In this document: piece after piece, positions 1-64,000 of the stretch
How positions within the stretch are numbered: the stretch's first letter is position 1
Layout of the letters: each line of letters opens with the position of its first letter
From: Lachnospiraceae bacterium
GTDB lineage: Bacteria; Bacillota; Clostridia; Lachnospirales; Lachnospiraceae
NCBI GenBank assembly: GCA_017470935.1
Contig: JAFUXG010000006.1
Coordinates: 62,001 to 126,000, forward strand
Length of the DNA stretch: 64,000 nucleotides
Reading direction: 5' to 3'
Notes under the pieces: model-generated
Databases searched by the model: none
Told to the model about the DNA's origin: nothing
What the model saw: only the letters and a program-made list of their open reading frames with translations
Translations under genes and position numbers: made by a program

Positions 1-76
1 ATGGTATTCAAACGGAATTAGATTAAAATGTTAAATAGTTAGATAATGAATCAATATCAGGATAGGAGGGGCTGTT

Positions 77-808
77 ATGTTGCATGAGGAATCAAAGGAA
101 AAGATTGAGAGGCTTAAAAGAATTGTTGCTGACAGTGACAATATAGTGTTCTTTGGAGGAGCAGGTGTATCCACAGAAAGTGGTATACCGGATTTTAGAA
201 GTGTTGATGGGCTTTATAATCAGAAATATAAGTATCCGCCGGAGGTTATGGTAAGCCACAGCTTCTATGTTAATCACACAGATGAGTTCTTTGAATTTTA
301 TAGAAATAAGATGCTTGCATTAGATGCTAAGCCAAATGCAGCACATCTTAAGCTGGCAGAGCTTGAGAAGCAGGGCAAGCTTAAAGCAGTTATCACACAG
401 AACATTGATGGCTTGCATTATGCAGCAGGAAGTAAAGAGGTGCTTGAGCTTCACGGAAGCGTACATAGAAACTATTGCACAAAATGTGGAAGGTCTTATC
501 CTGTTCAGTATATTGCTGAGGCAGAGGGTGTGCCAACATGCGAGTGTGGAGGTATCATCAAGCCGGATGTTGTGTTATATGAGGAGGGCTTAGATTCTCT
601 TACGATGCAAAAGACCATTCAATATATTAGTAAGGCGGATGTTTTAATAATAGGAGGAACTTCCCTTGCAGTCTATCCAGCTGCGGGTTTTATAGATTAT
701 TTTAGGGGAAGCCATCTTGTTGTTATCAATATGGATAAAACTCAAAGAGATGTAAATGCTGATCTACTGATAAATGAGCGTATCGGAGAGGTGTTTGAAC
801 AGCTTTGA
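77..808 (+). CDS. Sir2-family NAD-dependent protein deacylase
   Basis: Sirtuin of 243 residues, a usual bacterial length. Sirtuins remove acyl groups from lysines of cytoplasmic proteins using NAD. The NAD-binding GAGVSTESGIPDFR motif lies at residues 28-41, TQNIDGLH at 107-114, the catalytic histidine is H126 in LHGS, and four zinc cysteines are visible (C134, C137, C155, C157). The last pair is spaced CxC rather than CxxC. GTSL near the C-terminus completes the Rossmann core. The ATG has a TAGGAGGGG ribosome site about 7 bases upstream. It appears monocistronic: a hairpin terminator lies downstream and the next gene has its own leader. Substrate range (acetyl or longer acyl) cannot be read from the sequence. 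Confidence 0.95.
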   Translation: MLHEESKEKIERLKRIVADSDNIVFFGGAGVSTESGIPDFRSVDGLYNQKYKYPPEVMVSHSFYVNHTDEFFEFYRNKMLALDAKPNAAHLKLAELEKQGKLKAVITQNIDGLHYAAGSKEVLELHGSVHRNYCTKCGRSYPVQYIAEAEGVPTCECGGIIKPDVVLYEEGLDSLTMQKTIQYISKADVLIIGGTSLAVYPAAGFIDYFRGSHLVVINMDKTQRDVNADLLINERIGEVFEQL

Positions 809-925
809 TTCTTCGGATAAGCATATGGGGCGATAGTTATTATAGCTAGAAAATGATTATGGTTTAAGCATGGATACAAGAAATGGTGTTTGATTGTAAA
901 TGGCACACAAGATATAGATAATACT

Positions 926-965
926 AATGCGAGATATAAGCGTTGATTATACCTCGCATTTTTTG
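926..965 (+). terminator. Rho-independent terminator after the sirtuin gene
   Basis: AATGCGAG (926-933) pairs exactly with CTCGCATT (953-960) and the stem continues inward with one mismatch. A TTTTTTG run follows directly. The rest of the 809-1118 gap is AT-rich and holds only this element and the LysR upstream region; I see no gene in it. Confidence 0.85.
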
Positions 966-1118
966 TTACATTATTTGGTTAAAATGTCATATTTTGTGGT
1001 TTTCATTTAATAAAAACACAAAATATTCGACAAATTTAAAAAAAACCTCTATACAAATACGAGAATATATAATATAATGCTTTTATAGAAAGTCTGTAAG
1101 GTATAAGGAGAGATTATA

Positions 1119-2012
1119 ATGAATATTAATCTGGAATACTACAAGATTTTCTATTACGTAGCCACCGAGCTTAGCATTACTGGAGCAGCGAAGAAGCTCA
1201 ATATATCACAACCTGCCGTCTCCCAAGCTGTGAAGCAGCTCGAGCAGGGATTAGGGATAGAGCTCTTTACCAGACGTGCTAAAGGTGTAAGTTTGACCCA
1301 TGCTGGAACTTTATTGTACTCTTATGTCAGAGATGGCTATGAAAGGTTTTTGGCAGGAGAGAGAGAATTGGCTAAGATGATGAATCTCGAAACCGGAGAG
1401 GTAAGAATCGGAGCCAGCGATATGACATTACAGTTCTATCTTCTCCCCTATCTTGAACAGTTTCATCAGTTGTATCCTGATATTAAGGTTACAGTTACTA
1501 ATGCCCCCACGCCGCGGACAATAGACCACCTGGAACAGGGAAGAATTGATTTTGGGGTCGTGACCAAACCACTTAAGACAGATTCTCGTTTCGATGTATC
1601 ATGCGTGCGTCGTATTCAGGATGTGTTTGTGGCTGGGGATAAGTTCCGATATTTAGAGGGCAAGCAGCTAAGCTATAAGGACTTGGAAAAGCTTCCATTG
1701 ATATGTTTGGAGGGCAATACGAGTACAAGATCCTATGTAGATAATTATTTACATAATTTGGATGTTCATGTAAAGCCTGAATTTGAATTGGCAACCAGCG
1801 ATATGATAATTCAGTTTGCAGCCAGAAATCTGGGAATAGGCTGCGTGGTTGAGGATTTTGCAGACAAGCTTTTGTCAGAGGGGGCTTTGTTTAGATTGAG
1901 CTTTGACGAGGATATCCCAAGCCGGGAAATGTGTCTAATTATTGATACCGGAGCTACAATGTCTGTTGCAGCAACAAAGCTAAAGGATTTGCTGGTGGTA
2001 GCGGATGAATAA
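1119..2012 (+). CDS. LysR-family transcriptional regulator
   Basis: A 297-residue LysR regulator. The N-terminal 60 residues form the winged helix-turn-helix (AAKKLNISQPAVSQAVKQLE is the recognition region) and residues from about 90 onward form the two-lobed periplasmic-binding-protein-like effector domain (GEVRIGASDM at its start). The ATG follows AAGGAGAG with good spacing. It has no divergent neighbour, which is unusual because LysR genes often sit opposite their target; the target and inducer therefore cannot be inferred. Its TAA overlaps an ATG (TAATG) opening a 48-codon frame to 2158 that runs into the next gene; I do not count that frame as a gene. Confidence 0.93.
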   Translation: MNINLEYYKIFYYVATELSITGAAKKLNISQPAVSQAVKQLEQGLGIELFTRRAKGVSLTHAGTLLYSYVRDGYERFLAGERELAKMMNLETGEVRIGASDMTLQFYLLPYLEQFHQLYPDIKVTVTNAPTPRTIDHLEQGRIDFGVVTKPLKTDSRFDVSCVRRIQDVFVAGDKFRYLEGKQLSYKDLEKLPLICLEGNTSTRSYVDNYLHNLDVHVKPEFELATSDMIIQFAARNLGIGCVVEDFADKLLSEGALFRLSFDEDIPSREMCLIIDTGATMSVAATKLKDLLVVADE

Positions 2013-2144
2013 TGAAAACTGCTATGGATAATGAATTTCGAGCTTACTTTTCTGAATATTGGCCGAATTATTATCAGAGACTATTTTCAAAGATAGGAAG
2101 ATTACATGATCTTTCAAGAATGAATGTCAGGAGGACAAATTATA

Positions 2145-2417
2145 ATGGAGTTGAATAACACATTTAAGTTGACCAATGAGAATGGTGAAGAGATTACATA
2201 TGTTGGATTAAGCGTTGTGGAAAATCCGGAGAATGGACAGAGATATTTGATATACACAGAGGCAGAGAATGCAAAGGAGCAAACTGGTAAGAAGATTGAT
2301 CTTTATGCATGTATGTATGGCAAGGAGAATGGACGTATCATTCTCGATCCAATTACAACAGAAAAGGAAAAGACATTAATCCGTACATTCATTGAAAAAA
2401 ATCTTAAGGTTGCATAG
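2145..2417 (+). CDS. DUF1292-like small acidic protein
   Basis: A 90-residue acidic protein of the DUF1292 type, a widespread Firmicutes family of unknown function. It has the typical layout of an N-terminal beta-rich stretch (FKLTNENGEEITYVGLSVVE), a YLIYTEAE segment, then a C-terminal helix. An in-frame ATG lies 7 codons upstream at 2124, but the AGGAGG at 2129-2134 sits right before the ATG at 2145, so that start is preferred. It follows LysR by about 130 bases and is closed by a strong terminator. In many Firmicutes, relatives lie beside ruvX/yqgF; that neighbour is absent here. Confidence 0.8.
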   Translation: MELNNTFKLTNENGEEITYVGLSVVENPENGQRYLIYTEAENAKEQTGKKIDLYACMYGKENGRIILDPITTEKEKTLIRTFIEKNLKVA

Positions 2418-2433
2418 ATTCCTCTCTTTTCAC

Positions 2434-2472
2434 GCCCCGCCCTTCAATAAGAAGGTGTCGGGGCACTTTTTG
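2434..2472 (+). terminator. Rho-independent terminator after the DUF1292 gene
   Basis: GCCCCG (2434-2439) pairs with CGGGGC (2459-2464); an inner CCTTC/GAAGG stem extends the hairpin around an AATAA loop; a T run follows. The DNA from here to purA (2473-2680) is AT-rich promoter DNA with no visible gene. Confidence 0.9.
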
Positions 2473-2680
2473 TTATGTAGAGGATGTAATATATATTTTT
2501 TATAATTTGTATTTTAATATGTATAGTTTATTAATATATGAATTATCGGCATTGAGATATAATGAAATATAATGACATTCATTAGAAATATTAATTTTAC
2601 TTATATCTTCCCTGGTTGTATAATAAAAATATATTTGATACATATATTAATTTATATTAAAGCAGGAAAGGATCAAGATA

Positions 2681-3955
2681 ATGGTTAAAGCAGTAGTTGG
2701 GGCAAATTGGGGAGATGAAGGTAAGGGTAAGATAACAGACACCCTTAGTAAGGAAGCAGATATAATCGTACGATTTCAGGGTGGTGCAAATGCAGGTCAT
2801 ACAATAGTAAATGATTATGGCAAGTTCGCATTACATACACTGCCTTCAGGCGTTTTCTATGATCATACCACAAGCATTATTGGTAATGGGGTTGCTCTTA
2901 ATATTCCGGTATTATTTAAGGAGATAAAGGATATTGTCGACAGAGGAGTTCCAATGCCCAAGATTCTTGTGTCTGACAGAGCGCAGATCGTTATGCCATA
3001 TCATATTCTGTTTGATGAGTATGAGGAGGAGAGACTGGCAGGAAAATCCTTTGGCTCTACAAAATCAGGTATAGCTCCATTTTATTCAGATAAATATGCC
3101 AAAATAGGTTTCCAGGTTGCTGAGTTATTTGATCCTGAGGGGCTTAAGGAGAAGCTGGAAAGAGTGATTGTTAAAAAGAATATATTGTTGGAGCATTTAT
3201 ATCATAAGCCCTTATTAAAGGTCGATGAGCTGTTTGATACCATGATGGAATATAAGAAAATGGTTGAGACATATGTATGTGATACCTCTGCCTTTCTTTA
3301 TCAGGCTATAAAGGATGGAAAGAATATTCTTCTTGAGGGACAGCTTGGCTCCTTGAAGGATCCTGACCATGGTATCTATCCTATGGTTACGTCTTCATCA
3401 ACACTGGCTGCCTATGGTGCTATTGGTGCGGGAATACCACCCTATGAAATCAAGAAAATAATTACAGTTGTCAAGGCATATTCCTCTGCTGTGGGTGCAG
3501 GAGCTTTTGTAAGCGAGATATTTGGCGATGAGGCTGATGAGCTTAGAAAACGCGGGGGCGATGGCGGAGAGTACGGAGCCACTACAGGAAGACCTAGAAG
3601 AATGGGCTGGTTCGACTGTGTTGCAACTAAGTATGGATGCAGGATACAGGGAACTACAGATGTGGCATTTACTGTGCTTGATGTATTAGGATATTTAGAT
3701 GAAATACCTGTATGTGTTGGCTATGAGATTGATGGTGTGGAAACTACTGATTTCCCGACAACAGCAAAGCTCGAGAAGGCTAAGCCTGTAATAAAGGTAC
3801 TTCCAGGCTGGAAGACAGATATCAGGGGAATCAAAAGGTATGAGGAGCTTCCGGAAAACTGCCGTAAATACATTGAGTTTGTTGAAGAGCAGATCGGTTT
3901 CCCGATTACTATGGTGTCTAATGGGCCTGGTCGTGAGGATATTATCTACAGGTAA
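2681..3955 (+). CDS. purA: Adenylosuccinate synthase
   Basis: Catalyses GTP-dependent condensation of IMP and aspartate to adenylosuccinate, the first committed step to AMP, in the cytoplasm. Length 424 residues, normal for PurA. The GDEGKGK loop is at residues 11-17 with catalytic D12, the GGANAGHT motif carries catalytic H40, and the aspartate-binding loop appears as ATTGRPRRMGWFD. The segment usually reading YTTRVG is YSSAVG here; I remember the same variant in other Lachnospiraceae PurA proteins, so I treat it as a subfamily mark rather than damage. The gene stands alone, with its own leader and a GGAAAGGATC ribosome site. Confidence 0.97.
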   Translation: MVKAVVGANWGDEGKGKITDTLSKEADIIVRFQGGANAGHTIVNDYGKFALHTLPSGVFYDHTTSIIGNGVALNIPVLFKEIKDIVDRGVPMPKILVSDRAQIVMPYHILFDEYEEERLAGKSFGSTKSGIAPFYSDKYAKIGFQVAELFDPEGLKEKLERVIVKKNILLEHLYHKPLLKVDELFDTMMEYKKMVETYVCDTSAFLYQAIKDGKNILLEGQLGSLKDPDHGIYPMVTSSSTLAAYGAIGAGIPPYEIKKIITVVKAYSSAVGAGAFVSEIFGDEADELRKRGGDGGEYGATTGRPRRMGWFDCVATKYGCRIQGTTDVAFTVLDVLGYLDEIPVCVGYEIDGVETTDFPTTAKLEKAKPVIKVLPGWKTDIRGIKRYEELPENCRKYIEFVEEQIGFPITMVSNGPGREDIIYR

Positions 3956-4356
3956 TTTTTAGTGATATTGATTCTGATAATGTGATGTATTGCGTTATTG
4001 ATATAAAGTATAAAACATGTCACAACATATGGCTGTTATTATGCCACTATCCCTAGGCAGGTACATGCTGTCTGATGGACATTGGTTCTGTGTTAGTTGT
4101 TATAGTCGTCTTGTGGATGATAATATTGCAAGGCAGTTGGGGCAGGCGGCTGAAGAGTGGCTGAGAGGCTATTGAATATAGGGTTATTGTAAAAGTTAAT
4201 TGGTTAAATATGTGATAAATTGCCAAAAAACATTTTGAATAAAAATGAGGGGTGACTGAAAAGTAATAGTTATCCCTTGATTTTATTAGAAAATAAATGT
4301 GATATTTGTTTTTGAATATGTGAGGAAAACCTGCTGGCTGAAGGAGGGTAAAGTAG
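3956..4356 (+). other. Gap with a palindromic repeat copy and a doubtful 52-codon ORF
   Basis: No convincing gene. A 52-codon ATG frame (4017-4175) encodes a short protein with FCVSCYSRL (a CxxC) but lacks a ribosome site. Its first codons overlap a degenerate copy (about 4017-4050) of a palindromic repeat also seen at 33202 and 55670. The remaining sequence is AT-rich leader before the gene at 4357. Confidence 0.4.
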
Positions 4357-4824
4357 TTGGAGCATACGGTTCATAAAAATATTCGCAACAGAATTGCTAT
4401 GAGAAGCTTAGCATTTATATTTATTATAGTTGCAGTTATGAGAGTTGGTGTTGTGGTGATTCGTCACGAAAAGAGCAGCATTGTGATAACCATGTTATGT
4501 GCAGGCTGCCTGGCATATGGTGTCATTTTGCTGATACAAACTTTAAAACCACAGGCATATGATATTACATATGTGTTTGGAGATAAGACCATGACTCTCA
4601 AGATGCACAAGAAGGAGCGCACTATTTCTTATGATGAAATAACAGACCTTGGCTATGTAGTACCCAATCCTAATATGGATTATAGTCTTGTTCAGATATA
4701 TATAGGAAAGGAACAGTTTGTTATTCCATTTACTGAGAAATCAGATGTTGGAAATGCTCTTTATGGAATGTTAAAGATCAAGAAGGAAGAAGCAGAGCAG
4801 ACACATGCTGCGGAAGAGGAATAG
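4357..4824 (+). CDS. Small membrane protein upstream of birA
   Basis: A 155-residue protein starting at TTG, supported by AAGGAGGG about 9 bases upstream; no ATG fits. Two hydrophobic segments (about residues 14-33 and 42-62) form a hairpin anchor. A soluble tail of about 75 residues has alternating hydrophobic strands (YDITYVFGDKTMTLKMHKKE, then ISYDEI) that resemble the bacterial PH-like domains found behind two membrane spans in small Firmicutes proteins; that resemblance is inference. The stop is two bases before the birA start, so the two genes are probably co-transcribed. No function is known to me. Confidence 0.75.
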   Translation: MEHTVHKNIRNRIAMRSLAFIFIIVAVMRVGVVVIRHEKSSIVITMLCAGCLAYGVILLIQTLKPQAYDITYVFGDKTMTLKMHKKERTISYDEITDLGYVVPNPNMDYSLVQIYIGKEQFVIPFTEKSDVGNALYGMLKIKKEEAEQTHAAEEE

Positions 4825-4825
4825 T

Positions 4826-5833
4826 ATGGCTGATTTAAATAAAACAGAGAAAACCACAAGGGACAAGATAATAGACATGCTTAAGGGTGAAAAGGGCTAT
4901 GTATCAGGACAGGAAATGTGCGATAGACTCAGTCTTTCAAGAACTGCTGTATGGAAGCATATTAAAGCCCTGAAAGCAGATGGATATGTAATTGATTCTG
5001 TTAATAACCGTGGATACAGGCTTGTCTCCCTGCCGGATATTATTGATGAAGCTGCTATACGCAGTCATTTACATACAAAATGGCTGGCAGGGGATATAGT
5101 ATATTTACCTGAGACTGATTCTTCCAATATCCAGGCAAAACAGCTGGGCGAAAAAGGCGGTAATAATGGAACGGTAGTGGTGACTGATAAGCAGACAGCA
5201 GGACGTGGAAGAAGGGGAAGAACATGGATATCTCCTGCCGGAAATATATATTATTCCATACTGCTTTATCCTGATGTAGCGGTGGAAAGAGCTTCAATGA
5301 TCACATTAATCGCAGCAATGGCGGTTGCCAGAGCGGTGAGGGATGAAGAGAAGCTTGAAGCTATGATCAAATGGCCCAATGATGTTGTTGTCAATGGAAA
5401 GAAGATATGCGGTATTTTGACAGAAAGCAGTACGGATATGGAATATATCCAGTATGTGGTGGTGGGAATAGGTATTAATTGTAATCAAAAAGAATTTGAT
5501 GATGAGATAAGTGATACAGCAACGTCCATAAGTCTTGAGCTTGGCAGAGACGTGGAACGGGCAAAGCTGCTGGCTAAGTTTTTTGATTATTTTGAAGATT
5601 ATTATGATATTTTTTTGGAAACAGAGGATTTTTCAAGACTGTCAGAAAAGTACAACGAGCTTCTTATTAATAAAGAAAGAGAAGTTAAAATAATTGAGAA
5701 GGGGCAGCAGCGTGTATTGAGGGCTGTTGGCATTAATGATATGGGCGGACTTATTGTTGAGGATTCAAAGGGAAACAGGGATACTATCATATCGGGAGAG
5801 GTATCAGTGCGAGGGCTGTATGGGTATGTATAA
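4826..5833 (+). CDS. birA: Biotin operon repressor / biotin-protein ligase
   Basis: Bifunctional BirA of 335 residues. It makes biotinyl-AMP, transfers biotin to carboxylase carrier domains, and represses biotin genes. An N-terminal helix-turn-helix (residues about 10-65, including LSLSRTAVWKHIKALKADG) marks the group with repressor activity. The biotin/ATP site shows GRGRRGRTW at 127-135 and KWPNDVVVNGKKICGIL at 182-198, and the C-terminal SH3-like cap ends in SVRGLYGYV. I choose the ATG at 4826 (GAAGAGG upstream) over an in-frame ATG seven codons earlier inside the preceding gene. No biotin gene lies nearby. Confidence 0.95.
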   Translation: MADLNKTEKTTRDKIIDMLKGEKGYVSGQEMCDRLSLSRTAVWKHIKALKADGYVIDSVNNRGYRLVSLPDIIDEAAIRSHLHTKWLAGDIVYLPETDSSNIQAKQLGEKGGNNGTVVVTDKQTAGRGRRGRTWISPAGNIYYSILLYPDVAVERASMITLIAAMAVARAVRDEEKLEAMIKWPNDVVVNGKKICGILTESSTDMEYIQYVVVGIGINCNQKEFDDEISDTATSISLELGRDVERAKLLAKFFDYFEDYYDIFLETEDFSRLSEKYNELLINKEREVKIIEKGQQRVLRAVGINDMGGLIVEDSKGNRDTIISGEVSVRGLYGYV

Positions 5834-5849
5834 GATAACGGGAAACTGA

Positions 5850-5895
5850 AGGTTTCGAGAGTGTGAGAAGGTACGTGGTACTTCTCATAATATAT
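5850..5895 (+). repeat. Dispersed palindromic repeat, family 1 (left half)
   Basis: GTGAGAAGGTAC and GTACTTCTCATA form a hairpin around a GTG loop, preceded by TTTCGAG. The same hairpin is found at 28101-28139, where it continues into a right half that also occurs alone at 38998. It lies just behind birA and may serve as that gene's 3' end. Confidence 0.6.
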
Positions 5896-5998
5896 AGTAT
5901 TAGAATCTAAATGGTTGATGTATATTGGAATAAATGGTGGATGTTATTGATTTATAATATGAATGTTATAAAGATTTGTGTCATTATAACATTAAAAA

Positions 5999-6126
5999 CT
6001 TAATATTGTTAAGTGCGATTTGTTGGTTGCTTAATAATATTAAGCTGATACATAATATTATTAAGTGCAAATGTTGTTTTGCAAAATATAATTAAATATA
6101 AACGCTTATAACTTGATAAAATTAAG
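5999..6126. promoter_or_regulatory. Cluster of four 15-bp palindromic operators upstream of gdhA
   Basis: Four related 15-mers: CTTAATATTGTTAAG (5999), CTTAATAATATTAAG (6030, a perfect palindrome), CATAATATTATTAAG (6051) and CTTGATAAAATTAAG (6112). Start-to-start distances are 31, 21 and 61 bases, close to whole helical turns, so all would face the same side of the DNA. The last overlaps the -35 box of the promoter at 6113. This fits cooperative binding by a dimeric regulator; its identity is not visible. Confidence 0.7.
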
Positions 6127-6141
6127 TTTCTTATGTATAAT
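6113..6141 (+). promoter_or_regulatory. Sigma-A promoter of the gdhA leader
   Basis: TTGATA (6113-6118), 17-base spacer, TATAAT (6136-6141). Transcription would begin near 6148, giving a leader of about 170 bases before the gdhA ATG with a terminator-like hairpin inside it. Confidence 0.8.
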
Positions 6142-6165
6142 ATCCTAAGGCAAAGGTGTCGGAGT

Positions 6166-6196
6166 AAAAGCACTTGTCAAATAAAAGTGCTTTTTT
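6166..6196 (+). terminator. Terminator-like hairpin inside the gdhA leader
   Basis: AAAAGCACTT (6166-6175) pairs with AAGTGCTTTT (6185-6194), followed by further T residues. It lies about 20 bases after the predicted transcription start and 120 bases before gdhA, so it either makes a very short RNA or works as an attenuator. A second promoter downstream is possible: an ATCAC/GTGAT inverted repeat and a TATAAT at about 6253 are present, but no good -35. Confidence 0.7.
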
Positions 6197-6302
6197 CTAT
6201 GGGATGCATTTTATTTACATTCTTCATCACAGTAGTGATAGGATATCATTTATAATAATGCATTATTATAGAAGGAAATCGACCCTTGCAATAGAATAAT
6301 AA

Positions 6303-7667
<1,365 letters not shown>

Positions 7668-7727
7668 TAAGATTTTAATAACAGGAGAGCTCCAGCCTTA
7701 AAGTGGAGATTTAAACAACGTGTAAAG

Positions 7728-7760
7728 CTCGCATTCATATAAAATGAGTGCGAGTTTCTT
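7728..7760 (+). terminator. Terminator after gdhA
   Basis: CTCGCATTCAT (7728-7738) pairs with ATGAGTGCGAG (7744-7754) with one G-U, loop ATAAA, then TTTCTTT. Confidence 0.85.
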
Positions 7761-7810
7761 TAAATTACAAGAGTTTGTCAAAGTTTTAAGGATAAACTTT
7801 AAGGATCAAA

Positions 7811-7904
7811 AAGGAGGATATTTGTATGACAACACCTGAGTTTTGTGCATAGCATTGGCTATAGCGATTTGTAAAAATTGAATAGGTTCGTAATAGCCGA
7901 TGCT
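7811..7904 (+). promoter_or_regulatory. Possible leader: mini-ORF followed by a long hairpin
   Basis: AAGGAGG (7811-7817) correctly spaces an ATG at 7826 opening only eight codons (MTTPEFCA, stop at 7850-7852). Immediately after, AGCATTGGCTAT (7851-7862) pairs with ATAGCCGATGCT (7893-7904) with one wobble. A translated mini-ORF abutting a hairpin upstream of a gene recalls attenuation leaders, but it could equally be the debris of a truncated gene. Confidence 0.35.
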
Positions 7905-7939
7905 GCCTATAAATGAAATATATTTTTAGGAGGCACAAA

Positions 7940-8220
7940 ATGGGCTATTTAAGAGCGGAAGAAGTACTTCCGCGTGAATTAATAAAATTGATCCAGCAAT
8001 ATACTGATGGAACCAATATATATATATTCCTCGCAAAGAGGAAGTAAGATCTGGCTGGGGTGAGAAGAACAACACCAGACAAATGCTTTGTGAAAGGAAT
8101 AGTAATATATATATGGCTTATCAGTCGGGTTGTAAAGTGACTGAACTATCTGAAAGGTTTTGTTTGTCAGAGAAAAGTATATGGCGTATTGTTGGTCAGG
8201 AAAAGAAAAAAGCAGTATGA
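7940..8220 (+). pseudogene. CD3324-like / Mor-type small regulator, frameshifted in an AT repeat
   Basis: An AGGAGG-preceded ATG opens MGYLRAEEVLPRELIKLIQQ and stops after 35 codons. From 8026 the other frame continues the same protein: IPRKEEVRSGWGEK, then a C-terminal helix-turn-helix (KVTELSERFCLSEKSIWRIV), to a stop at 8218-8220. Together they give a 92-residue CD3324-like protein, a family of small DNA-binding proteins. The break lies in a run of six AT units (8016-8027); losing one unit restores the frame exactly. It may be a true pseudogene or a slippage-controlled switch. A terminator follows 12 bases later. Confidence 0.75.
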
Positions 8221-8231
8221 AATGATTTTTT

Positions 8232-8269
8232 ATCCCTGGGATTTGACACTATATCCCAGGGATTTTTTC
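8232..8269 (+). terminator. Strong terminator after the CD3324-like gene
   Basis: ATCCCTGGGAT (8232-8242) pairs perfectly with ATCCCAGGGAT (8253-8263), followed by TTTTTT. Confidence 0.9.
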
Positions 8270-8363
8270 TCAAGTTTAATTATAAAATTTTTTAAGGTTT
8301 TAAGATAGAAATATATCATATATGATAAAGGCATAAGTGGTTATTGAAAAGGAGCAGAAATAT

Positions 8364-8816
8364 ATGAAAGAGATAAAATATGTAATACTTAGAGAAAAAC
8401 CTGAAATAAAAGATGAGGCTGCTGCATGGTTCAATGTTAAGTGGGGCGTTCCGAAAGAAGCATATCTTGAGTGTATGGAAGCATATCTTAATGGTGAAAC
8501 TGAATACGGATGGTATATTGCGATGGATGGTGAAAGAATCGTAAGTGGTCTTGGTGTTATCGAAAATGATTTCCATGACAGGAAGGACTTAAGCCCGAAT
8601 GTGTGTGCAGTATTTACGGAAGAAGAGTACCGCTGTCAAGGCATTTCCGGTAAGCTTCTTAACATGGTTGAAGAAGATATGAAATCAAAAGGAATATTGC
8701 CAATTTATCTTGTTACAGACCATATAGGTTTTTATGAGAGATATGGCTGGGAATTCTTCTGTATGGCGCAGGGGGATGATGAGCCTGAGATGACCAGATT
8801 ATACATACACAGATAA
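8364..8816 (+). CDS. GNAT-family N-acetyltransferase
   Basis: A 150-residue GNAT acetyltransferase. The acetyl-CoA loop appears as RCQGISGKLL within a VFTEEEYRCQG context, followed by a helix and the strand IYLVTDHIGFYERYGWEF, whose GFYERYGW is the usual late GNAT motif. The start is the ATG at 8364, behind AAAAGGAG; an upstream in-frame GTG at 8337 has no ribosome site. The substrate cannot be assigned; relatives act on amines, aminoglycosides or protein N-termini. No gene partner is evident. Confidence 0.85.
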   Translation: MKEIKYVILREKPEIKDEAAAWFNVKWGVPKEAYLECMEAYLNGETEYGWYIAMDGERIVSGLGVIENDFHDRKDLSPNVCAVFTEEEYRCQGISGKLLNMVEEDMKSKGILPIYLVTDHIGFYERYGWEFFCMAQGDDEPEMTRLYIHR

Positions 8817-8961
8817 AACGCTTTTTGAAGATTGCCGGGATAGCTGTCTGGTGTGTGCTTATGGTTGTAACATTATAAGTAAAGTATTGCATGTAGAAAA
8901 ATGGTAAATACTTAAAATGTGCGTGACAAATAAATAAAACAGATATATAATAGGAGGTGAT

Positions 8962-9000
8962 TATTCCCCAAAAGTCTTTAAAATATTTTTTTGGGGAATA
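8962..9000. promoter_or_regulatory. Long inverted repeat just upstream of the AAA/DUF4143 gene
   Basis: TATTCCCCAAAA (8962-8973) is the exact complement of TTTTGGGGAATA (8989-9000), with a 15-base loop. It ends 13 bases before the ATG at 9014 and an AGGAGG (8952-8957) with no useful start lies before it. It could be an operator or an mRNA stem near the ribosome site; it is not followed by a T run. Confidence 0.5.
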
Positions 9001-9013
9001 GAGAGGACGGATT

Positions 9014-10231
9014 ATGACGATAGAAAGAAAAAAGTACATTGATTTTTTGTTAAAGCAGAAAGATAAAGATATTGTCAAAATTATTACCGGTATACGTCGC
9101 TCCGGAAAATCTACTCTGTTATTTGAACTTTTTTATGAGGAAATTAAGAAAATTGGTGTGCCTGAAGATCATATTATAAAGATAGCATTGGATAATATTC
9201 GAAATGAAAAACTGTTAGATGCAAAAAATCTTTATAACGAGATTGAAGAAAGGATTAAGGATGAAAACTGTTACTATATCTTTTTGGATGAGATTCAGTT
9301 GGTAGATAAATTTGAAGATGTGGTAAATGGAATAAAACGGGATTTTAATTGCGATGTATATATTACCGGCTCTAATTCAGAGTTTTTGTCGTCTGATATT
9401 AATACAAAATTCAGAGGCAGAGGTATGGAGCTTCATGTTCAACCATTCAGTTTTAAGGAATTATATGATTATTATCAGGGGGATAAATATCAGTTATTTA
9501 ATGAGTATATGTTATATGGTGGGATGCCGTATTTGCTGCAGGAAGAAGATTCCGTTCTAAAGAATAAATATCTGAAAACTGTTGCAGAGTCTGTCCAGAT
9601 TAACGACATCATTGAACGTCATGGAATTCGAAACAAAGAAGTGTTTCAGGCATTGGTAGAGTTGCTGTGTTCTTCCATAGGGTCGTATGTTTCAAGTAGA
9701 AAAATAGCGGATACATTAAAAAGTAATGGACACGCAAGTATTGATCATAAAACAATCGGTAATTACTTAGAGTATTTGTGTGATGCTTTTTTGTTCTATA
9801 AGGTACAGAGATATGATATCAAGGGTAAGGCATATCTAAAAACTTTGCACAAGTATTATGTATGTGATATTGGTATTCGTAATGCCATATTGAATTTTAG
9901 GCAATTGGAACCAACACATACGATAGAGAATATTGTATACCTTGAATTACTTCGCAGAGGTTATATAGTTGATATTGGCAACAATAGTGATAAGGAAATA
10001 GATTTTATGGCGAGGGATATGAACAATACTTACTATATTCAAGTATCATACTCAGTAATAGAGCCATCTACAAGAGAACGGGAAATAGCATCTTTTAGGA
10101 ATTTAGATGATGGATACAAGAAGCTGATAATTACTATGGATAATGATCCTTTTATCAATCTGGAAAATGGATATAAGAAACTGAATATGCTGGATTTTCT
10201 TCTGGATGAAACTTCATTAGAAAAAGCATAG
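9014..10231 (+). CDS. AAA ATPase with C-terminal DUF4143
   Basis: A 405-residue ATPase of the AAA_14/DUF4143 group common in gut anaerobes. Walker A is GIRRSGKST (26-34) and Walker B FLDE (90-93) within YYIFLDEIQLVDKF. Sensor-like TGSNSEF follows. The C-terminal part holds DUF4143 with KEIDFMARDMNNTYYIQVSYS, resembling the core of a restriction-like nuclease fold. The biological role of the family is unknown; such genes are numerous, are often strain-variable and are frequently found in decayed neighbourhoods as here. The 3' end overlaps the end of a remnant gene on the other strand. Confidence 0.9.
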   Translation: MTIERKKYIDFLLKQKDKDIVKIITGIRRSGKSTLLFELFYEEIKKIGVPEDHIIKIALDNIRNEKLLDAKNLYNEIEERIKDENCYYIFLDEIQLVDKFEDVVNGIKRDFNCDVYITGSNSEFLSSDINTKFRGRGMELHVQPFSFKELYDYYQGDKYQLFNEYMLYGGMPYLLQEEDSVLKNKYLKTVAESVQINDIIERHGIRNKEVFQALVELLCSSIGSYVSSRKIADTLKSNGHASIDHKTIGNYLEYLCDAFLFYKVQRYDIKGKAYLKTLHKYYVCDIGIRNAILNFRQLEPTHTIENIVYLELLRRGYIVDIGNNSDKEIDFMARDMNNTYYIQVSYSVIEPSTREREIASFRNLDDGYKKLIITMDNDPFINLENGYKKLNMLDFLLDETSLEKA

Positions 10232-10722
10232 CACCTTAGGTCTTCCACAAAGAGAGAATTCATCATCTGCGGTATAGGCCCCGCATTCACATCTCCACAC
10301 GCCTGCCTTCATTGCTGCTTCGTCTGAAACCTCGAAGAAGTCGTAGGGTTTACCGACAAGTGCTGCGGCATATTGCACATTTTGAACCGTGCTCATATCA
10401 TGCGGGGTTATTGTACCTAATGCCATCGATGCAATTTCTATCCCACTTAAAGAGCACCATTTGCCGGAAATCTCCTGTTTCAATATATCGCACAGTTCAT
10501 TGGCTTATGCGGGAAGTTCGCTTGGACGGACGCCGGTGTTAGTGAGCGTGTATACTGCATATTGGAGTGAAGTCTTCATTTCAGAATTCATCTTCGTATT
10601 CAGATATTGGTTGTTCCATGCCTTTAAGGCCGGAGTGCTCCGAATCTTCGAAAGTATGCTCTCCAGGTTCTGTGTATACGGAAATAACCTTACCCTGGGA
10701 AACAACAATAGCAGCTTGCCCT
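10217..10722 (-). pseudogene. SPFH-domain protein remnant
   Basis: On the minus strand three pieces in different frames read as one SPFH (band-7/virion-core-like) protein. The first contains LGQAAIVVSQGKVISVYTEP. The second ends with VRPSELPA. After a stop the last begins near LKQEISGKWCSLSGIEIASM and ends with a zinc-ribbon-like tail WRCECGAYTADDEFSLCGRPK. Intact relatives are about 350 residues and keep a tail of the form WxCxCGxxNxGxFCxxCG, so internal sequence has also been lost. The 3' end runs 15 bases into the upstream ATPase gene. No functional product is expected. Confidence 0.7.
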
Positions 10723-10878
10723 AGTGCATACTAATTATTGGCAAAATCAATATAGTAATTGGTAAAAATGCGGATAAACACAAAATTACCGAAAGAGAAA
10801 CAAGGTGACAGTGGGATTTTTTTTTAAAAGAGAGATGCTTTATGTAATATTTCCACAACTGTTATAAAATGTAGAGTT

Positions 10879-11063
10879 ATGGAAGAAATGAGGTACGGTA
10901 TGGTAGGACGGGAAGAAGAAATTAAATATCTAAAATAGTTAAAACTAGTAGTAATTCCAAGTATGCTATTCATCCGACACTTATAACGACATATGGAGCT
11001 GTAGAAAACACTTATTCCGGGGAGGTGCAATCTGTTATAACCGAGGAGGAACTGTTCAAGTAG
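10879..11063 (+). pseudogene. Remnant of an AAA-family ATPase, internally deleted
   Basis: Two short pieces match the two ends of a common Lachnospiraceae ATPase. An N-terminus with MVGREEEIKYLK is followed after a stop and frameshift by a C-terminus with HPTLITTYGAVENTYSGEVQ and ITEEELFK. About 400 residues that should lie between, including the Walker motifs, are missing. Family assignment is from memory of the ITTYG...YSG...LF ending. Just upstream (about 10737-10815) another unassigned open stretch contains IVIGKNADKHKITERE. Confidence 0.5.
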
Positions 11064-11132
11064 TTTATGGATCTCATTGAGTTTTTACTACCCCAATATC
11101 ATATGTAATATCAGAACACAATGAATTTCAAG

Positions 11133-11163
11133 GGCGCAAAAATTCTTTGCGTCTCTTTTTTTG
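11133..11163 (+). terminator. Terminator behind the decayed ATPase
   Basis: CGCAAA (11135-11140) pairs with TTTGCG (11146-11151) and is followed by a TCTCTTTTTTT tract. Confidence 0.65.
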
Positions 11164-11308
11164 CCTTTGTAAAATGATTATTGCTGGATTTTATGAAACT
11201 AATGACATATACTCTCATTTGTGAAGGCCTTTACAAATCATTTTCGGTTCTTGGCGTAAAGTGCGTTATAAAACTAGATTTATTTAAAACAGATTAAGGA
11301 GAACTGGT

Positions 11309-11377
11309 ATGAAGGTAGGTGAATCTATTAAAGCAATAAGGGAAAGAGACTATTTTGATCTGTTAGGCGTTTTTTGA
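11309..11377 (+). pseudogene. Truncated XRE regulator start
   Basis: AAGGAG precedes an ATG encoding MKVGESIKAIRERDYFDLLG and stopping after 22 codons. MKVGESIKAIRE is a typical first helix of a Lachnospiraceae XRE regulator; the rest of the helix-turn-helix is absent. The stop lies 10 bases before the LytTR-type repeats. Confidence 0.45.
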
Positions 11378-11387
11378 TTATATAAAA

Positions 11388-11420
11388 TCTATTCACGCTG
11401 CCAGATTGTCTATTCACGCT
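11388..11420 (+). promoter_or_regulatory. Two exact 12-bp direct repeats, probable LytTR regulator site
   Basis: TCTATTCACGCT occurs at 11388-11399 and again at 11409-11420, 21 bases apart start to start. LytTR response regulators bind pairs of direct repeats spaced 21-22 bases, upstream of a weak -35 box. The repeats end about 76 bases before a LytTR regulator gene, and a TATTAT at 11453-11458 could be the -10 box, placing the -35 about 10 bases past the second repeat. This suggests self-activation. Confidence 0.65.
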
Positions 11421-11496
11421 TTTACCGTAAGAAACCCTTTGCAGTATTCCGATATTATGATTAAATGTAAAATGTAAGTTTTTGTGGAGGCATAGA

Positions 11497-12228
11497 ATGA
11501 TAAGAATAGCAATATGTGATGACGAACAGAATATACGGACTTATCTTATCACCTTACTCAAAAAGCTGGATATGGAATTTGATATAGATATTGCCGAATA
11601 TGCTTCTGCTGAAGGATATATTTCAGATGATAAAGAGTACGATATATTATTTTTAGATATAGAACTGAATGGCAAGGATAATAAGAAAAATGGAATGGAG
11701 CTTGCAAGAGTAATCCGTAAAGGTAATAAGAAACAACCTGTCATTATATTTGTTACAGGATATGAAAAATATGTGTATGATGCCTTTGATGTGTCCGCGT
11801 TTCATTATTTGATTAAGCCTATATCTGAAGATAAGTTTACAGAAGTATATAAAAAGGCAGTAAGTAAGGTTTTGTCACAGAGGAATCATAGAAGGCAGAT
11901 GATTATTGTTCCATATCATAATGGAAGTAAGTCTATTACAATAAAGGAAATTTATTATGCAGAGAGCCAAAATCATAACATTATACTTCACACATATAGT
12001 GGAACCATAGAGTATTACGCAAAGATGGAAGATTTGGAAAATAAATTAAAGAACAGTTTCTTTCGCATACACAGGGGATACCTTATAAATTTGGAGCATG
12101 TAGAAGAATATAACAAAAGTGAAGTGACTCTTTCAAATGGAGAAAGCCTTTTGATTTCCAAATATAAATATACAGAGTTTGTGAAAGCGTACCTCAGATT
12201 TATAAAAAATGAGGACGAGGGTATGTGA
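11497..12228 (+). CDS. LytTR-family response regulator (AgrA/AlgR type)
   Basis: A 243-residue response regulator. The receiver domain begins MIRIAICDDEQ with the acidic pair at residues 8-9 and the phospho-acceptor D54 in ILFLDIEL; the conserved lysine is in LIKPIS. The C-terminal 100 residues form a LytTR DNA-binding domain (IYYAESQNHNIILHTYSG; FFRIHRGYLINLEHVEEYN). TGGAGG lies before the ATG at 11497. It is co-transcribed with the histidine kinase that starts one base after its stop. A 12-bp direct repeat of the kind LytTR proteins bind lies upstream. Confidence 0.95.
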   Translation: MIRIAICDDEQNIRTYLITLLKKLDMEFDIDIAEYASAEGYISDDKEYDILFLDIELNGKDNKKNGMELARVIRKGNKKQPVIIFVTGYEKYVYDAFDVSAFHYLIKPISEDKFTEVYKKAVSKVLSQRNHRRQMIIVPYHNGSKSITIKEIYYAESQNHNIILHTYSGTIEYYAKMEDLENKLKNSFFRIHRGYLINLEHVEEYNKSEVTLSNGESLLISKYKYTEFVKAYLRFIKNEDEGM

Positions 12229-12229
12229 T

Positions 12230-13645
12230 ATGACAGATGCAGAATTTACAATATTTCAAACAGTAGTTGCTTTTGTATTAACGTTTATAGATGCCAGATT
12301 GCTGACAATACTGTTTGTACCATATTTACCAGCATATAAGCTGCATAAAAGCAGGAGAATCATAAAATGCATAAGCATATTTGCGGTTTATTCTTTTATA
12401 TCGGTCATAGGAATTTTTATACCACATTTTGAAATGGCGGGGATGATAGAGGTTGTGATTCTTATGGGACTGATCGCTTCTGTGCTGGAAAATAACAGGC
12501 TTTTCGTTGTTTTCCTTACAATGGTATTTTTCTGCTTTGACTGCTTAACCCAGCTTGCAGGTAATAGCCTGCTATATTTACTCAACACTAATTATGTGAA
12601 TAATGTGTCAGTGGAAACAGCCTTGCGAAATACCGCCTGCAATTATGCGGGGGTATATTTTATCCAAAGTATTATTTTGGCAATATTGGTTTTTGTTATT
12701 AGGCGAGTTGTAAAACAGCCGCTTCAGCTAAATATTAAGGAATGGGGCTATTTGTGCATTCTTCCGCTTATAGGAATTATATTTAAGGGGATTGTAGACC
12801 GATTACTGTTTGTCGTGAAGAATCATGTTGTTTTTGGAATATATAATGATTATCCCGCCTTTTTGGTATTTGTTCCAATGATTGCTGTGTTGTTTTGTGT
12901 AGGAATTGTATTGACAATCATTTCTTATCAGGAAATGAAACGGATGGAAGATGATAAGAAAAAATATTTTGTTCAGGAGCAGCAGGGAAAGGCGTTGCAG
13001 GAAAGAATTGATGAAGTGGAACAGTTTTATAATGGTATTAGGAAAATGCGTCATGAAATGAAAAACCATCTGACGAATATAAAGGGACTGGTGGAAAGCA
13101 AAAATTATGGAGATATAGATCAGTATATTTCAAAAATAGATAGTGAGTTAGATTATTTTGAATTGTCTGTGAAAACAGGGAATCCGGTTTTGGATGTGAT
13201 TATAAATGACAAGAAAAATCTTTCAGAAAAAGAAAACATTCAATTTGAAACAGATTTTCTGTATCCTGTGTCAGACAACTACAATCCATATGATATAGGC
13301 ATTATTGTAAACAATCTTCTGGTAAATGCAATAGAAGCATGTGAGAGGATGAAAGGAGGCGATAGGTATATTTCTATATCAGGCAAGCAAAAAAAGAAGT
13401 TTTATATAATAGAAGTAACTAATTCATGCGAAGGGGAAATCCGTATGGATGAGGGCAGCGGACTTCCTGTTACAACGAAAGACGGAATAACTGATTTGCA
13501 TGGTATAGGCTTGTTAAATGTAAGAGATGAAGCATTTAAGTATATGGGTGATATTGATATTAAGAAAACAGCAAACAGTTTTTGTGTCACAGTGCTGTTG
13601 CAGGAAATAAATAAAAAGGAAGGCGGAAAAGAATATGATAGTTGA
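12230..13645 (+). CDS. GHKL sensor histidine kinase (AgrC type)
   Basis: A 471-residue membrane kinase partnered with the preceding regulator. The N-terminal 235 residues contain about six to seven membrane spans, as in AgrC peptide sensors. The phospho-acceptor is probably H275 in RKMRHEMKNHL. The ATPase domain shows the N box IIVNNLLVNAIEAC and a glycine box HGIGLLNVRDEAFKYMG. The start at 12230 is preceded by GAGGACGAGG within the regulator's last codons. No agrB/agrD-like peptide gene is evident nearby, so the signal is unknown. The 3' end overlaps the next gene by 11 bases. Confidence 0.92.
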   Translation: MTDAEFTIFQTVVAFVLTFIDARLLTILFVPYLPAYKLHKSRRIIKCISIFAVYSFISVIGIFIPHFEMAGMIEVVILMGLIASVLENNRLFVVFLTMVFFCFDCLTQLAGNSLLYLLNTNYVNNVSVETALRNTACNYAGVYFIQSIILAILVFVIRRVVKQPLQLNIKEWGYLCILPLIGIIFKGIVDRLLFVVKNHVVFGIYNDYPAFLVFVPMIAVLFCVGIVLTIISYQEMKRMEDDKKKYFVQEQQGKALQERIDEVEQFYNGIRKMRHEMKNHLTNIKGLVESKNYGDIDQYISKIDSELDYFELSVKTGNPVLDVIINDKKNLSEKENIQFETDFLYPVSDNYNPYDIGIIVNNLLVNAIEACERMKGGDRYISISGKQKKKFYIIEVTNSCEGEIRMDEGSGLPVTTKDGITDLHGIGLLNVRDEAFKYMGDIDIKKTANSFCVTVLLQEINKKEGGKEYDS

Positions 13646-13943
13646 TGGAATAAACAGGAATACAGCTAATAACACTGGAAGTATGGGTACTAATGAGGAG
13701 GCAGCAATACAAAAGAAAATTCAGATGTTAAAGAAGCAGCTTGGAGATTTGGTTAAGAAAGATGAACTGTCAAAAGAGGAAGCAAAAAAGAAGAAAGAAT
13801 TAGAGCAGGAAATTGATAAGCTTGAGCAGAAATTGCAGCAGATCGATACAGAAAAAGAGGAAGAGAAGCAGGATGAAAATGAGGACAATTTTGTAAAATT
13901 AAAAGAAGCCGGGAAGGGTGAAAATATTGATGAAAGAGTGTAG
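13635..13943 (+). CDS. FlxA-like coiled-coil protein
   Basis: A 102-residue, highly charged protein, almost entirely a predicted coiled coil (about residues 22-75, rich in K, E and Q with heptad leucines and isoleucines). The shape fits the FlxA-like family of small Firmicutes proteins. It overlaps the kinase gene by 11 bases, with AAGGCGG before its ATG, so it belongs to the same operon. Function unknown; an adaptor or structural role would suit a coiled coil, but that is inference. Confidence 0.75.
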   Translation: MIVDGINRNTANNTGSMGTNEEAAIQKKIQMLKKQLGDLVKKDELSKEEAKKKKELEQEIDKLEQKLQQIDTEKEEEKQDENEDNFVKLKEAGKGENIDERV

Positions 13944-14240
13944 ATTAAGTGAGATAGGATGATACTAATTTTATCCGTGATTTTGGTTATGAACGAATTC
14001 TTATGATATAATTACTTAATCAACTGAACTAGGTAAAGCAAGCTGATCTGCCGGTGAAAAGCGGTTTTATATGGCATTATTATACAGCTATCAAAATAAG
14101 AGCAGTCTTTTTATGCTGTTTTACGGGCTGTTTTGCCGGAGGTACTTGACGAGAGGGTAAAGATTGACGATACTTTCAGTAATGTATTACCATTTATCAA
14201 TGCTGTTGTAATAAATGAAAAGGATTTCACTAACAAGTAA

Positions 14241-14276
14241 ACAGGCGCAGAAAGCGTCACATAAAGCAAAGGAGGG
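14241..14276 (+). promoter_or_regulatory. Shared leader motif before two unknown genes
   Basis: CAGGCG...AGCGTCACAT...AGCAAAGGAGGGC precedes the ATG at 14284 and is repeated, almost base for base, at 15175-15210 before the ATG at 15216. It includes the ribosome site AAAGGAGGG. The 13944-14240 interval upstream has a TATAAT at about 14008 and a stop-bounded fragment (about 14144-14240, containing DERVKIDDTFSNVLPFINA) that looks like the tail of a lost gene. Confidence 0.5.
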
Positions 14277-14283
14277 CAACACT

Positions 14284-15153
14284 ATGAGTACAAAAATTAA
14301 CACATCGTACAATCCGGTATATGCGGTTAATGCTAATTCAAAGGGAAATACTGCGGGCAATATTGTGCCGAACACATCAAATCCTGCAATGTGGCAGGAA
14401 GAACCCGCAACGGTAGAGATTTCATCGGACGGCTTGAAAATCTATAATGACAGCATGGCAAAGGATTTAGAAAGTGCAAATGGTTCGGGATCTAAGATAA
14501 TTTCACAAACAAGACAGCAAGTAGATGAACAGCTTAGAGAGAACGGCGCAGTAGGGTTGGAAGTATATCGGGATGTGCCAAGATGGGTTGGTACAAATGA
14601 TGAGATTACAGGATATGCACTTTCTTTATATCAGGATGCAAGGAAATTCATGATAGCAATGGACAATAGAGACTATTCATCAATAGACAGTTCAGATGTG
14701 ATGAAGAAATTACAGGATATATATGATGGACAGAAGAAATCAATTTCCGAGCAATATGCAGGGGAAGAACTGGAACAGGAGATGTCAAAGCTCAACGATG
14801 ATTATAAGGCGATAATCGATAATTATGTGGTAAAGCCTATGGATCGGGCGGTAGAACATGAGAATGCATTAAATAAGTTTAGAGCAAAGTTCATGGAGAT
14901 GTATAAGAGAAGTGCGGAAAGACATGGCAAGGCTTTTGCCAATCGCGAGTTCATGGGTGATCTGTCCGTTCTTGCAAAGCCGATTGCCGAGAACGAAAAA
15001 GAACTTTCAGGACTTCGAAGCATGGCGGATCAGTTAAAGAGTATGTTTGACGATCTAAATGATGATACTCGTGATAAGACCGAAAATCTGTTTGACAGTC
15101 TGCTCAAGGGATTACAGAGCGTAGCGGGTAGGAATAATATTTTCATTTCATAA
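14284..15153 (+). CDS. Unrecognised 289-residue protein with flagellar-type N-terminus
   Basis: I do not recognise this protein. It starts MSTKINTSYNPVYAVNANSK and has a low-complexity N-terminus with VEISSDGLK, an element like those in FlgM and other flagellum-associated proteins. The rest is helical and charged. No signal peptide or membrane span is seen. The start is chosen at 14284 because of AAAGGAGGG just upstream. It follows a FlxA-like gene and a LytTR system and shares its leader motif with the next gene, so a common regulatory programme is plausible. Resemblance to small families of unknown function often found with FlxA-like proteins is only an impression. Confidence 0.7.
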   Translation: MSTKINTSYNPVYAVNANSKGNTAGNIVPNTSNPAMWQEEPATVEISSDGLKIYNDSMAKDLESANGSGSKIISQTRQQVDEQLRENGAVGLEVYRDVPRWVGTNDEITGYALSLYQDARKFMIAMDNRDYSSIDSSDVMKKLQDIYDGQKKSISEQYAGEELEQEMSKLNDDYKAIIDNYVVKPMDRAVEHENALNKFRAKFMEMYKRSAERHGKAFANREFMGDLSVLAKPIAENEKELSGLRSMADQLKSMFDDLNDDTRDKTENLFDSLLKGLQSVAGRNNIFIS

Positions 15154-15215
15154 CAAAACGATTATGGAGTTAAGGCAGGCGAAGGCAGCGTCACATGAGC
15201 AAAGGAGGGCTTTAT

Positions 15216-16145
15216 ATGGGTGTGAAAATTGATAATGGAATTTCAGCAGCAGGCAATTCAATTTACAGCAGTAAGCTTGGTACGAATCGGATTCAGATAT
15301 CCGATGATAACATTTCGGAAACGCTTACATTTCCTGATGATGCAGTTCTTATGAACATCAGTCAGGAGGGGAAAATGAAGGTTGAGGACAGCTCGGCGAT
15401 TGATAAATATATCAAGCATTTTGACAAGTCGCTGAATCATATGCCTGAATATTGCGGTGACTTTAATATTGACAAAACGATTGCATCAGCATTGGAGAAT
15501 TGCAGCAAGGAAGAACAGGCATTTGCCTATGATATCATCCGAAAGAATTTTCTTGTGAAGAATACGAATGGTATGACTGAGGATGAGAGACAGGCTAATA
15601 TATCTCTTGGCATGAAAAAGGCAGAATATGCGGCGGAAAGCTTCATTTCTGAAGACAACAGACAGTCATTCATGAATGCCATGGAAGCTATAGCAAAGAT
15701 GGCTTCTGCCGGAAAGACCGATGAAAATGGAAATGTGGATTACGGATTGCGCAAGGCGTCATATCTTGGACATGGAAGCGGACTTGTATATACCACCAAT
15801 GATGAGGATGTAATGCGTGTCATGGCACCTGAAGCCTATGCGGAGTATCAGAGGCTTGCAAAGGAGAATACTGCGGATGCGGGTAGAAACGCACAAAGGT
15901 ATCAGGCAATGTGGTATGCACAAGCCGTAACGAATGATCCTACAATGATCGAACGGTATGAGCAGCGGTTCAAGGATAATATCGCGCGTATTATCAGCGG
16001 ACAGAAGATTGATTCGACATTTAACCATATTAAGACGGACAGCAAGACCTCATTTATTGAGGGACTTATGGCGTTTCAGAGCGGGAAGCAGGGTTTTCTG
16101 GAAAATGTTATACGGGCTGAGATCGGACAGAAGTTCTGGAGGTAG
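15216..16145 (+). CDS. Unrecognised 309-residue helical protein
   Basis: A soluble, mostly helical protein with no domain I can name. It opens MGVKIDNGISAAGNSIYSSK, again a Ser/Asn-rich start like that of its upstream neighbour, then a helical body (NISLGMKKAEYAAESFISED; YQRLAKENTADAGRNAQRYQ). AAAGGAGGG sets the start at 15216 rather than the in-frame ATG at 15195. It follows its neighbour by 62 bases, shares its leader motif, and is closed by a strong terminator, so the two form a unit. Confidence 0.7.
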   Translation: MGVKIDNGISAAGNSIYSSKLGTNRIQISDDNISETLTFPDDAVLMNISQEGKMKVEDSSAIDKYIKHFDKSLNHMPEYCGDFNIDKTIASALENCSKEEQAFAYDIIRKNFLVKNTNGMTEDERQANISLGMKKAEYAAESFISEDNRQSFMNAMEAIAKMASAGKTDENGNVDYGLRKASYLGHGSGLVYTTNDEDVMRVMAPEAYAEYQRLAKENTADAGRNAQRYQAMWYAQAVTNDPTMIERYEQRFKDNIARIISGQKIDSTFNHIKTDSKTSFIEGLMAFQSGKQGFLENVIRAEIGQKFWR

Positions 16146-16182
16146 ATAAGTTCTTGCAGGCTTTTGGGTGATATTATATGGT

Positions 16183-16230
16183 ATCCTGACATTTGCTATT
16201 AAAGTGTAATAGCAGATGTCAGGATCTTTT
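16183..16230 (+). terminator. Strong terminator closing the LytTR/unknown-gene region
   Basis: ATCCTGACAT (16183-16192) pairs with ATGTCAGGAT (16216-16225), and TGCTATTA/TAATAGCA continues the stem inward across a one-base mismatch on each arm. A CTTTTA tract follows. Confidence 0.9.
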
Positions 16231-16384
16231 ACTTATATCCACAAATACATAATGAAATTTTACAAAAACTTTGCATTTATATATTTATTCAATCGTCAGA
16301 CCAAAAACTAACGATTGGAGATCGGTATTTTTATTGCAAATATAATTGCAGTAACATAGAAATGATCCATAGAATTATGGTAGA

Positions 16385-16434
16385 ATTCCGGTAGAATGTC
16401 AATCTACTTAAGGTCGGTTGCACTCTACCGGAAT
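16385..16434. promoter_or_regulatory. Inverted repeat upstream of an XRE regulator
   Basis: ATTCCGGTAGA (16385-16395) is the exact complement of TCTACCGGAAT (16424-16434), 28 bases apart. A further GGTAGAATT lies directly before the first arm. The element ends about 30 bases before the XRE start codon, a position suited to autoregulation. Confidence 0.55.
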
Positions 16435-16465
16435 ATTATTTATGGTTGAAAGCAGGGAGGTAATT

Positions 16466-17359
16466 ATGCTGGAACAGGAAAAAATCGGGAAATATATTGC
16501 AGAAAAGAGAAAGGGTATTGGACTTACACAAAAGGAGCTGGCGGAGCGTGTCGGACTGACAGACAAAGCAGTCAGTAAATGGGAGTGCGGAAAAAGTATT
16601 CCTGACCATGATGTAATAGCGAGGCTTTGCGAGGTGCTTAATATCAGTGTAAATGAATTCTTATCAGGAGAGGATATCGTGTCTGAGAATTATTCCGAAA
16701 AGGCTGAGGAAAATATGATAAGTCTTATTAAGGATAAGAAAAATACCAGGTATGAGTTTTTGATCAGTATGGTCATGCTTATATGTGGAATCCTATTTGT
16801 CCTGCTTGATATGTATTCTATGTCTAATATGATAAATGATGATTCTGTATTGGTTCATTTTGTGGACTTTCCTTCATTGTTATTTGTGGCTGGGGTCACT
16901 GCTGTTTTGCTTGTCGTAACGGGTATGGGGATGGACTTTATTCATGCAATTGCAAATGTGTTTGGAATTAGTAAAAAGCATATAGGGAATGTGGAAAGCG
17001 ACGAACCTATTCAAACTACATCAACGAATGATATACCGACGAATGATATGTCAACGAATGAGATGAAGACCTGTACGAAAGATTATAAGTTATATGATAT
17101 AGAACTCACTCGTGAACTGATGTCACTTAAGCTTGCTGCCGTGACAAACATACTTGCGGGTATCATACATTTTGTGAGCGGCATTATTATTCTGTTTCCA
17201 AATTACGATAATGCACCGGATATTAAGTTCTGGTCTATACTTTCTATTCACCTTCTCTCTGTGTGGTACGCATTAGTGCTTGATATAATTCTTGTTCCCA
17301 TTTACTTCAAATTGAAAAGCAAAAAGGAGCCTGATACTGTTAACGAATGCGAAGCATGA
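16466..17359 (+). CDS. XRE-family regulator with membrane C-terminus
   Basis: A 297-residue protein with an N-terminal XRE helix-turn-helix (residues about 6-65, LTQKELAERVGLTDKAVSKW) ending in the phrase VNEFLSGEDI, and four predicted membrane spans in the C-terminal part. A small Asn/Thr-rich tandem repeat (TNDI/TNDM/TNEM) lies between spans 2 and 3. The start at 16466 follows AGGGAGG. It precedes a FtsX-type exporter by under 70 bases and is probably its regulator; membrane-tailed XRE proteins next to ABC exporters are frequent in this family of bacteria. A paralogue lies at 57501. Confidence 0.88.
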   Translation: MLEQEKIGKYIAEKRKGIGLTQKELAERVGLTDKAVSKWECGKSIPDHDVIARLCEVLNISVNEFLSGEDIVSENYSEKAEENMISLIKDKKNTRYEFLISMVMLICGILFVLLDMYSMSNMINDDSVLVHFVDFPSLLFVAGVTAVLLVVTGMGMDFIHAIANVFGISKKHIGNVESDEPIQTTSTNDIPTNDMSTNEMKTCTKDYKLYDIELTRELMSLKLAAVTNILAGIIHFVSGIIILFPNYDNAPDIKFWSILSIHLLSVWYALVLDIILVPIYFKLKSKKEPDTVNECEA

Positions 17360-17426
17360 GTGTTACGGTATCGGCAGCCGACCGGATATGGTCAAATATA
17401 ACATAAGTTTATAGAGGAGGAAATAT

Positions 17427-19553
17427 GTGGACGGGAAGAGGATGTCAAAAAACAGTGTGTTAACGAAGATAACACTGTTTCTGAAGCTGTACAGAGGCAA
17501 AAAGGCAGAAAACATTATTTTATTGCTTTTGTATACCTTACTGTCATCGGCTATATCCATGGTGCTGTTAGTACAGGAAAACAACAGTGTACTCATAGCT
17601 GATGGAATTTCAAAAGGCGGTTTTTCGGAAACGGAGAAAATGTCCATGCTCTATGATAGTACGGAGAACATTTTAGGAATAATAGTGGTTATCACTCTGT
17701 TTGCCGGGGTGGCAGGAGTGATGTGTCTTATTCATTTCCGTAACCATGAGCTTATGAAATCTATGGTGATTCTCCGCACATATGGGATGAATGAGAAGGA
17801 TATTTTATATAAGGCATTGGCGGATGCGTTAATATACGGAATTATTTCATGCTTTTTTGGATATGTGATAGGGTATGGACTTTTTAAAGGGTTTTCGAGA
17901 GACATTCTTGGTGCAGGCTATATTATGGGCGCTGTTTCAGGGTATTCAGTATTAATATTTGGAAAGCTGTTAGTGTTCATGCCGGTTCTCATAATCCTTT
18001 GCAATCTGTATACAGATCTTGCTATAGTTAACAGACCGATAGTGGAGGTCTTGTATGAACGAAATGCAGAGATAAGCCGAAGGCGCTTGAATGGCCGTAC
18101 TGATGATGAAGGTAAACTGGCAAAATATATTATAGATTCAAGGTATGCTGCAATTGCGCTATGCGTATTCATTATGCTGTATGCTTTTGCTGCATTTCAT
18201 ATTGATGGGGCAGCATTTAAGGCGCTGATGATTATGGCAGCATTTATTTTTGCATTCTCATATATATTATTCAAATTATTTTTCAGGCTGTTTGTGGACA
18301 GGGTAAGGAATAATAAAGCACTGCATACCCTGCGTGACATAACCCGCTGTTTTATGTGTGCGAGAAAACGGAGGGATATACTTCTGGCATGTGTGATTTC
18401 CATGGGGACGGTGCTTATATGCATTGTTTCTAATATCCGGTTCAATATCAGCGGGATATTGAGGAGTGCTTATCAGGATAACATGGGTTATTCCATACTG
18501 GTACGCTGCGATGATTATGAGGACAGGGTAAATGTGAGAGAAGCCCTTAAAGAAATGAAAATTGGTTATACAAGTGCTTATTCTAAGCTGATGGATTATT
18601 CTGATCTGGCAGGCATTGAGGAACCGGATGATGGCGGTAAATTCTGGGCTCTGGTTATAGATGAGGGCACAGATGATAACACGCATTTTCGTGTCCCGGA
18701 GCATGGGGTAGTAGTGGAGAGTTATTTTGCAGGAAGATGCGGGCTTATGGAGCAGGGTGGTTCTTATGGTGATATACAAGGCAATCAGAAATACAATGTT
18801 CAAGCGAATAACGGACAAATAAGTGACGAATATTTTAATAGCGAACAAGGGAACAACAGACAAAAGAAAAGTGAACAAGGGCAAAGCGAACAAATGAATA
18901 TCGAGCAGGATATTAAGCTCTTTGGAGGGCACATTTCTTCATGGCAATTATCAGATACAGATCAGTATCTAAGTCTGGTTAATTATAATGTCATGATTAA
19001 CTATAATGATTGGAAGCTTGGAATTGATGAGGAATGGAGCCCCATTTTTCTTATTGATGCGTCAAAACTGCAGGAAAAAATGATAGCTGATGCTGTTTCG
19101 GATTATGATTGCCATATTGAATCAGCGTCAGGACTTATTGATGAGATCAGTCAGTTGATGAAGGATTATATGAGGATAATTGCCGTTACCGCGGCGACCT
19201 TGATACTTGTGATATCGTCCGTATTCTATACACTGATAAGAAAGGATCTTATAAGCAGAAGGACAGAGCTTTATATGTACCGGGTATTTGGCGCCACAGG
19301 TTCACAGGCAGACATGGTTGTTTTTGGCGAGTACATAATAATTGCGCTGGTTTCATCTGTGGTTGTTACAGTAGCGGTGCTGATTATTGGAGAACTGTAT
19401 TTTTATTATGGACTGCATAAGCATTTTCCGTTTTCTGTTCCTATTTTGCTGATAACTGCAGGAACTGCCATGATCTTCATATTTGTCTGCTGCAAGGCAG
19501 CGGGATTTATCAGTAGAAAGGGTGCAGGAGTGCAGGTGATAAGGGATGAGTGA
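17427..19553 (+). CDS. FtsX-type ABC transporter permease
   Basis: A 708-residue permease with about ten membrane spans. It has one N-terminal span, an FtsX-like block of three spans (residues about 80-200), a central pair, a large extracytoplasmic domain (about 340-570), and a second FtsX block at the C-terminus. This resembles the BceB layout of peptide-sensing or peptide-resistance exporters. The extracytoplasmic domain contains a Q/N/S-rich insert (residues about 455-490). The start is a GTG, six bases after AGAGGAGG; ATG at 17442 is an alternative. The end overlaps the ATPase gene by 8 bases. Confidence 0.85.
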   Translation: MDGKRMSKNSVLTKITLFLKLYRGKKAENIILLLLYTLLSSAISMVLLVQENNSVLIADGISKGGFSETEKMSMLYDSTENILGIIVVITLFAGVAGVMCLIHFRNHELMKSMVILRTYGMNEKDILYKALADALIYGIISCFFGYVIGYGLFKGFSRDILGAGYIMGAVSGYSVLIFGKLLVFMPVLIILCNLYTDLAIVNRPIVEVLYERNAEISRRRLNGRTDDEGKLAKYIIDSRYAAIALCVFIMLYAFAAFHIDGAAFKALMIMAAFIFAFSYILFKLFFRLFVDRVRNNKALHTLRDITRCFMCARKRRDILLACVISMGTVLICIVSNIRFNISGILRSAYQDNMGYSILVRCDDYEDRVNVREALKEMKIGYTSAYSKLMDYSDLAGIEEPDDGGKFWALVIDEGTDDNTHFRVPEHGVVVESYFAGRCGLMEQGGSYGDIQGNQKYNVQANNGQISDEYFNSEQGNNRQKKSEQGQSEQMNIEQDIKLFGGHISSWQLSDTDQYLSLVNYNVMINYNDWKLGIDEEWSPIFLIDASKLQEKMIADAVSDYDCHIESASGLIDEISQLMKDYMRIIAVTAATLILVISSVFYTLIRKDLISRRTELYMYRVFGATGSQADMVVFGEYIIIALVSSVVVTVAVLIIGELYFYYGLHKHFPFSVPILLITAGTAMIFIFVCCKAAGFISRKGAGVQVIRDE

Positions 19554-20253
19554 ATATATATTGGAAGTCAACAATGTAAGCAAGATAATATACACAGATA
19601 AATGCAAGAAAAGCAAAGGTGTATCTGATAAGCCACAGGGCACAAGCAGAATACTTGATAATGTATCATTTACACTGGAAAGAGGAAAGATTACTGCCAT
19701 TGTTGGGAAAAGCGGAAGCGGAAAGAGTACACTGCTTTCAATAGTCAGCGGTATTGATGCGCCTACGACGGGAAATGTAAAGCTTATTGGGGAGAATTAT
19801 TATAAGCTGTCAAAGCGAAAAAAGGCTGAATTCAGGAACAGGAATATAGGAATTCTTTTTCAGAATTATCATCTGATACCGGAGCTTACATGTGAGGAAA
19901 ATATAAGAATGCCGTTATGCTTTTCTTCAGATAGTAATGATAATCCGCGTATTGATGAATGGATGAATGCTGTGGGACTTTATGACAAGAAAAAGCTGTT
20001 TCCAAGACAATTATCGGGGGGAGAGCAGCAAAGAACGGCGATTCTTCGTGCATTGGTGAATAAACCGCAGATTCTTTTTGCCGATGAACCGACAGGAGCA
20101 TTGGATTCCAAGACCGGAAGGCAGATCATGGAATTTCTGGTTGCATATACACACAGAAGTAATATGACCATTGTTCTTGTAACGCATGATATGGAGATTG
20201 CCGGAATGTGCGACAGACAGATCGAGCTTGCGGACGGGAGCGTGGTCGGGTAG
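19546..20253 (+). CDS. ABC transporter ATPase (MacB/BceA type)
   Basis: A 235-residue ATPase energising the overlapping permease. Walker A is GKSGSGKST (54-62), the signature is LSGGEQQR, Walker B ILFADEPTGALD, and the switch histidine sits in LVTHDME. The ALDSKTG after Walker B and short length match the MacB/LolD/BceA group. An insert of about 18 residues (KCKKSKGVSDKPQGTSR) near the N-terminus is extra to the family. The last 24 codons are duplicated 2.5 kb downstream. Confidence 0.93.
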   Translation: MSEYILEVNNVSKIIYTDKCKKSKGVSDKPQGTSRILDNVSFTLERGKITAIVGKSGSGKSTLLSIVSGIDAPTTGNVKLIGENYYKLSKRKKAEFRNRNIGILFQNYHLIPELTCEENIRMPLCFSSDSNDNPRIDEWMNAVGLYDKKKLFPRQLSGGEQQRTAILRALVNKPQILFADEPTGALDSKTGRQIMEFLVAYTHRSNMTIVLVTHDMEIAGMCDRQIELADGSVVG

Positions 20254-20334
20254 TGCTTGGGAAGAAATATTTTATACTACAGCTATAATGACAAATATAT
20301 GATAAGGGGTTATGATATTAGCAGATCAAGATAA
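20179..20334 (+). repeat. Left copy of a 156-bp direct repeat
   Basis: Covers the last 25 codons of the ABC ATPase and about 80 bases after its stop. The right copy is at 22701-22856 with no insertion or deletion between them. The part after the stop codon is nearly identical (about three differences by eye) while the coding part differs at many positions. Confidence 0.85.
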
Positions 20335-20390
20335 TCAAAAATGTTTGATTATTATATTGACTTATTAGACTAATGTGTTATTATATTAGC

Positions 20391-20494
20391 TAAGGTGAGT
20401 CCTACCTTAAGTGGAAGTTGTAAAAGCGATGGAATTGCTTGAGGGTGATTCCACAAAATGTGGTTGTGCGTCTTGCATGACCACATTTATTTTA
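20391..20494 (+). ncRNA. Putative type III antitoxin RNA upstream of a ToxN-like gene
   Basis: Promoter TTGACT (20357-20362), 16-base spacer, TATTAT (20379-20384). The predicted RNA starts with TAAGGT/ACCTTA hairpin, then a GTGGAA...TTCCAC stem enclosing AGC/GCT, then the terminator at 20456. ToxI-like antitoxins occupy exactly this position, between promoter and terminator ahead of the toxin gene. I could not find clean tandem repeats, so it may be degraded or belong to a divergent class. Confidence 0.5.
20456..20494 (+). terminator. Terminator between antitoxin RNA and toxin gene
   Basis: AAATGTGGT (20456-20464) pairs exactly with ACCACATTT (20480-20488), followed by ATTTTA. Its place, 12 bases before the toxin ATG, is the usual leaky terminator position in type III toxin-antitoxin loci. 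Confidence 0.75.
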
Positions 20495-20505
20495 TGGGAG
20501 TATAT

Positions 20506-20889
20506 ATGGAACAAGAGAGACTTAATTTGTATATGGTAGATATGAAATATATTAGGAATCTACATAATATAGATGATCGTGTTTAGTCCGTTTCACCACA
20601 GATTGGAAAACAAAAAAGAATATATGTTGGTGTTGTAGTAATATGCAATGACAAAAAATATCTTATACCATTATCTCATCCGGTAGAAAAGCATAAGAAA
20701 ATGAAACCGAGAGCTGATTTTGATAAGATTATTGATAAAAAGGGTAAGCTTATTGGGGTGCTGAATTATAATCTTATGATTCCCGTTGAGGACGAGCAAC
20801 TGATTAAAGTATCGTTAAAGACTGAAAAAAGAGATTCCTCTAGTGAACATTATTACAAACAATTGTGTATAGATGAAATTAGACGGTAA
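20506..20889 (+). pseudogene. ToxN/AbiQ-like type III toxin, nonsense mutant and truncated
   Basis: The frame reads MEQERLNLYMVDMKYIRNLH, then an in-frame TAG at codon 27 (20584-20586), then continues with RIYVGVVVICNDKKYLIPLS, HPVEKHKKMKPRADFDKI and KLIGVLNYNLMIPV to a stop after 127 codons. The order of these segments (YIRNL; GVV...YLIPLSHP..KHKKM; IGVLN..NMIPV) is that of ToxN/AbiQ/CptN endoribonucleases. Intact members are about 160-175 residues, so the C-terminal helices are missing as well. Promoter, structured RNA and terminator upstream remain recognisable. Confidence 0.75.
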
Positions 20890-21035
20890 TTTTTCTTGTT
20901 TTGAAATGTTATAAATGACATGTAATCTGAAATAACATGGATTTTATACCACAGGTTAAATGCAAAACTCATATAGCTATGATATCATTTTTTGACAGGT
21001 AAGTCTGAAAGAATGATTGAAGGGAGATTTTATTT

Positions 21036-22682
21036 ATGGGTATTTGCATTCATTTATCGATATCGAAATCGGTAAAAAAAGAAGAATGGCAGAAAGTATA
21101 TGAGGAAAGTCTGAAGATGGTTAAAGCTTTTCCTCTTGCGGGAAAGAGAAAGATAAATATTGATGGAATTGATACTATCTGTCTTGTGGAGACTGAGGAA
21201 CATGAAAAAACATATGGTTGGCATAATGAAAAGACAAGAGTGGGCTGGGATGCAGTGGGCGATTATATGTATATGCGTACTGCTGAGGATTATCATCTTT
21301 CAAGGGATCTTGTAGATGACAATGAATATATTGAGAGATGTGAGGATGCAATGTTTGGAATGCTTCCGACATATCTCGATTATGACTGGGAAGATAAGCG
21401 ATTTGATATTACATATGATATTTGGGGAGCAAAAACTCAAGGAGAGCCATATCATATGTATCTGCTGGCTATAGCCTGTATGATTGAATCGAGGCTATCT
21501 AATAAGGCATTTATCTATGGTGATATAACAAGGGGACAGTGCATAAGAGCTGTTGAATTGGCTAATGAAGTATTGGATAATCCTATTGAAATACCTGCCA
21601 GATGTAATTCCGACAGATTATTTGAAAGAGTTTCTGCTATGCCATTGACAGAACCAGAGAAAATAAAAGCATTTGAATGCTTTTATCTAGGTAATAAAGA
21701 CGCAGAGTTTGGAGAGTATATAAGAAAATGCTTTTCAGATGATGCATTTATTGAATATTGGGAAAAAAGGTTCAGCTATTATAGTGTGAACCAATTTGGT
21801 TTTCGGGATATTTTCAGTGATTATATATTATGGGGATTCAATTTGTCGGATGTATGCAGATATGTGAAGTTTGAAAACAAAGATGGAAAGCTGCTCTATG
21901 AGGATTTTGTGAAATATGTAATGGATACAAAACTTCATTTATTGAATAAGGATTGTAGCGATCCTCTTAAGATTGACGAGAATGAGAGCAAACCTTACAG
22001 TGTATACACTTTATTAGCACAGTTTGCATTTATGGGTGCTAAGAATAAAAAGATTGATAGATTTATTCCTGTTGAAGAAATCAGAAAAGCACTTACAGCA
22101 AGTATTGGTGATAAATGTGATGTTAACAATATTATAGATAACTATCTGAGTAAAGAAGCAGAGCAGAAGGATATAGATTTATCAGAAATTTCAACTGAAG
22201 AGGAATATAAAAAAGCCTGTGATCAGGATTCCTCTGAAGTATTTAAACAGTATATGGATATGGAAGCGGAAAAAATTGAAAAAGCCCGTGAGGCATATGA
22301 TATTGCTGATTTTGATAATTTACTTTTTTATGAATCAGGAGATACCATAAAGCCGGTTATTTTAGAATCTTTAGGAGAATCATTTGTATTTTATAGAAGT
22401 ATTCTTGAAGAGGATACATATAAAGAGCTTATGGGAAAAGGATACATGTCTCGTTGCGGTTTTTTGGCTGATAATAATCGCTCCATTCTCATCAGAGATA
22501 AAGACTGGAGAAAAATATTCAAGGATATCAGAGAAAATGATGAGGCTTTCGCCAGATATTATCCAATGGTTAGAGTGAGTGTTACCAGTGAAAACATTGC
22601 ACATATGATTAAGGGAATTGTATTAAATGATGCGTTATACGAGTATTGTTTTGAATTGGCTCCGAAGTATGAAAAAGAATAG
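21036..22682 (+). CDS. Unrecognised 548-residue acidic protein
   Basis: A large, soluble, acidic protein beginning MGICIHLSISKSVKKEEWQK, with AAGGGAG before the ATG. I recognise it only as a hypothetical protein type seen in other gut Clostridia. Notable are aromatic and acidic stretches (GWHNEKTRVGWDAVGDYMYM; DITYDIWGAKTQGEPYHMYL), a KAFIYGDITRGQC segment and a charged helical region near residues 380-420. No signal peptide, membrane span or nucleotide motif is visible. It is the only complete gene between the two 156-bp repeats, beside a broken toxin, which suggests acquired cargo; a role in stress or defence is speculative. Confidence 0.75.
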   Translation: MGICIHLSISKSVKKEEWQKVYEESLKMVKAFPLAGKRKINIDGIDTICLVETEEHEKTYGWHNEKTRVGWDAVGDYMYMRTAEDYHLSRDLVDDNEYIERCEDAMFGMLPTYLDYDWEDKRFDITYDIWGAKTQGEPYHMYLLAIACMIESRLSNKAFIYGDITRGQCIRAVELANEVLDNPIEIPARCNSDRLFERVSAMPLTEPEKIKAFECFYLGNKDAEFGEYIRKCFSDDAFIEYWEKRFSYYSVNQFGFRDIFSDYILWGFNLSDVCRYVKFENKDGKLLYEDFVKYVMDTKLHLLNKDCSDPLKIDENESKPYSVYTLLAQFAFMGAKNKKIDRFIPVEEIRKALTASIGDKCDVNNIIDNYLSKEAEQKDIDLSEISTEEEYKKACDQDSSEVFKQYMDMEAEKIEKAREAYDIADFDNLLFYESGDTIKPVILESLGESFVFYRSILEEDTYKELMGKGYMSRCGFLADNNRSILIRDKDWRKIFKDIRENDEAFARYYPMVRVSVTSENIAHMIKGIVLNDALYEYCFELAPKYEKE

Positions 22683-22700
22683 AGTGAGATTCCTCATAAT

Positions 22701-22856
22701 GTAACGCATGATAGGGAGATTGCAGGAATATGTGACTGACAGATTGAAATTGCAGATGGGAGAGTGGTTGGGTAGTGCTTGGGAAGAAATATTTTATACT
22801 ACAGCTACAATGACAAATATATGATAAGGGGTTATGATATTGGCAGATTAAGATAA
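22701..22856 (+). repeat. Right copy of the 156-bp direct repeat (ABC gene tail remnant)
   Basis: Aligns without gaps to 20179-20334. Its coding portion still reads VTHDREIAGICD, then a stop, then QIEIADGRVVG, a decayed ABC ATPase C-terminus. There is no start codon, so it makes no protein. It ends about 20 bases before the promoter of the next RNA module. Confidence 0.85.
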
Positions 22857-22876
22857 AAAATAATTTAATAAATGTA

Positions 22877-22904
22877 TTGTATTTCGTGTCTAATTGAGTA
22901 TAAT
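22877..22904 (+). promoter_or_regulatory. Promoter of the repeat-containing RNA
   Basis: TTGTAT (22877-22882), 16-base spacer, TATAAT (22899-22904); predicted start near 22911. Confidence 0.6.
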
Positions 22905-22910
22905 ATAAGT

Positions 22911-23163
22911 AGAGCGGAGACGCCTCGATGAAAGAGCATCGTTAAAAGTTGGGCTGCAGATGGAGCAGGGTAAAATTTCCATCTCTTTAGATGTCTTGAC
23001 TGGGCATTGAGCCTGGCAGCAAGGATTAAAGCTGTAGTCCATGTGGGGGACTTAATGATTTCCACACCGTAATAGGTATCTTGACTGGGTACTGAGGCTG
23101 ACAACCAGCATAAAACTCTTTATTAAGAAATCTTTGAGGAGTGCGTTTTCGCACTCCTCTTTG
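22911..23163 (+). ncRNA. Structured RNA with two imperfect 85-nt repeats, upstream of a PBECR4-like gene
   Basis: The DNA here is GC-richer than its surroundings and has no long frame on the plus strand. TCTTGACTGGG occurs at 22994 and 23079, 85 bases apart, and the surrounding units align from GCTG (22953 and 23031) to ATTAAAG/CATAAAA. Each unit has the same hairpin in front of this core: AGATGGA/TCCATCT in the first, TGTGG/CCACA in the second. That is a compensatory change, evidence for selected RNA structure. A CGATG/CATCG hairpin starts the RNA, and a perfect terminator ends it 15 bases before a nuclease-like gene. The layout parallels type III antitoxins, but the repeat is about twice their usual length. 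Confidence 0.6.
23136..23163 (+). terminator. Perfect terminator between the repeat RNA and the nuclease-like gene
   Basis: GAGGAGTGCG (23136-23145), TTTT loop, CGCACTCCTC (23150-23159), then TTTG. It ends 15 bases before the ATG at 23178, so expression of that gene would depend on readthrough. Confidence 0.85.
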
Positions 23164-23177
23164 TGTTAGGGGTGCAT

Positions 23178-23810
23178 ATGAAAAAGAAAGATAAAAAAGA
23201 ATTAATAAGACAGGGCATCACAGATGCTGCACAAATATATAGTAATGAGCTTGCAGGTAAGTCATTTCTGTATGTATATGGAAAAGATTTTTTTGAAGTG
23301 TTTTTTCCGGTAGATCATTTTCAACATTTGACTGGAGTTGAAACAAATCTTTCTAAAAATACTTTCTACAGAAATGCAAAAAGAGGAAAATTGTCCGTTA
23401 AACAGTTTTATTTTTCTTCAAGGTATCCATATAAGAATGCAAAGAAAAAGTTGCCATGCTTGAAGAGACTACCTGAATTAACAAATAGCATGGTATGTAT
23501 TTTAAAGGATATGACAACATCAACAGTTGTTTATAAATTGAGCGTGTCTAATTTGGAATTTACACTTGGTTTGACAGAGGATTTAGATAGTAACGGTAAT
23601 AAGCTTAGTGATTGTTATTTACCTATGTCACTGAGAGTGGAAGATTCTTCGGTTGAGAAAAGTAATGATGGGGAGATAGTTGATTTCATATTTTCTAAGG
23701 ATTCAAGCGATGGAATATATAATGAATTAATGTTTAAAGATGATGAAAAAAAGGTGCCTGATTATTTGAAAGCGTTGATTAGTAGAGAGTTGTTGGAAAT
23801 TGGTATATAA
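23178..23810 (+). CDS. PBECR4-like putative nuclease
   Basis: A 210-residue protein. The segments IYSNELAGKSFLYVYGKDFF, VDHFQHLTGV, KLPCLKRLPELTNSMVCI and LPMSLRV are, from memory, the hallmark of the PBECR4 family, predicted relatives of Barnase/EndoU/ColicinE5-D/RelE-fold ribonucleases found in phages, plasmids and genomic islands of Firmicutes. H and T of HLTGV are candidate active-site residues; that is inference. The start is ATG 23178 (weak AGGGG upstream); GTG 23163 is possible. It lies directly behind a repeat-bearing RNA and terminator, as a type III toxin would. No protein antitoxin is adjacent. Confidence 0.75.
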   Translation: MKKKDKKELIRQGITDAAQIYSNELAGKSFLYVYGKDFFEVFFPVDHFQHLTGVETNLSKNTFYRNAKRGKLSVKQFYFSSRYPYKNAKKKLPCLKRLPELTNSMVCILKDMTTSTVVYKLSVSNLEFTLGLTEDLDSNGNKLSDCYLPMSLRVEDSSVEKSNDGEIVDFIFSKDSSDGIYNELMFKDDEKKVPDYLKALISRELLEIGI

Positions 23811-23982
23811 ATGGGGATGCTGAGAATGGATGCTTGTTGTCCGGCGGACATTCGTTTAGCTGTTAGTTTGTTAATATAGGCAGTTTAGATTCATATGTCA
23901 GGTCAAACAGATTAAAGATTGTAAGTACTTTATATCAAAAACAACTTGACGATAACAAGAAATAATGATAAGTTATTTAATG

Positions 23983-24080
23983 TATTATAGGTTTGACGAG
24001 CAGGAAAGGCACCCTGCACTCCAGTAAGTGGAACCTGATATGATGGATACGCCGCCCATCCGAATCCTATAATACTTTTT
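23983..24080 (+). ncRNA. Compact folded RNA candidate before an XRE gene
   Basis: TATTATAGG (23983-23991) pairs perfectly with CCTATAATA (24066-24074), which is followed by CTTTTTT. Inside lie at least two hairpins: GCAGG/CCTGC (about 24005-24022) and GATGG/CCATC (about 24042-24060), with a CCA/TGG stem between. A TTGACG with a 17-base spacer to TAAGTT (from 23945) is a possible promoter. A closed multibranch fold of about 92 nt ending in a U run looks like a small RNA. It shares AGTAAGTGGAAC with TTAAGTGGAAG in the RNA at 20391, too short to prove kinship. No known RNA family is recognised. Confidence 0.5.
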
Positions 24081-24081
24081 T

Positions 24082-24104
24082 AGGGAGATTTTATCTCCCT
24101 TTTG
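24082..24104 (+). terminator. Terminator before the XRE gene
   Basis: AGGGAGA (24082-24088) pairs with TCTCCCT (24094-24100), loop TTTTA, then TTTG. It gives the RNA candidate a second termination signal. Confidence 0.75.
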
Positions 24105-24160
24105 TTGTATTTATGTCAGAAATAATACTTTAATTTGAAAAATATTAGGAGATAATTATT

Positions 24161-24538
24161 ATGCAGAAAAAATATCCGGTTATAGATATAATTGCAACTG
24201 GTAATAACATTAAGAGTATTATGCAATCAAGAAATATTACCGTAAAAGATATACAGCAATTTTTGGGACTTGAAACACCTCAAAGTGTATACCATTGGCT
24301 GAATGGAAGAAATATGCCGACGATTGATAATCTATATGCATTAAGTGAGTTGTTTCAGATGCCTATTGATGCAATAATTATAGGAAATCGAAAGTATACT
24401 CCGGATCAAAATAAATGTAATATAGAAATATATGAGAATTACAATTGTCGCAGTGATTTATATGATCGCATGAGATTTTATCTGTTACTATATTATTTCT
24501 ATATTTCAAAGAATAGAACGAGCAAGGTTATTAGTTAG
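24161..24538 (+). CDS. XRE-family transcriptional regulator
   Basis: A 125-residue helix-turn-helix protein. The core IKSIMQSRNITVKDIQQFLG followed by QSVYHWLNGRNMPTIDNLYA is a distinctive XRE type widespread in Lachnospiraceae. The tail after residue 90 is enriched in Tyr/Phe and Leu (RMRFYLLLYYFYISKN) and is longer than in the relatives I remember, so the 3' end may be altered. AGGAGA precedes the ATG at 24161. It is the third gene in a row here that sits behind a structured RNA and terminator. Target unknown. Confidence 0.85.
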   Translation: MQKKYPVIDIIATGNNIKSIMQSRNITVKDIQQFLGLETPQSVYHWLNGRNMPTIDNLYALSELFQMPIDAIIIGNRKYTPDQNKCNIEIYENYNCRSDLYDRMRFYLLLYYFYISKNRTSKVIS

Positions 24539-24595
24539 TCAAACGGTTAAGAAATGTAATTAAGATATGATGAATTTGATAATCCATTGGTAATG

Positions 24596-24630
24596 GGCTG
24601 TCGCATTAAGTGAAAGCGATAGCTCATCTT
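24596..24630 (+). terminator. Hairpin, probable terminator, after the XRE gene
   Basis: GGCTGTCGC (24596-24604) pairs with GCGATAGCT (24616-24624) using two G-U pairs, followed by CATCTTT. The T tract is weak. Confidence 0.45.
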
Positions 24631-24669
24631 TGCGTGTAGAAATATGTTAGTTGAAAACTTACAGGCGGG

Positions 24670-24837
24670 ATGTGTTTATCAAAAAGCTTCTATTATGCGA
24701 TATTCAATTTGTCATTTCTATCATGTGGGGATTTTGCCATTACAACAAAAAGTGCAATTGTTTTATTTGCTCTTATAGGTTTTCCCATATATTGGGTGTT
24801 TATGGCAAGGGGATATTTGCGGCATGAGATAAAATAA
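24670..24837 (+). CDS. Possible small membrane protein, 55 codons
   Basis: An ATG frame with one clear membrane span (SAIVLFALIGFPIYWVFMAR) and a short charged tail. It lacks a good ribosome site, so it may be the remnant of a larger membrane protein. It is the only gene-like content of the 24539-24971 gap apart from a hairpin. Confidence 0.3.
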   Translation: MCLSKSFYYAIFNLSFLSCGDFAITTKSAIVLFALIGFPIYWVFMARGYLRHEIK

Positions 24838-24971
24838 TAAATAGTATAATATTTTTATTGAAAAACATAGAAAGAAGATAAGATATGTGATAAAATCATT
24901 TATTATATTATGACAAAAGTTTAGGTGATTGTTTAAAAATATAATTGATTTATAAAAAAGAAGGTGGAACA

Positions 24972-25310
24972 ATGAACGATACGATTATAGAGAATGTCAT
25001 GAAAGAATTTGTAGATATGGTTCGTTCACGGATTGGTAAAGATATAAAACAATGCAGACTGTATGGATCATGTGCTCGTGGAGATTATGACGAATACTCG
25101 GATATAGACGTTATATTGTTGACCGAATGTAATCGGGAAGAATCAGAAAAATATACTGATGTTTTGATTGATATAGTTACTGAATTAGCGATGAAGTATT
25201 TTGTTGTGATTAATACTTTATGTGTTCCACATACTGAATATGAACAAAAGAAGTCGTGGTATGATTTTTTTGCAAATATTGAGAGCGAGGGGCGGGTGTT
25301 GAATGGATAG
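24972..25310 (+). CDS. MNT-type nucleotidyltransferase (antitoxin of HEPN/MNT pair)
   Basis: A 112-residue minimal nucleotidyltransferase. GSCARGDYDEYSDID (32-46) supplies the GS motif and the metal-binding D44 and D46. In HEPN/MNT modules the MNT enzyme adds AMP to, and silences, the HEPN ribonuclease. The start at 24972 follows GAAGGTGG; an upstream TTG frame extension is not supported. The stop overlaps by 8 bases the ATG of a HEPN-like frame that is broken after 28 codons, so this antitoxin now has no complete partner. Confidence 0.88.
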   Translation: MNDTIIENVMKEFVDMVRSRIGKDIKQCRLYGSCARGDYDEYSDIDVILLTECNREESEKYTDVLIDIVTELAMKYFVVINTLCVPHTEYEQKKSWYDFFANIESEGRVLNG

Positions 25311-25389
25311 TGAAAACTTCAAGGATTTATCCAATGCAAGAATTGTAAGAGCAATGGAATTGTTGGATGATGCAAAGCTATTGTTGTAA
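25303..25389 (+). pseudogene. Truncated HEPN toxin remnant
   Basis: Starts inside the MNT gene and encodes MDSENFKDLSNARIVRAMEL...DDAKLLL, the first helix of a HEPN domain, then stops. In another frame just downstream NYININSRYF resembles the next HEPN helix (NGxYxxAxxRxYYxxF). The RxxxxH active site is lost. A terminator follows immediately. Confidence 0.6.
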
Positions 25390-25406
25390 AAGAACTATAT
25401 TAATAT

Positions 25407-25443
25407 AAATTCACGTTATTTTAGAATATCGTGAATTTTTCGT
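25407..25443 (+). terminator. Terminator after the MNT/HEPN locus
   Basis: AAATTCACG (25407-25415) pairs with CGTGAATTT (25430-25438), followed by TTC GTTG. Confidence 0.75.
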
Positions 25444-25458
25444 TGTATAGGAAAAATA

Positions 25459-25487
25459 ATGACAGGCTAATAAACATTAGCTATAAT
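25459..25487 (+). promoter_or_regulatory. Promoter with GCTAAT inverted repeat, upstream of an ABC operon
   Basis: ATGACA (25459-25464), 17-base spacer, TATAAT (25482-25487). The spacer contains GCTAAT-AAAC-ATTAGC. A related copy, with a full consensus TTGACA, lies behind the operon at 27941. Confidence 0.65.
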
Positions 25488-25607
25488 GAAGCTAATAGTT
25501 ATTTCTGCAACATTTATATGCGATAAAGATGTGGTGATATGTCAAAAGCATTGAAGAAAATATATATTAGTGGATTATAGTATCAATATTTTACCGGAGG
25601 GAGAATT

Positions 25608-26336
25608 ATGAACAATACAGGAATACTTGAGATTAAGCACTATTCAAAGTCTTACGGAGGAGAGAAAAAGGCGGCAGATGATGTGAGCCTCACCGTAATG
25701 GGTGGAGATATATACGGGTTCATCGGTCACAACGGTGCAGGTAAATCAACCACGATCAGAGCAGTGGTGGGTGTGCTTGACTTTACCGAAGGAGAAATAT
25801 ACATTGACGGTCATTCCGTTAAGGAAGAACCTATGGAATGCAAGAGGGTGACAGCTTATATTCCGGACAACCCGGATCTGTATGAGAATCTGACGGGAAT
25901 CCAGTATCTTAATTTTGTGGCGGATGTTTTTGACATCAGTGCTGCCGACAGGGAAGAACGGATTAAGAAATACGCTGACACATTTGAGATAACAGAAGCT
26001 TTGGGAGATCTTATCAGTTCATATTCCCATGGGATGAAGCAGAAGGTGGCTATCATTTCGGCACTTATCCATGAGCCTAAGCTGCTTGTACTTGATGAGC
26101 CGTTTGTCGGTCTTGACCCGAAGGCAGCATTTACACTTAAGGAGATCATGCATGAAATGTGTGAAAAGGGAACGGCGATCTTCTTCTCAACCCATGTTCT
26201 GGATGTGGCTGAGAAGCTGTGTAATAAGGTTGCGATCATTAAGAAAGGTAAGATCATTGCATCAGGTACAATGGAGGAGCTTACGGAGGGACATTCACTG
26301 GAAGAGGCATTTCTGGAGGTAGAAAATGAAAAGTAA
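25608..26336 (+). CDS. ABC transporter ATPase (ABC-2 type exporter)
   Basis: A 242-residue ATPase with Walker A GHNGAGKST, signature YSHGMKQK (the degenerate form usual in drug and lantibiotic exporters), Walker B LLVLDEPFVGLD, and switch histidine in FFSTHVLD. It is preceded by GGAGGGAG and overlaps the permease gene by 11 bases. The group (CcmA-like) exports antibiotics, peptides or polysaccharide precursors; the substrate is not evident. Confidence 0.93.
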   Translation: MNNTGILEIKHYSKSYGGEKKAADDVSLTVMGGDIYGFIGHNGAGKSTTIRAVVGVLDFTEGEIYIDGHSVKEEPMECKRVTAYIPDNPDLYENLTGIQYLNFVADVFDISAADREERIKKYADTFEITEALGDLISSYSHGMKQKVAIISALIHEPKLLVLDEPFVGLDPKAAFTLKEIMHEMCEKGTAIFFSTHVLDVAEKLCNKVAIIKKGKIIASGTMEELTEGHSLEEAFLEVENEK

Positions 26337-27930
26337 AATTATACTTCTTAAAACCATGCTAAGATCCACAAGCCTTAGCAATATATATAAGTATACAAAG
26401 GATAAAAAGAAGAAAAAGAAAGTGATCGCAAGCTGCATAGGTCTTTTTTGCCTGTATGCCATGCTTATGGGATACAGCATAGCAATGTGTGTCGGGTATG
26501 GGAAGCTTAATATCATTGATGGGGTACCTGTGATGTGTGCTTTGATCATAAGTGCGTTTTCCTTCATATCCACCATATTCAAGACAAACGGATATCTGTT
26601 CAACTTCAAGGAATACGATATGCTGATGGCACTTCCCTTTGAGGCAAGGACTGTGGCGGCCTGCAAGTTCATGTATATGTATATGAAGAGTCTGCCCTGG
26701 TATCTTAGTATATCCTTTGCTATGATGATCGGGTACGGATATTTTGCTCGTCCAAGTATTATTGGTTATGTTTTATGGATCATATTAACTTTCTTTTTGC
26801 CGATCATTCCCATGCTTTTTGCTGCATTTATCGGATTTTTGATAGCAAGGGTAAGCTCGGGATTTCGAAAGAGCAATTTTATTCAGACGGTGCTGACATT
26901 TATTTTTGTTATATTCTGCTTCTCACTTCAATACATTATAGATGCCATATTTGAAGATGATAAGGTGGAGGTTGTTCTGACAAAGACATCTGAAATGATG
27001 GACCAGGCGGGAAATGTGTATTTTCCTGCGGGATGGTTTTCCGGTGCGGTTAAGGAGTTTACTGTTTCAGATATTCTGCTTCTTATCGGTGTAAGTGTGC
27101 TCCTGTTTTCCGTAGTGTTCCATATCGTGGGTAATTCCTACAGGAGAATTAATTCCAGTCTGAAATCCCATGCTGCCATGAAAAAATATAAGATGACCGG
27201 ACAGAAGAAGAGAAGTGTGGTGAATGCTATTGCATTCAAGGAGTTCAGGAGAATGACCGGCTCCACCGTATATATGACAAACGGTGCAATGGGAGAGGTT
27301 CTGGCAGTGTTGCTTGGAATTGTAACTCTTGTAATCGGATTTGATAATATTATTTCCCTAATCACAAAGGGCGCTCCCGTTGATTCTGCAATTCTTCAGC
27401 CTGCGATACCCTTCATTGTTTACTTTTTCATAGGCATGGTGGCTACTACTGCATTTACACCTTCATTGGAGGGGAAGAATTACTGGATACTTCAGAGTCT
27501 TCCCATTGATAAAAAGACTGTTGCCAAGGGAAAGATGCTTTTTAATATGTACCTGACGGTACCGTTTATGACCTTCGGAATACTGTGTCTTTGCATATCC
27601 GCAAAGGTTACGGTTATAAATACTATATTGTATATAATTCTTGGTGCGGCTCTGTGCGCCTTCTCCACGGCATGGGGATGCGTGTGCGGAATCAGGCACA
27701 TGAGGCTCGACTGGGAGAATGAGATTGAAGTGATCAAGCAGAGTGCGGCGGTTGCAATCTATATGTTCCCGAATATGTTTGTTGTAATGGGACTTATCGT
27801 GCTGGTGGTAATACTTGGCATGCATACGGATCACAGGGTGCTGACACTGATATTTATATTGATTGCATCCATACTGGCTGGGCTAAGCTACTTGAGGGTG
27901 ATGGCCTTATCGAATAAAAAGGGCTGGTGA
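26326..27930 (+). CDS. ABC-2 type transporter permease
   Basis: A 534-residue integral membrane protein with about ten to twelve predicted spans in two halves, and a Lys-rich N-terminal loop (YTKDKKKKKKVIA) facing the cytoplasm by the positive-inside rule. It overlaps the ATPase gene, so the two form one exporter. A terminator lies 75 bases downstream, but a consensus promoter intervenes between the stop codon and that terminator. Confidence 0.9.
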   Translation: MKSKIILLKTMLRSTSLSNIYKYTKDKKKKKKVIASCIGLFCLYAMLMGYSIAMCVGYGKLNIIDGVPVMCALIISAFSFISTIFKTNGYLFNFKEYDMLMALPFEARTVAACKFMYMYMKSLPWYLSISFAMMIGYGYFARPSIIGYVLWIILTFFLPIIPMLFAAFIGFLIARVSSGFRKSNFIQTVLTFIFVIFCFSLQYIIDAIFEDDKVEVVLTKTSEMMDQAGNVYFPAGWFSGAVKEFTVSDILLLIGVSVLLFSVVFHIVGNSYRRINSSLKSHAAMKKYKMTGQKKRSVVNAIAFKEFRRMTGSTVYMTNGAMGEVLAVLLGIVTLVIGFDNIISLITKGAPVDSAILQPAIPFIVYFFIGMVATTAFTPSLEGKNYWILQSLPIDKKTVAKGKMLFNMYLTVPFMTFGILCLCISAKVTVINTILYIILGAALCAFSTAWGCVCGIRHMRLDWENEIEVIKQSAAVAIYMFPNMFVVMGLIVLVVILGMHTDHRVLTLIFILIASILAGLSYLRVMALSNKKGW

Positions 27931-27940
27931 TGAGAGGTTA

Positions 27941-27969
27941 TTGACAGGCTGATAGTCGTTAACTATAAT
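27941..27969 (+). promoter_or_regulatory. Consensus promoter directly behind the ABC operon
   Basis: TTGACA (27941-27946), 17-base spacer, TATAAT (27964-27969). It begins 10 bases after the permease stop codon, and a terminator occupies 28005-28035, so it would produce an RNA of about 55-60 bases only. The region resembles the promoter at 25459 over about 50 bases. Confidence 0.7.
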
Positions 27970-28004
27970 ATAGCTAATATTTATTAGCGGATAAAAGATG
28001 ATGT

Positions 28005-28035
28005 GAGCAGGATCATTCCTGCTCATTTATTTTGG
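28005..28035 (+). terminator. Terminator of the ABC operon or of a short RNA
   Basis: GAGCAGGA (28005-28012), TCAT, TCCTGCTC (28017-28024), then ATTTATTTT. Confidence 0.85.
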
Positions 28036-28099
28036 TTGTTTTTTCCTAAAGTTTGGGTATAATAAAGAATAGGCATCTGTATATGGAATCTAAACGAAG

Positions 28100-28172
28100 T
28101 TTTCGAGATTATGAGAATGTACGAAGTACTTCTCATAATATACGTTATTGCTGAGTTTCGCAAATGATTGGA
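28100..28172 (+). repeat. Dispersed palindromic repeat, family 1 (complete copy)
   Basis: ATTATGAGAA (28108-28117) pairs perfectly with TTCTCATAAT (28130-28139), and GTAC-GAA-GTAC closes the tip. It continues to GAGTTTCGCAAATG (28153-28166). The hairpin half recurs at 5850 and the right half at 38998. It ends about 30 bases before a GTG start codon. Confidence 0.7.
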
Positions 28173-28198
28173 GAATGAATGAAAACAGGAGGTTTTGT

Positions 28199-28921
28199 GT
28201 GAGAGCTTCAAAATTAAGAATAAAAGATATATATATGTTTATTTGCTGTGGGGTGTGCTTAGGTGTGATGGGTATCGTACTTAGCGCCTGCGGGCAGGAA
28301 AATGGTGTGCAAAATAGAGAAGGCCAGGATGTGATTGAAGTACCTGATGAAACAGAAAGCACTGATGGCAGTGAAATGATTGATGGTAACGAAAACAGTG
28401 ATAACCCAGAAGCTTCAGGGGATAATGGTTCTGACAGCAACAACAGTGGTGACGGCCTGACAGATGACGGCAATGTAACATACGGAGAGCTTTCCGAGGG
28501 TGATAAGGCACCGGATTTTGCTGCTGAGCTTGCTAGTGGAGATAAGTTTGTTCTTTCAGAGAATTCCGGCAAGGTGATTCTTCTTAACTTCTGGGCGACA
28601 TGGTGTGGTCCGTGTGTAGAAGAAATGCCTGCATTTGAGAAGCTTAACAATGAATATGGTGATGATGTGAAGATATTATGTGTTAATTGTGTTGAGAGCA
28701 AGAGTACGGTGGATGGTTTCATTAAGGAGAATGGATACACCTTTCCAATTGCCTATGACGAAGAGGGTATAGTAAATTACCGCTACCCGACACAGGGAAT
28801 TCCGTATACCCTTGTTGTCGGTAAGGATGGCGTTATCAAGAGCATTTATCTTGGCTCTGCGGGAATGGAGCAACAGTATGAGGCATATAAGGCTTCCATT
28901 GATGCAGCCCTTGCAGAGTAA
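28199..28921 (+). CDS. TlpA/ResA-like thioredoxin lipoprotein
   Basis: A 240-residue exported thiol-disulfide protein. The GTG start at 28199 follows AGGAGG; upstream in-frame starts lie in a repeat element. A signal peptide ends in the lipobox LSAC (C31), so it is anchored outside the membrane. A long acidic Ser/Asn/Asp-rich linker follows (residues about 35-95). The thioredoxin fold has the WCGPC active site and GIPYTLVVGKDG with the cis-proline. Relatives reduce disulfides during cytochrome or spore-coat maturation. The next genes encode a CD1871A protein and a membrane ferredoxin, suggesting a dedicated electron route. Confidence 0.92.
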   Translation: MRASKLRIKDIYMFICCGVCLGVMGIVLSACGQENGVQNREGQDVIEVPDETESTDGSEMIDGNENSDNPEASGDNGSDSNNSGDGLTDDGNVTYGELSEGDKAPDFAAELASGDKFVLSENSGKVILLNFWATWCGPCVEEMPAFEKLNNEYGDDVKILCVNCVESKSTVDGFIKENGYTFPIAYDEEGIVNYRYPTQGIPYTLVVGKDGVIKSIYLGSAGMEQQYEAYKASIDAALAE

Positions 28922-29037
28922 TGGTGTAGTGGTCTTGTGAGACGCAGGGTAACAATTGAGCAATTATGATATATCAAATAAGAGATAAAGATAACCCATC
29001 GAACTAATAAAGGGTGAATGTTAGCGGGGCAGTATAA

Positions 29038-29256
29038 GTGAGTGAAGAAAAGATAAATGACAAAGAGATATCAGATAAAAAGAATATGGCAGATGGTGCA
29101 AAAACACAAAGGAAAACTGCAGTAATACCGGCACTTCGTCTCTGCCTGCTGGCAGCGGGACTGGTGCTTATGGTCGTTGGAATCTGCAACAAGGATCATA
29201 TTGATGTAATGAACAAGGCAGTCAGAATATGCTATGAATGTATCGGCATAGGCTGA
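29038..29256 (+). CDS. CD1871A-family CXXC-motif protein
   Basis: A 72-residue protein with a charged N-terminus, one membrane span (LCLLAAGLVLMVVGI) and the terminal motif CYECIGIG. This ending is the hallmark of the small CD1871A-type family, found next to TlpA-like and NapH-like proteins in Clostridia. Start is a GTG with a weak ribosome site. The CXXC could be a redox relay between the membrane ferredoxin and the thioredoxin-like lipoprotein; this is inference from gene order. Confidence 0.8.
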   Translation: MSEEKINDKEISDKKNMADGAKTQRKTAVIPALRLCLLAAGLVLMVVGICNKDHIDVMNKAVRICYECIGIG

Positions 29257-29263
29257 GGGAATT

Positions 29264-29332
29264 ATGCCGATGCTATGGGATTGGCATATGGTATTGATCA
29301 TGCTGGTTGGGCATATAAAGATTAGGATATAG
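29264..29332 (+). CDS. Possible 22-residue hydrophobic peptide
   Basis: GAGGGA closely precedes an ATG encoding MPMLWDWHMVLIMLVGHIKI and two more residues. It lies snugly between the CD1871A gene and the ferredoxin gene and would be a single membrane segment. Too short to judge. Confidence 0.3.
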   Translation: MPMLWDWHMVLIMLVGHIKIRI

Positions 29333-29348
29333 AACCGGGGGCACAGTA

Positions 29349-30203
29349 ATGAAATTGAGCAGTTATAAGCGCAGGATTACCCAGGTTGTCTGTGCTGTAT
29401 TATACAATTGTAATTTTACCGGCTTTGCCAAGGGAAGAATTTATCAAGGTGATATCAAGGGTGCATGCGTGCCTGGACTTAACTGCTATTCATGTCCGGG
29501 AGCCATAGGCTCCTGTCCTCTCGGAAGTCTTCAGTCAGCACTTGTGTCAGCAAAATATAAGTTTAATTATTATGTTCTTGGCTTGCTGATATTATTTGGA
29601 GTAATATTTGGACGGGTCATATGCGGCTTTCTATGTCCCTTTGGACTGCTTCAGGAGCTTACATATAAGCTTAATACTCCAAAGCTTAAAAAGGGAACCT
29701 GGAGTCAGGTGCTTTCTTACCTGAAATATGTTATATTATTAGTGTTTGTAATAGGAATACCACTTGTAAAGCATAATCCGGGATTTTGCAAATATATTTG
29801 CCCGGCAGGAACCTTAGAGGGAGGGCTTTTTTTGACTGCAGTGCAGGAACAGCTTAGAGCACTTACAGGCTTTCTTTTTTCCTGGAAGGTTTTTTTACTG
29901 GTTATTATAGCAGCATCCTCGGTGTTTGTGTTCAGATGCTTCTGCCGTTTTTTGTGTCCATTAGGTGCTATTTATTCATTGTTTCACAGGGTCGCACTTT
30001 GCGGTGTAAGGGTTGATGATAATAAATGTGTGGGCTGCAATATATGTGTCCGTGAGTGTAAAATGGATGTAAGCAGGGTAGGGGACAGAGAGTGTGTGCA
30101 TTGTGGTGACTGTATCGGACACTGCCCGGTATCTGCTATTTCATTTAAAACAATTAATATAAAGGATGATGTAGAGGCTGTTGACAATGATCCTTCAGTT
30201 TGA
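29349..30203 (+). CDS. NapH-like membrane 4Fe-4S ferredoxin
   Basis: A 284-residue membrane iron-sulfur protein. Four or so spans are interspersed with paired-cysteine motifs FLCPFG and RFLCPLG, typical of the NapH/RnfB-related group, and the C-terminus carries two ferredoxin motifs, CVGCNICVRECKMDV and CVHCGDCIGHCP. The N-terminal GLNCYSCPGAIGSCPLGS is diagnostic for the clostridial subgroup that neighbours CD1871A proteins. It probably moves electrons from a cytoplasmic donor across the membrane to the thiol proteins encoded upstream; the direction is inferred. Confidence 0.9.
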   Translation: MKLSSYKRRITQVVCAVLYNCNFTGFAKGRIYQGDIKGACVPGLNCYSCPGAIGSCPLGSLQSALVSAKYKFNYYVLGLLILFGVIFGRVICGFLCPFGLLQELTYKLNTPKLKKGTWSQVLSYLKYVILLVFVIGIPLVKHNPGFCKYICPAGTLEGGLFLTAVQEQLRALTGFLFSWKVFLLVIIAASSVFVFRCFCRFLCPLGAIYSLFHRVALCGVRVDDNKCVGCNICVRECKMDVSRVGDRECVHCGDCIGHCPVSAISFKTINIKDDVEAVDNDPSV

Positions 30204-30274
30204 GGAAGCTGTAGGAATGAACATATGGAGCCTGTAGTTGACATGATGATCATATTATATAGGGAGGAAGGCTT

Positions 30275-30925
30275 ATGATAGGTAATAGATATTTTAGAAA
30301 TATAATACTTGGAGCTGCAGCTTTATTGGCTGTCCTTTCTTCCACAACTGTCAGTGCCAGGGTTAAGGAGCATGATGTAAGGGAGCTTGATAGTTTCAAT
30401 GCCATAAGCTATGTGGAGACACCCCAGCCGGATAGTTCTGTTACCCTTGGGGCAGGTGTTAAGGCCGGACAGACTATAGGATGGAAAGCGCCGGATGGAA
30501 GCGCTGGTGATAGGATACTTGTAACAAATGTGGATTATAAGAATAAGACCGGAACAGCTACTGTAGTATGGCATAAGGAAGCAGGGAAGACTATTGAGAT
30601 CAAGGATGAATACGAATATTACGGACTGACACTTAAAATTACTGCTATTGCCGATGGTGCCTGTAAGGCTAATAAGAAGGCCACCTCAGTCATAATTGGC
30701 AGGAATGTGAAAAAGATCGGAAAGAAAGCCTTCTATGGACTTAAGAAGTGCAATACCCTGACTATTAAGAGCACAAAGCTTACAGCAAAAAATGTTGGTA
30801 AGAAAGCATTTGGCAACATGAAAAAGAATATTAAGGTCAAGGTTCCAAAGAAGAAATATAAGGCATATAAGAAGTGGCTCTGCAAGAAGGGATTATCAAA
30901 GAAAGCAGCCTTAAAAAAGATATAA
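30275..30925 (+). CDS. Secreted Lys-rich protein with BspA-like LRR repeats
   Basis: A 216-residue exported protein. A signal peptide (ILGAAALLAVLSSTTVSA) precedes a mature part. Residues about 125-190 hold degenerate BspA-type leucine-rich repeats (VIIGRNVKKIGKKAFYGLKK), and the C-terminus is a very basic tail. AGGGAGGAAGG precedes the ATG. BspA-like LRR proteins mediate surface or matrix contacts in gut bacteria; the ligand is unknown. It is probably monocistronic. Confidence 0.8.
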   Translation: MIGNRYFRNIILGAAALLAVLSSTTVSARVKEHDVRELDSFNAISYVETPQPDSSVTLGAGVKAGQTIGWKAPDGSAGDRILVTNVDYKNKTGTATVVWHKEAGKTIEIKDEYEYYGLTLKITAIADGACKANKKATSVIIGRNVKKIGKKAFYGLKKCNTLTIKSTKLTAKNVGKKAFGNMKKNIKVKVPKKKYKAYKKWLCKKGLSKKAALKKI

Positions 30926-31010
30926 CAGGCAGCTGTAGGACTTTCCTGCACTGCCAGGAGAATTGCTGCAAAAGCTGCAAGATTTAATAAAATACGAGGG
31001 GAAGATTAAT

Positions 31011-33194
31011 ATGGCAAGAAAAGGTTCTAAAAAACTAAGAAGGATCAAAAAGACCCATTCATGGGTAGTTATCCTGTTATTTCTTATAGTCCAGGCTATG
31101 GCGGCAGGCTTGATATTTGGATTTGGCAGTGTTTTTCTAAGTTATTTTGTTGAGAGCAGGGTTGAGTCTGAGCTTCAATCGGTCTCTTATCTGGCAAGAT
31201 TATACGAGATCAGTTTAGAGGATGAAAAGCAGGAGGACGTATATAAGTTAATTGATGAAAGCGGACGGGACTACATCATAAGAGATGAGTCTGGCAATGT
31301 TATCCATGATAAGGGTAATATAACGTTAGGAGATACAGGAAAGATTGTTTTGTCAAATGTGAGTTTAAGTGTGGCAGAACAGTATGATGACCCCAATGAT
31401 CCGGTGGACAGTATTATAATGGGTGATGAGCGCTATGAGATAGGTTTTAATGATAATGCTAAGGTGTATGAGGATACAGAATATGATTATGTGTATGTAA
31501 ATGATGCAAATGAAATAGATATAAGATTCAAAAAATTATACAATGACATTACTAAGTCGCCCATTTCAAATGTAGAAATAGACGAGAATATGTCTAAGGA
31601 GGATATTGATAGGCTGGTTACCGGCAAGATAGCTGAAACAAAAGAATCCACAAAGGGTATTATAGCCCTTGAGGCTGATTCCACTGTTCATCTGCCATAT
31701 TGGGTATCTCTGAGTGTTAACGATGGCAAAGAGGAATTTATTGGGAAGGCGTATATTAATTTTGCAATTACGGATCTGGGTTTCTTTGCAATTTTTATTA
31801 TACTGCTTGTATTATTAGCATTCCTTATATTCGTAATAATGATTGTATTTATAATAAGCAATTTTATTAACCAAAGGAAGACCATCAAGCTGCTGTTTAC
31901 CGATATTGTCACAAACGGTCATAACTGGATGTGGTTCCTGTACAGAGGGGAGCATTTTCTTAGAAGATGGGGCAGTGCCAGAAGTACGTATGCAGTTGTG
32001 AATATTGTATTTGTAAAGTATAGAAACTACTGTGTGTGCCATTCCATAGAGCAGGGAGAAAAGATGCTTAAGAAGGTGTATGACCATATTGGCAAGCACC
32101 TTGAAAAGAAGGAAATGATCGCCCATGTATCCAATTCGAACTTTGCCCTGCTGTTAAAATATGAAGATCCGGATAAGCTTAAGATGAGACTTCAAAGTAT
32201 TATATTGGAGCTTGAAAAGATAGATGCTGACCATGTATTCAGCTTCCAGGCAGGAGTGGATCTTATTGGTGTCTGGAAAAATGAAAATGGAAGGGTTATA
32301 AGAAGAAAGGACATCGATTTAGAGGTTGAGTATAATAATGCCTGTACAGCAAGAGCTACCCTGGCAGATAAGGACGAGTCCGGAGTGGCATTCTTTGATG
32401 ACAAGCTGATAGAGGATCAGAAATGGATCGATAAGGTAACAGAGAGGCAGCGCTACGCCATTGAACACGAGGAATTCATGGTATATTACCAGCCCAAATA
32501 TGATCCAAGTACCAATAAGCTAAGAGGCGCCGAGGCGCTTATCAGATGGCAGAATGAGGAAATGGGCTTTGTTCCGCCGGGAAGATTTATTCCAATATTT
32601 GAAAAGAGTGGATTTATTACGGAGATAGACCATTATATGTTAGAGCATGTGGCAAGAGACCAGAAGGCATGGCTTGATAAGGGCTTTGAATGTGTTCCTG
32701 TTTCAGTCAATGTGTCCAGAGCACATTTTATCGAGAGTGATCTTGCAGAGCAGATAAGGGATATTGTGGATAAGGCGGGAACGCCTCATAAATATATAGA
32801 GATAGAGCTTACAGAGAGTGCATTCTTTGATGATAAAAAGGCATTGATAGCCACTATTACAAAACTTAAGGAATATGGCTTTGCTGTGTCAATGGATGAT
32901 TTCGGATCAGGCTATTCATCTCTTAACTCCCTTAAGGATATGCCTCTTGATGTATTGAAGCTTGATGCTGAGTTCTTCCGGGGAGATTCCCAGGGCGATA
33001 GAGGCGAGATAGTCGTATCAGAGGCAATCAAGCTTGCAAAGAGTCTTAACATGCGTACCGTCGCAGAGGGCGTTGAGGTTAAGGAGCAGGTTGACTTCCT
33101 TGCCAGCCAGGGCTGTGACATGATACAGGGTTATTACTTTGCTAAGCCTATGCCAAAGGAGGATTATGAGCAGAGGATGAAGGGAATAGAGTAA
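31011..33194 (+). CDS. Membrane EAL-domain c-di-GMP phosphodiesterase
   Basis: A 727-residue membrane protein. One N-terminal span (about residues 13-40), an extracytoplasmic sensor region, a second span (about 255-285), a degenerate GGDEF-like domain without a GGDEF motif, and a C-terminal EAL domain. The EAL signature is EALIRW; ELTES, DDFGSGYSSL and VAEGVE, which carry metal-binding and catalytic residues, are all intact, so hydrolysis of c-di-GMP is expected. Start at 31011 follows GAGGGGAAG; the TTG frame extension from 30963 is not supported. Confidence 0.93.
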   Translation: MARKGSKKLRRIKKTHSWVVILLFLIVQAMAAGLIFGFGSVFLSYFVESRVESELQSVSYLARLYEISLEDEKQEDVYKLIDESGRDYIIRDESGNVIHDKGNITLGDTGKIVLSNVSLSVAEQYDDPNDPVDSIIMGDERYEIGFNDNAKVYEDTEYDYVYVNDANEIDIRFKKLYNDITKSPISNVEIDENMSKEDIDRLVTGKIAETKESTKGIIALEADSTVHLPYWVSLSVNDGKEEFIGKAYINFAITDLGFFAIFIILLVLLAFLIFVIMIVFIISNFINQRKTIKLLFTDIVTNGHNWMWFLYRGEHFLRRWGSARSTYAVVNIVFVKYRNYCVCHSIEQGEKMLKKVYDHIGKHLEKKEMIAHVSNSNFALLLKYEDPDKLKMRLQSIILELEKIDADHVFSFQAGVDLIGVWKNENGRVIRRKDIDLEVEYNNACTARATLADKDESGVAFFDDKLIEDQKWIDKVTERQRYAIEHEEFMVYYQPKYDPSTNKLRGAEALIRWQNEEMGFVPPGRFIPIFEKSGFITEIDHYMLEHVARDQKAWLDKGFECVPVSVNVSRAHFIESDLAEQIRDIVDKAGTPHKYIEIELTESAFFDDKKALIATITKLKEYGFAVSMDDFGSGYSSLNSLKDMPLDVLKLDAEFFRGDSQGDRGEIVVSEAIKLAKSLNMRTVAEGVEVKEQVDFLASQGCDMIQGYYFAKPMPKEDYEQRMKGIE

Positions 33195-33201
33195 AATACA
33201 G

Positions 33202-33234
33202 GGCGCTGTTACAACACATGGCTGTGACAGCGCC
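33202..33234. repeat. Dispersed palindromic repeat, family 2
   Basis: GGCGCTGT (33202-33209) pairs with ACAGCGCC (33227-33234); the loop ACAACACATGGCTGT is conserved in copies at about 4017-4050 and 55670-55705. It lies 8 bases after the EAL gene and may be used as an RNA 3' end. Confidence 0.65.
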
Positions 33235-33249
33235 TTATACAATAAGCTG

Positions 33250-33289
33250 ATGGCTGTATCGGATATGATTACCGATACAGCCATTTTTA
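33250..33289. terminator. Bidirectional terminator between EAL and XRE genes
   Basis: ATGGCTGTATCGG (33250-33262) pairs perfectly with CCGATACAGCCAT (33272-33284), followed by TTTTT. The XRE gene on the other strand ends at 33298, so both transcripts could use it. Confidence 0.85.
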
Positions 33290-33297
33290 TGCAAATA

Positions 33298-33603
33298 TTA
33301 CAATTCTTTAAGAAAGCAAAGAAGATAATTCTGCTGGGATGGGTTCAATCTGCTGATAGCATTGAGTAATTCAAGCTGTGTATCATTAAGTAAAACAGTT
33401 TTATCGTTGTTATCAAGAAAGAATTGGGACAGCGTGATACCGTATGCATCACAGATTTTTTGCAGGGATGGAATAGAGGGCAGTGTGTTTTTGCGATACC
33501 AGGATGATATTGTTGACTGAGTTAACCCGGATTGTTCTGCAAGCTGATACTCACTCCAATGACGTTCCTCTCTCATATTACTTATTTTGTCTAAAATTCC
33601 CAT
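33298..33603 (-). CDS. XRE-family transcriptional regulator
   Basis: A 101-residue protein: an XRE helix-turn-helix at residues about 5-62 (YQLAEQSGLTQSTISSWYRK; PSIPSLQKICDAYGITLSQF) and a short C-terminal helix with LNPSQQNYLLCFLKEL. AGGAGG precedes the ATG on the minus strand. It is divergent from a large secreted protein; the space between them contains a GCGTAT inverted repeat over a promoter, a likely binding site, so the neighbour or itself may be its target. Confidence 0.88.
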   Translation of the reverse strand: MGILDKISNMREERHWSEYQLAEQSGLTQSTISSWYRKNTLPSIPSLQKICDAYGITLSQFFLDNNDKTVLLNDTQLELLNAISRLNPSQQNYLLCFLKEL

Positions 33604-33655
33604 AAATACCTCCTATTATTACTTTAATTTTGCGTATATTTTAGATAAAAAAGCG

Positions 33656-33692
33656 TTGCAAATTAATGCGCAAAAGCGTATAATAAATACGC
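33656..33692 (+). promoter_or_regulatory. Promoter overlapped by a GCGTAT operator
   Basis: TTGCAA (33656-33661), 17-base spacer, TATAAT (33679-33684). GCGTAT-AATAA-ATACGC (33676-33692) is a perfect inverted repeat covering the -10 box. Half sites TGCGTATA (33631) and TGCGTAT (33764) flank it. The promoter reads toward the secreted protein gene at 33803. An AATCTG/CAGATT hairpin lies in its leader. Confidence 0.7.
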
Positions 33693-33802
33693 ATTTAAAT
33701 AGTAGTATATGCAGAATATAAATCTGGTATTACAGATTTGTGCTTTATATGTTACTTGAATAATGCGTATATCTATATTTTATAAGGAGGATAAGGAAAG
33801 AT

Positions 33803-36055
33803 ATGAGGAAAACAAAATCATTAGCTGCAATTGCGTTATCCATGGCAATGCTGCTAACCATGGTTCCGGTTGTTCCTGCAAAGGCTGCCGTTAAGGTGTC
33901 AAAGGTTGCAGTCGCCAGTGCTACTTCAGGAAGCACAAAAAAGGTTGTTGTTGCTAAGGGTAAGTCAGTTAAGCTTACAACAACAGTGACAGTAAAGCCT
34001 AACAAATCAGCTAACAAAAAGGTATCTTATAAGAGCGCAAATTCGAAGATTGCATCAGTAAGTAGTAAGGGTGTTGTTAAAGGTAAGAAAGCAGGATCAA
34101 CAAAGATCACTGTTACATCAAAGAAGGATAGTAAGAAAAAAGCAGCTATTAAGGTCACCGTTAAGAAAGGTGCGGTGACATCTGTTGCGTTAGATCAGAC
34201 AACAGGTACTATCAATGTGGGTGATACGGTTGCCCTTAAGGCTACAGTTAAGGCAAAGAAGGGTGCTGATAAGACCATAGCCTGGAAATCATCAAGCGAT
34301 GCAGTGGCAACAGTAAGCAGTAAGGGTGTTGTTACAGCAGTAGCTCCAGGCTCTGTAGTTATCACAGCACAGGCTATTGACGGCTCCGGTAAGAAGGCAA
34401 CATATACAGTTACTGTATTACAGCCGGTTAACCTTGCATCTATGGAGGTGCAGAATGCACAGTCACTTGTATTCGCCCTTGATAATCCATGCGCACTTGA
34501 TATGTCTCAGGTTGAGGTCAAGATAAGACAAAATGCAACAGGTACATTTAATAGAAAGCTTACAGTTGATACACTGACTTCTGCTGACAGTGTTAATTAC
34601 AGTCTTGTTATTAATTCAAAGACCAGAATCAATGTTGGGGATTATGTTCAAGTCTCAGTTCCTTCTCTTACTGGTACAGCCAAGACTATTGAGAAGCAGT
34701 ATATGGATCAGATATGTGCATTTACAGAGGATAGTGTTGTTTCTTGGAAAGTTAACGAATATGGTACACGCTCATACTCTTTTGATGAAAGAGGTTATGG
34801 TGCCCTTCAGATTATCGGTCTTCCTGCCGGACTTACAGCTGAGGAAAAGAATGGATCTTTGATTGTAAAAGGTATTCCTACAGCAACAGGAGTAACTAAT
34901 GCAACCTTAACTGCAGTTGATGAGATTGGTAATACACTTACACAGACAGTTAAATTTGTTGTATATAAGAATAGTGTATATGACAATGATGGAAATATTA
35001 CAGAACAGGGAGTACTTGTAGGTGCTGCAACTGAAAAATATGCACTTGCAGCTACAACAGACACTAATAACTTATCATTTAGTTTCAATTCCATATATGG
35101 TGGTAGCAGTAATTACTATTACTCAGTAATCAATGATGCAGCCACAGGTCTTGAGGTTAGCAACAGTAAGGTGACAGGATCTGATGGCAAGGACTTAAAG
35201 CTTGATGGATATATATGTTATAATAACAGCACTTATTATTCAGGTTCAGGTCTTTATTCATATGCAAAGATAACAGCACCGGGTACATATGACATAGTTA
35301 TCCGTGCATATGATAAAAAAGATGTTGACAATTATATAAGTGATTCTAAGAAGTATCCGGTAAATACTATCAAGAAATGTGATGTTACTGTAAGGGTCAA
35401 TGTTGCACAGGGTGTTACTGTTGCAGGTATTGTTAAGGATGCTGCAGGTAATCCGATTCCAAACGCAGACCTTACATTTACTAATAAGAATCGTGCAGAT
35501 AAATATACTACAAGTAGATGGGCATATTCAAGTTCTTCCACGACAGGTGTTGGTGCATACTCTGTTGTACTTTCGCCGGGAACATATGATATTGAGGCAA
35601 GCTATTCTGCAGGAATATCTGACAGCTCAGAGGCAACTAATTATCTGTATAGTCAGGCTCTTACAGAGACAAAATCCGGATTTGATATCGCACTCAACCT
35701 TTACAAGGTGTCTCTTGTAGGTTCGAAGACACAGGTTATTGGTCAGGATGGTAATGAGGATGATGTTACTATGAAGGACGTTGTGGAGAGTCTTTCATGG
35801 AAGAGCAATCATGAATCTGTGGGTTCTGGAGATACCTTATACTTGAAGGCAGGTACATATACATTAGAAGCTGAGGAAATTATTAGAACTACTGATTATA
35901 CAAAGAGTCCTTCAACTACTACATATTCTAAGGCCTACTATACGGCTACAGTTACAATTACTAATGCAGCTGTACAGGTTAGTGTAGAAAAGCCTAGAAT
36001 GGAAGCTCTTAAGAGCTCTTCATCAAATGTTGACAGATATTTATACATTTATTAA
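33803..36055 (+). CDS. Large secreted protein with bacterial Ig-like domains
   Basis: A 750-residue exported protein. A signal peptide ends near PAKAA. Two Big_2-type Ig-like domains follow (residues about 30-115 and 120-210; each ends with VSSKGVV, a GS, and ITV/VITA strands). A putative-Ig stretch with LPAGLTAEEKNGSLIVKGIP lies near residue 335, and a carboxypeptidase-regulatory-like fold with VAGIVKDAAGNPIPNADLTF near 535. No LPXTG, SLH or choline repeats are visible, so the attachment mode is unknown. It is transcribed divergently from an XRE gene and probably has an adhesive or matrix role. Confidence 0.85.
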   Translation: MRKTKSLAAIALSMAMLLTMVPVVPAKAAVKVSKVAVASATSGSTKKVVVAKGKSVKLTTTVTVKPNKSANKKVSYKSANSKIASVSSKGVVKGKKAGSTKITVTSKKDSKKKAAIKVTVKKGAVTSVALDQTTGTINVGDTVALKATVKAKKGADKTIAWKSSSDAVATVSSKGVVTAVAPGSVVITAQAIDGSGKKATYTVTVLQPVNLASMEVQNAQSLVFALDNPCALDMSQVEVKIRQNATGTFNRKLTVDTLTSADSVNYSLVINSKTRINVGDYVQVSVPSLTGTAKTIEKQYMDQICAFTEDSVVSWKVNEYGTRSYSFDERGYGALQIIGLPAGLTAEEKNGSLIVKGIPTATGVTNATLTAVDEIGNTLTQTVKFVVYKNSVYDNDGNITEQGVLVGAATEKYALAATTDTNNLSFSFNSIYGGSSNYYYSVINDAATGLEVSNSKVTGSDGKDLKLDGYICYNNSTYYSGSGLYSYAKITAPGTYDIVIRAYDKKDVDNYISDSKKYPVNTIKKCDVTVRVNVAQGVTVAGIVKDAAGNPIPNADLTFTNKNRADKYTTSRWAYSSSSTTGVGAYSVVLSPGTYDIEASYSAGISDSSEATNYLYSQALTETKSGFDIALNLYKVSLVGSKTQVIGQDGNEDDVTMKDVVESLSWKSNHESVGSGDTLYLKAGTYTLEAEEIIRTTDYTKSPSTTTYSKAYYTATVTITNAAVQVSVEKPRMEALKSSSSNVDRYLYIY

Positions 36056-36173
36056 TTGACAATCTCGAACTGTCAGCAATTTTGAGGAATCTTAAAGCAC
36101 TCCTTAAAAAATAAATGAGAAACTGCAATCCAATCTTTTCTCTCATTGCGCCTGGCTGGCAGTCGATTTTGTA

Positions 36174-36208
36174 GCCCTCATCCGTTTATACGGATGGGGG
36201 CCTTTTTA
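36174..36208 (+). terminator. Terminator after the Ig-like protein gene
   Basis: GCCCTCATCCGT pairs with ACGGATGGGGGC (with G-U pairs) around a TTAT turn, followed by CTTTTT. Confidence 0.85.
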
Positions 36209-36379
36209 AGTAATTAAAAAAGGTGTCATGATTACATATGACTATAGCAAAGCCTTTTGAATTATTACTCATACAAATATTTGAACCAAGGAATAGTGGA
36301 ATTTAAAAATTCATTTTAGGGTTGCAAAAAATAATATTTGTTAGTTGCATTATTACAAAAAATATGATATAAAATAACT

Positions 36380-36458
36380 GAGGAAACTGTTCTCGAACCT
36401 CTTGTCCAGTCTGTTTCAAACTGTTGACTGGTTCTATGGATGGTTTCCTCGATTATTT
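36380..36458 (+). ncRNA. Small structured RNA candidate convergent with a nuclease gene
   Basis: A promoter TTGCAT (36345-36350), 17-base spacer, TATAAA (36368-36373) points to a start near 36380. GAGGAAAC (36380-36387) pairs with GTTTCCTC (36443-36450); CCAGTC/GACTGG (36406-36411, 36426-36431) is extended by GAACC/GGTTC. A GATTATTTT tract ends it. The last bases overlap the 3' end of the minus-strand nuclease gene. It could instead be just a large bidirectional terminator, since the minus strand also runs into T residues. Confidence 0.5.
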
Positions 36459-36932
36459 TCTGTCATAAACTTTTACTATTTCCCTATTTCGTACCAAAAC
36501 AATTTTCCTTACGAAACCAACCTGTGGTGAAGTATATAACCCCATAATCTGCCTATTTATTTCTTCTAAATCCAACGGACAATCCGAAACATCTATAACA
36601 AAGTTATCAGCTTGTTTTCTTTTTTTCGCCATCAATCCCTTGATTAAATATTTTCCGCTTCCAGTAGGTGATTTTAAATCAAATCTTTCACCATCAATCA
36701 GATAATCAGGTGTTTGTATGCCGGGCGGGAACATGATTTGTGGTACAAGTTCAACCTTCTTTCCGTATTTATTAGCAAGCATTTCAGCAATTGCCAGTTC
36801 CGCTTTTGATGGCTCAAGAACAACATGGTGACCATCAACTATATATTTTGTTCCTTTTACAATATATTCCTGTTTCTTGATGACTTGGCCTGTATTCTTT
36901 TGTGTAGCTATCCAATCCTTTGTAATATCCAT
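36453..36932 (-). CDS. CdiA_C-like putative nuclease
   Basis: A 160-residue protein whose C-terminal 100 residues read PDYLIDGERFDLKSPTGSG, KKRKQADNFVIDVSDCPLDL and VRKIVLVRNREIVKVYD. This order (PDYLI-G--FD--SPT, then K--QA---VI, then a last strand) is that of the CdiA C-terminal tRNase family, found as tips of contact-dependent toxins and as stand-alone phage or island proteins. No immunity gene is adjacent. I choose the ATG at 36932 because a good promoter ends only seven bases upstream, which implies a leaderless message; an upstream ATG at 37007 would add 24 hydrophobic residues and has no ribosome site. Confidence 0.7.
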   Translation of the reverse strand: MDITKDWIATQKNTGQVIKKQEYIVKGTKYIVDGHHVVLEPSKAELAIAEMLANKYGKKVELVPQIMFPPGIQTPDYLIDGERFDLKSPTGSGKYLIKGLMAKKRKQADNFVIDVSDCPLDLEEINRQIMGLYTSPQVGFVRKIVLVRNREIVKVYDRK

Positions 36933-36939
36933 GAAAAGT

Positions 36940-36967
36940 AGTATAGCATCTGTTTTTTGTATTTCAA
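36940..36967 (-). promoter_or_regulatory. Promoter giving a probable leaderless transcript
   Basis: On the minus strand TTGAAA (36967-36962), 16-base spacer, TATACT (36945-36940), then seven bases to the ATG at 36932. The start of transcription would coincide with or fall within two bases of the start codon. Confidence 0.55.
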
Positions 36968-37202
36968 TCATATTTGAAAATAAAATGAAAAATGGGTATT
37001 TATTCATTTGTTGAATAAAAGTCTTTATATAAGGCTATATGAAAGCCTGATATATATATATTAATTCACCCTGATATATTGACTTGAAGATACAGTTTGA
37101 TATTGATATAATGAGCAAGTAATATATTAATACATTAACTATTAAGATAGATGTGCCTGGCAGCTGTAGTGGCAGAGACAGGCAAGGAATGGGAGCTTAA
37201 GC

Positions 37203-38096
37203 ATGGAATTACAGCAATTACAATACTTTCTTGTGGCAGCGAGGTACGGACATATTACAAAGGCAGCTAACTCCTTAAGGATAGCACAGCCTGCATTGTC
37301 CCAATCCATCAAGCGTCTAGAGACAGAGCTTAATGTTAAGCTGTTTGAAAGGAGGAAGGGCGGTATTGCCCTTACAAACGCAGGTAAGCTTCTAGAAGAG
37401 GAGATAAAGCCGGTGATGAAGACACTGGATAATCTTCCAAAGAAGCTGGCAGAGGCAGATAAGAAGCAGAAGCAGACGATTCATCTTAACGTGTTAGCCG
37501 CGTCTATTCTTGTGACCAACTGCATAATTTCATATAAGGCAAAGCATCCTGAGATTAATTTTGAATTTGAGCAGAGTCCCAAGGCAGAGGATTATGATCT
37601 ATGTATAACAGCGTCTCTTCCGAAAAATAATACAGCCTCTGATCAGATCACTCTTGAGGAGAAGTTCTTTCTTGCAGTACCTGCCTCCTCTAAGTACGCC
37701 GGATATTCTGGGATAAAGCTGTCGGAGGTGGCTGACGAAGGCTTTATCATGATGGCAGACACCAGACCCATTCGTAATATATGCGACCAGTTCTGTCTTG
37801 AGGCAGGCTTCTCGCCGAACATTGTGTTTGAGAGTATGAATTTCGAGTCTGTCAGAAGCCTTATAAGTGCAGGACTTGGAGTGGGCTTTTGGCCTGAGTA
37901 TTCATGGGAGAGCGCAAAGCCCTCTGAAAATGTTGTTCTGCTTCCCATTGTGGGACAGGAGTGTAAGCGTGATATAATAATTGCCTATGGGCAGCAGACC
38001 TCAGGCAGTAAGATTGTAAGACAGTTCTATGACTTTTTGATAGAGTTTGCAATGGAGTGCAGGGACAGACATAACAGAAGTCTCGGCTCAGCATAA
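37203..38096 (+). CDS. LysR-family transcriptional regulator
   Basis: A 297-residue LysR regulator with an N-terminal winged helix-turn-helix (AANSLRIAQPALSQSIKRLE) and a two-lobe effector domain (LNVLAASILVTNCI start; SLISAGLGVGFWPEYSW near the end). Spaced GGGAGC before the ATG. The leader at 37140-37200 is longer than for most genes here. It is followed by an EcsC-like gene 77 bases on; no divergent partner is present, as the minus-strand nuclease is unrelated to known LysR targets. Confidence 0.92.
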   Translation: MELQQLQYFLVAARYGHITKAANSLRIAQPALSQSIKRLETELNVKLFERRKGGIALTNAGKLLEEEIKPVMKTLDNLPKKLAEADKKQKQTIHLNVLAASILVTNCIISYKAKHPEINFEFEQSPKAEDYDLCITASLPKNNTASDQITLEEKFFLAVPASSKYAGYSGIKLSEVADEGFIMMADTRPIRNICDQFCLEAGFSPNIVFESMNFESVRSLISAGLGVGFWPEYSWESAKPSENVVLLPIVGQECKRDIIIAYGQQTSGSKIVRQFYDFLIEFAMECRDRHNRSLGSA

Positions 38097-38173
38097 TTAG
38101 CAATAGGGGTATATACTTTATTGTGTAGTTCTATAAGGATAGAATAATGAGTTTTGTACAGAGGTATAGTTAG

Positions 38174-38977
38174 ATGAGCTTTTCATGGGAAAATGAATGG
38201 AGATTACAGAATTTAAAGGAGGAATCCTTTCTTACAAAGCACATCATGGATAAGACACCGGGGTGGGTGCGGTTTGTGAGGCGTAAGGTTCCGGCGTCAC
38301 TCAGGCGTACTCTTGAATCTGCATTTGGCAAGGCATTTTTCATGGTGTTCCAGAAGGGGACAGGCATAATTGAAAAGACATATAAGAAGGATGAACAGCG
38401 GCACACTTATAAGACTTCATCGAAGAAGCTAAGAAGAGAGGGCTTTAGTGCAGCGGGAGTAAGGCGGTTTGACAGACAGGCGAAGCGGACAATTGTTAAA
38501 AATTCTATAATCTCACTTTTTGAAGGGCTGGTGCTTGGGCTTGGGGGAATGGGCATTCCTGACATTCCTGTTTTTGTGTCGGTGATGTTAAAGAGCATTT
38601 ATGAGATAGCCATAAGCTTTGGTTTTGATTATACGTCGGATGAGGAGAAGCTTTTCATACTCAATATTATTGATACTGCCTTGAAAAGCGGAGATGAGCT
38701 TAGGGGTAAAAATGAAAAGCTTAACAGGCTTATTGATGCAATGTCAGAAGCAGATGATGAGGATATGGATGAGCATGTGATAAAGCTTATGATCTCCAGA
38801 CAGGTTGATTCATCTGCAGAAGCCTTATCAAAGGAGCTTTTGTATGGAAAGTTTATACAGGGAAAGGCTATAATTGGTATTATTGGGGGTATGAATGACG
38901 TTACATGTCTTAAGAAAATAACAGATTATGCGGTGCTTAAGTATAAGCGGAGGTTTTTGATTAAATATAAGGAATAA
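38174..38977 (+). CDS. EcsC-family protein
   Basis: A 267-residue protein resembling EcsC, a family named from the Bacillus ecs operon, of uncertain function. The core LEGLVLGLGGMGIPDIPVFV-type segment (here FEGLVLGLGGMGIPDIPVFV), the following SIYEIAISFGFDYTSDEEK and KFIQGKAIIGIIGG are typical. The hydrophobic central segment may associate with the membrane. In this window it is not linked to an ecsAB exporter. The ATG follows GAGGTATAG. Confidence 0.85.
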   Translation: MSFSWENEWRLQNLKEESFLTKHIMDKTPGWVRFVRRKVPASLRRTLESAFGKAFFMVFQKGTGIIEKTYKKDEQRHTYKTSSKKLRREGFSAAGVRRFDRQAKRTIVKNSIISLFEGLVLGLGGMGIPDIPVFVSVMLKSIYEIAISFGFDYTSDEEKLFILNIIDTALKSGDELRGKNEKLNRLIDAMSEADDEDMDEHVIKLMISRQVDSSAEALSKELLYGKFIQGKAIIGIIGGMNDVTCLKKITDYAVLKYKRRFLIKYKE

Positions 38978-38997
38978 TGATCAAATATTCACAACAC

Positions 38998-39034
38998 AAT
39001 ATATGTTATTAATGAGTTTCGCAAATGGTTAGGA
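38998..39034 (+). repeat. Dispersed repeat, family 1 (right half)
   Basis: CAATATATGTTATTAATGAG followed by TTTCGCAAATGGTTAGG matches the right half of the copy at 28137-28172. As there, it ends shortly before a GTG start codon (39063). Confidence 0.6.
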
Positions 39035-39062
39035 TTAAAATTAAGTGAGAGGATAAGGGAAA

Positions 39063-39722
39063 GTGAAAAAAGAAGATGAAATAAAAGTAAAAAACGATGA
39101 TAATGTTGGCAATACTGCATTTACGGTTTTATTAGAGGATATGATGACCCTGCGTAATGCCGAGACTAAGGAGCATATATGGTATGTAAAGGAGTATTCC
39201 AGGGTTATTTCCAGGGCTTATGCAAAGCATTTTCCCAGGTCTAGAATGAGTATGCGTAAGCAGGAGCTTATAATAGAGGCGGCAGGTATCCATGATGTGG
39301 GAAAGCTGATCATGCAGGATTGTCTGTTGTATAAGCAGGGAAGAATGTCGGCTTATGAATTGGAATTATATAAAAAGCATACCATAAAAGGCGGACAGAT
39401 AATAAAGTCACTGTCTTCAGGCAGGGACAGGGATTTTGAAAGAATATGTTATAATGTATGTGTGTATCATCATGAAAAGTATGATGGTACTGGCTATCCC
39501 TATGGTCTTAAGGAGGATAAGATACCGATTGAGGCTCAGATAGTGGGGCTGGCAGATATTTACGATACCTTATTAAGGTGCAGGAACAGAGAGTCATTTA
39601 CAAAAGAGAAAGCATACCAGATGATAATGAATGCAGAGTGTGGTCTGATATCTCCAAGACTTACAGAGTGCTTTGAGGCTGTAAGGGATGAGCTTGAAGG
39701 TATTAATTATGTAGTCAGATAA
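39063..39722 (+). CDS. HD-GYP domain protein, probable c-di-GMP phosphodiesterase
   Basis: A 219-residue protein consisting mainly of an HD-GYP domain. Metal-binding motifs are HDVGK (GIHDVGKLIMQD), the histidine of KKHTIKGG, and CVYHHEKYDGTGYPYGLKED; the GYP signature is present as GYP in DGTGYP. IPIEAQIVGLADIYDTLL closes the domain. The start is GTG. No sensor domain is attached. Together with the EAL protein at 31011 it suggests active c-di-GMP turnover. It is 17 bases upstream of the next gene, so probably one operon. Confidence 0.9.
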   Translation: MKKEDEIKVKNDDNVGNTAFTVLLEDMMTLRNAETKEHIWYVKEYSRVISRAYAKHFPRSRMSMRKQELIIEAAGIHDVGKLIMQDCLLYKQGRMSAYELELYKKHTIKGGQIIKSLSSGRDRDFERICYNVCVYHHEKYDGTGYPYGLKEDKIPIEAQIVGLADIYDTLLRCRNRESFTKEKAYQMIMNAECGLISPRLTECFEAVRDELEGINYVVR

Positions 39723-39739
39723 AGAAGAGGGGCGTTGTA

Positions 39740-41833
39740 ATGAATATTGGTTTGTTTACAGACACATATTATCCTGAATTAAATGGAGTTGCCAATTCAG
39801 TGTTTCTGCTGAAAAAGGAGCTGGAAAAGCGGGGGCATAATGTATATGTTATCACTACAAAGACCCCGGGAGCACCTGCTTCAGAAAAGGGTGTTTTCAG
39901 GGTTCCTTCCAGGGCGGTATCATTTGTTCCTGAAAGAAGGCTTGGACTTTTCTATCATCCAAAGATTGCGCTTCAGATACACAAAATGAAGCTTGATATA
40001 ATACACACCAACACAGAATTCGCAATAGGGGTGTTCGGGCGGATAATGGCACATGAGCTGTTTGTGCCTGTGGTGCATACCTATCATACAATTTACGAGG
40101 ATTATGCACACTATCTTAAGCAGTATATATCCAGCGAGAAGAGGGCAAAGCAGTTTGCAAAGATGTACAGCAAGTTCAGTGTAAGAGGGGCTGAGGAGCT
40201 TATAGTGCCTACAGAGAAGGTTGCTGAGCTTATGCGCAGATACAAGGTGAAGCCGGATATAGATGTAATTCCTACAGGAATCGATATCTCCAAGTTCAGG
40301 GACAGGGATAGTGATTCAAATAGGGCAAGGCTTAAGACATCCCTTGGTATTCCTAAGGACAACAAGGTGGTTTTGTATCTTGGAAGAGTTTCTGAGGAGA
40401 AGAACATCGATGAGCTGATGGATTACATGGATGATTATATGGATGAGCATGATGATGTAACATTTCTTGTGGTGGGTGACGGACCCCATAAGAGCACATT
40501 GGAAAAGAAAGCCAAGGGTCTTAAGAATAAGAAACAGATGATATTTGCAGGCTCCAAGCCATGGGATGAGATCAATCATTACTATCAGATCGGGGATGTG
40601 TTTGTATCTGCCTCAACCAGTGAGACCCAGGGACTTACCTATATCGAAGCCCTTGCCTCCGGGGTTCCTGTTGTGGCAAGAAAGGACCCATGTCTTGACG
40701 GAGTGCTTTTCCACGGAGAGAATGGGTACGAATTTGAGGATGAGGAATCATTTATTTCAGGAATCAATGCTGTACTGTTAAATGGGGAGCACATTGATTA
40801 CAGAAAAAGGGCTTTGGAGAGCGTTCAGAAATTCTCCACAGACCAGTTCGCTGCAAAGGTGGAGAATATATACTATCATGTCATAAAGAATCACAGAAAT
40901 ATGCTCATCCGCATGGCCAACAAGGTGGCTGACAAGATAGGCTATGAGCGGACGGGGGTTAAGCCCCTAGGCGGAAACATGGCGGTGGCCCTTGGCAATT
41001 CTGATATGGATGCAAGCAAGATCGCTCTTACCATGAAAAATCTTGACAGGCTATCCTATACTGAAGCAGCAAGGCTTATTGATACGGCACTTGAGAGCGG
41101 CATAACCATGTTCGACCATGCAGCTATATACGGAGATGGCAGATGTGAGGAGCTGTTTGGCCAGGTTATATCCGAGAATAAGGGTATGAGGCAGCGTATG
41201 CGTATCCAGACCAAATGCGGATGCTATCAGGGCTATTACGATCTGTCCGGGGCTCATATACTTTCCTCTGTTGAAGACAGCCTAAGGCGGCTTCAGACAG
41301 ACTGTATAGATGTGCTGCTGCTTGGAAGACCGGATTATCTTATGGATATTAATGAGGTTGCTGAGGCTATATATCAGCTTAAGAAGAGTGGCAAGGTAAG
41401 ACAGTTTGGTCTTTCACATTTTGACGGTGAGCAGATAGAGCTTCTGCTGGCATCCTGCAAGGAAACATTTCTCATTAACAGAATATCCTGCGGGGTTGCC
41501 TCTGGCGCAAAAATAGATGAAGCTTTAAAGCTTGTGAATAAATGTGGTCTATACGGGATCACTGTTCAGGCGACGGATACCCTTCCCACAGAGGAGGTCT
41601 CTCCGGAAACAATAGCTGTGATCAGGAGACTTTCGGAGGAATATAAGGTGTCAGAAAGGGCTATTGCAATGGCATGGAGCCTGCGGCTTCCTGCAATGCT
41701 GCAGGTGGCAGCAGATATTACTGATGCTGATGATATCAATGCAGTCTGTCAGGCGGCGAACATTAACATCACAAGGAAGGAATGGTACGAGATTTTCTTT
41801 ACAATTTCACACAAACATGATAAAGTTTTATAG
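39740..41833 (+). CDS. GT4 glycosyltransferase fused to an aldo/keto reductase domain
   Basis: A 697-residue fusion. Residues 1 to about 395 form a GT4 glycosyltransferase of the diacylglycerol glucosyltransferase-like type: YPELNGVANSVFLLKKELEK at the start, VPTGIDISKF in the middle and ETQGLTYIEALASGVPVVAR near the UDP-sugar site. Residues about 405-690 form an aldo/keto reductase: FDHAAIYGDGRCEELFG supplies Asp and Tyr, IQTKCG the Lys. The position of the catalytic His, normally HRPD, reads LLGRPDYLM, so His is replaced by Gly and activity is doubtful. Such a fusion would put lipid glycosylation and a redox or binding domain in one chain. Confidence 0.9.
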   Translation: MNIGLFTDTYYPELNGVANSVFLLKKELEKRGHNVYVITTKTPGAPASEKGVFRVPSRAVSFVPERRLGLFYHPKIALQIHKMKLDIIHTNTEFAIGVFGRIMAHELFVPVVHTYHTIYEDYAHYLKQYISSEKRAKQFAKMYSKFSVRGAEELIVPTEKVAELMRRYKVKPDIDVIPTGIDISKFRDRDSDSNRARLKTSLGIPKDNKVVLYLGRVSEEKNIDELMDYMDDYMDEHDDVTFLVVGDGPHKSTLEKKAKGLKNKKQMIFAGSKPWDEINHYYQIGDVFVSASTSETQGLTYIEALASGVPVVARKDPCLDGVLFHGENGYEFEDEESFISGINAVLLNGEHIDYRKRALESVQKFSTDQFAAKVENIYYHVIKNHRNMLIRMANKVADKIGYERTGVKPLGGNMAVALGNSDMDASKIALTMKNLDRLSYTEAARLIDTALESGITMFDHAAIYGDGRCEELFGQVISENKGMRQRMRIQTKCGCYQGYYDLSGAHILSSVEDSLRRLQTDCIDVLLLGRPDYLMDINEVAEAIYQLKKSGKVRQFGLSHFDGEQIELLLASCKETFLINRISCGVASGAKIDEALKLVNKCGLYGITVQATDTLPTEEVSPETIAVIRRLSEEYKVSERAIAMAWSLRLPAMLQVAADITDADDINAVCQAANINITRKEWYEIFFTISHKHDKVL

Positions 41834-41877
41834 ATTTTGTTAATATAAGAATGAATAATAAGCATAAGGAGAGAAGG

Positions 41878-43008
41878 ATGAAGAAGTATATAAAGCTTGC
41901 AGCTGCATTTGCCTTCATGGCGGCATTTGCCACAGGCTGCGGAAAAGACTATGTGAAGCTTGGAGAGTACAAGGGCATTGAGGCAGAGAGAGTTGTATGT
42001 GAGATAACAGATGAAGAGCTTGCAGAGGCTGTTGATGGAATGATAGATGATTATGTCACGTATGATGAGGTTACCGGCAGGGCGGCAAAGGAAGGCGATT
42101 CTGTCAATGTTGATTATGTGATAGCAAAGCTGGATGGAGAGGCTTATGAACCGGAGGATGATGATTACTATTCAGGCTATGGTGAGGACGTGGTTATCGG
42201 TGAAGAGTATATATATCCTGAGGTGGAGAAAGCACTTATCGGAATGAATAAGGGCGATAAGAAGACCGTTACTGCAAAGCTTACGGATGATTTTGTGGAT
42301 GATGATATGGCTGGTAAGACAGCAGAGATAGAGGTTACGTTAAATGAAATCTCTGTTGAGAACAGGCCGGATTACAATGATGCATTTGTTAAAGAAAATC
42401 TTGATTACGAGACAACTGCGGAGTATGAGGCAGATTTAAAGGAGCAGCTTCTTAAAGAAAAGGAAGAGGAATATAAGTACGAGACTGTATCGCAGATCAT
42501 GCAGACCATTATTGATAATTCCAAATTCAACGGTTACGATAAGGAAATGTATGCAGACTGTGAGGAGGAATATAATTCAGGCAATGAACAGATGGCTGCC
42601 ATGTATGGAATGGAGCTTTCAGATTATGAGGAATTAGCTGGTATAGATGAGGATACAAGGAAGGAAGATATTCTTTCTATGGTACATGAGCATCAGGTTA
42701 TTGAAGCCATAGCCCAGGCAGAGGGTATTACAGTGGCAGATACTGAGGTTAATGAATTTGTTGAGGGAATATATGAAGACTATCAATACGAATCAGCTGA
42801 TGATTTTATTGAGGACTACGGTATGGAGTATCTGAAGTACTATCTCCTGTCGGATAAGGTGTATGATTTCTTATATGACAATGCCAAGCTGACTGATATT
42901 ACAGAAGAGGAGTATAATGAAAGGCTTGAGGCTGAATATGAAGACTACGAAGAAGATGAAGAAGCAGATGGTGAGGAGATAGAGCTTGAGGAAGAGGATG
43001 AAGAATAA
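41878..43008 (+). CDS. Trigger-factor-like peptidyl-prolyl isomerase lipoprotein
   Basis: A 376-residue exported foldase. The signal peptide ends in the lipobox ATGC, so it is anchored outside the membrane. After a short lead (YKGIEAERV), an FKBP-like domain runs from GDSVNVDYVIAKLDGE to AEIEVTLNEISVE (residues about 70-165), then a helical trigger-factor C-domain, then a very acidic tail (EEDEEADGEEIELEEEDEE). The ribosome-binding domain of real trigger factor is absent. It probably helps fold secreted proteins. ATG 41878 follows AAGGAG. Confidence 0.88.
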   Translation: MKKYIKLAAAFAFMAAFATGCGKDYVKLGEYKGIEAERVVCEITDEELAEAVDGMIDDYVTYDEVTGRAAKEGDSVNVDYVIAKLDGEAYEPEDDDYYSGYGEDVVIGEEYIYPEVEKALIGMNKGDKKTVTAKLTDDFVDDDMAGKTAEIEVTLNEISVENRPDYNDAFVKENLDYETTAEYEADLKEQLLKEKEEEYKYETVSQIMQTIIDNSKFNGYDKEMYADCEEEYNSGNEQMAAMYGMELSDYEELAGIDEDTRKEDILSMVHEHQVIEAIAQAEGITVADTEVNEFVEGIYEDYQYESADDFIEDYGMEYLKYYLLSDKVYDFLYDNAKLTDITEEEYNERLEAEYEDYEEDEEADGEEIELEEEDEE

Positions 43009-43016
43009 GGAAAAGA

Positions 43017-43049
43017 AAAACAGATTAGGCATGCTGCCTAATCTGTTTT
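43017..43049. terminator. Bidirectional terminator containing a stop codon
   Basis: AAAACAGATTAGGC (43017-43030) pairs perfectly with GCCTAATCTGTTTT (43036-43049). The stop codon of the minus-strand YitT gene (43038-43040) lies inside the stem. Both convergent genes likely end here. Confidence 0.85.
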
Positions 43050-43880
43050 CTTTAAGTGGTTTCCGATTATCTCAGACACATCAGTGATAGTTGTAAATGC
43101 ATCAATATCGAGACTGTGGATAAGCTTGCGCATCTCATAAATCTCCGCTCTTGTTATGACACAGTATATTATGTCCTTCTCTGAATTGCTTACAAAGCCT
43201 TCACCCTTCATAAAGGTTACTGTACGTCCAAGATTAGCGTAGATGGCGTCTGCAACAATCTTACCCTGGTCAGTGATTATCATGACAGCCTTGGTCTCAT
43301 CCCAGTCTAACTCTACAAAGTCAATAACCTTGGAGGTTATAAAGTACATGAGTATCGAGTAAAGTCCTCTGTCGATTCCAAATAATGCACCTGCAACTGT
43401 ATATATAACAATATTGATTATTAGAACGATCTTCCCGATTGACAGGTCACTTCGGCGGCTTACCAGAATTCCCACGATCTCTGTTCCGTCAAGACATCCG
43501 CCTCCCCGAAGCACAAGACCCACACCGACACCTAACAGGGCGCCGCCAAATGTGGTTGCAAGCAGCAGATCATCCGTTGCATCAGCCATATTGCGGAATA
43601 CAACAAGCAGGACAGAGAACAAGAGCATGGAATAGCCTGCTTTGATAACAAAGCTGTGTCCTAACTGCTTGTATGCCACTATGAGAAAGGGAAGATTCAT
43701 AAGAGCCACAAGTACACCCAGTGGAATTGGAAGGTAGTGCTCAGAGATCATCGCAACACCGGCAACACCCCCGTCAAATATGCTGTTGGGTACCAGAAAT
43801 TCCTCCATTGCAAAGGCGGCAAGGGTTGCACCAACCGTAAGCATGAGAAAGGATATTGTTTTTTCTTTGTTTGTTTCCAT
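43038..43880 (-). CDS. YitT-family membrane protein (DUF161/DUF2179)
   Basis: A 280-residue protein with five or six membrane spans (YitT/DUF161: GATLAAFAMEEFLVPNSIFD, GGVAGVAMI, GGCLDGTEIVGILVSRR) and a C-terminal DUF2179 ferredoxin-like domain (AVMIITDQGKIVADAIY; DIIYCVITRAEIYEMRKLIH). The family is widespread in Firmicutes with roles proposed in transport, none secure. Its 3' end lies in a terminator shared with the foldase gene. Confidence 0.93.
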   Translation of the reverse strand: METNKEKTISFLMLTVGATLAAFAMEEFLVPNSIFDGGVAGVAMISEHYLPIPLGVLVALMNLPFLIVAYKQLGHSFVIKAGYSMLLFSVLLVVFRNMADATDDLLLATTFGGALLGVGVGLVLRGGGCLDGTEIVGILVSRRSDLSIGKIVLIINIVIYTVAGALFGIDRGLYSILMYFITSKVIDFVELDWDETKAVMIITDQGKIVADAIYANLGRTVTFMKGEGFVSNSEKDIIYCVITRAEIYEMRKLIHSLDIDAFTTITDVSEIIGNHLKKTD

Positions 43881-44105
43881 ATATGTAAGGTCTCCAATAT
43901 CTGTAATACATTATTATCTTAACAATTTTGAGGAACTATTTCAATACGTATATGGAAATTAATTCAGGAATAAATTCAGGATGTTTTCTTGTCTTTTTTT
44001 CGCAGAGTATATATAATGAGCGATAAGCGGCGAATCATAGAACGGCTAAGAGCTGATGGCTGCTTGCTTATAAAGGGAAAACATAGAACACGAAGGAGAA
44101 TACCT

Positions 44106-44750
44106 ATGACAAAGAAGCAAAGAGCACTGGCGATAATAGACCTGCTTAAAACTGAATATCCGGATGCTGACTGCACCCTTGATTATGATGATGCGTGGAA
44201 GCTGTTAGTAAGCGTAAGACTTGCGGCACAGTGTACAGATGCCAGAGTAAATGTAGTAGTACAGGGACTATATGAGAAATACCCAACATCTAAGGCGTTA
44301 TCTGAGGCAGACGTTAATGATATTGAAAGGATAGTTAAGCCTTGTGGTTTGGGACACAGCAAGGCAAGAGATATATCTCTCTGTATGAAAATGCTCCACG
44401 AACAATATGATGGAAGGGTGCCTGAGGATTTTGATGAACTGCTTAAGCTTCCGGGTGTTGGCAGGAAAAGCGCCAATCTTATTATGGGAGATGTGTTTGG
44501 CAAGCCTGCAATTGTAACGGACACCCATTGTATAAGGCTTGTTAACCGGTTCGGACTAGTGGATGGGATCAAGGAGCCTAAGAAGGTGGAGATGGCACTT
44601 TGGAAGCTTATACCGCCAGAGGAGGGAAGTGATTTCTGCCACAGACTTGTGTATCATGGAAGAGAAGTATGCACTGCAAGGACTGTACCCTCCTGCGATA
44701 AATGCTGCCTGAAGGATGTATGTAAGAAGGTAGACGTGAAGAAGAAGTAA
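44106..44750 (+). CDS. nth: Endonuclease III (DNA glycosylase/AP lyase)
   Basis: A 214-residue base-excision repair enzyme removing oxidised pyrimidines and nicking AP sites. The helix-hairpin-helix LPGVGRKSANLIMG contains the catalytic lysine, VTDTHCIRLVNR the catalytic aspartate, and the C-terminal cysteines (C-X7-C-X2-C-X5-C, CTARTVPSCDKCCLKDVC) bind a 4Fe-4S cluster; the first gap is X7 rather than the E. coli X6. Start at 44106 follows AAGGAG; an open extension to 43989 adds 39 residues without family similarity. Confidence 0.95.
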   Translation: MTKKQRALAIIDLLKTEYPDADCTLDYDDAWKLLVSVRLAAQCTDARVNVVVQGLYEKYPTSKALSEADVNDIERIVKPCGLGHSKARDISLCMKMLHEQYDGRVPEDFDELLKLPGVGRKSANLIMGDVFGKPAIVTDTHCIRLVNRFGLVDGIKEPKKVEMALWKLIPPEEGSDFCHRLVYHGREVCTARTVPSCDKCCLKDVCKKVDVKKK

Positions 44751-44761
44751 CGCTGTATAAG

Positions 44762-44815
44762 CCTTCCCCATTCAGGGGGAAGGTGTCGGCAAAGCCCACG
44801 GATGAGGGTTACAGT
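44762..44815 (+). repeat. Palindromic intergenic repeat
   Basis: CCTTCCCC-ATTCAG-GGGGAAGG forms a perfect hairpin, followed by GTCGGC..GCCCACGGATGAGGG. This compound element looks like an intergenic repeat I remember from many clostridial genomes; only one copy is visible in the window. The remaining 44816-44911 bases hold no gene. Confidence 0.55.
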
Positions 44816-44911
44816 GGTGGTTATCAATCATGTACCGCAATAAAGCATAAAAAAGGCCACCAACAATCAAGTCGGCGGCGCTTCTGAATTATATGATCAT
44901 TAACCTGATGC

Positions 44912-46660
44912 TTACTGTACCCTGAACTTAGAGATGCTGTCCTGAAGCTTCTGGGCAACATCCTTCTGTTCAGAGGCCTGTGTAACAATTGTCTGCATAT
45001 ACTCGGTCATCTGATCGAGTACTGCTGAAGTCTCCTCTGTAGAAGCTGCATTCTGCTCTGATATAGCAGAGAGAGAATCAACAGATACCATAACGGAATC
45101 CTTATCAGAATTGAGTGATTCCACAAGATCTAGAATATTCTTGTTGGCATCCTCTGTCTGCTTCAACAGATCCATCATATCATCGAAGGAATCAACCATC
45201 TTCTGAAGCTCAACAGCTTCATCCTCTGTTGCCTTCTGAATCCTCTCTGTAAGCTTCTTATTGTTATCTGACAGTGATACTATCTTTGAAAGCATCTCTG
45301 TGATCTGTTTTGCTGTCTTATCAGATTCCTCTGCAAGATTCTTAATGCTTTCTGCCACAACTGCGAAGCCTTTGCCTGCCTCGCCTGCACGGGCAGCCTC
45401 TATCGAAGCATTGAGTGCAAGAAGATTGGTCTGGCTGGCAATGCCGATGATTGCCTCTGCGGCATTGCTGATCTCGTCAACAACATTTGCTGTCTCACCA
45501 ACTGATTCAGCAACCTCCTGTGCCATGCTGCTGGTAAGTGTTCCTGCCTCCTTAACGCCCTCAAGCTGCTGCTTAACCTTCTCTGATGTACTGTACACAA
45601 CCTTCCCGTTCTCATTGTTGCTCTCAGTAGAGTTAAGTACTGATTCAACGGAATGTCCTATGTTAATAGTAAGCTCTGATGTATTCTGTACATCCTCTGC
45701 CATTGAGGTTGCACCGTGGGCGATATCCTCAACAGCCTGGTTGATGTCTGCTGACATCTTCTGGCTGTCTGCAACACTTTTCTCTGTGTTAACTGCACCG
45801 TCATTAACATCCCTTGCATAGGAGGTAACATCAATAAGTGCTGCCTGCATTCTAAGACGCATCTCGTCAGCAGCGGTGGCTATCTCTTCAAACTCCTTAA
45901 TAGGACTGGATCTGTCAATGCTTGATATGAAATCTCCGTCTGCCATAAGATCGATGGAGCCTTCAACACGTCTGATTCCTGTTGCCATAGCATTAGCAGT
46001 TGCGATTACCAAGAGGACAACAACGACAGTAATCACAATGAATATTACGCTTATTACAAGTATATTATGGTGAATCTGGGAGGTCATAAGCTTATCTTCC
46101 TCGCCGGCCCATGCCTCAACAATATCAGTCATGTCTGAAAGATAGCCTCTTGCAGCTTCAAAGTCGGATTCATATTGTGTCCAATTACCGTTATTAGAAT
46201 CAAAATCATATCCTGAAAGCCAGGTGTCGTAAGCTTCTAAGAACTCGGTATATAATGTCTCGTAATTATCACCGCTTGGACTGGTCATCTCTGTGTAGAG
46301 CTTTTTCTCATTCTTGACTATGTTAGTTGCTGTCTCAATATTGTCAAGCACCTGCTGGCGGTTCTCATCATAGCTTGCACGCTGTTCTTCCTTAAGCTCT
46401 TTGTTCTTAACGCCTCTGAAATTGTTGTGGTATATTGTTGCCGCAAGATGTGCCTGATAGAAATCCCGGTCAGCATTGATCAGAGATGTATTGATCTTAT
46501 AAAGTGTGTCATAATATAATTCCTCTGTATCCTGATATGTATTGTTGAGCTTTAGGCTGAATACAGCGATACTCACAATAAGACATATAAGCAGCGGGCT
46601 TACAAGTGCCAGCTGCGAGATAAGGAAGGATAAATGTGCTTTTTCAAATACTTTTCTCAT
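44912..46660 (-). CDS. Methyl-accepting chemotaxis protein
   Basis: A 582-residue chemoreceptor. Membrane span 1 is at residues about 12-36, followed by a four-helix-bundle-like extracytoplasmic sensor, span 2 ([20 protein letters not shown]), a HAMP domain ([20 protein letters not shown]), and the cytoplasmic signalling coiled coil with the conserved tip [20 protein letters not shown]. No pentapeptide tether for CheR is seen at the C-terminus. The ATG at 46660 has AGGAGG upstream. The presence of a chemoreceptor suggests motility; no flagellar genes are in the window. Confidence 0.95.
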
Positions 46661-47006
46661 AACAAACCTCCTAAGCTGCAATAAAATTATATATTTTGTA
46701 TAATAATTCATAAAAACATACTATGTAAAATTATATCATTTTTAATCTCAAATGCAAGCATCCAAACCTTAAATCCTGTAAAAAACATATAAAAAAATAA
46801 TAAAACATTTATTTAAAAATTTATGCGATTTTTATATTGCGTTTTACGGAAAAATACAATATAATTTTATCTTGCACAGTATGAATATTATTGAATACAA
46901 TATTAATGCATATAATATTATCGGATGCAAATGCGGAGACTATAGGCAATGTGATAGTATTATTGATTAAGCAGATAGTTGTTTTTGCAGAGAGGAAGTG
47001 TTGCAG

Positions 47007-47225
47007 TTGGGTGAAATTACCAGTGTGAAAACATCTCTTGGGGAGCTTCGGTGCTACAAGAGCGAAGATGCATCATATCCAGGCTTTTCCATATATTTTG
47101 TACCAGAAGGAAGTGATACGGAGATCAATATTGCAATGATTCAGGTGCCGGAGAATCAGGAGGTCAGTGAAACCTCAGTTATAGCGTATCTTAACAAACA
47201 GTATATCAGTCCAAGAATGTACTAA
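47007..47225 (+). CDS. Small protein of unknown function
   Basis: About 72 residues if started at TTG 47007, eight bases after AGAGGAAG; GTG 46998 and TTG 47001 are closer to the ribosome site and less likely. The sequence (ELRCYKSEDASYPGFSIYFV; NIAMIQVPENQEVSETSVIA) looks like a compact beta-rich soluble domain. I do not recognise it. A terminator follows directly. Upstream, 46661-47006 is an AT-rich divergent region between the chemoreceptor and this gene with no other gene. Confidence 0.6.
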   Translation: MGEITSVKTSLGELRCYKSEDASYPGFSIYFVPEGSDTEINIAMIQVPENQEVSETSVIAYLNKQYISPRMY

Positions 47226-47262
47226 AAAGATGATGTGGTTGCGATAACACATCATCTTTAAA
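47226..47262 (+). terminator. Terminator before the clpB promoter
   Basis: AAAGATGATGTG (47226-47237) pairs perfectly with CACATCATCTTT (47248-47259), followed by AAATTTT. Confidence 0.85.
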
Positions 47263-47275
47263 TTTTCTGACAAAT

Positions 47276-47302
47276 TTAGCACTCACCTCTTGACAGTGCT
47301 AA
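47276..47302. promoter_or_regulatory. CIRCE operator (HrcA site)
   Basis: TTAGCACTC (47276-47284), nine-base spacer, CAGTGCTAA (47294-47302). It matches the CIRCE consensus TTAGCACTC-N9-GAGTGCTAA with one mismatch. It overlaps the -35 of the clpB promoter, so the heat-shock repressor HrcA should block transcription. Confidence 0.92.
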
Positions 47303-47318
47303 CAAATTGTGCTATATT
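47290..47318 (+). promoter_or_regulatory. clpB promoter
   Basis: TTGACA (47290-47295), 17-base spacer, TATATT (47313-47318). The -35 lies inside the CIRCE element. Confidence 0.85.
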
Positions 47319-47381
47319 CTCACTTGAAGATAGAAAAATGAAGCAAGGATACGGAACTCTGATAGAAAGGTGGGATTTATC

Positions 47382-49961
47382 ATGAATGCAGAGAAATTTA
47401 CTAAAAAATCATTGGAAGCAGTAGAGAATTGTGAGAAGCTTGCCTATGAATATAATAATCAGGAGATAGACCAGGAGCATATTCTTTACAGCCTTCTTAC
47501 TGTAGATGAAAGCCTTATAGCAAAGCTTATTGAGAAGATGGATATTGACCTTACTCATTTTTCAAAGGAGTCAGAGAAGCTGTTAGCCTACAGACCTAAG
47601 GTGAATGGCGGGAACCTGTTTACCAGCTCTGATTTTCAAAAGACCTTTGTTCATGCTGAGAAGGAAGCAAAGCAGATGGGAGATGAATACATCTCTGTAG
47701 AGCATATATTCCTTGCTTTGCTTAAATATCCTAACAAAGCTTTAAAGGGACTCTTTATGGGATATGGCATAACCTCGGAAAGATTTCTTAAGGCACTTGC
47801 AGAGGTAAGGGGTAATCAGAGAGTGGAGAGTGATAATCCTGAGGCAGTATATGACAGCCTTGAGAAATATGGATATGACCTTGTAAAGCGCGCAAGAGAA
47901 CAGAAGCTTGATCCTGTTATAGGACGTGATGCAGAGATTCGTAATATTATAAGAATCTTATCAAGAAAGACAAAGAATAATCCGGTGCTTATCGGTGAAC
48001 CCGGTGTGGGTAAGACTGCAGCAGTAGAGGGACTTGCCCAGCGTATAGTCAGAGGTGATGTGCCAGAGGGACTTAAGGATAAGCAGATATTTGCTCTTGA
48101 TATGGGAGCGCTTATTGCAGGCGCTAAGTACCGTGGTGAGTTTGAGGAGAGGCTTAAGGCTGTACTTGATGAGATCAAGAAGTCTGAGGGCGAGATCATT
48201 TTGTTCATTGATGAGCTCCATACTATTGTGGGTGCAGGTAAGACTGACGGTGCCCTTGACGCAGGTAATATGTTAAAGCCAATGCTGGCAAGGGGTGAGC
48301 TTCACTGTATAGGTGCCACTACCCTTGATGAATACAGAAAGTATATAGAGACAGATGCTGCTCTTGAGCGCCGTTTCCAGCCCGTCACTGTCAATGAACC
48401 AACGGTGGAGGATACCATTTCAATCCTTCGTGGATTAAAGAACAGATATGAGGTATATCACGGCGTTAAGATAAATGACAGCGCCATCGTGGCTGCAGCT
48501 ACACTGTCTAACCGTTACATTTCAGACAGATTTCTTCCTGATAAGGCTATTGACCTTGTGGATGAAGCCTGTGCCCTTATTAAGACAGAGCTTGATTCAA
48601 TGCCGGTAGAGCTTGATGAGATTCAAAGACGTATGATGCAGTTAGAGATCGAGGAGGCTGCCCTTAAGAATGAAGAGGACAGGTTAAGTCAGGAAAGGCT
48701 TGTCAAGCTTCAGGAGGAGCTTACAGAACTGCGTGATAAATTTGCTAATTTAAAGGCCGACTGGGATAATGAGAAAATGGGCGTTGATAAGGTTCGTGAG
48801 ATAAAGGAGCAGATCGAGGAGGTAAACAACGAGATTCAGATAGCCCAGAGAAATTATGATCTTAATAAGGCTGCGGAGCTTCAATACGGAAAGCTTCCTG
48901 AATTGCAGAAGCAGTTAGAGGCGGAAGAGATAAAACAGGGCGGCAAGGAGAATACCTTGGTGCATGAAAACGTATCTGAGGAGGAGATTGCTGCCATTGT
49001 ATCAAAATGGACGGGAATACCAGTGTCAAAGCTTACGGAGAGTGAGAGGAATAAGACACTCCATTTATCCGAGGCTCTTCATGAGAGGGTTGTGGGACAG
49101 GATGAGGCAGTGGAGCTTGTGTCTGATTCGATCATCCGCTCAAAGGCGGGAGTGAAGGACCCTACAAAGCCTATCGGATCATTTCTTTTCCTTGGACCAA
49201 CTGGTGTGGGTAAGACAGAGCTTGCAAAGACTTTAGCCCAGGCGTTATTTGATAACGAAGCCAATATGGTGCGTATTGACATGAGTGAGTATATGGAGAA
49301 GCATTCAGTGGCAAGGCTTATAGGAGCTCCTCCGGGATATGTGGGATATGACGAGGGAGGACAGCTTACTGAGGCAGTGAGAAGAAAGCCTTATTCAGTG
49401 GTGCTTTTCGATGAGATCGAGAAGGCACATCCTGATGTGTTCAATGTGCTTTTGCAGGTGCTTGATGACGGACGTATTACGGATTCCAAGGGCAAGACTG
49501 TGGACTTCAAAAATACCATTTTGATCATGACCTCCAATATTGGTTCTTCATACCTGTTAGATGGTATTAATGACAAGGGCGAGATCACAGAGGATGCAAG
49601 GAATCAGGTATTAGAGGATCTTAAGCTTCATTTCAGACCGGAGTTCCTTAACCGTCTTGATGAGACAATAATGTTTAAGCCACTTACAAAGGATAATATC
49701 GGTAATATAATCGATCTGTTAGTGGCTGATCTTAATAAGAGACTGGCAGAGAAGGAGCTTTCTCTTGACATCACTGAGAATGCCAAGACCTATATTATGG
49801 AGCACGGATATGACCCGGTATACGGTGCAAGACCTCTTAAGCGTTACCTCCAGAAGAATGTGGATACCCTGGTTGCAAGGAAGATCCTTGAGGGAAGTGT
49901 TGGAGCAGAGGATGTAATAACCATTGATGTTGATGGCGACAGGCTTGTGGCAGGAAACTGA
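47382..49961 (+). CDS. clpB: ATP-dependent disaggregase ClpB
   Basis: An 859-residue Hsp100 chaperone that pulls proteins out of aggregates with DnaK. An N-terminal Clp_N repeat domain (residues about 1-145), AAA-1 with Walker [10 protein letters not shown] and Walker [10 protein letters not shown], the middle coiled-coil domain (about residues 400-520) that distinguishes ClpB from ClpA/C, and AAA-2 with GPTGVGKTE and [11 protein letters not shown]. The first residues [20 protein letters not shown] follow an AAAGGTGG site; upstream GTG 47370 is not preferred. HrcA control is indicated by the CIRCE element. Confidence 0.97.
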
Positions 49962-49974
49962 ATTGATTTTCCGA

Positions 49975-50012
49975 GGGACTCTACTGACGGTTTAGTCGGT
50001 AGAGTCCCTTTT
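49975..50012 (+). terminator. Terminator after clpB
   Basis: GGGACTCTAC pairs with GTAGAGTCCC around a GAC/GTC-closed loop, followed by TTTTCT. Very similar terminators close the following transporter units at 52431, 54724 and 57354. Confidence 0.9.
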
Positions 50013-50074
50013 CTACTTATGGGTGGTGTGATTTTTGACATGATGGGTTTATGCTTGAAAACATGGAGCAATTC

Positions 50075-50135
50075 ATCTTATCGGGGGAAGGTAACGTATG
50101 CACCTCGTTTGACATTACTTTTCTTCCGATAAGAT
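50075..50135. promoter_or_regulatory. Operator arms around the ABC operon promoter
   Basis: ATCTTATCGG (50075-50084) and CCGATAAGAT (50126-50135) are exact complements, 41 bases apart, on each side of TTGACA (50109-50114). The downstream arm occupies the spacer and -10 area. This suits a repressor that loops or a regulator with two half sites. Confidence 0.55.
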
Positions 50136-50162
50136 ATGCAATGATAACGGAGGAGAGTACAA

Positions 50163-50924
50163 ATGTCAGAAATTATATTTTCAGCAAAGAATGTAACAAA
50201 GCAGTACAAGGTAAAGTATAAAAGCTATAAGTTAAAAGCCCTTGATCATTTCAACATGGAAATCAGGCGTGGAGAAATCTATGGCTTTGTTGGGCGCAAT
50301 GGCGCAGGAAAGACAACTCTTATGAGGATTCTTACCGGACGTGCCAGACAGACATCAGGGGAGATAAAGCTTTTTGGGCAAAGTGATGAGGAAGGAATGT
50401 GTGCTTTGCGGAAGAACATAGGAGCTATAATTGAACAGCCGGCACTTTACTTAGGTATGACAGCATATGATAATCTTAAGGTGGTTTCACTCCAGAAGGG
50501 TACAAGTGATTACGATAAAATAGATGATATTCTTGAGTTAGTTGGACTTGCCGATGAAAAATGGAAGAAAGCAAAGGATTTTTCTCTTGGAATGAAGCAG
50601 CGGCTTGCTCTTGGCATTGCACTTATGGGTGAGCCTGAATTTCTTGTGCTTGATGAGCCGATAAATGGGCTTGATCCGGAAGGGATTGTTGAATTTCGTC
50701 AGCTTATTAAGAAATTAAACATAGAAAGAAATGTTACCGTTCTTATATCCAGTCATTTACTTGGTGAGCTTGACCAGCTCGCAACCTGCTATGGCTTTAT
50801 AAAATCCGGAAAAATGATAGAGGAAATATCAGCGGTCACACTGCATGAAAGAATTAAGGGAATGCAGAATGAGACTTCGGGACTTGAAGGCTATTATATG
50901 TCTTTGATTAAGGGGGCAAAGTGA
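50163..50924 (+). CDS. ABC transporter ATPase (lantibiotic-immunity type)
   Basis: A 253-residue ATPase: Walker A GRNGAGKTT, signature FSLGMKQR, Walker B FLVLDEPINGLD, switch histidine LISSHLLGELD. The signature form and DEPINGLDP match the BcrA/LanF type of ABC ATPases that expel bacteriocins or bacitracin-like antibiotics. It overlaps by four bases (ATGA) the first of six paralogous permeases and is the only ATPase in the array, so it may energise several of them. Confidence 0.93.
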   Translation: MSEIIFSAKNVTKQYKVKYKSYKLKALDHFNMEIRRGEIYGFVGRNGAGKTTLMRILTGRARQTSGEIKLFGQSDEEGMCALRKNIGAIIEQPALYLGMTAYDNLKVVSLQKGTSDYDKIDDILELVGLADEKWKKAKDFSLGMKQRLALGIALMGEPEFLVLDEPINGLDPEGIVEFRQLIKKLNIERNVTVLISSHLLGELDQLATCYGFIKSGKMIEEISAVTLHERIKGMQNETSGLEGYYMSLIKGAK

Positions 50925-51694
50925 TGAGGAATTTGATAAAGGCAGAGTGGTTCAAACTGTTAAAATCAAATGTGTTCATTTGGCTATTAGTGTTTAATGG
51001 TATGACGGTATTAAGCACAGCATTTTTACTAATAATAAGATTTAACTACGGTTTTAATGGCGTTGCCGGGAATGGATGTGATATGTATACGATAAGCATG
51101 AGTTATGTGCTTCATCATACACTTGTAGGTTATGTTCTTACATCTGTATTTTTGTGTGGAGATTTTTCTAACAGAGTGTTTGGAATAAGTTTGTTAAGTG
51201 GATATACGCGAAGTAAGATTTTGCTGGCAAAGGTGATTGTATTGTTAATTGGATTAGTGTGTCTTTTCATAGAGTATGTGACGTTGACAACGGCTGTCGT
51301 GACGATTGGCAGTGGTGGCTTTGGAGTAGAGATAAATACAGATATACTAAAAGAAATGATACTGCTTATGTTATGCGGCATAGCGGGTTGTATTGCATCA
51401 GGATCATTTATGGTGCTTATGGCAGTCGTATTCAAAAAGCCTGTCAGGACAATTGTTATTGGAATGGTACTTATGTATATAGTAGGTCAAACTGAAAACC
51501 TGACAAGAGATAACCCGCCATTTTTTCTAAAATACATATATCAGTCACAAATGAATAATATAAGATGGTTAGGGGATGCGCGGGGGTCACTTAAAGAGTT
51601 CTCACCTGGAATGTGCTTGGCGGTTATGGCGGGAACATTTATTATATCAATGGTGATGGCGGTGTATGCGTTTAACAGGGCGGAGCTGAAATAA
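50921..51694 (+). CDS. ABC-2 permease, paralogue 1 of 6 (most divergent)
   Basis: A 257-residue protein with six predicted membrane spans, of the lantibiotic-immunity permease type. The start LIKAEWFKLLKS and end TFIISMVMAVYAFNRAELK are shared with the other five copies, but its middle is different: SYVLHHTLVGYVLTSVFLCG, then LTRDNPPFFLKYIYQSQMNN in place of the others' KYTYAYQLRHLKYKD. Translationally coupled to the ATPase gene, so this is the surest partner for it. Confidence 0.9.
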   Translation: MMRNLIKAEWFKLLKSNVFIWLLVFNGMTVLSTAFLLIIRFNYGFNGVAGNGCDMYTISMSYVLHHTLVGYVLTSVFLCGDFSNRVFGISLLSGYTRSKILLAKVIVLLIGLVCLFIEYVTLTTAVVTIGSGGFGVEINTDILKEMILLMLCGIAGCIASGSFMVLMAVVFKKPVRTIVIGMVLMYIVGQTENLTRDNPPFFLKYIYQSQMNNIRWLGDARGSLKEFSPGMCLAVMAGTFIISMVMAVYAFNRAELK

Positions 51695-51817
51695 GTAAAT
51701 GTCGAAAATTGCCATTGATGGTGCTATTTAAATTGTTTGGTATAAAGTGATTTTGTGTTGCAAAGAAATATAATTGACGATATAATTAATAATAAACGTA
51801 AGAAAGGGGTTTTGTAT

Positions 51818-52027
51818 ATGGCAGTAGATGTTTTGATTAATGAAGCACAAGGGTTGCCGGAAGACAGTATTAAAAAGGTCGTTGAATATATACATTTTCT
51901 AAAATATGAATTAAATAATAATGTTTCAAATAATAAGAAGAGAACTTTGGGACGTCTCGAAGGAAAAATGACATATATGGCAGATGATTTTGACGCAACC
52001 CCGGAGTGTTTTAAGGAGTATATGTAA
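51818..52027 (+). CDS. VapB-like antitoxin (DUF2281 type)
   Basis: A 69-residue protein with LINEAQGLPEDSIKKVVEYI followed by a basic linker and LGRLEGKMTYMADDFDATPE, the usual arrangement of DUF2281/VapB-like antitoxins whose tail binds the toxin. ATG 51818 follows AAAGGGG. Promoter TTGCAA (51758-51763), 17 bases, TATAAT (51781-51786). The pair is inserted between permease copies 1 and 2. Confidence 0.82.
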   Translation: MAVDVLINEAQGLPEDSIKKVVEYIHFLKYELNNNVSNNKKRTLGRLEGKMTYMADDFDATPECFKEYM

Positions 52028-52408
52028 ATGATTTTGTTAGATACGCACACTTTATTATGGGCATTTTTTCAGATGGAAAATATTCCAAGGCAGACTCAAA
52101 ATCTAATAGAGGAGACGGATAAGGCTTATGTAAGCATAGCGTCTCTTTGGGAGATTGCAATAAAACAAAGCATAGGGAAACTTAATCTGAATTGTTCAAT
52201 TGGAGATATCGTTCGAATATGCGAGGAGGAAGGAATTGATATTTTGCATATTAGATCTGAACATCTTGATCAGATAAAATTGCTTCCCATGGTGCATAAT
52301 GATCCATTTGACAGACTGATTATTTCTCAGGCAATTGTAGAGAACTTGTCTATTGTTTCAAAGGATCATGTGTTTGGTGATTATGATGTTAAGTTGATTT
52401 GGAAATGA
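52028..52408 (+). CDS. VapC-like PIN-domain toxin
   Basis: A 126-residue PIN ribonuclease. The acidic site is complete: D5 (LLDTHTLLW), E42 (SLWEIAIK), D92 and D95 (HNDPFDRLII), D113 (SKDHVF). Its ATG follows the antitoxin TAA directly, so the two are coupled. VapC toxins cut tRNA or rRNA; the antitoxin neutralises the site. Appears intact. Confidence 0.92.
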   Translation: MILLDTHTLLWAFFQMENIPRQTQNLIEETDKAYVSIASLWEIAIKQSIGKLNLNCSIGDIVRICEEEGIDILHIRSEHLDQIKLLPMVHNDPFDRLIISQAIVENLSIVSKDHVFGDYDVKLIWK

Positions 52409-52430
52409 TGAGGAATATAATGAAATTATA

Positions 52431-52468
52431 GGGATTCTACCAATAGGATAGTTGGTGGAATCCCTTTT
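52431..52468 (+). terminator. Terminator, array type
   Basis: GGGATTCTACCAA (52431-52443) pairs with TTGGTGGAATCCC (52451-52463), then TTTTCTACT. Nearly identical to the element at 54724. Confidence 0.88.
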
Positions 52469-52561
52469 CTACTGTTAGGAGGTGTGGGGGATTGGTATTG
52501 TATGATATTTTAAAAACGCAGACATTAGAAATATAATACCAAATGCGGGGGCGATAAGAAT

Positions 52562-53335
52562 ATGAGAGAATTAGTAAAGGCGGAGTGGTTTAAATTAAAA
52601 AAGTCAAGGAAATTTAAAGTTTTAATTATAGTCAATTTGTCCGTATTTCTTGTGCAGTGGTTTATGTGTTCTATTAAGCTTTGGCCGCCTCCATCGCATC
52701 CGAAATCAGGGTATATGGATTTGGCACGGGGGTTACAGTATATTTTACACCATGAGGTGATTGGGTATGTGTTGGCAACAAGATATATATGCGAAGAATT
52801 TTCAGAAAGAACATGGGGAACAAGTTTGTTAAGCGGTTACTCAAGAACAAGACTGTTATTAGCAAAAATGCTTGTCTTTATTGGAACTAATGTATTTCTT
52901 GTGTTGGCCTTTACCGGAAGTCAAATGCTACAGACATCTATTGACAGTGGCGGCTACATAGAGACAGTAGATGCTAAGATGTGGGAATGTACAATAATGT
53001 TGTTGCTATATGGAATATTCGGTTATGCAGTGTTTGGTGTTGTGATGGTTGCAACTGCAGTAGTTATAAAGAAGAAGGTTGGAACAATAATATTCGGAAT
53101 GGTGAGTTCATACGTTATGACGCAGACGGATATTATTACGAGAGATAACCCATTACCATTCACAAAATACACTTATGCATATCAGTTAAGGCATCTCAAA
53201 TACAAGGACTGGACGGGACCATGTTACTGGGGAGGACCATTTGAGCCGGGAGTGTATATTGGTGTGATGGTGATAACATTTATCATATCAATGGTAGTGG
53301 CGGTGTATGCGTTTAACAGGGCGGAGTTAAAGTAA
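52562..53335 (+). CDS. ABC-2 permease, paralogue 2 of 6
   Basis: A 257-residue six-span permease. Variable segment (residues about 30-60): VQWFMCSIKLWPPPSHPKSG. From SGGYIETVD (about residue 133) to the end it is almost identical to copies 3, 4 and 6, including KYTYAYQLRHLKYKDWTGPC. It has its own promoter (TATAAT about 52534-52539 behind TTAGAAA) and a terminator precedes it, so it is an independent transcription unit. No ATPase is encoded with it. Confidence 0.88.
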   Translation: MRELVKAEWFKLKKSRKFKVLIIVNLSVFLVQWFMCSIKLWPPPSHPKSGYMDLARGLQYILHHEVIGYVLATRYICEEFSERTWGTSLLSGYSRTRLLLAKMLVFIGTNVFLVLAFTGSQMLQTSIDSGGYIETVDAKMWECTIMLLLYGIFGYAVFGVVMVATAVVIKKKVGTIIFGMVSSYVMTQTDIITRDNPLPFTKYTYAYQLRHLKYKDWTGPCYWGGPFEPGVYIGVMVITFIISMVVAVYAFNRAELK

Positions 53336-53366
53336 CGCCATATTTGGTGGGGCATAAAAAGCTATA

Positions 53367-53543
53367 TTAATTTGCAATCAAACGGTCTCTTGTTTTGGCA
53401 GCCAATTCAAAAGCCTTTAACATAGCCGGCGTAGATTCCGGTGAGTCATCGTCATAAACAATGGGTACATTTTTTAAATTATCTAATTGCTGCAGTTGTT
53501 CCTCTGATAGAGGTGATATGTCTTTAACTATAATCTACGCCAT
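53367..53543 (-). pseudogene. Antitoxin-like small gene with a stop at codon 3
   Basis: On the minus strand AGAGGAGA precedes ATG GCG TAG, after which the frame stays open for 55 codons: IIVKDISPLSEEQLQQLDNL, VPIVYDDDSPEST, AMLKAFELAAKTRDRL. The LEEL..PIVYDEDSPE.T pattern is common at the N-terminus of BrnA/CopG-like antitoxins. The DNA-binding tail and the toxin are missing, so it is a remnant. It fills most of the gap between copies 2 and 3. Confidence 0.5.
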
Positions 53544-53834
53544 AATATATTCTCCTCTCTTGGTTTGTGGCTCTTCTTGCAGAAATAAGTCTATTCAAGT
53601 AGTTTTTGTTTGAGTCCCATGAGAATGTCAATGTGTATATCCCTTTTGCTTATGTACATATGTTGTCTGTGATTATCTTAATTATACTATTATTGTAAGT
53701 GTAAAGTCAATTATTTATACAGAATATAAAAGGCGGTTGTCAAACAAAATTGTGGGGCTGTTAATGATAGATACTGATACTTTTGAAATGCAGGTATTAG
53801 AAATATAAATATCAAATGTGGGGAGTGATATAAA

Positions 53835-54608
53835 ATGAGGGATTTAATAAGGGCGGAGTGGTTCAAATTGTCGAAGTCAAGGACATTTAAGGTTTTGGTT
53901 ATACTTAATCTGACAGTGTTTTTTGTGGATTGGATTATGTATTCTTTTAGGTTATGCAATCCACCGCCACGACCAAAGTTAGGATATATGCTTTTGCCTA
54001 CAGAACTACAGTATATTCTTCATCATGAGGTTATTGGGTATGTGTTGGCAGCTACATATATTTGTAGTGAATTCTCCCAAAGAACATGGGGAACAAGTTT
54101 GTTAAGCGGTTACGCAAGAAAAAAACTGTTGCTATCAAAAATGATAGTTTTTGTTGGAGCAAATGTATTTTTGGTGTTGGTTTATACCGTTAGTGGAACA
54201 CTTCTTACAACTATATACAGTGGCGGCTACATAGAAACAGTAAATGCAGAAATGTGGGAATGTACAATAATGCTGCTGTTATATGGAATACTCGGTTATT
54301 CAGTGTTTGGTGTTGTGATGGTTGCAACTGCAGTGGTTATAAAGAAGAAGGTCGGAACAATCATATTCGGAATGCTGAGTTCATATATTATGACGCAGAC
54401 GGATATTATTACGAGAGACAATCCATTACCATTCACAAAATATACTTATGCATATCAGTTAAGGCATCTCAAATACAAGGACTGGACGGGACCATGTTAC
54501 TGGGGAGGACCATTTGAGCCGGGAGTGTATCTTGGAGTGATGGCGGTGACATTTATTGTATCAATGGTGGTGGCGGTGTATGCGTTTAATCGGGTGGAGT
54601 TGAAGTGA
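53835..54608 (+). CDS. ABC-2 permease, paralogue 3 of 6
   Basis: A 257-residue six-span permease. Variable segment VDWIMYSFRLCNPPPRPKLG; C-terminal half from SGGYIETVNAEMWECTIMLL onward almost the same as copies 2, 4 and 6. The upstream box ATTAGAAATATAAA-T-TCAAATGTGGGGAGTGATATAA is shared with copy 4 (positions about 53786-53834), so promoter and ribosome site were duplicated with the gene. Confidence 0.88.
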   Translation: MRDLIRAEWFKLSKSRTFKVLVILNLTVFFVDWIMYSFRLCNPPPRPKLGYMLLPTELQYILHHEVIGYVLAATYICSEFSQRTWGTSLLSGYARKKLLLSKMIVFVGANVFLVLVYTVSGTLLTTIYSGGYIETVNAEMWECTIMLLLYGILGYSVFGVVMVATAVVIKKKVGTIIFGMLSSYIMTQTDIITRDNPLPFTKYTYAYQLRHLKYKDWTGPCYWGGPFEPGVYLGVMAVTFIVSMVVAVYAFNRVELK

Positions 54609-54723
54609 TCGGAATGCACGTCAATACATTAATAGATTATTGATGAAGGTAAAAAAACAGAGCAAGGCGGTTATAAAAATATAGGAACTAATAAGCGAAA
54701 TTTTAAAATAGAATAATTAAAAA

Positions 54724-54762
54724 GGGATTCTACCAATAGGATAGTTGGTGGGATCCCTTTTC
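54724..54762 (+). terminator. Terminator, array type
   Basis: GGGATTCTACCAA (54724-54736) pairs with TTGGTGGGATCCC (54745-54757), then TTTTCTACT. It closes the unit of copy 3. The sequence between copy 3's stop and this hairpin (54609-54723) has no gene. Confidence 0.88.
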
Positions 54763-54855
54763 TACTGTTAGTCGGTGTGAAATTTGGGTATTGTGTGATA
54801 TTTTTGAGATGCAGACATTAGAAATATAATACTAAATGTGGGGAGTGATATAAGT

Positions 54856-55629
54856 ATGAAGGATTTGATAAAGGCGGAGTGGTTCAAACTGTCAAAATCA
54901 AGGACATTTAAGGTTTTGATTATACTTAATTTGTTAGTGCTTATTATAGATTGGATTGAATATTCAGTTGGTTATTATACACCGCCTGCACATTCGAAAG
55001 AGGGATGGAAGATGTTGGGAAGTGAATTACAATATATTCTTCATCATGAGGTTATTGGATATGTTTTAGTAATAACATATATATGTAATGAGTTTTCATA
55101 TAGAACATTTGGGATAAGCATGTTAAGTGGTTATTTCAGAATAAAGCTTCTTCTTGCTAAAATCATTGTTTTTGTAGTTGCAAATGTTTTTTTAGTGTTA
55201 ATATATTCTGTTAGCGGAACTGTAGTTGCAACTTGTTTTAGTGGCGGCTACATAGAAACAGTAAATGCAGAAATGTGGGAATGCACAATAATGCTGTTGT
55301 TATATGGAATACTGGGGTATGCAGTGTTTGGTGTAGTGATGATTGCAACTGCGGTAGTTATAAAGAAGAAGGTTGGAACAATCATATTCGGAATGGTGAG
55401 TTCTTATGTTATGACACAGACGGATATAATAACCAGAGATAACCCATTGCCTTTTACAAAATACACTTATGCATATCAGTTAAGGCATCTCAAATACAAG
55501 GACTGGACCGGACCTTGTAATTGGGGAGGACCATTTGAGCCGGGAGTGTATCTTGGAGTGATGGCGGCAACATTTATTATATCAATGGTAGTGGCGGTGT
55601 ATGCGTTTAATCGGGTGGAGTTGAAGTGA
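54856..55629 (+). CDS. ABC-2 permease, paralogue 4 of 6
   Basis: A 257-residue six-span permease with variable segment IDWIEYSVGYYTPPAHSKEG and a C-terminal half matching copies 2, 3 and 6 (one notable change, GPCNWGG for GPCYWGG). ATG 54856 follows GGGGAG; an upstream in-frame GTG at 54838 is less likely. Own promoter (TATAAT about 54826) and preceding terminator. Confidence 0.88.
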   Translation: MKDLIKAEWFKLSKSRTFKVLIILNLLVLIIDWIEYSVGYYTPPAHSKEGWKMLGSELQYILHHEVIGYVLVITYICNEFSYRTFGISMLSGYFRIKLLLAKIIVFVVANVFLVLIYSVSGTVVATCFSGGYIETVNAEMWECTIMLLLYGILGYAVFGVVMIATAVVIKKKVGTIIFGMVSSYVMTQTDIITRDNPLPFTKYTYAYQLRHLKYKDWTGPCNWGGPFEPGVYLGVMAATFIISMVVAVYAFNRVELK

Positions 55630-55669
55630 TGGATAATCGTACTTAGCATTTGATAATTTTACCAAAGGT

Positions 55670-55705
55670 TCTGTCGCAGCATACAGTTGTGGCAGCGCCT
55701 TATAG
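55670..55705. repeat. Dispersed palindromic repeat, family 2
   Basis: On the minus strand GGCGCTGCCACAACTGTATG followed by CTGCGACAG matches the element at 33202 with a few changes. It lies between permease copies 4 and 5. Confidence 0.55.
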
Positions 55706-55753
55706 AATAGATGTGATATCAAATAGAAAATTCGCATGTAAGGAGATAGGGTC

Positions 55754-56527
55754 GTGAGAGATTTGATAAAGACAGAGTTGTTCAAGCTTAAAAAGTCGAG
55801 AACATTTAAGATTTTGATTATCATTAATTTATCGGTAATAATTACTTTTATACTTGGAGTTGGAATTGGATATTATGATGTTGAGCCACATTCGTTAGTT
55901 GGTTATAAGATGTATAAAAGCTCCGTACAATACATATTGCATCATGGGCTTGTTGGTTACATACTGGCATCAGGCTTTATATGCAGCGAGTATTCGCAAA
56001 ATACCATTGGCAGCGGTTTGGTGAGCGGTCATTCACGTACAAAGCTTCTGCTAGCGAAAATGATAGTGTTTGTGTGCGGGGTTGTAATTCTATTTTTAAT
56101 ATATCTGGCGGCATCAACATTTATTACATCATTTTATACAGGTGGATTTGTTGAGAAAATGACATTGCAGATATGGGAATACATAGTTGTTTTATTGTCA
56201 TATTCTGTTATTGGCTATGCCGTATATGGCGTTTTGATGGCATGTGTTGCGATAGTGATTAAAGGGAAAATAAAGACTATTGTGATTGGTATGGGTATGG
56301 AATATGCTATGACACAGACTGATATAATAACAAAAGATAATCCACTGCCATTTATAAAATACACTTTTGCCTATCAGTTAAGGCATCTGCGATACAAGGA
56401 CTGGGTGGGCCCGGGGTATTGGGGAGGATCATTTGAGCCGGGAGTGTATATTGGTGTGATGGTGGTAACATTCATTATATCAATGGTGGTGGCGGTGTAT
56501 GCGTTTAACAGGGCGGAGATGAAATGA
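55754..56527 (+). CDS. ABC-2 permease, paralogue 5 of 6
   Basis: A 257-residue six-span permease starting at GTG, behind AAGGAGATAG. More divergent than copies 2, 3, 4 and 6 along its length (HHGLVGYILASGFICSEYSQ; TGGFVEKMTLQIWEYIVVLL), yet the last 60 residues return to the common sequence (YQLRHLRYKDWVGPGYWGGS). That return suggests gene conversion or strong selection on the C-terminal part. Confidence 0.88.
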   Translation: MRDLIKTELFKLKKSRTFKILIIINLSVIITFILGVGIGYYDVEPHSLVGYKMYKSSVQYILHHGLVGYILASGFICSEYSQNTIGSGLVSGHSRTKLLLAKMIVFVCGVVILFLIYLAASTFITSFYTGGFVEKMTLQIWEYIVVLLSYSVIGYAVYGVLMACVAIVIKGKIKTIVIGMGMEYAMTQTDIITKDNPLPFIKYTFAYQLRHLRYKDWVGPGYWGGSFEPGVYIGVMVVTFIISMVVAVYAFNRAEMK

Positions 56528-56564
56528 AAACAAAAGAAGATTATAATTGAGGGATGATAAGACT

Positions 56565-57338
56565 ATGAGAGACTTGATAAAGGCAGAATGGTTTAAATTA
56601 TTGAAATCAAAGACCTTTAGGGTGCTTATAATACTTAATTTATCAGTATTCTTTGTCCAGTGGTATATGTATTACTTTGAGTTTTGGAATCCTCCACGAC
56701 GTACCCAATTAGGATATATTGAATTGGGAGCAGGATTACAGTATATCTTGCATCATGAAGTGGTCGGGTATGTGTTAGCGGCAACATATGTGTGTGGCGA
56801 GTTTTCAAATAGAACGTGGGGAATAGGATTGTTATGTGGTAAATCACGAGCCGCAATACTATTGTCAAAGATGTTCGTGTTTGTTGTAGCTAATGTATTT
56901 TTGGTGCTGGTTTTTACTGGAACAGAAATCCTTCAGACATCTATTTACAGTGGCGGATACATAGAAACGGTAAATGCAGAAATGTGGGAATGTACAATAA
57001 TGTTGTTGCTATATGGAATACTCGGTTATGCAGTATTTGGTGTTGTGATGGTTGCAACTGCAGTGGTTATAAAGAAGAAGGTTGGAACAATCATATTTGG
57101 AATGTTGAGTTCATATATTATGACGCAGATGGATATAATTACCAGGGATAACCCATTACCATTTATAAAATATACTTATGCATATCAGTTGAGGCACCTC
57201 AAATACAAGGACTGGACCGGACCATGTTATTGGGGTGGACCATTTGAGCCGGGAGTGTATATTGGTGTGATGGTGGTAACATTCATTATATCAATGGTGG
57301 TGGCGTTGTATGCGTTTAATAGGGCGGAGTTGAAATAA
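56565..57338 (+). CDS. ABC-2 permease, paralogue 6 of 6
   Basis: A 257-residue six-span permease 37 bases after copy 5, probably co-transcribed with it. Variable segment VQWYMYYFEFWNPPRRTQLG and a changed SGK motif (GLLCGKSRAAILLSKMF); C-terminal half as in copies 2-4. ATG 56565 follows GAGGGATG. A terminator of the array type closes the cluster. Confidence 0.88.
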   Translation: MRDLIKAEWFKLLKSKTFRVLIILNLSVFFVQWYMYYFEFWNPPRRTQLGYIELGAGLQYILHHEVVGYVLAATYVCGEFSNRTWGIGLLCGKSRAAILLSKMFVFVVANVFLVLVFTGTEILQTSIYSGGYIETVNAEMWECTIMLLLYGILGYAVFGVVMVATAVVIKKKVGTIIFGMLSSYIMTQMDIITRDNPLPFIKYTYAYQLRHLKYKDWTGPCYWGGPFEPGVYIGVMVVTFIISMVVALYAFNRAELK

Positions 57339-57353
57339 TAAGTATTATACTGA

Positions 57354-57378
57354 GTCTCTACCGATGGTAGAGGCTTTT
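57354..57378 (+). terminator. Terminator closing the permease array
   Basis: CTCTACC (57356-57362), GAT, GGTAGAG (57366-57372), then GCTTTTTCT. Confidence 0.8.
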
Positions 57379-57500
57379 TCTACTTATAAAGGGTGTGTTT
57401 TTCATTTTCTGTCATTTATGCTATTATATGTAGAAAGGCCATTCTATAAAAGTATCTATGCAAAGATACTGAATTTTAAGATGACGGAAAGGATGATGAC

Positions 57501-58262
57501 ATGGATCAGCAAAAAATCGGAAGGTTCATTGCGGAAATGAGAAAGAAACAGGGGTATACCCAGAAGGAGATTGCGGAACAGCTTGGTATCAGCGACAAGG
57601 CAGTCAGCAAATGGGAGACAGGCAGGAGCATGCCGGATAATTCCATAATGCTTCCCCTTTGTGAGCTTCTTAATATCAATGTCAATGAACTGCTGTCCGG
57701 GGAATCCCTTTCCGTCACGGAATATAATAGAAAGGCGGAAGAGAATATGATGAATTTGATGAAGGACAGTGATGAGAGAAAGAGGCATGCAAGAAGGACA
57801 AGAATATCCATGGTAATATGGGTAGTAACGCTTATGCTGCTGATGATTATTATGATTTCCAATGTTGAAACATCGGATTTGGCAAACCTGCTTTATTATA
57901 TTGATGTGCCGGGAATTAACTATGTGGTATCTATAGTGTTGATTTCTCTGGCGTGTTCAGGGCAGATAAATGATTTCTTCAGGGCATTTTTCTATGTGGT
58001 GCATGGAACAGAGGACGAGCAGAAGATGGAGATGTCCATTAAGGCGGTTCGATTTGCAGAAAGGACATTTCTTGTGGGTGGTGCTTTTGTGACGGTTTTC
58101 TTCGCCATTTATGTATTAAGCCATGTGGATGTGATAGCGAAGACAAACCAGGTTTTATGTGCTAATCTGGCGGTAATGCTGACGACAATGGTCTATGGAT
58201 GTCTTGGGGCGTTGCTGCTTGCACCCATAAGAAGCAGACTTGAGAAAATGCAGATTATGTGA
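57501..58262 (+). CDS. XRE-family regulator with membrane C-terminus
   Basis: A 253-residue paralogue of the protein at 16466. The N-terminal XRE domain (YTQKEIAEQLGISDKAVSKW; ININVNELLSGESLS) is followed by AEENMMNLMKDSDE and then four predicted membrane spans. GGAAAGGATG precedes the ATG. It lies between the permease array and a MATE exporter, either of which could be its target; membrane-tailed XRE proteins may sense envelope stress, an inference. Confidence 0.9.
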   Translation: MDQQKIGRFIAEMRKKQGYTQKEIAEQLGISDKAVSKWETGRSMPDNSIMLPLCELLNINVNELLSGESLSVTEYNRKAEENMMNLMKDSDERKRHARRTRISMVIWVVTLMLLMIIMISNVETSDLANLLYYIDVPGINYVVSIVLISLACSGQINDFFRAFFYVVHGTEDEQKMEMSIKAVRFAERTFLVGGAFVTVFFAIYVLSHVDVIAKTNQVLCANLAVMLTTMVYGCLGALLLAPIRSRLEKMQIM

Positions 58263-58381
58263 GTGGCGGAAGGCAAAGAGTAGATAAAAAAGAAGCTCCG
58301 GCATTGAGTTTTTCCGAAATAAGTTATATACTTTATGTTGTTTGGATATTATTAAGAAACAACTAAGAGGATGAACTTACT

Positions 58382-59734
58382 ATGGAAACTAAGATGGATA
58401 TGCTGCATGGTCCGCTTCTCAAAAAAATATTGATATTTGCATTTCCGATTATTGTCGGAAGTGTGTTGCAGCAGCTTTTTTCTGCAGTGGATATTGCTGT
58501 GGTGGGACTTGTTGGAGACAGTAACGGGCAGGCGGCAATCGGGGCCAACACCAGCCTGATTGCCCTGTTCGTTAATTTCTTTGTGGGACTGACTGTGGGA
58601 ATCAATGTGGTCATCGGCAACTATATTGGACGAAGCCACAAGGAACGTATATCAACGACGGTTCACACCGCTGTTTGTTTTGCGGTTTTTTCCGGTATTG
58701 GCTTATTACTTCTGGTTGAAATGGTGGCGCGCCCCATGCTGGTTATTATGGCTACACCGGATGAGGTGATTGACCTGGCGGTGACTTACTTGAGAATCTA
58801 TGCTCTTGGCATGCCATTTATTCTTTTATATAATTTCGGAGCTGCGGTGCTAAGAACGGTGGGAGATACAAAGAGACCCTTGTATGCACTTCTGGCAGCG
58901 GGATTCATCAATATGCTATTGGACGTGCTGCTGACAGTATGTCTTCATCTTGGTGTTGTTGGTGTGGCTGTAGCCACAGCCTTTTCCAATGTTATCAGTT
59001 CATCATTGGTCATATGGTTCTTAACACATGAAGATGGAGACATCAGGCTTGATCTGTCAAACCTTCATATCAATGGTGGGGACCTTATTAAACTGCTTAA
59101 AATCGGGCTGCCGTCAGGATTTCAGACTATGGTTTTTTCAATTGCAAATCTATGCATTCAGACTGCAATCAATTCTTATGGACCGGCTGCGGTTGCCGGC
59201 AACGCCGTGGCGCTTATATTCGAGGTGCTGGCATATTATGTTGTGACAGGTATCAATCAGGCTGCTGTAACATTTACCAGTGTGAATTACGGCGCGGGTA
59301 ATCTGAAAAGGTGTCTTAAGGTGTTCTTAATTTCTATGGCTGTTGCCGTAGCTCTTACCAATATAGTTAATTATTCATTTATCTTTGGTGAAAAGTTCTT
59401 TGTAGGTCTGTTTACCTCAGACACGGCGGTGGCAGAGTGTGTATATGAGAGATTCAGGGTAGTTCTTGCGGTACAGTTTCTTATATGCAGTTATGAGATA
59501 AGCGGGTCGGTGCTCAGGGGCTTTGGGCATTCCATGCTCCCTGCGGTAATCACTATCTTTGGAACCTGTGTTCTTAGGATCATATGGGTCAATACTGTGT
59601 GTGTAAAATTCAGGGACATTTCTTATGTATTTGTGGTGTATCCGATGTCATGGATTGTGACCGGAATCGCCGTAGTAACGGCATTTGTCATCACCTTCAG
59701 AAGATTATATGATAGCAAAACAAAAAGATATTAG
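58382..59734 (+). CDS. MATE-family efflux protein
   Basis: A 450-residue exporter with twelve predicted membrane spans in two six-span halves. It begins METKMDMLHGPLLKKILIFA, shows the usual QQLFSAVDIAVVG and a second-half NYGAGNLKR, and ends in a basic tail. MATE proteins exchange cations for drugs or metabolites. AAGAGGATG precedes the ATG. It follows the XRE gene by 119 bases with no obvious terminator between, so the two may form one unit. Confidence 0.94.
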   Translation: METKMDMLHGPLLKKILIFAFPIIVGSVLQQLFSAVDIAVVGLVGDSNGQAAIGANTSLIALFVNFFVGLTVGINVVIGNYIGRSHKERISTTVHTAVCFAVFSGIGLLLLVEMVARPMLVIMATPDEVIDLAVTYLRIYALGMPFILLYNFGAAVLRTVGDTKRPLYALLAAGFINMLLDVLLTVCLHLGVVGVAVATAFSNVISSSLVIWFLTHEDGDIRLDLSNLHINGGDLIKLLKIGLPSGFQTMVFSIANLCIQTAINSYGPAAVAGNAVALIFEVLAYYVVTGINQAAVTFTSVNYGAGNLKRCLKVFLISMAVAVALTNIVNYSFIFGEKFFVGLFTSDTAVAECVYERFRVVLAVQFLICSYEISGSVLRGFGHSMLPAVITIFGTCVLRIIWVNTVCVKFRDISYVFVVYPMSWIVTGIAVVTAFVITFRRLYDSKTKRY

Positions 59735-59754
59735 ACAAATTGTAAAATATACTT

Positions 59755-59783
59755 GACATTATTCTGTCGGGGTGGTATTATCA
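59755..59783 (+). promoter_or_regulatory. Consensus promoter of a long structured leader
   Basis: TTGACA (59755-59760), 17-base spacer, TATTAT (59778-59783). Predicted start near 59790, giving a leader of about 190 bases. Confidence 0.8.
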
Positions 59784-59790
59784 TTACAGA

Positions 59791-59898
59791 AGCTTACAGG
59801 GGAAACATTTCTGCAGGATGTTTTTCTGAAGTTATGAATGACCTACGGGTTGTTCGCAAGATGTAATGAGAGTATCACCCTATACTTTTAAGCTTCCG
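59791..59898 (+). promoter_or_regulatory. Structured 5' leader (riboswitch-like, class unknown)
   Basis: GAAGCTTA (59791-59798) pairs exactly with TAAGCTTC (59891-59898), closing a domain that begins at the predicted first nucleotides. Inside, GAAACAT/ATGTTT forms one arm and GGGT...ACCC another. A closed multi-arm domain at the very 5' end of a message resembles riboswitch aptamers, but I recognise no known consensus and see no terminator after it. Confidence 0.45.
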
Positions 59899-59982
59899 GT
59901 GACAGAGGAACAATTAGGATAATAAACAATTGATAAGCAGTCAAATTAATGTGAGTATTATATAAAGAAAGGATGATTGATT

Positions 59983-60504
59983 ATGACAGCAAATACAATG
60001 GGTATAATAATAGGTTTGGTAGCAGGTCTTATAATAACGGCAATATTAATTACTATATTTAACCAGGATGGTAAGTTAAAGACTCAGTTTGATGAGAGAC
60101 AGAAGATTGTAAGAGGTAGGGCATACAAATATGGCTTTTATGGAATGGTTATCGCAAATGCAATAATGCTGCTTATTTTCACATCAGATGTTGATCTTAG
60201 TGTACTTGGAATGGCACAGTATTTTATTTCGATTCTTGTAGGAGTCGCAGTTCAGGTGACATATTGTATTTTTAACGATGGGTATGTAGGTCTCAACACT
60301 AATATGACAAGATTCATTCTTATTATGGCAGGTGTGGCAGCATTTAATCTGTTTGTGGGATTAGGGGCTCAGGCTGACGGTGAGCTTTTTAAGGATGGAG
60401 TTTTGCAGGGGCCGTTTTGCAACCTTTTATGTGCAGCGCTATTTTTGATAATGGCTATAGATCTTATTATCAAGAAGATCATGGATGGAAAGACTGGAGA
60501 GTGA
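59983..60504 (+). CDS. Membrane protein paired with an XRE regulator
   Basis: A 173-residue integral membrane protein with about five spans (IIIGLVAGLIITAILITIF first). The phrase DERQKIVRGRAYKYGF after span 1 is typical of a small clostridial family of unknown function that is often encoded just before a short XRE regulator, as here. ATG 59983 follows AAAGGATG. Expression may be controlled by the long leader. Confidence 0.8.
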   Translation: MTANTMGIIIGLVAGLIITAILITIFNQDGKLKTQFDERQKIVRGRAYKYGFYGMVIANAIMLLIFTSDVDLSVLGMAQYFISILVGVAVQVTYCIFNDGYVGLNTNMTRFILIMAGVAAFNLFVGLGAQADGELFKDGVLQGPFCNLLCAALFLIMAIDLIIKKIMDGKTGE

Positions 60505-60509
60505 TCATT

Positions 60510-60704
60510 ATGAAGAATCTTAAGCTTAAAGCAGCCCGTGCCGGTCTTGATATGTCCCAGGACGATCTTGCCAAGAAGGTGGGTGTGTCAAGACAGACCA
60601 TAAGCGCAATAGAAAAAGGAGATTATAATCCTACTATCAATCTGTGCATCAAAGTCTGTAAGGCGCTTGGGAAGACATTGGATGATCTGTTCTGGGAGGA
60701 GTAA
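60510..60704 (+). CDS. Short XRE regulator
   Basis: A 64-residue helix-turn-helix protein (LKLKAARAGLDMSQDDLAKK; VSRQTISAIEKGDYNPTINL; FWEE end) of the minimal Cro/C1 type. The start at 60510 lies five bases after the stop of the membrane protein gene, with TGGAGAG upstream. Probably controls its own operon. Confidence 0.9.
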   Translation: MKNLKLKAARAGLDMSQDDLAKKVGVSRQTISAIEKGDYNPTINLCIKVCKALGKTLDDLFWEE

Positions 60705-60769
60705 ATGATAATAAATGGGAGACGGGGGACGGTTAATATATTCTGGATCAACAGGAGAAAAGACCAACA

Positions 60770-61093
60770 GTGGTTCCAACAGTCATTTCGATAATATCAC
60801 TTGCGTTTTCATCATTTGCAATAATCTGTGCTATACTTCTTTTACTTGTAGTCAATGTAGGTTCGAAAAGTGGAGATACTTCTACAGCGCTGACCAATGA
60901 GGCTGTGCTTACAGTTTCCGGAATGATTATCTTAATTTTAGGAACATGGGGATTTGCAGTCATAGGTGGATTGATGGATTTTATTATGACTATAATTGAT
61001 ATAGCGATTAAGAGAATAAGGATATTATGGATGCCCGTATTGGCTATGGTCATGGGAATTGTTGGCATTGTGATGTGTTGTACGGCACTTTGA
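60770..61093 (+). CDS. Small hydrophobic protein
   Basis: A 107-residue protein with three membrane spans, starting at GTG with AGGAGA about 13 bases upstream. I do not recognise it. The DNA in front (GGGAGACGGGGGACGG, about 60717-60732) resembles a G-rich sequence that recurs in clostridial intergenic regions. The frame is hydrophobic and free of stops, but the weak start leaves doubt. Confidence 0.5.
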   Translation: MVPTVISIISLAFSSFAIICAILLLLVVNVGSKSGDTSTALTNEAVLTVSGMIILILGTWGFAVIGGLMDFIMTIIDIAIKRIRILWMPVLAMVMGIVGIVMCCTAL

Positions 61094-61120
61094 ACACATT
61101 TAGTTCTTAAGTAAAATAGA

Positions 61121-61167
61121 TTGACACATTTAAATTATTATGATATGTTCTAAGTGGGATATCCCAC
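61121..61167 (+). promoter_or_regulatory. Toxin-antitoxin promoter with 14-bp palindromic operator
   Basis: TTGACA (61121-61126), 17-base spacer, TATGTT (61144-61149). GTGGGATATCCCAC (61154-61167) is a perfect palindrome at the expected transcription start, a position suited to autorepression by the antitoxin or complex. Confidence 0.75.
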
Positions 61168-61191
61168 AATAAGAACAAGGAGGTGTTTGTA

Positions 61192-61440
61192 ATGGATGCT
61201 GCCTTAAATGAGTATGATGCAAAAATTGATACAAAGAAAAGAATTACACTTAGAGGTTCATTGTTTGAATATTATCATGTTACAGAATATCCAAGCGGGG
61301 AGATCAGATTAGAACCGCGGGAATTAGTTCCGCCATTTCAAATTTCTGAAAATTCATTGGAGATGATGGACCAATCAATGAAAAATCTAAAAAAAGGAAA
61401 GGTTTCTGATCCTATCGACTTATCAGAATTTGAGGATTAA
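61192..61440 (+). CDS. Antitoxin of a RelE-like pair
   Basis: An 82-residue protein behind AAGGAGG. It has a compact N-terminus (ALNEYDAKIDTKKRITLRGS) that could form an AbrB-like swapped-hairpin or similar DNA-binding fold, and an acidic C-terminus (KVSDPIDLSEFED) suited to blocking a basic toxin. It is followed two bases later by the toxin. A perfect palindrome overlaps its promoter. Confidence 0.75.
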   Translation: MDAALNEYDAKIDTKKRITLRGSLFEYYHVTEYPSGEIRLEPRELVPPFQISENSLEMMDQSMKNLKKGKVSDPIDLSEFED

Positions 61441-61442
61441 GA

Positions 61443-61826
61443 ATGTACAATATACGAATGGGACAGCCTGAGATGGAAGAATTCTGGAATAATCTTAAGA
61501 AAAAGGTTAGAAAGAAAACAGCTAGTAAAACAGAAACAAAACTTTTTCATAAGATTGGAAAGGCTTTAAAGCATATTTCAGAGAATCCAAGATATCCGGG
61601 TTTAAACACACATGAAATATCAGTATTAACTGAACGATATGGGCAAAAAGTGTGGGAATCTTATCTGGAAAATAATAAACCAGCGGCAGGCAGAGTGTTT
61701 TGGACTTATGGACCGAATGAAGGAGATGTTACAGTCATTGCTATTGAGCCGCATCCTAATGATAAATCAAATGCGTATAAAAAGATAACTTTGTCAAAGA
61801 TGGAAAAAACTGATGAGGATAAATAA
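61443..61826 (+). CDS. RelE/ParE-superfamily-like toxin
   Basis: A 127-residue basic protein: two N-terminal helices rich in lysine (EEFWNNLKKKVRKKTASKTE), then strands with NPRYPGLNTHEISVLT, VWESYLENNKPAAGRVFW and VTVIAIEPHPNDKSNAYKKI. This motif series belongs to a RelE-like toxin type that I remember from both Gram-negative and Gram-positive genomes. It would be an mRNA-cleaving ribonuclease. The gene appears intact and has its antitoxin. Two hairpins lie after it. Confidence 0.78.
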   Translation: MYNIRMGQPEMEEFWNNLKKKVRKKTASKTETKLFHKIGKALKHISENPRYPGLNTHEISVLTERYGQKVWESYLENNKPAAGRVFWTYGPNEGDVTVIAIEPHPNDKSNAYKKITLSKMEKTDEDK

Positions 61827-61869
61827 AAAATACTTGCAAAGGGACACAGTTGTGTCCCTTGCAGACAGC

Positions 61870-61904
61870 CTACAGTAACAATGTTGTTACTGTAGTTTTT
61901 TTTT
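61870..61904 (+). terminator. Terminator after the toxin-antitoxin pair
   Basis: CTACAGTAACA (61870-61880) pairs with TGTTACTGTAG (61885-61895), followed by nine T residues. A second perfect stem, GGGACACA/TGTGTCCC, lies just before it (about 61842-61859). Confidence 0.9.
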
Positions 61905-61987
61905 ATTGTCTGTTGATCATTATCTAAAGATATATAAATAATATTTATGAACTTCCTTTTTACTTATGCGAATATATAGATAGAAGG

Positions 61988-62248
61988 ATGGAAAAATTTC
62001 TGGGGGGAATACATAAATATACTTTAATGAGGGGAGAAAAACCGGATGAAAGCATCGAAGAAAGACACATTGATTGGTCTGACAAAGTATCAGGATTATA
62101 TAATCTGTTTGAAGATGTGTATAACGGACAAGTATATCGAGGAATCGGTAAGGTTGTGGCAAATGAAATAGAAAGTGATGATGAGGTATTAGAATGTGCA
62201 TGTGGCACAGGGGCTATCAGCATTAAATGCCGTGTGCAGTTGCGGTGA
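61988..62248 (+). pseudogene. SAM-dependent methyltransferase fragment
   Basis: An 86-codon frame with a methyltransferase N-terminus: DWSDKVSGLYNLFEDVYNGQ, VYRGIGKVVANEI and motif I LECACGTGAISI, then an unrelated tail and a stop. Real enzymes continue for another 100 or more residues after motif I. The ATG has GAAGGATG upstream, so a short product could be made, but not an active enzyme. Confidence 0.6.
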
Positions 62249-62360
62249 TACACAAATAAGCATAAGACAGCATCTTGAAAAAAGAATACAATTAAGTATA
62301 ATAAAAGAAATTGCACTAGATTATTGTCTTGTGCAGCTTATAAAGGGGGAAAACAGATTG

Positions 62361-63015
62361 ATGGCATATTTTTATGGAGGTATATTTATCGCCACGCTTA
62401 TATGCTCTGCCATATATATACAATTGGCACAAGCATTTTGAAATAAATATCAGCCTGATATTTGCATTTATTCCAATAGCATGTCTCGGATATGTGATGT
62501 ACTACTCTTCCCAAACAGCGAGCGAAGCTATACTTGCACAAAAGGTTGTTTATCTTGGAAGCAGCTTTCTTCAGCTGTTCATACTGCTAAGCATAACAAA
62601 TGTATGCTTGAATAATAAACCATTTGTCATAGCGGTATGTGATTTCAATGCTCTTAAGATGATAAATGATACAAAGGGACATATGGCAGGGGATGAGTAT
62701 ATCATATCCTCGGCAAAGTTTTTATGCAATATATTTGATCACAGTCCTGTGTTCAGGATCGGTGGAGATGAATTTGCCATATTTTTAAGCGGACAGGACT
62801 ATGATTCAAGGAAAAAGCTTATAGAAAATCTTCATACTATTGCTCTGAAGAACTGTGACAGACATGAAGGTCCCATCAGCGTAGTGGGTATTGCAGAATA
62901 TGATCCGGCAGGGGATTCTAATGTTGACGGAATCTTTGAACGGGCAGATAATATGATGTACGAGGATAAGAGGGAGCTTAAACGTGCTTGGCATTTTGAT
63001 TGTAGAAGACAATAA
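62361..63015 (+). pseudogene. Membrane GGDEF diguanylate cyclase, frameshifted and internally deleted
   Basis: The start MAYFYGGIFIATLICSAIYI runs to a stop after 26 codons. An extra T in the run at 62436-62439 explains it, as the next frame continues FEINISLIFAFIPIACLGYV. Only three or so of the usual eight spans are present before the sequence jumps at LNNK/PFVIAVCDFN into the GGDEF domain (DFNALKMINDTKGHMAGDEY; RIGGDEFAIF). The catalytic GGDEF motif is intact, so a partial protein from an internal start cannot be ruled out. Promoter-like TTGAAA with a 16-base spacer to TATAAT lies near 62275-62305. Confidence 0.7.
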
Positions 63016-63115
63016 AGAGATAGGTGAGTTACTTCAGACTTTACTTAGAAAGAATAATTATGTAGATTTGTCACTCCTGATGCGACCAATTTCAATCATT
63101 AATGTGTTAGTATAG
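62984..63115 (+). pseudogene. Response regulator receiver fragment
   Basis: Overlapping the end of the cyclase remnant, a frame reads VLGILIVEDNKEIGELLQTL then LRKNNY, the first strand, acidic pair and first helix of a receiver domain, and ends after 43 codons in an unrelated tail. The rest of the regulator is missing. Confidence 0.6.
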
Positions 63116-63146
63116 CTGTATACAAAATAATCAGGAGGTTGATTTG

Positions 63147-63788
63147 ATGAAGGTATGCAATCTTGCTATGGAAGAAATTAAAGTTGGTACAGGACAGCTT
63201 GTTTTGGTCGGTGGCAGGCCAGCCATAGGGAAGACGGCATTTGCTATCAGCATTGTGCTTGAAATGGCTATGAAGGGATATAAAACGGTTTTTTTTTCGA
63301 TGGAGATGTCAAAAGAAGGATGGATCGAAAGGGCATCCAAACGAATGCATATTATTCCTGATGATCTGCCGATTTCTAATATTGATATTATTGATGAAGC
63401 TGCAATCAGTGTAGACAGAATTGCTGAATTAAGCACGGTTGAAAACAGGTATGATCTAATTGTTGTTGATTATCTTCAGCTGATAGACCGTGGAGACGGA
63501 AGTGTAGTTGATGTGTTGAATGATCTTAATGCATTATCGGTAAAATTGAGATGTCCGATTATGATCCTATCTCAGCTAAACAGAAGTATAGATGTAAGAG
63601 ATGATCACAAGCCAATGATGGATGATCTGGTTTTAGCTAATATTAATATTGATCTTTTTGGTCAGGTGTTTTTGCTTTATCGTGACTATTATTATAATAG
63701 AGATGCTGATGAAACAAAGCTTATCGTGATAATGAAGGATAAAGAAGTGCTATTAAAATGGGATTATCAATCTATTTCTGTTGTCTAG
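63147..63788 (+). CDS. Stand-alone DnaB-C/RecA-like ATPase
   Basis: A 213-residue protein equivalent to the helicase domain of DnaB without its N-terminal domain. Walker A appears as GGRPAIGKTAFA (DnaB has GRPSMGKTAFA), VFFSMEMSKEGWIER is the H1a-like motif, LIVVDYLQLI is Walker B, and LSQLNRSIDVRDDHKPMMDD corresponds to motif H3, though the usual arginine finger context is altered. AGGAGG sets the start at ATG 63147 (TTG 63144 possible). It lies 12 bases before the next gene. Its role is unknown; it is not the replicative helicase. Confidence 0.82.
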   Translation: MKVCNLAMEEIKVGTGQLVLVGGRPAIGKTAFAISIVLEMAMKGYKTVFFSMEMSKEGWIERASKRMHIIPDDLPISNIDIIDEAAISVDRIAELSTVENRYDLIVVDYLQLIDRGDGSVVDVLNDLNALSVKLRCPIMILSQLNRSIDVRDDHKPMMDDLVLANINIDLFGQVFLLYRDYYYNRDADETKLIVIMKDKEVLLKWDYQSISVV

Positions 63789-63800
63789 GAGGTGGCAAAA

Positions 63801-64000
63801 ATGATTGATATGGATCTGTTTGAAAAAATGTATAGAATTCGTGAGGATATGAGAGGAACCTTTCATGATGTTCTTTTTGATATTATCGATGAAAGGGGCC
63901 TATCAAATAAAGAAGTATATACCATTTGTAATATTGACCGCAGACAATTTTCAAAAATACAGTGTAATTCCAATGTTAAACCAAGTAAAAAATACATTCT
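63801..64000 (+). CDS. Helix-turn-helix-like protein, cut by the window edge
   Basis: AGGAGG precedes the ATG; 66 codons are visible: MIDMDLFEKMYRIREDMRGT, FHDVLFDIIDERGLSNKEVY, NIDRRQFSKIQCN, KPSKKYIL. This is the DNA-binding start of a protein type common in Lachnospiraceae (LSNKEVYxxxNIDRRxFSKIxxN..KPSKxTxxAL), whose function I do not know. Probably co-transcribed with the DnaB-C-like gene. Confidence 0.75.
   Translation, partial: MIDMDLFEKMYRIREDMRGTFHDVLFDIIDERGLSNKEVYTICNIDRRQFSKIQCNSNVKPSKKYI

What the first reader, a model, noticed from the sequence alone, without database searches (positions are those of the whole stretch)
22877..23810. Candidate new RNA-antitoxin/nuclease module: tandem structured RNA repeats, terminator, PBECR4-like gene
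Promoter, an approximately 250-nt non-coding stretch with two imperfect 85-nt repeats, a perfect terminator, then a predicted BECR-fold ribonuclease. The front hairpin of each repeat is kept by different base pairs (AGATGGA/TCCATCT versus TGTGG/CCACA), a covariation that argues for RNA function. This is the organisation of type III toxin-antitoxin systems, but with a toxin family and repeat length not known to me for that class. The presence of a broken ToxN locus 2 kb upstream strengthens the context.
Basis: partly seen in the sequence, partly recalled or inferred. Interest (0 to 1): 0.82.

Follow-up and report, generated by a model that had tools for sequence, protein, structure and literature searches.

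The report
RNA-guarded nuclease module with pseudoknot repeats
A small gene predicted to encode an RNA-cutting toxin is preceded by its own knotted repeat RNA, the layout of a toxin held in check by an RNA; the same pairing recurs in gut bacteria, plasmids and phages and suggests a job for a known RNA whose function was open.

Summary
Window 22899-23810 has a -10 box, a non-coding RNA with two ~85-nt units, a perfect terminator, then a PBECR4 gene (Pfam E=1.2e-29). The "front hairpin" is one stem of an H-type pseudoknot. Each unit has two pseudoknots, and the last loop pairs back to the RNA's 5' end. Covariation: 94 two-sided cells against 26.3±4.2 in shuffles.

The layout is general. Of 52 intact PBECR4 genes, 50 have a terminator and 43 also a good promoter (controls 9 and 1 of 34). 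Of 53 intact genes, 44 carry one of four RNA classes: A (window, 7), B (14), F (5), Rfam drum (18); nine have leaders I could not classify. The classes follow the PBECR4 tree (4 changes, the minimum; shuffled 29.6). One Enterococcus and one Streptococcus plasmid and two phages show the same pairing. RNAs also occur alone or beside broken PBECR4, some on phage contigs.

Best reading: a type III-like toxin-antitoxin family with a BECR-fold RNase, outside the ToxN family. Toxicity, inhibition and processing are untested. The papers searched do not describe it.

The parts
22877..22904 (+). promoter-like site: -35 TTGTAT 22877-22882, -10 TATAAT 22899-22904
   Evidence: 9 of 12; box kept in homologues L002, L009-L012
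22926..22941 (+). 5' hairpin CGATG/CATCG of the RNA
   Evidence: sequence; aligned; not counted separately
22948..22951 (+). 5' element GTTG that pairs with the last pseudoknot loop CAAC at 23102-23105 (long-range helix)
   Evidence: GUUG/CAAC changes to GCUG/CAGC in L113 and L115
22954..22984 (+). unit 1, pseudoknot a: S1 CTGC 22954-22957 / GCAG 22965-22968; S2 AGATGGA 22958-22964 / TCCATCT 22978-22984
22990..23008 (+). unit 1 hairpin GATGTC / GGCATT
23012..23034 (+). unit 1, pseudoknot b: S1 CCT 23012-23014 / AGG 23022-23024; S2 CAGC 23017-23020 / GCTG 23031-23034, A-rich linker between
   Evidence: six loop/element versions among 15 rows
23037..23067 (+). unit 2, pseudoknot a': S1 GTCC 23037-23040 / GGAC 23048-23051; S2 ATGTGG 23041-23046 / CCACAC 23062-23067 (outermost pair A-C not paired in the window)
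23075..23093 (+). unit 2 hairpin GGTATC / GGTACT
23097..23118 (+). unit 2, pseudoknot b': S1 GCTG 23097-23100 / CAGC 23106-23109; loop CAAC 23102-23105 pairs with 5' GTTG; A-rich tail ATAAAACTC
22988..23115 (+). direct repeat found mechanically: 22988-23030 and 23073-23115, spacing 85
23136..23159 (+). Rho-independent terminator between RNA and gene
23178..23810 (+). PBECR4 gene, 210 aa, predicted BECR-fold RNase (proposed toxin); invariant H50 of the HLxG motif

Best explanation
A type III-like toxin-antitoxin module. One promoter makes a short, abundant RNA of two tandem pseudoknotted units that stops at the terminator; occasional read-through makes the mRNA of PBECR4, a BECR-fold ribonuclease. 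The RNA binds and blocks the nuclease, probably after the nuclease cuts its precursor in the A-rich linkers. When transcription stops, for instance in phage infection or loss of the plasmid, the RNA decays first and the nuclease attacks cellular or phage RNA. Shown here: the layout, the pseudoknots with covariation, the RNA-protein co-phylogeny, the spread over chromosomes, plasmids and prophages, and RNAs left alone or beside broken PBECR4. Inferred: transcription, RNase activity, toxicity, binding, processing, anti-phage or addiction role.
For: Layout: terminator in 50 of 52 intact PBECR4 genes with at least 320 nt upstream, promoter of 10+/12 in 44, both in 43; 34 other genes of the same loci give 9, 5 and 1. 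Class A structure: 19 of 49 pairs with two-sided change against 5.3+-1.8 on 8 rows, 94 cells against 26.3+-4.2 on 17 rows; helices kept out of the model used for aligning give 19 cells against 4.2+-1.8; each 0 of 500 shuffles. Class B: loop and partner complementary in 16 of 16 for both units, 99.7% of cells paired against 91.7, 31 two-sided cells against 8.4+-2.2. RNA classes are clades of the protein tree: 4 changes, the minimum, shuffled 29.6, 0 of 200. RNA models reach PBECR4 loci not used to build them: Erysipelothrix phage, Streptococcus phage, Enterococcus plasmid, and drum on a Streptococcus suis plasmid. Reverse search: a 24-nt RNA motif in viral contigs gave 10 loci, 5 with PBECR4 directly downstream. 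Unit number varies from 1 to 3. RNAs beside PBECR4 remnants or alone. The repeat-terminator-toxin layout is the search rule for type III systems in PMC5086642 (passages).
Against: No expression, toxicity or binding data. PBECR4 RNase activity is a prediction of Iyer et al. 2017 (passages); no structure could be predicted and no solved relative was found by sequence. Many class A and B RNAs found by the models stand without PBECR4: of the 9 class A matches that were not model rows one lies beside a PF18813 hit, which is broken (G291), and at least two more beside remnants; of the 19 class B matches that were not model rows 3 lie beside a PF18813 hit, 4 beside fragments and 12 beside none. One class A-like RNA precedes an Abi_2 gene instead. 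In one search two measures do not exceed the shuffles clearly: pairs with two-sided change 8 against 5.2 (13 of 500) and pair types 12 against 12.4 (395 of 500). Nine of 53 intact genes have leaders of no recognised class. Tree support for class B is 77/89 and for drum with L083 60/34.
Confidence: 0.78

Rival explanations
1. The leader is a cis-regulatory element (riboswitch or attenuator) that senses a signal and switches PBECR4 by anti-termination; the RNA does not touch the protein.
For: It lies between promoter and gene with a terminator at its end, and it is structured and conserved.
Against: RNAs with their own terminator persist without the gene (L111; L155-L158; phage contigs L196, L198); they exist as arrays of 1 to 3 units; four RNA classes track the protein tree, as expected if the partner is the protein. 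I saw no common anti-terminator by eye and did not search for one by program.
Confidence: 0.1
2. The RNAs are independent small RNAs, and PBECR4 merely sits behind them as cargo.
For: Of 75 RNA matches in 299 genomes, 44 lie directly upstream of a PF18813 hit; the rest do not (by my comparison of coordinates; 17 of the 44 were model rows).
Against: All but a few intact PBECR4 genes have the cassette; 23 of 30 drum matches, from a model made by others, lie directly upstream of PBECR4 on the same strand; RNA classes match protein clades; at least 8 of the remaining matches lie beside PBECR4 remnants (two of the class A ones judged by eye).
Confidence: 0.06
3. PBECR4 is not a toxin but processes or is recruited by the RNA, for example as an RNA-guided nuclease directed at phage RNA or DNA.
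For: Loci lie on plasmids, prophages and next to other defence genes; BECR proteins are predicted RNases that might target phage or host RNA (passages).
Against: The RNAs have no variable guide segment in the alignments: the most conserved parts are pseudoknot loops and linkers.
Confidence: 0.06

Closest known systems
Type III toxin-antitoxin systems ToxIN, CptIN, TenpIN
   Same: Tandem repeat RNA, then Rho-independent terminator, then RNase gene; H-type pseudoknots, A-rich loop in CptI, repeat number varies, antitoxin class follows toxin group (passages of PMC5086642).
   Different: Toxin is PBECR4 (BECR fold by Pfam and Iyer 2017), with no NCBIfam or PADLOC match, while the neighbouring ToxN fragment matches ToxN_toxin and AbiQ. 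The RNA closes on itself: the last loop pairs with the 5' end. Class A units are ~85 nt, against 34-50 nt.
AbiF / RCd22 (Abi_2 HEPN toxin with abiF RNA motifs RF03085)
   Same: Promoter, RNA with two motifs, terminator, toxin; RNA neutralises the toxin by direct contact (abstract and passages of PMC12373285).
   Different: Different toxin family. No abiF match in the window stretch, in L115 or in the Abi_2 loci scanned. Class A model: no match below E=0.27 in 28 Abi_2 loci, but one class A-like RNA precedes an Abi_2 gene in L115.
drum RNA, Rfam RF02958
   Same: It is itself the RNA upstream of one large PBECR4 clade (23 of 30 matches directly upstream; also L083 and an S. suis plasmid).
   Different: Not the window's RNA: the window and class B loci do not match it. 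I recall it as an RNA without assigned function from Weinberg 2017, a paper not held.
PBECR domains of polyvalent phage proteins (Iyer et al. 2017, PMC5512222)
   Same: Same protein family name and predicted metal-independent RNase; solo versions noted in phages and mobile elements (passages).
   Different: The passages seen name no RNA partner; the terms 'RNA antitoxin', 'type III toxin' and 'non-coding RNA' have no hit in that text.
DUF3800 RNA motifs (DUF3800-I to -XI)
   Same: Several RNA classes each tied to one protein family (recalled; only the names were seen).
   Different: Other protein family; no Rfam DUF3800 match in the loci scanned.

Membership tests
Type III toxin-antitoxin system | Tandem array of short RNA repeats upstream of the toxin gene | tested here: met
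   Window: two units, spacing 85; class B: two ~50-nt units in 16 of 16 aligned rows
Type III toxin-antitoxin system | Rho-independent terminator between repeats and toxin | tested here: met
   23136-23159; 50 of 52 intact homologues, controls 9 of 34
Type III toxin-antitoxin system | RNA folds into H-type pseudoknots | tested here: met
   Covariation of crossing helices; no chemical or 3D data
[quoted passage not shown]
   PBECR4 RNase is a prediction; invariant His in 53 of 53
Type III toxin-antitoxin system | RNA binds the toxin directly and neutralises it | not testable with these tools
   Only indirect support: co-phylogeny, RNAs without toxin
[quoted passage not shown]
   A-rich linkers could be the cutting sites; inference
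ToxN/AbiQ family (PF13958), with CptN and TenpN | Toxin belongs to the ToxN family | tested here: not met
   P0001 matches only PBECR4 in Pfam, nothing in NCBIfam or PADLOC. No fold comparison possible. The PDB search is uninformative on this, because the ToxN fragment did not find ToxN there either
drum RNA RF02958 | Match at the Rfam gathering score | tested here: not met
   Window has no drum match; the drum clade of PBECR4 does
AbiF / RCd22 system | abiF RNA motif RF03085 and Abi_2 toxin | tested here: not met
   No abiF match in the window, no Abi_2 match of P0001
Riboswitch or attenuator in cis | Leader acts only on the downstream gene; alternative anti-terminator fold | tested here: inconclusive
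   Solitary RNAs with terminators speak against it; anti-terminator not searched by program

The most novel reading that the evidence does not exclude
PBECR4 is the toxin of a large family of RNA-protein toxin-antitoxin modules with at least four RNA classes, one being Rfam's drum RNA. In classes A and B the RNA is built as a closed ring: its last pseudoknot loop pairs with its own 5' end, so one transcript carries a complete ring of antitoxin units. Phages carry solitary copies of the RNA as decoys that disarm the nuclease, in the manner of pseudo-ToxI.
Probability: 0.5. Interest if true: 0.92.

Novelty: new variant of a known kind. Interest (0 to 1): 0.84.

Why it matters
Known type III toxin families are few, and the main three share the ToxN family. 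This adds a separate RNase family with its own RNA classes, seen in 57 of 299 Lachnospiraceae-group genomes sampled and in 80 plasmid records, 76 of them Enterococcus and 56 of the 80 predicted conjugative (the RNA was read in one of these). It offers a testable function for drum RNA. Solitary RNAs on phage contigs suggest an RNA-level arms race. The covarying loop code (for example GGAG/CUCC, CAGG/CCUG, CGAG/CUCG) makes specificity swaps directly testable.

Tried and rejected
PDB search by sequence gave no relative (three ribosomal-protein matches at E 0.048-1); the ToxN control failed too, so this says nothing on kinship with ToxN.

Skipping-rope RNA (23988-24068) was considered as a second antitoxin. 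Of 17 loci read, no common downstream gene appeared: rejected. The abiF RNA family was considered for class A: no match. Coding potential of the RNA was considered: gaps of one base between homologues and higher conservation than the gene speak against it. Class F was assigned by eye; no model was built. Rows dropped: 26 of 79 PBECR4 places were left out of the tree and the layout count as short or broken; L050 was also left out of the layout count (263 nt upstream). L041 was left out of the class B alignment. L048 and L116 are in A7 although one lacks a unit and the other is partial. Labels in the tree were changed once: L083 to drum, L050 to F after (5 changes before; 4 after).

Full report
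What is there. At 22899-22904 is a -10 box, followed by a non-coding stretch, a perfect terminator at 23136-23159 and a 210-residue gene at 23178-23810 that Pfam names PBECR4 (E=1.2e-29) and PHROGs phrog_18856 (E=1.1e-30, unknown function). NCBIfam and PADLOC have no match.

Conservation. Five homologues at 62-68% protein identity carry the same RNA in the same place. Between the window and these five the RNA is 82.9-90.2% identical and the coding sequence 64.6-70.5%. Single-base gaps in the RNA argue against a coding function.

Structure of the window's RNA (class A). The two ~85-nt units each hold a pseudoknot, a hairpin and a second pseudoknot. The loop of the last pseudoknot pairs with GUUG near the 5' end. 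On 8 sequences, 96.4% of cells are paired (90.5 in shuffles), and 19 of 49 pairs change on both sides (5.3+-1.8); L051 supplies many of these. A covariance model, R1, found 12 matches in 12 of 299 genomes. With 17 rows, 94.3% of cells are paired (82.3 in shuffles), 31 pairs and 94 cells change on both sides (17.0 and 26.3 in shuffles), 0 of 500 shuffles as high. The crossing helices left out of the model, and so not favoured by the aligning, give 19 two-sided cells against 4.2+-1.8. The second stem of pseudoknot b occurs as CAGC/GCUG, CAAC/GUUG, CAUC/GAUG, CACC/GGUG and others. The long-range GUUG/CAAC becomes GCUG/CAGC in L113 and L115.

Generality. PF18813 was found in 57 of 299 genomes of the family and 4 of 398 of the phylum sample. 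Of 79 places read, 53 are intact (at least 185 aa, no stop) and 52 of these have 320 nt upstream. A terminator-like hairpin lies before 50 of 52, a promoter of at least 10 of 12 before 44, both before 43. In 34 other genes of the same loci the counts are 9, 5 and 1. The two without a detected terminator, L039 and L062, still have RNA matches: class B and a drum match below the cut-off.

Class B. Sixteen loci have two ~50-nt units, each a hairpin and an H-type pseudoknot with an A-rich linker. In 16 of 16 the loop of unit 1 is complementary to the element after its linker (GGAG/CUCC, CAGA/UCUG, CAGG/CCUG, CGGA/UCCG, CGGG/UCCG, CUGG/CCAG, CGAG/CUCG). In 16 of 16 the loop of unit 2 is complementary to an element at the 5' end (UCUG with CAGA in 11, UCCG with CGGA in 5), and a clamp such as GCUGA/UCAGC closes the RNA. 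Counts: 99.7% of cells paired against 91.7; 31 two-sided cells against 8.4+-2.2 (0 of 500). Against: two-sided pairs 8 against 5.2 (13 of 500) and pair types 12 against 12.4 (395 of 500) are not striking. Unit number is 1 in L037, L163, L164, L166 and 3 in L162.

Drum. Rfam's drum RNA (RF02958) matches the leader of many other PBECR4 genes. In 299 genomes drum has 30 matches in 26 genomes, 29 over the cut-off. By comparing coordinates, 23 of 30 lie directly upstream of a PF18813 hit on the same strand, one at a contig end, one beside a PBECR4 fragment, five beside none. L083, from another family, and a Streptococcus suis plasmid (L174) also have drum directly before PBECR4. The Rfam structure pairs the loop of a hairpin with a 3' element after a GAAAGAAAA linker, a pseudoknot like those of A and B. 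Weinberg 2017, where I recall drum was described without a function, is not held.

Class F (L057, L058, L060, L063, L050) reads by eye as two tandem pseudoknots GGUC..GACC with loop GGGAUG/CAUUCCC. Nine intact genes have leaders I could not class. So 44 of 53 intact genes have a recognised class: 18 drum (L062 and L066 at or below the cut-off), 14 B (L044 only without filters), 7 A and 5 F.

Co-phylogeny. In a maximum-likelihood tree of 53 proteins each of the four classes is one side of a branch: 4 changes, the minimum; shuffled mean 29.6, 0 of 200. Before relabelling L083 and L050 it was 5 changes against 30.1. Support: A 100/97, F 100/100, B 77/89, drum 60/34 with L083 (95/97 without).

RNA without toxin. 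Class A matches other than model rows: 9. One lies beside a broken PBECR4 (G291), two beside remnants clear by eye (L109, L113), one doubtful (L110), one alone (L111), one at a contig end (L112), one before another gene (L114), one before an Abi_2 gene (L115; Pfam E=1.4e-18), one partial (L116). Class B: 33 matches in 28 genomes; 17 beside PF18813 hits, 14 of these being model rows; of the other 16, four beside PBECR4 fragments (one in the window's own genome, L166) and 12 beside none, four of these weak or partial. No intact PBECR4 without an upstream cassette was clear, while RNAs without toxin are common: the asymmetry expected when one part is harmful alone. This is inference.

Other hosts. 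A class B protein finds 80 plasmid records, 76 Enterococcus, 56 of the 80 predicted conjugative, and two phages. The class B model, built from Lachnospiraceae only, finds the RNA directly before PBECR4 in the Erysipelothrix phage (7.9e-12), the Streptococcus phage (8.4e-12) and the one Enterococcus plasmid read (1.3e-7). Butyrivibrio pCY360 has a structured leader and terminator of another kind.

Phage contigs. A 24-nt class B motif gave 10 viral contigs. Five have PBECR4 directly downstream (E 9.6e-29 to 7.3e-51); five (two alike) have none in the 0.8-4.6 kb held. All ten match the class B model, and in the four different solitary ones loops and clamps stay complementary by eye. Neighbours are phage genes in three of four (endolysin and holin; homing endonuclease and thymidylate kinase; PHROGs of unknown function); the two L197 proteins tested had no match. 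These may be decoy antitoxins, as phage PhiTE makes a pseudo-ToxI (PMC3475682, listing; PMC5086642, passages).

Literature. 'PBECR4' is in no paper of the library. 'PBECR' is in two relevant ones: Iyer 2017, which predicts the RNase and names no RNA partner in the passages seen, and a C. difficile survey naming PBECR3. Searches on type III systems with BECR or new families list none with this pairing. No preprints are held, and most subscription papers are missing.

Verdict. It works like a type III system by every feature sequence can show. It is not a member of the ToxN family, and the biochemical features that define type III were not testable here.

Noticed in passing
window 20357-20889: Decayed ToxIN-like locus: promoter-like site 20357-20384, terminator-like hairpin 20456-20488, then a ToxN open fragment 20701-20889 (ToxN_toxin E=2e-9; AbiQ 2.5e-5).
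   Followed up: partly
window 20177-20358 and 22699-22878: A 182-nt direct duplication (86.8% identical) of the 3' end of an ABC ATPase gene and what follows; it brackets the ToxN remnant and a 548-aa gene, so the modules may have arrived at one insertion spot.
   Followed up: partly
window 23988-24068: Skipping-rope RNA RF02924 (46.5 bits) with its own terminator, before an HTH gene; 17 loci elsewhere share no downstream gene.
   Followed up: yes
window 21036-22682: A 548-aa gene without convincing match in Pfam, NCBIfam or PADLOC, between the ToxN remnant and the module.
   Followed up: no
L166 (G000:C32:81633-81703, minus strand): The window's own genome holds a second, one-unit class B RNA beside a C-terminal PBECR4 fragment (E=2.3e-9).
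   Followed up: yes
L115 3075-3239, minus strand: A class A-like RNA (37.4 bits) directly before an Abi_2 (HEPN) gene: possible toxin exchange behind one RNA.
   Followed up: partly
L196, L197, L198, L202/L204 (IMG/VR contigs): Solitary class B RNAs on phage contigs without PBECR4 nearby: candidate decoy antitoxins.
   Followed up: partly
L171 2170-2300: Two-unit class B RNA before PBECR4 on Enterococcus saigonensis plasmid pVE80-1, beside an integrase and an IS3 transposase.
   Followed up: partly
L086 2780-2985: Butyrivibrio proteoclasticus pCY360: PBECR4 behind a structured leader with terminator of a class not recognised here.
   Followed up: no
L048 (G291): Class A RNA that has lost one unit, apparently by recombination between units, beside a broken PBECR4.
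   Followed up: partly
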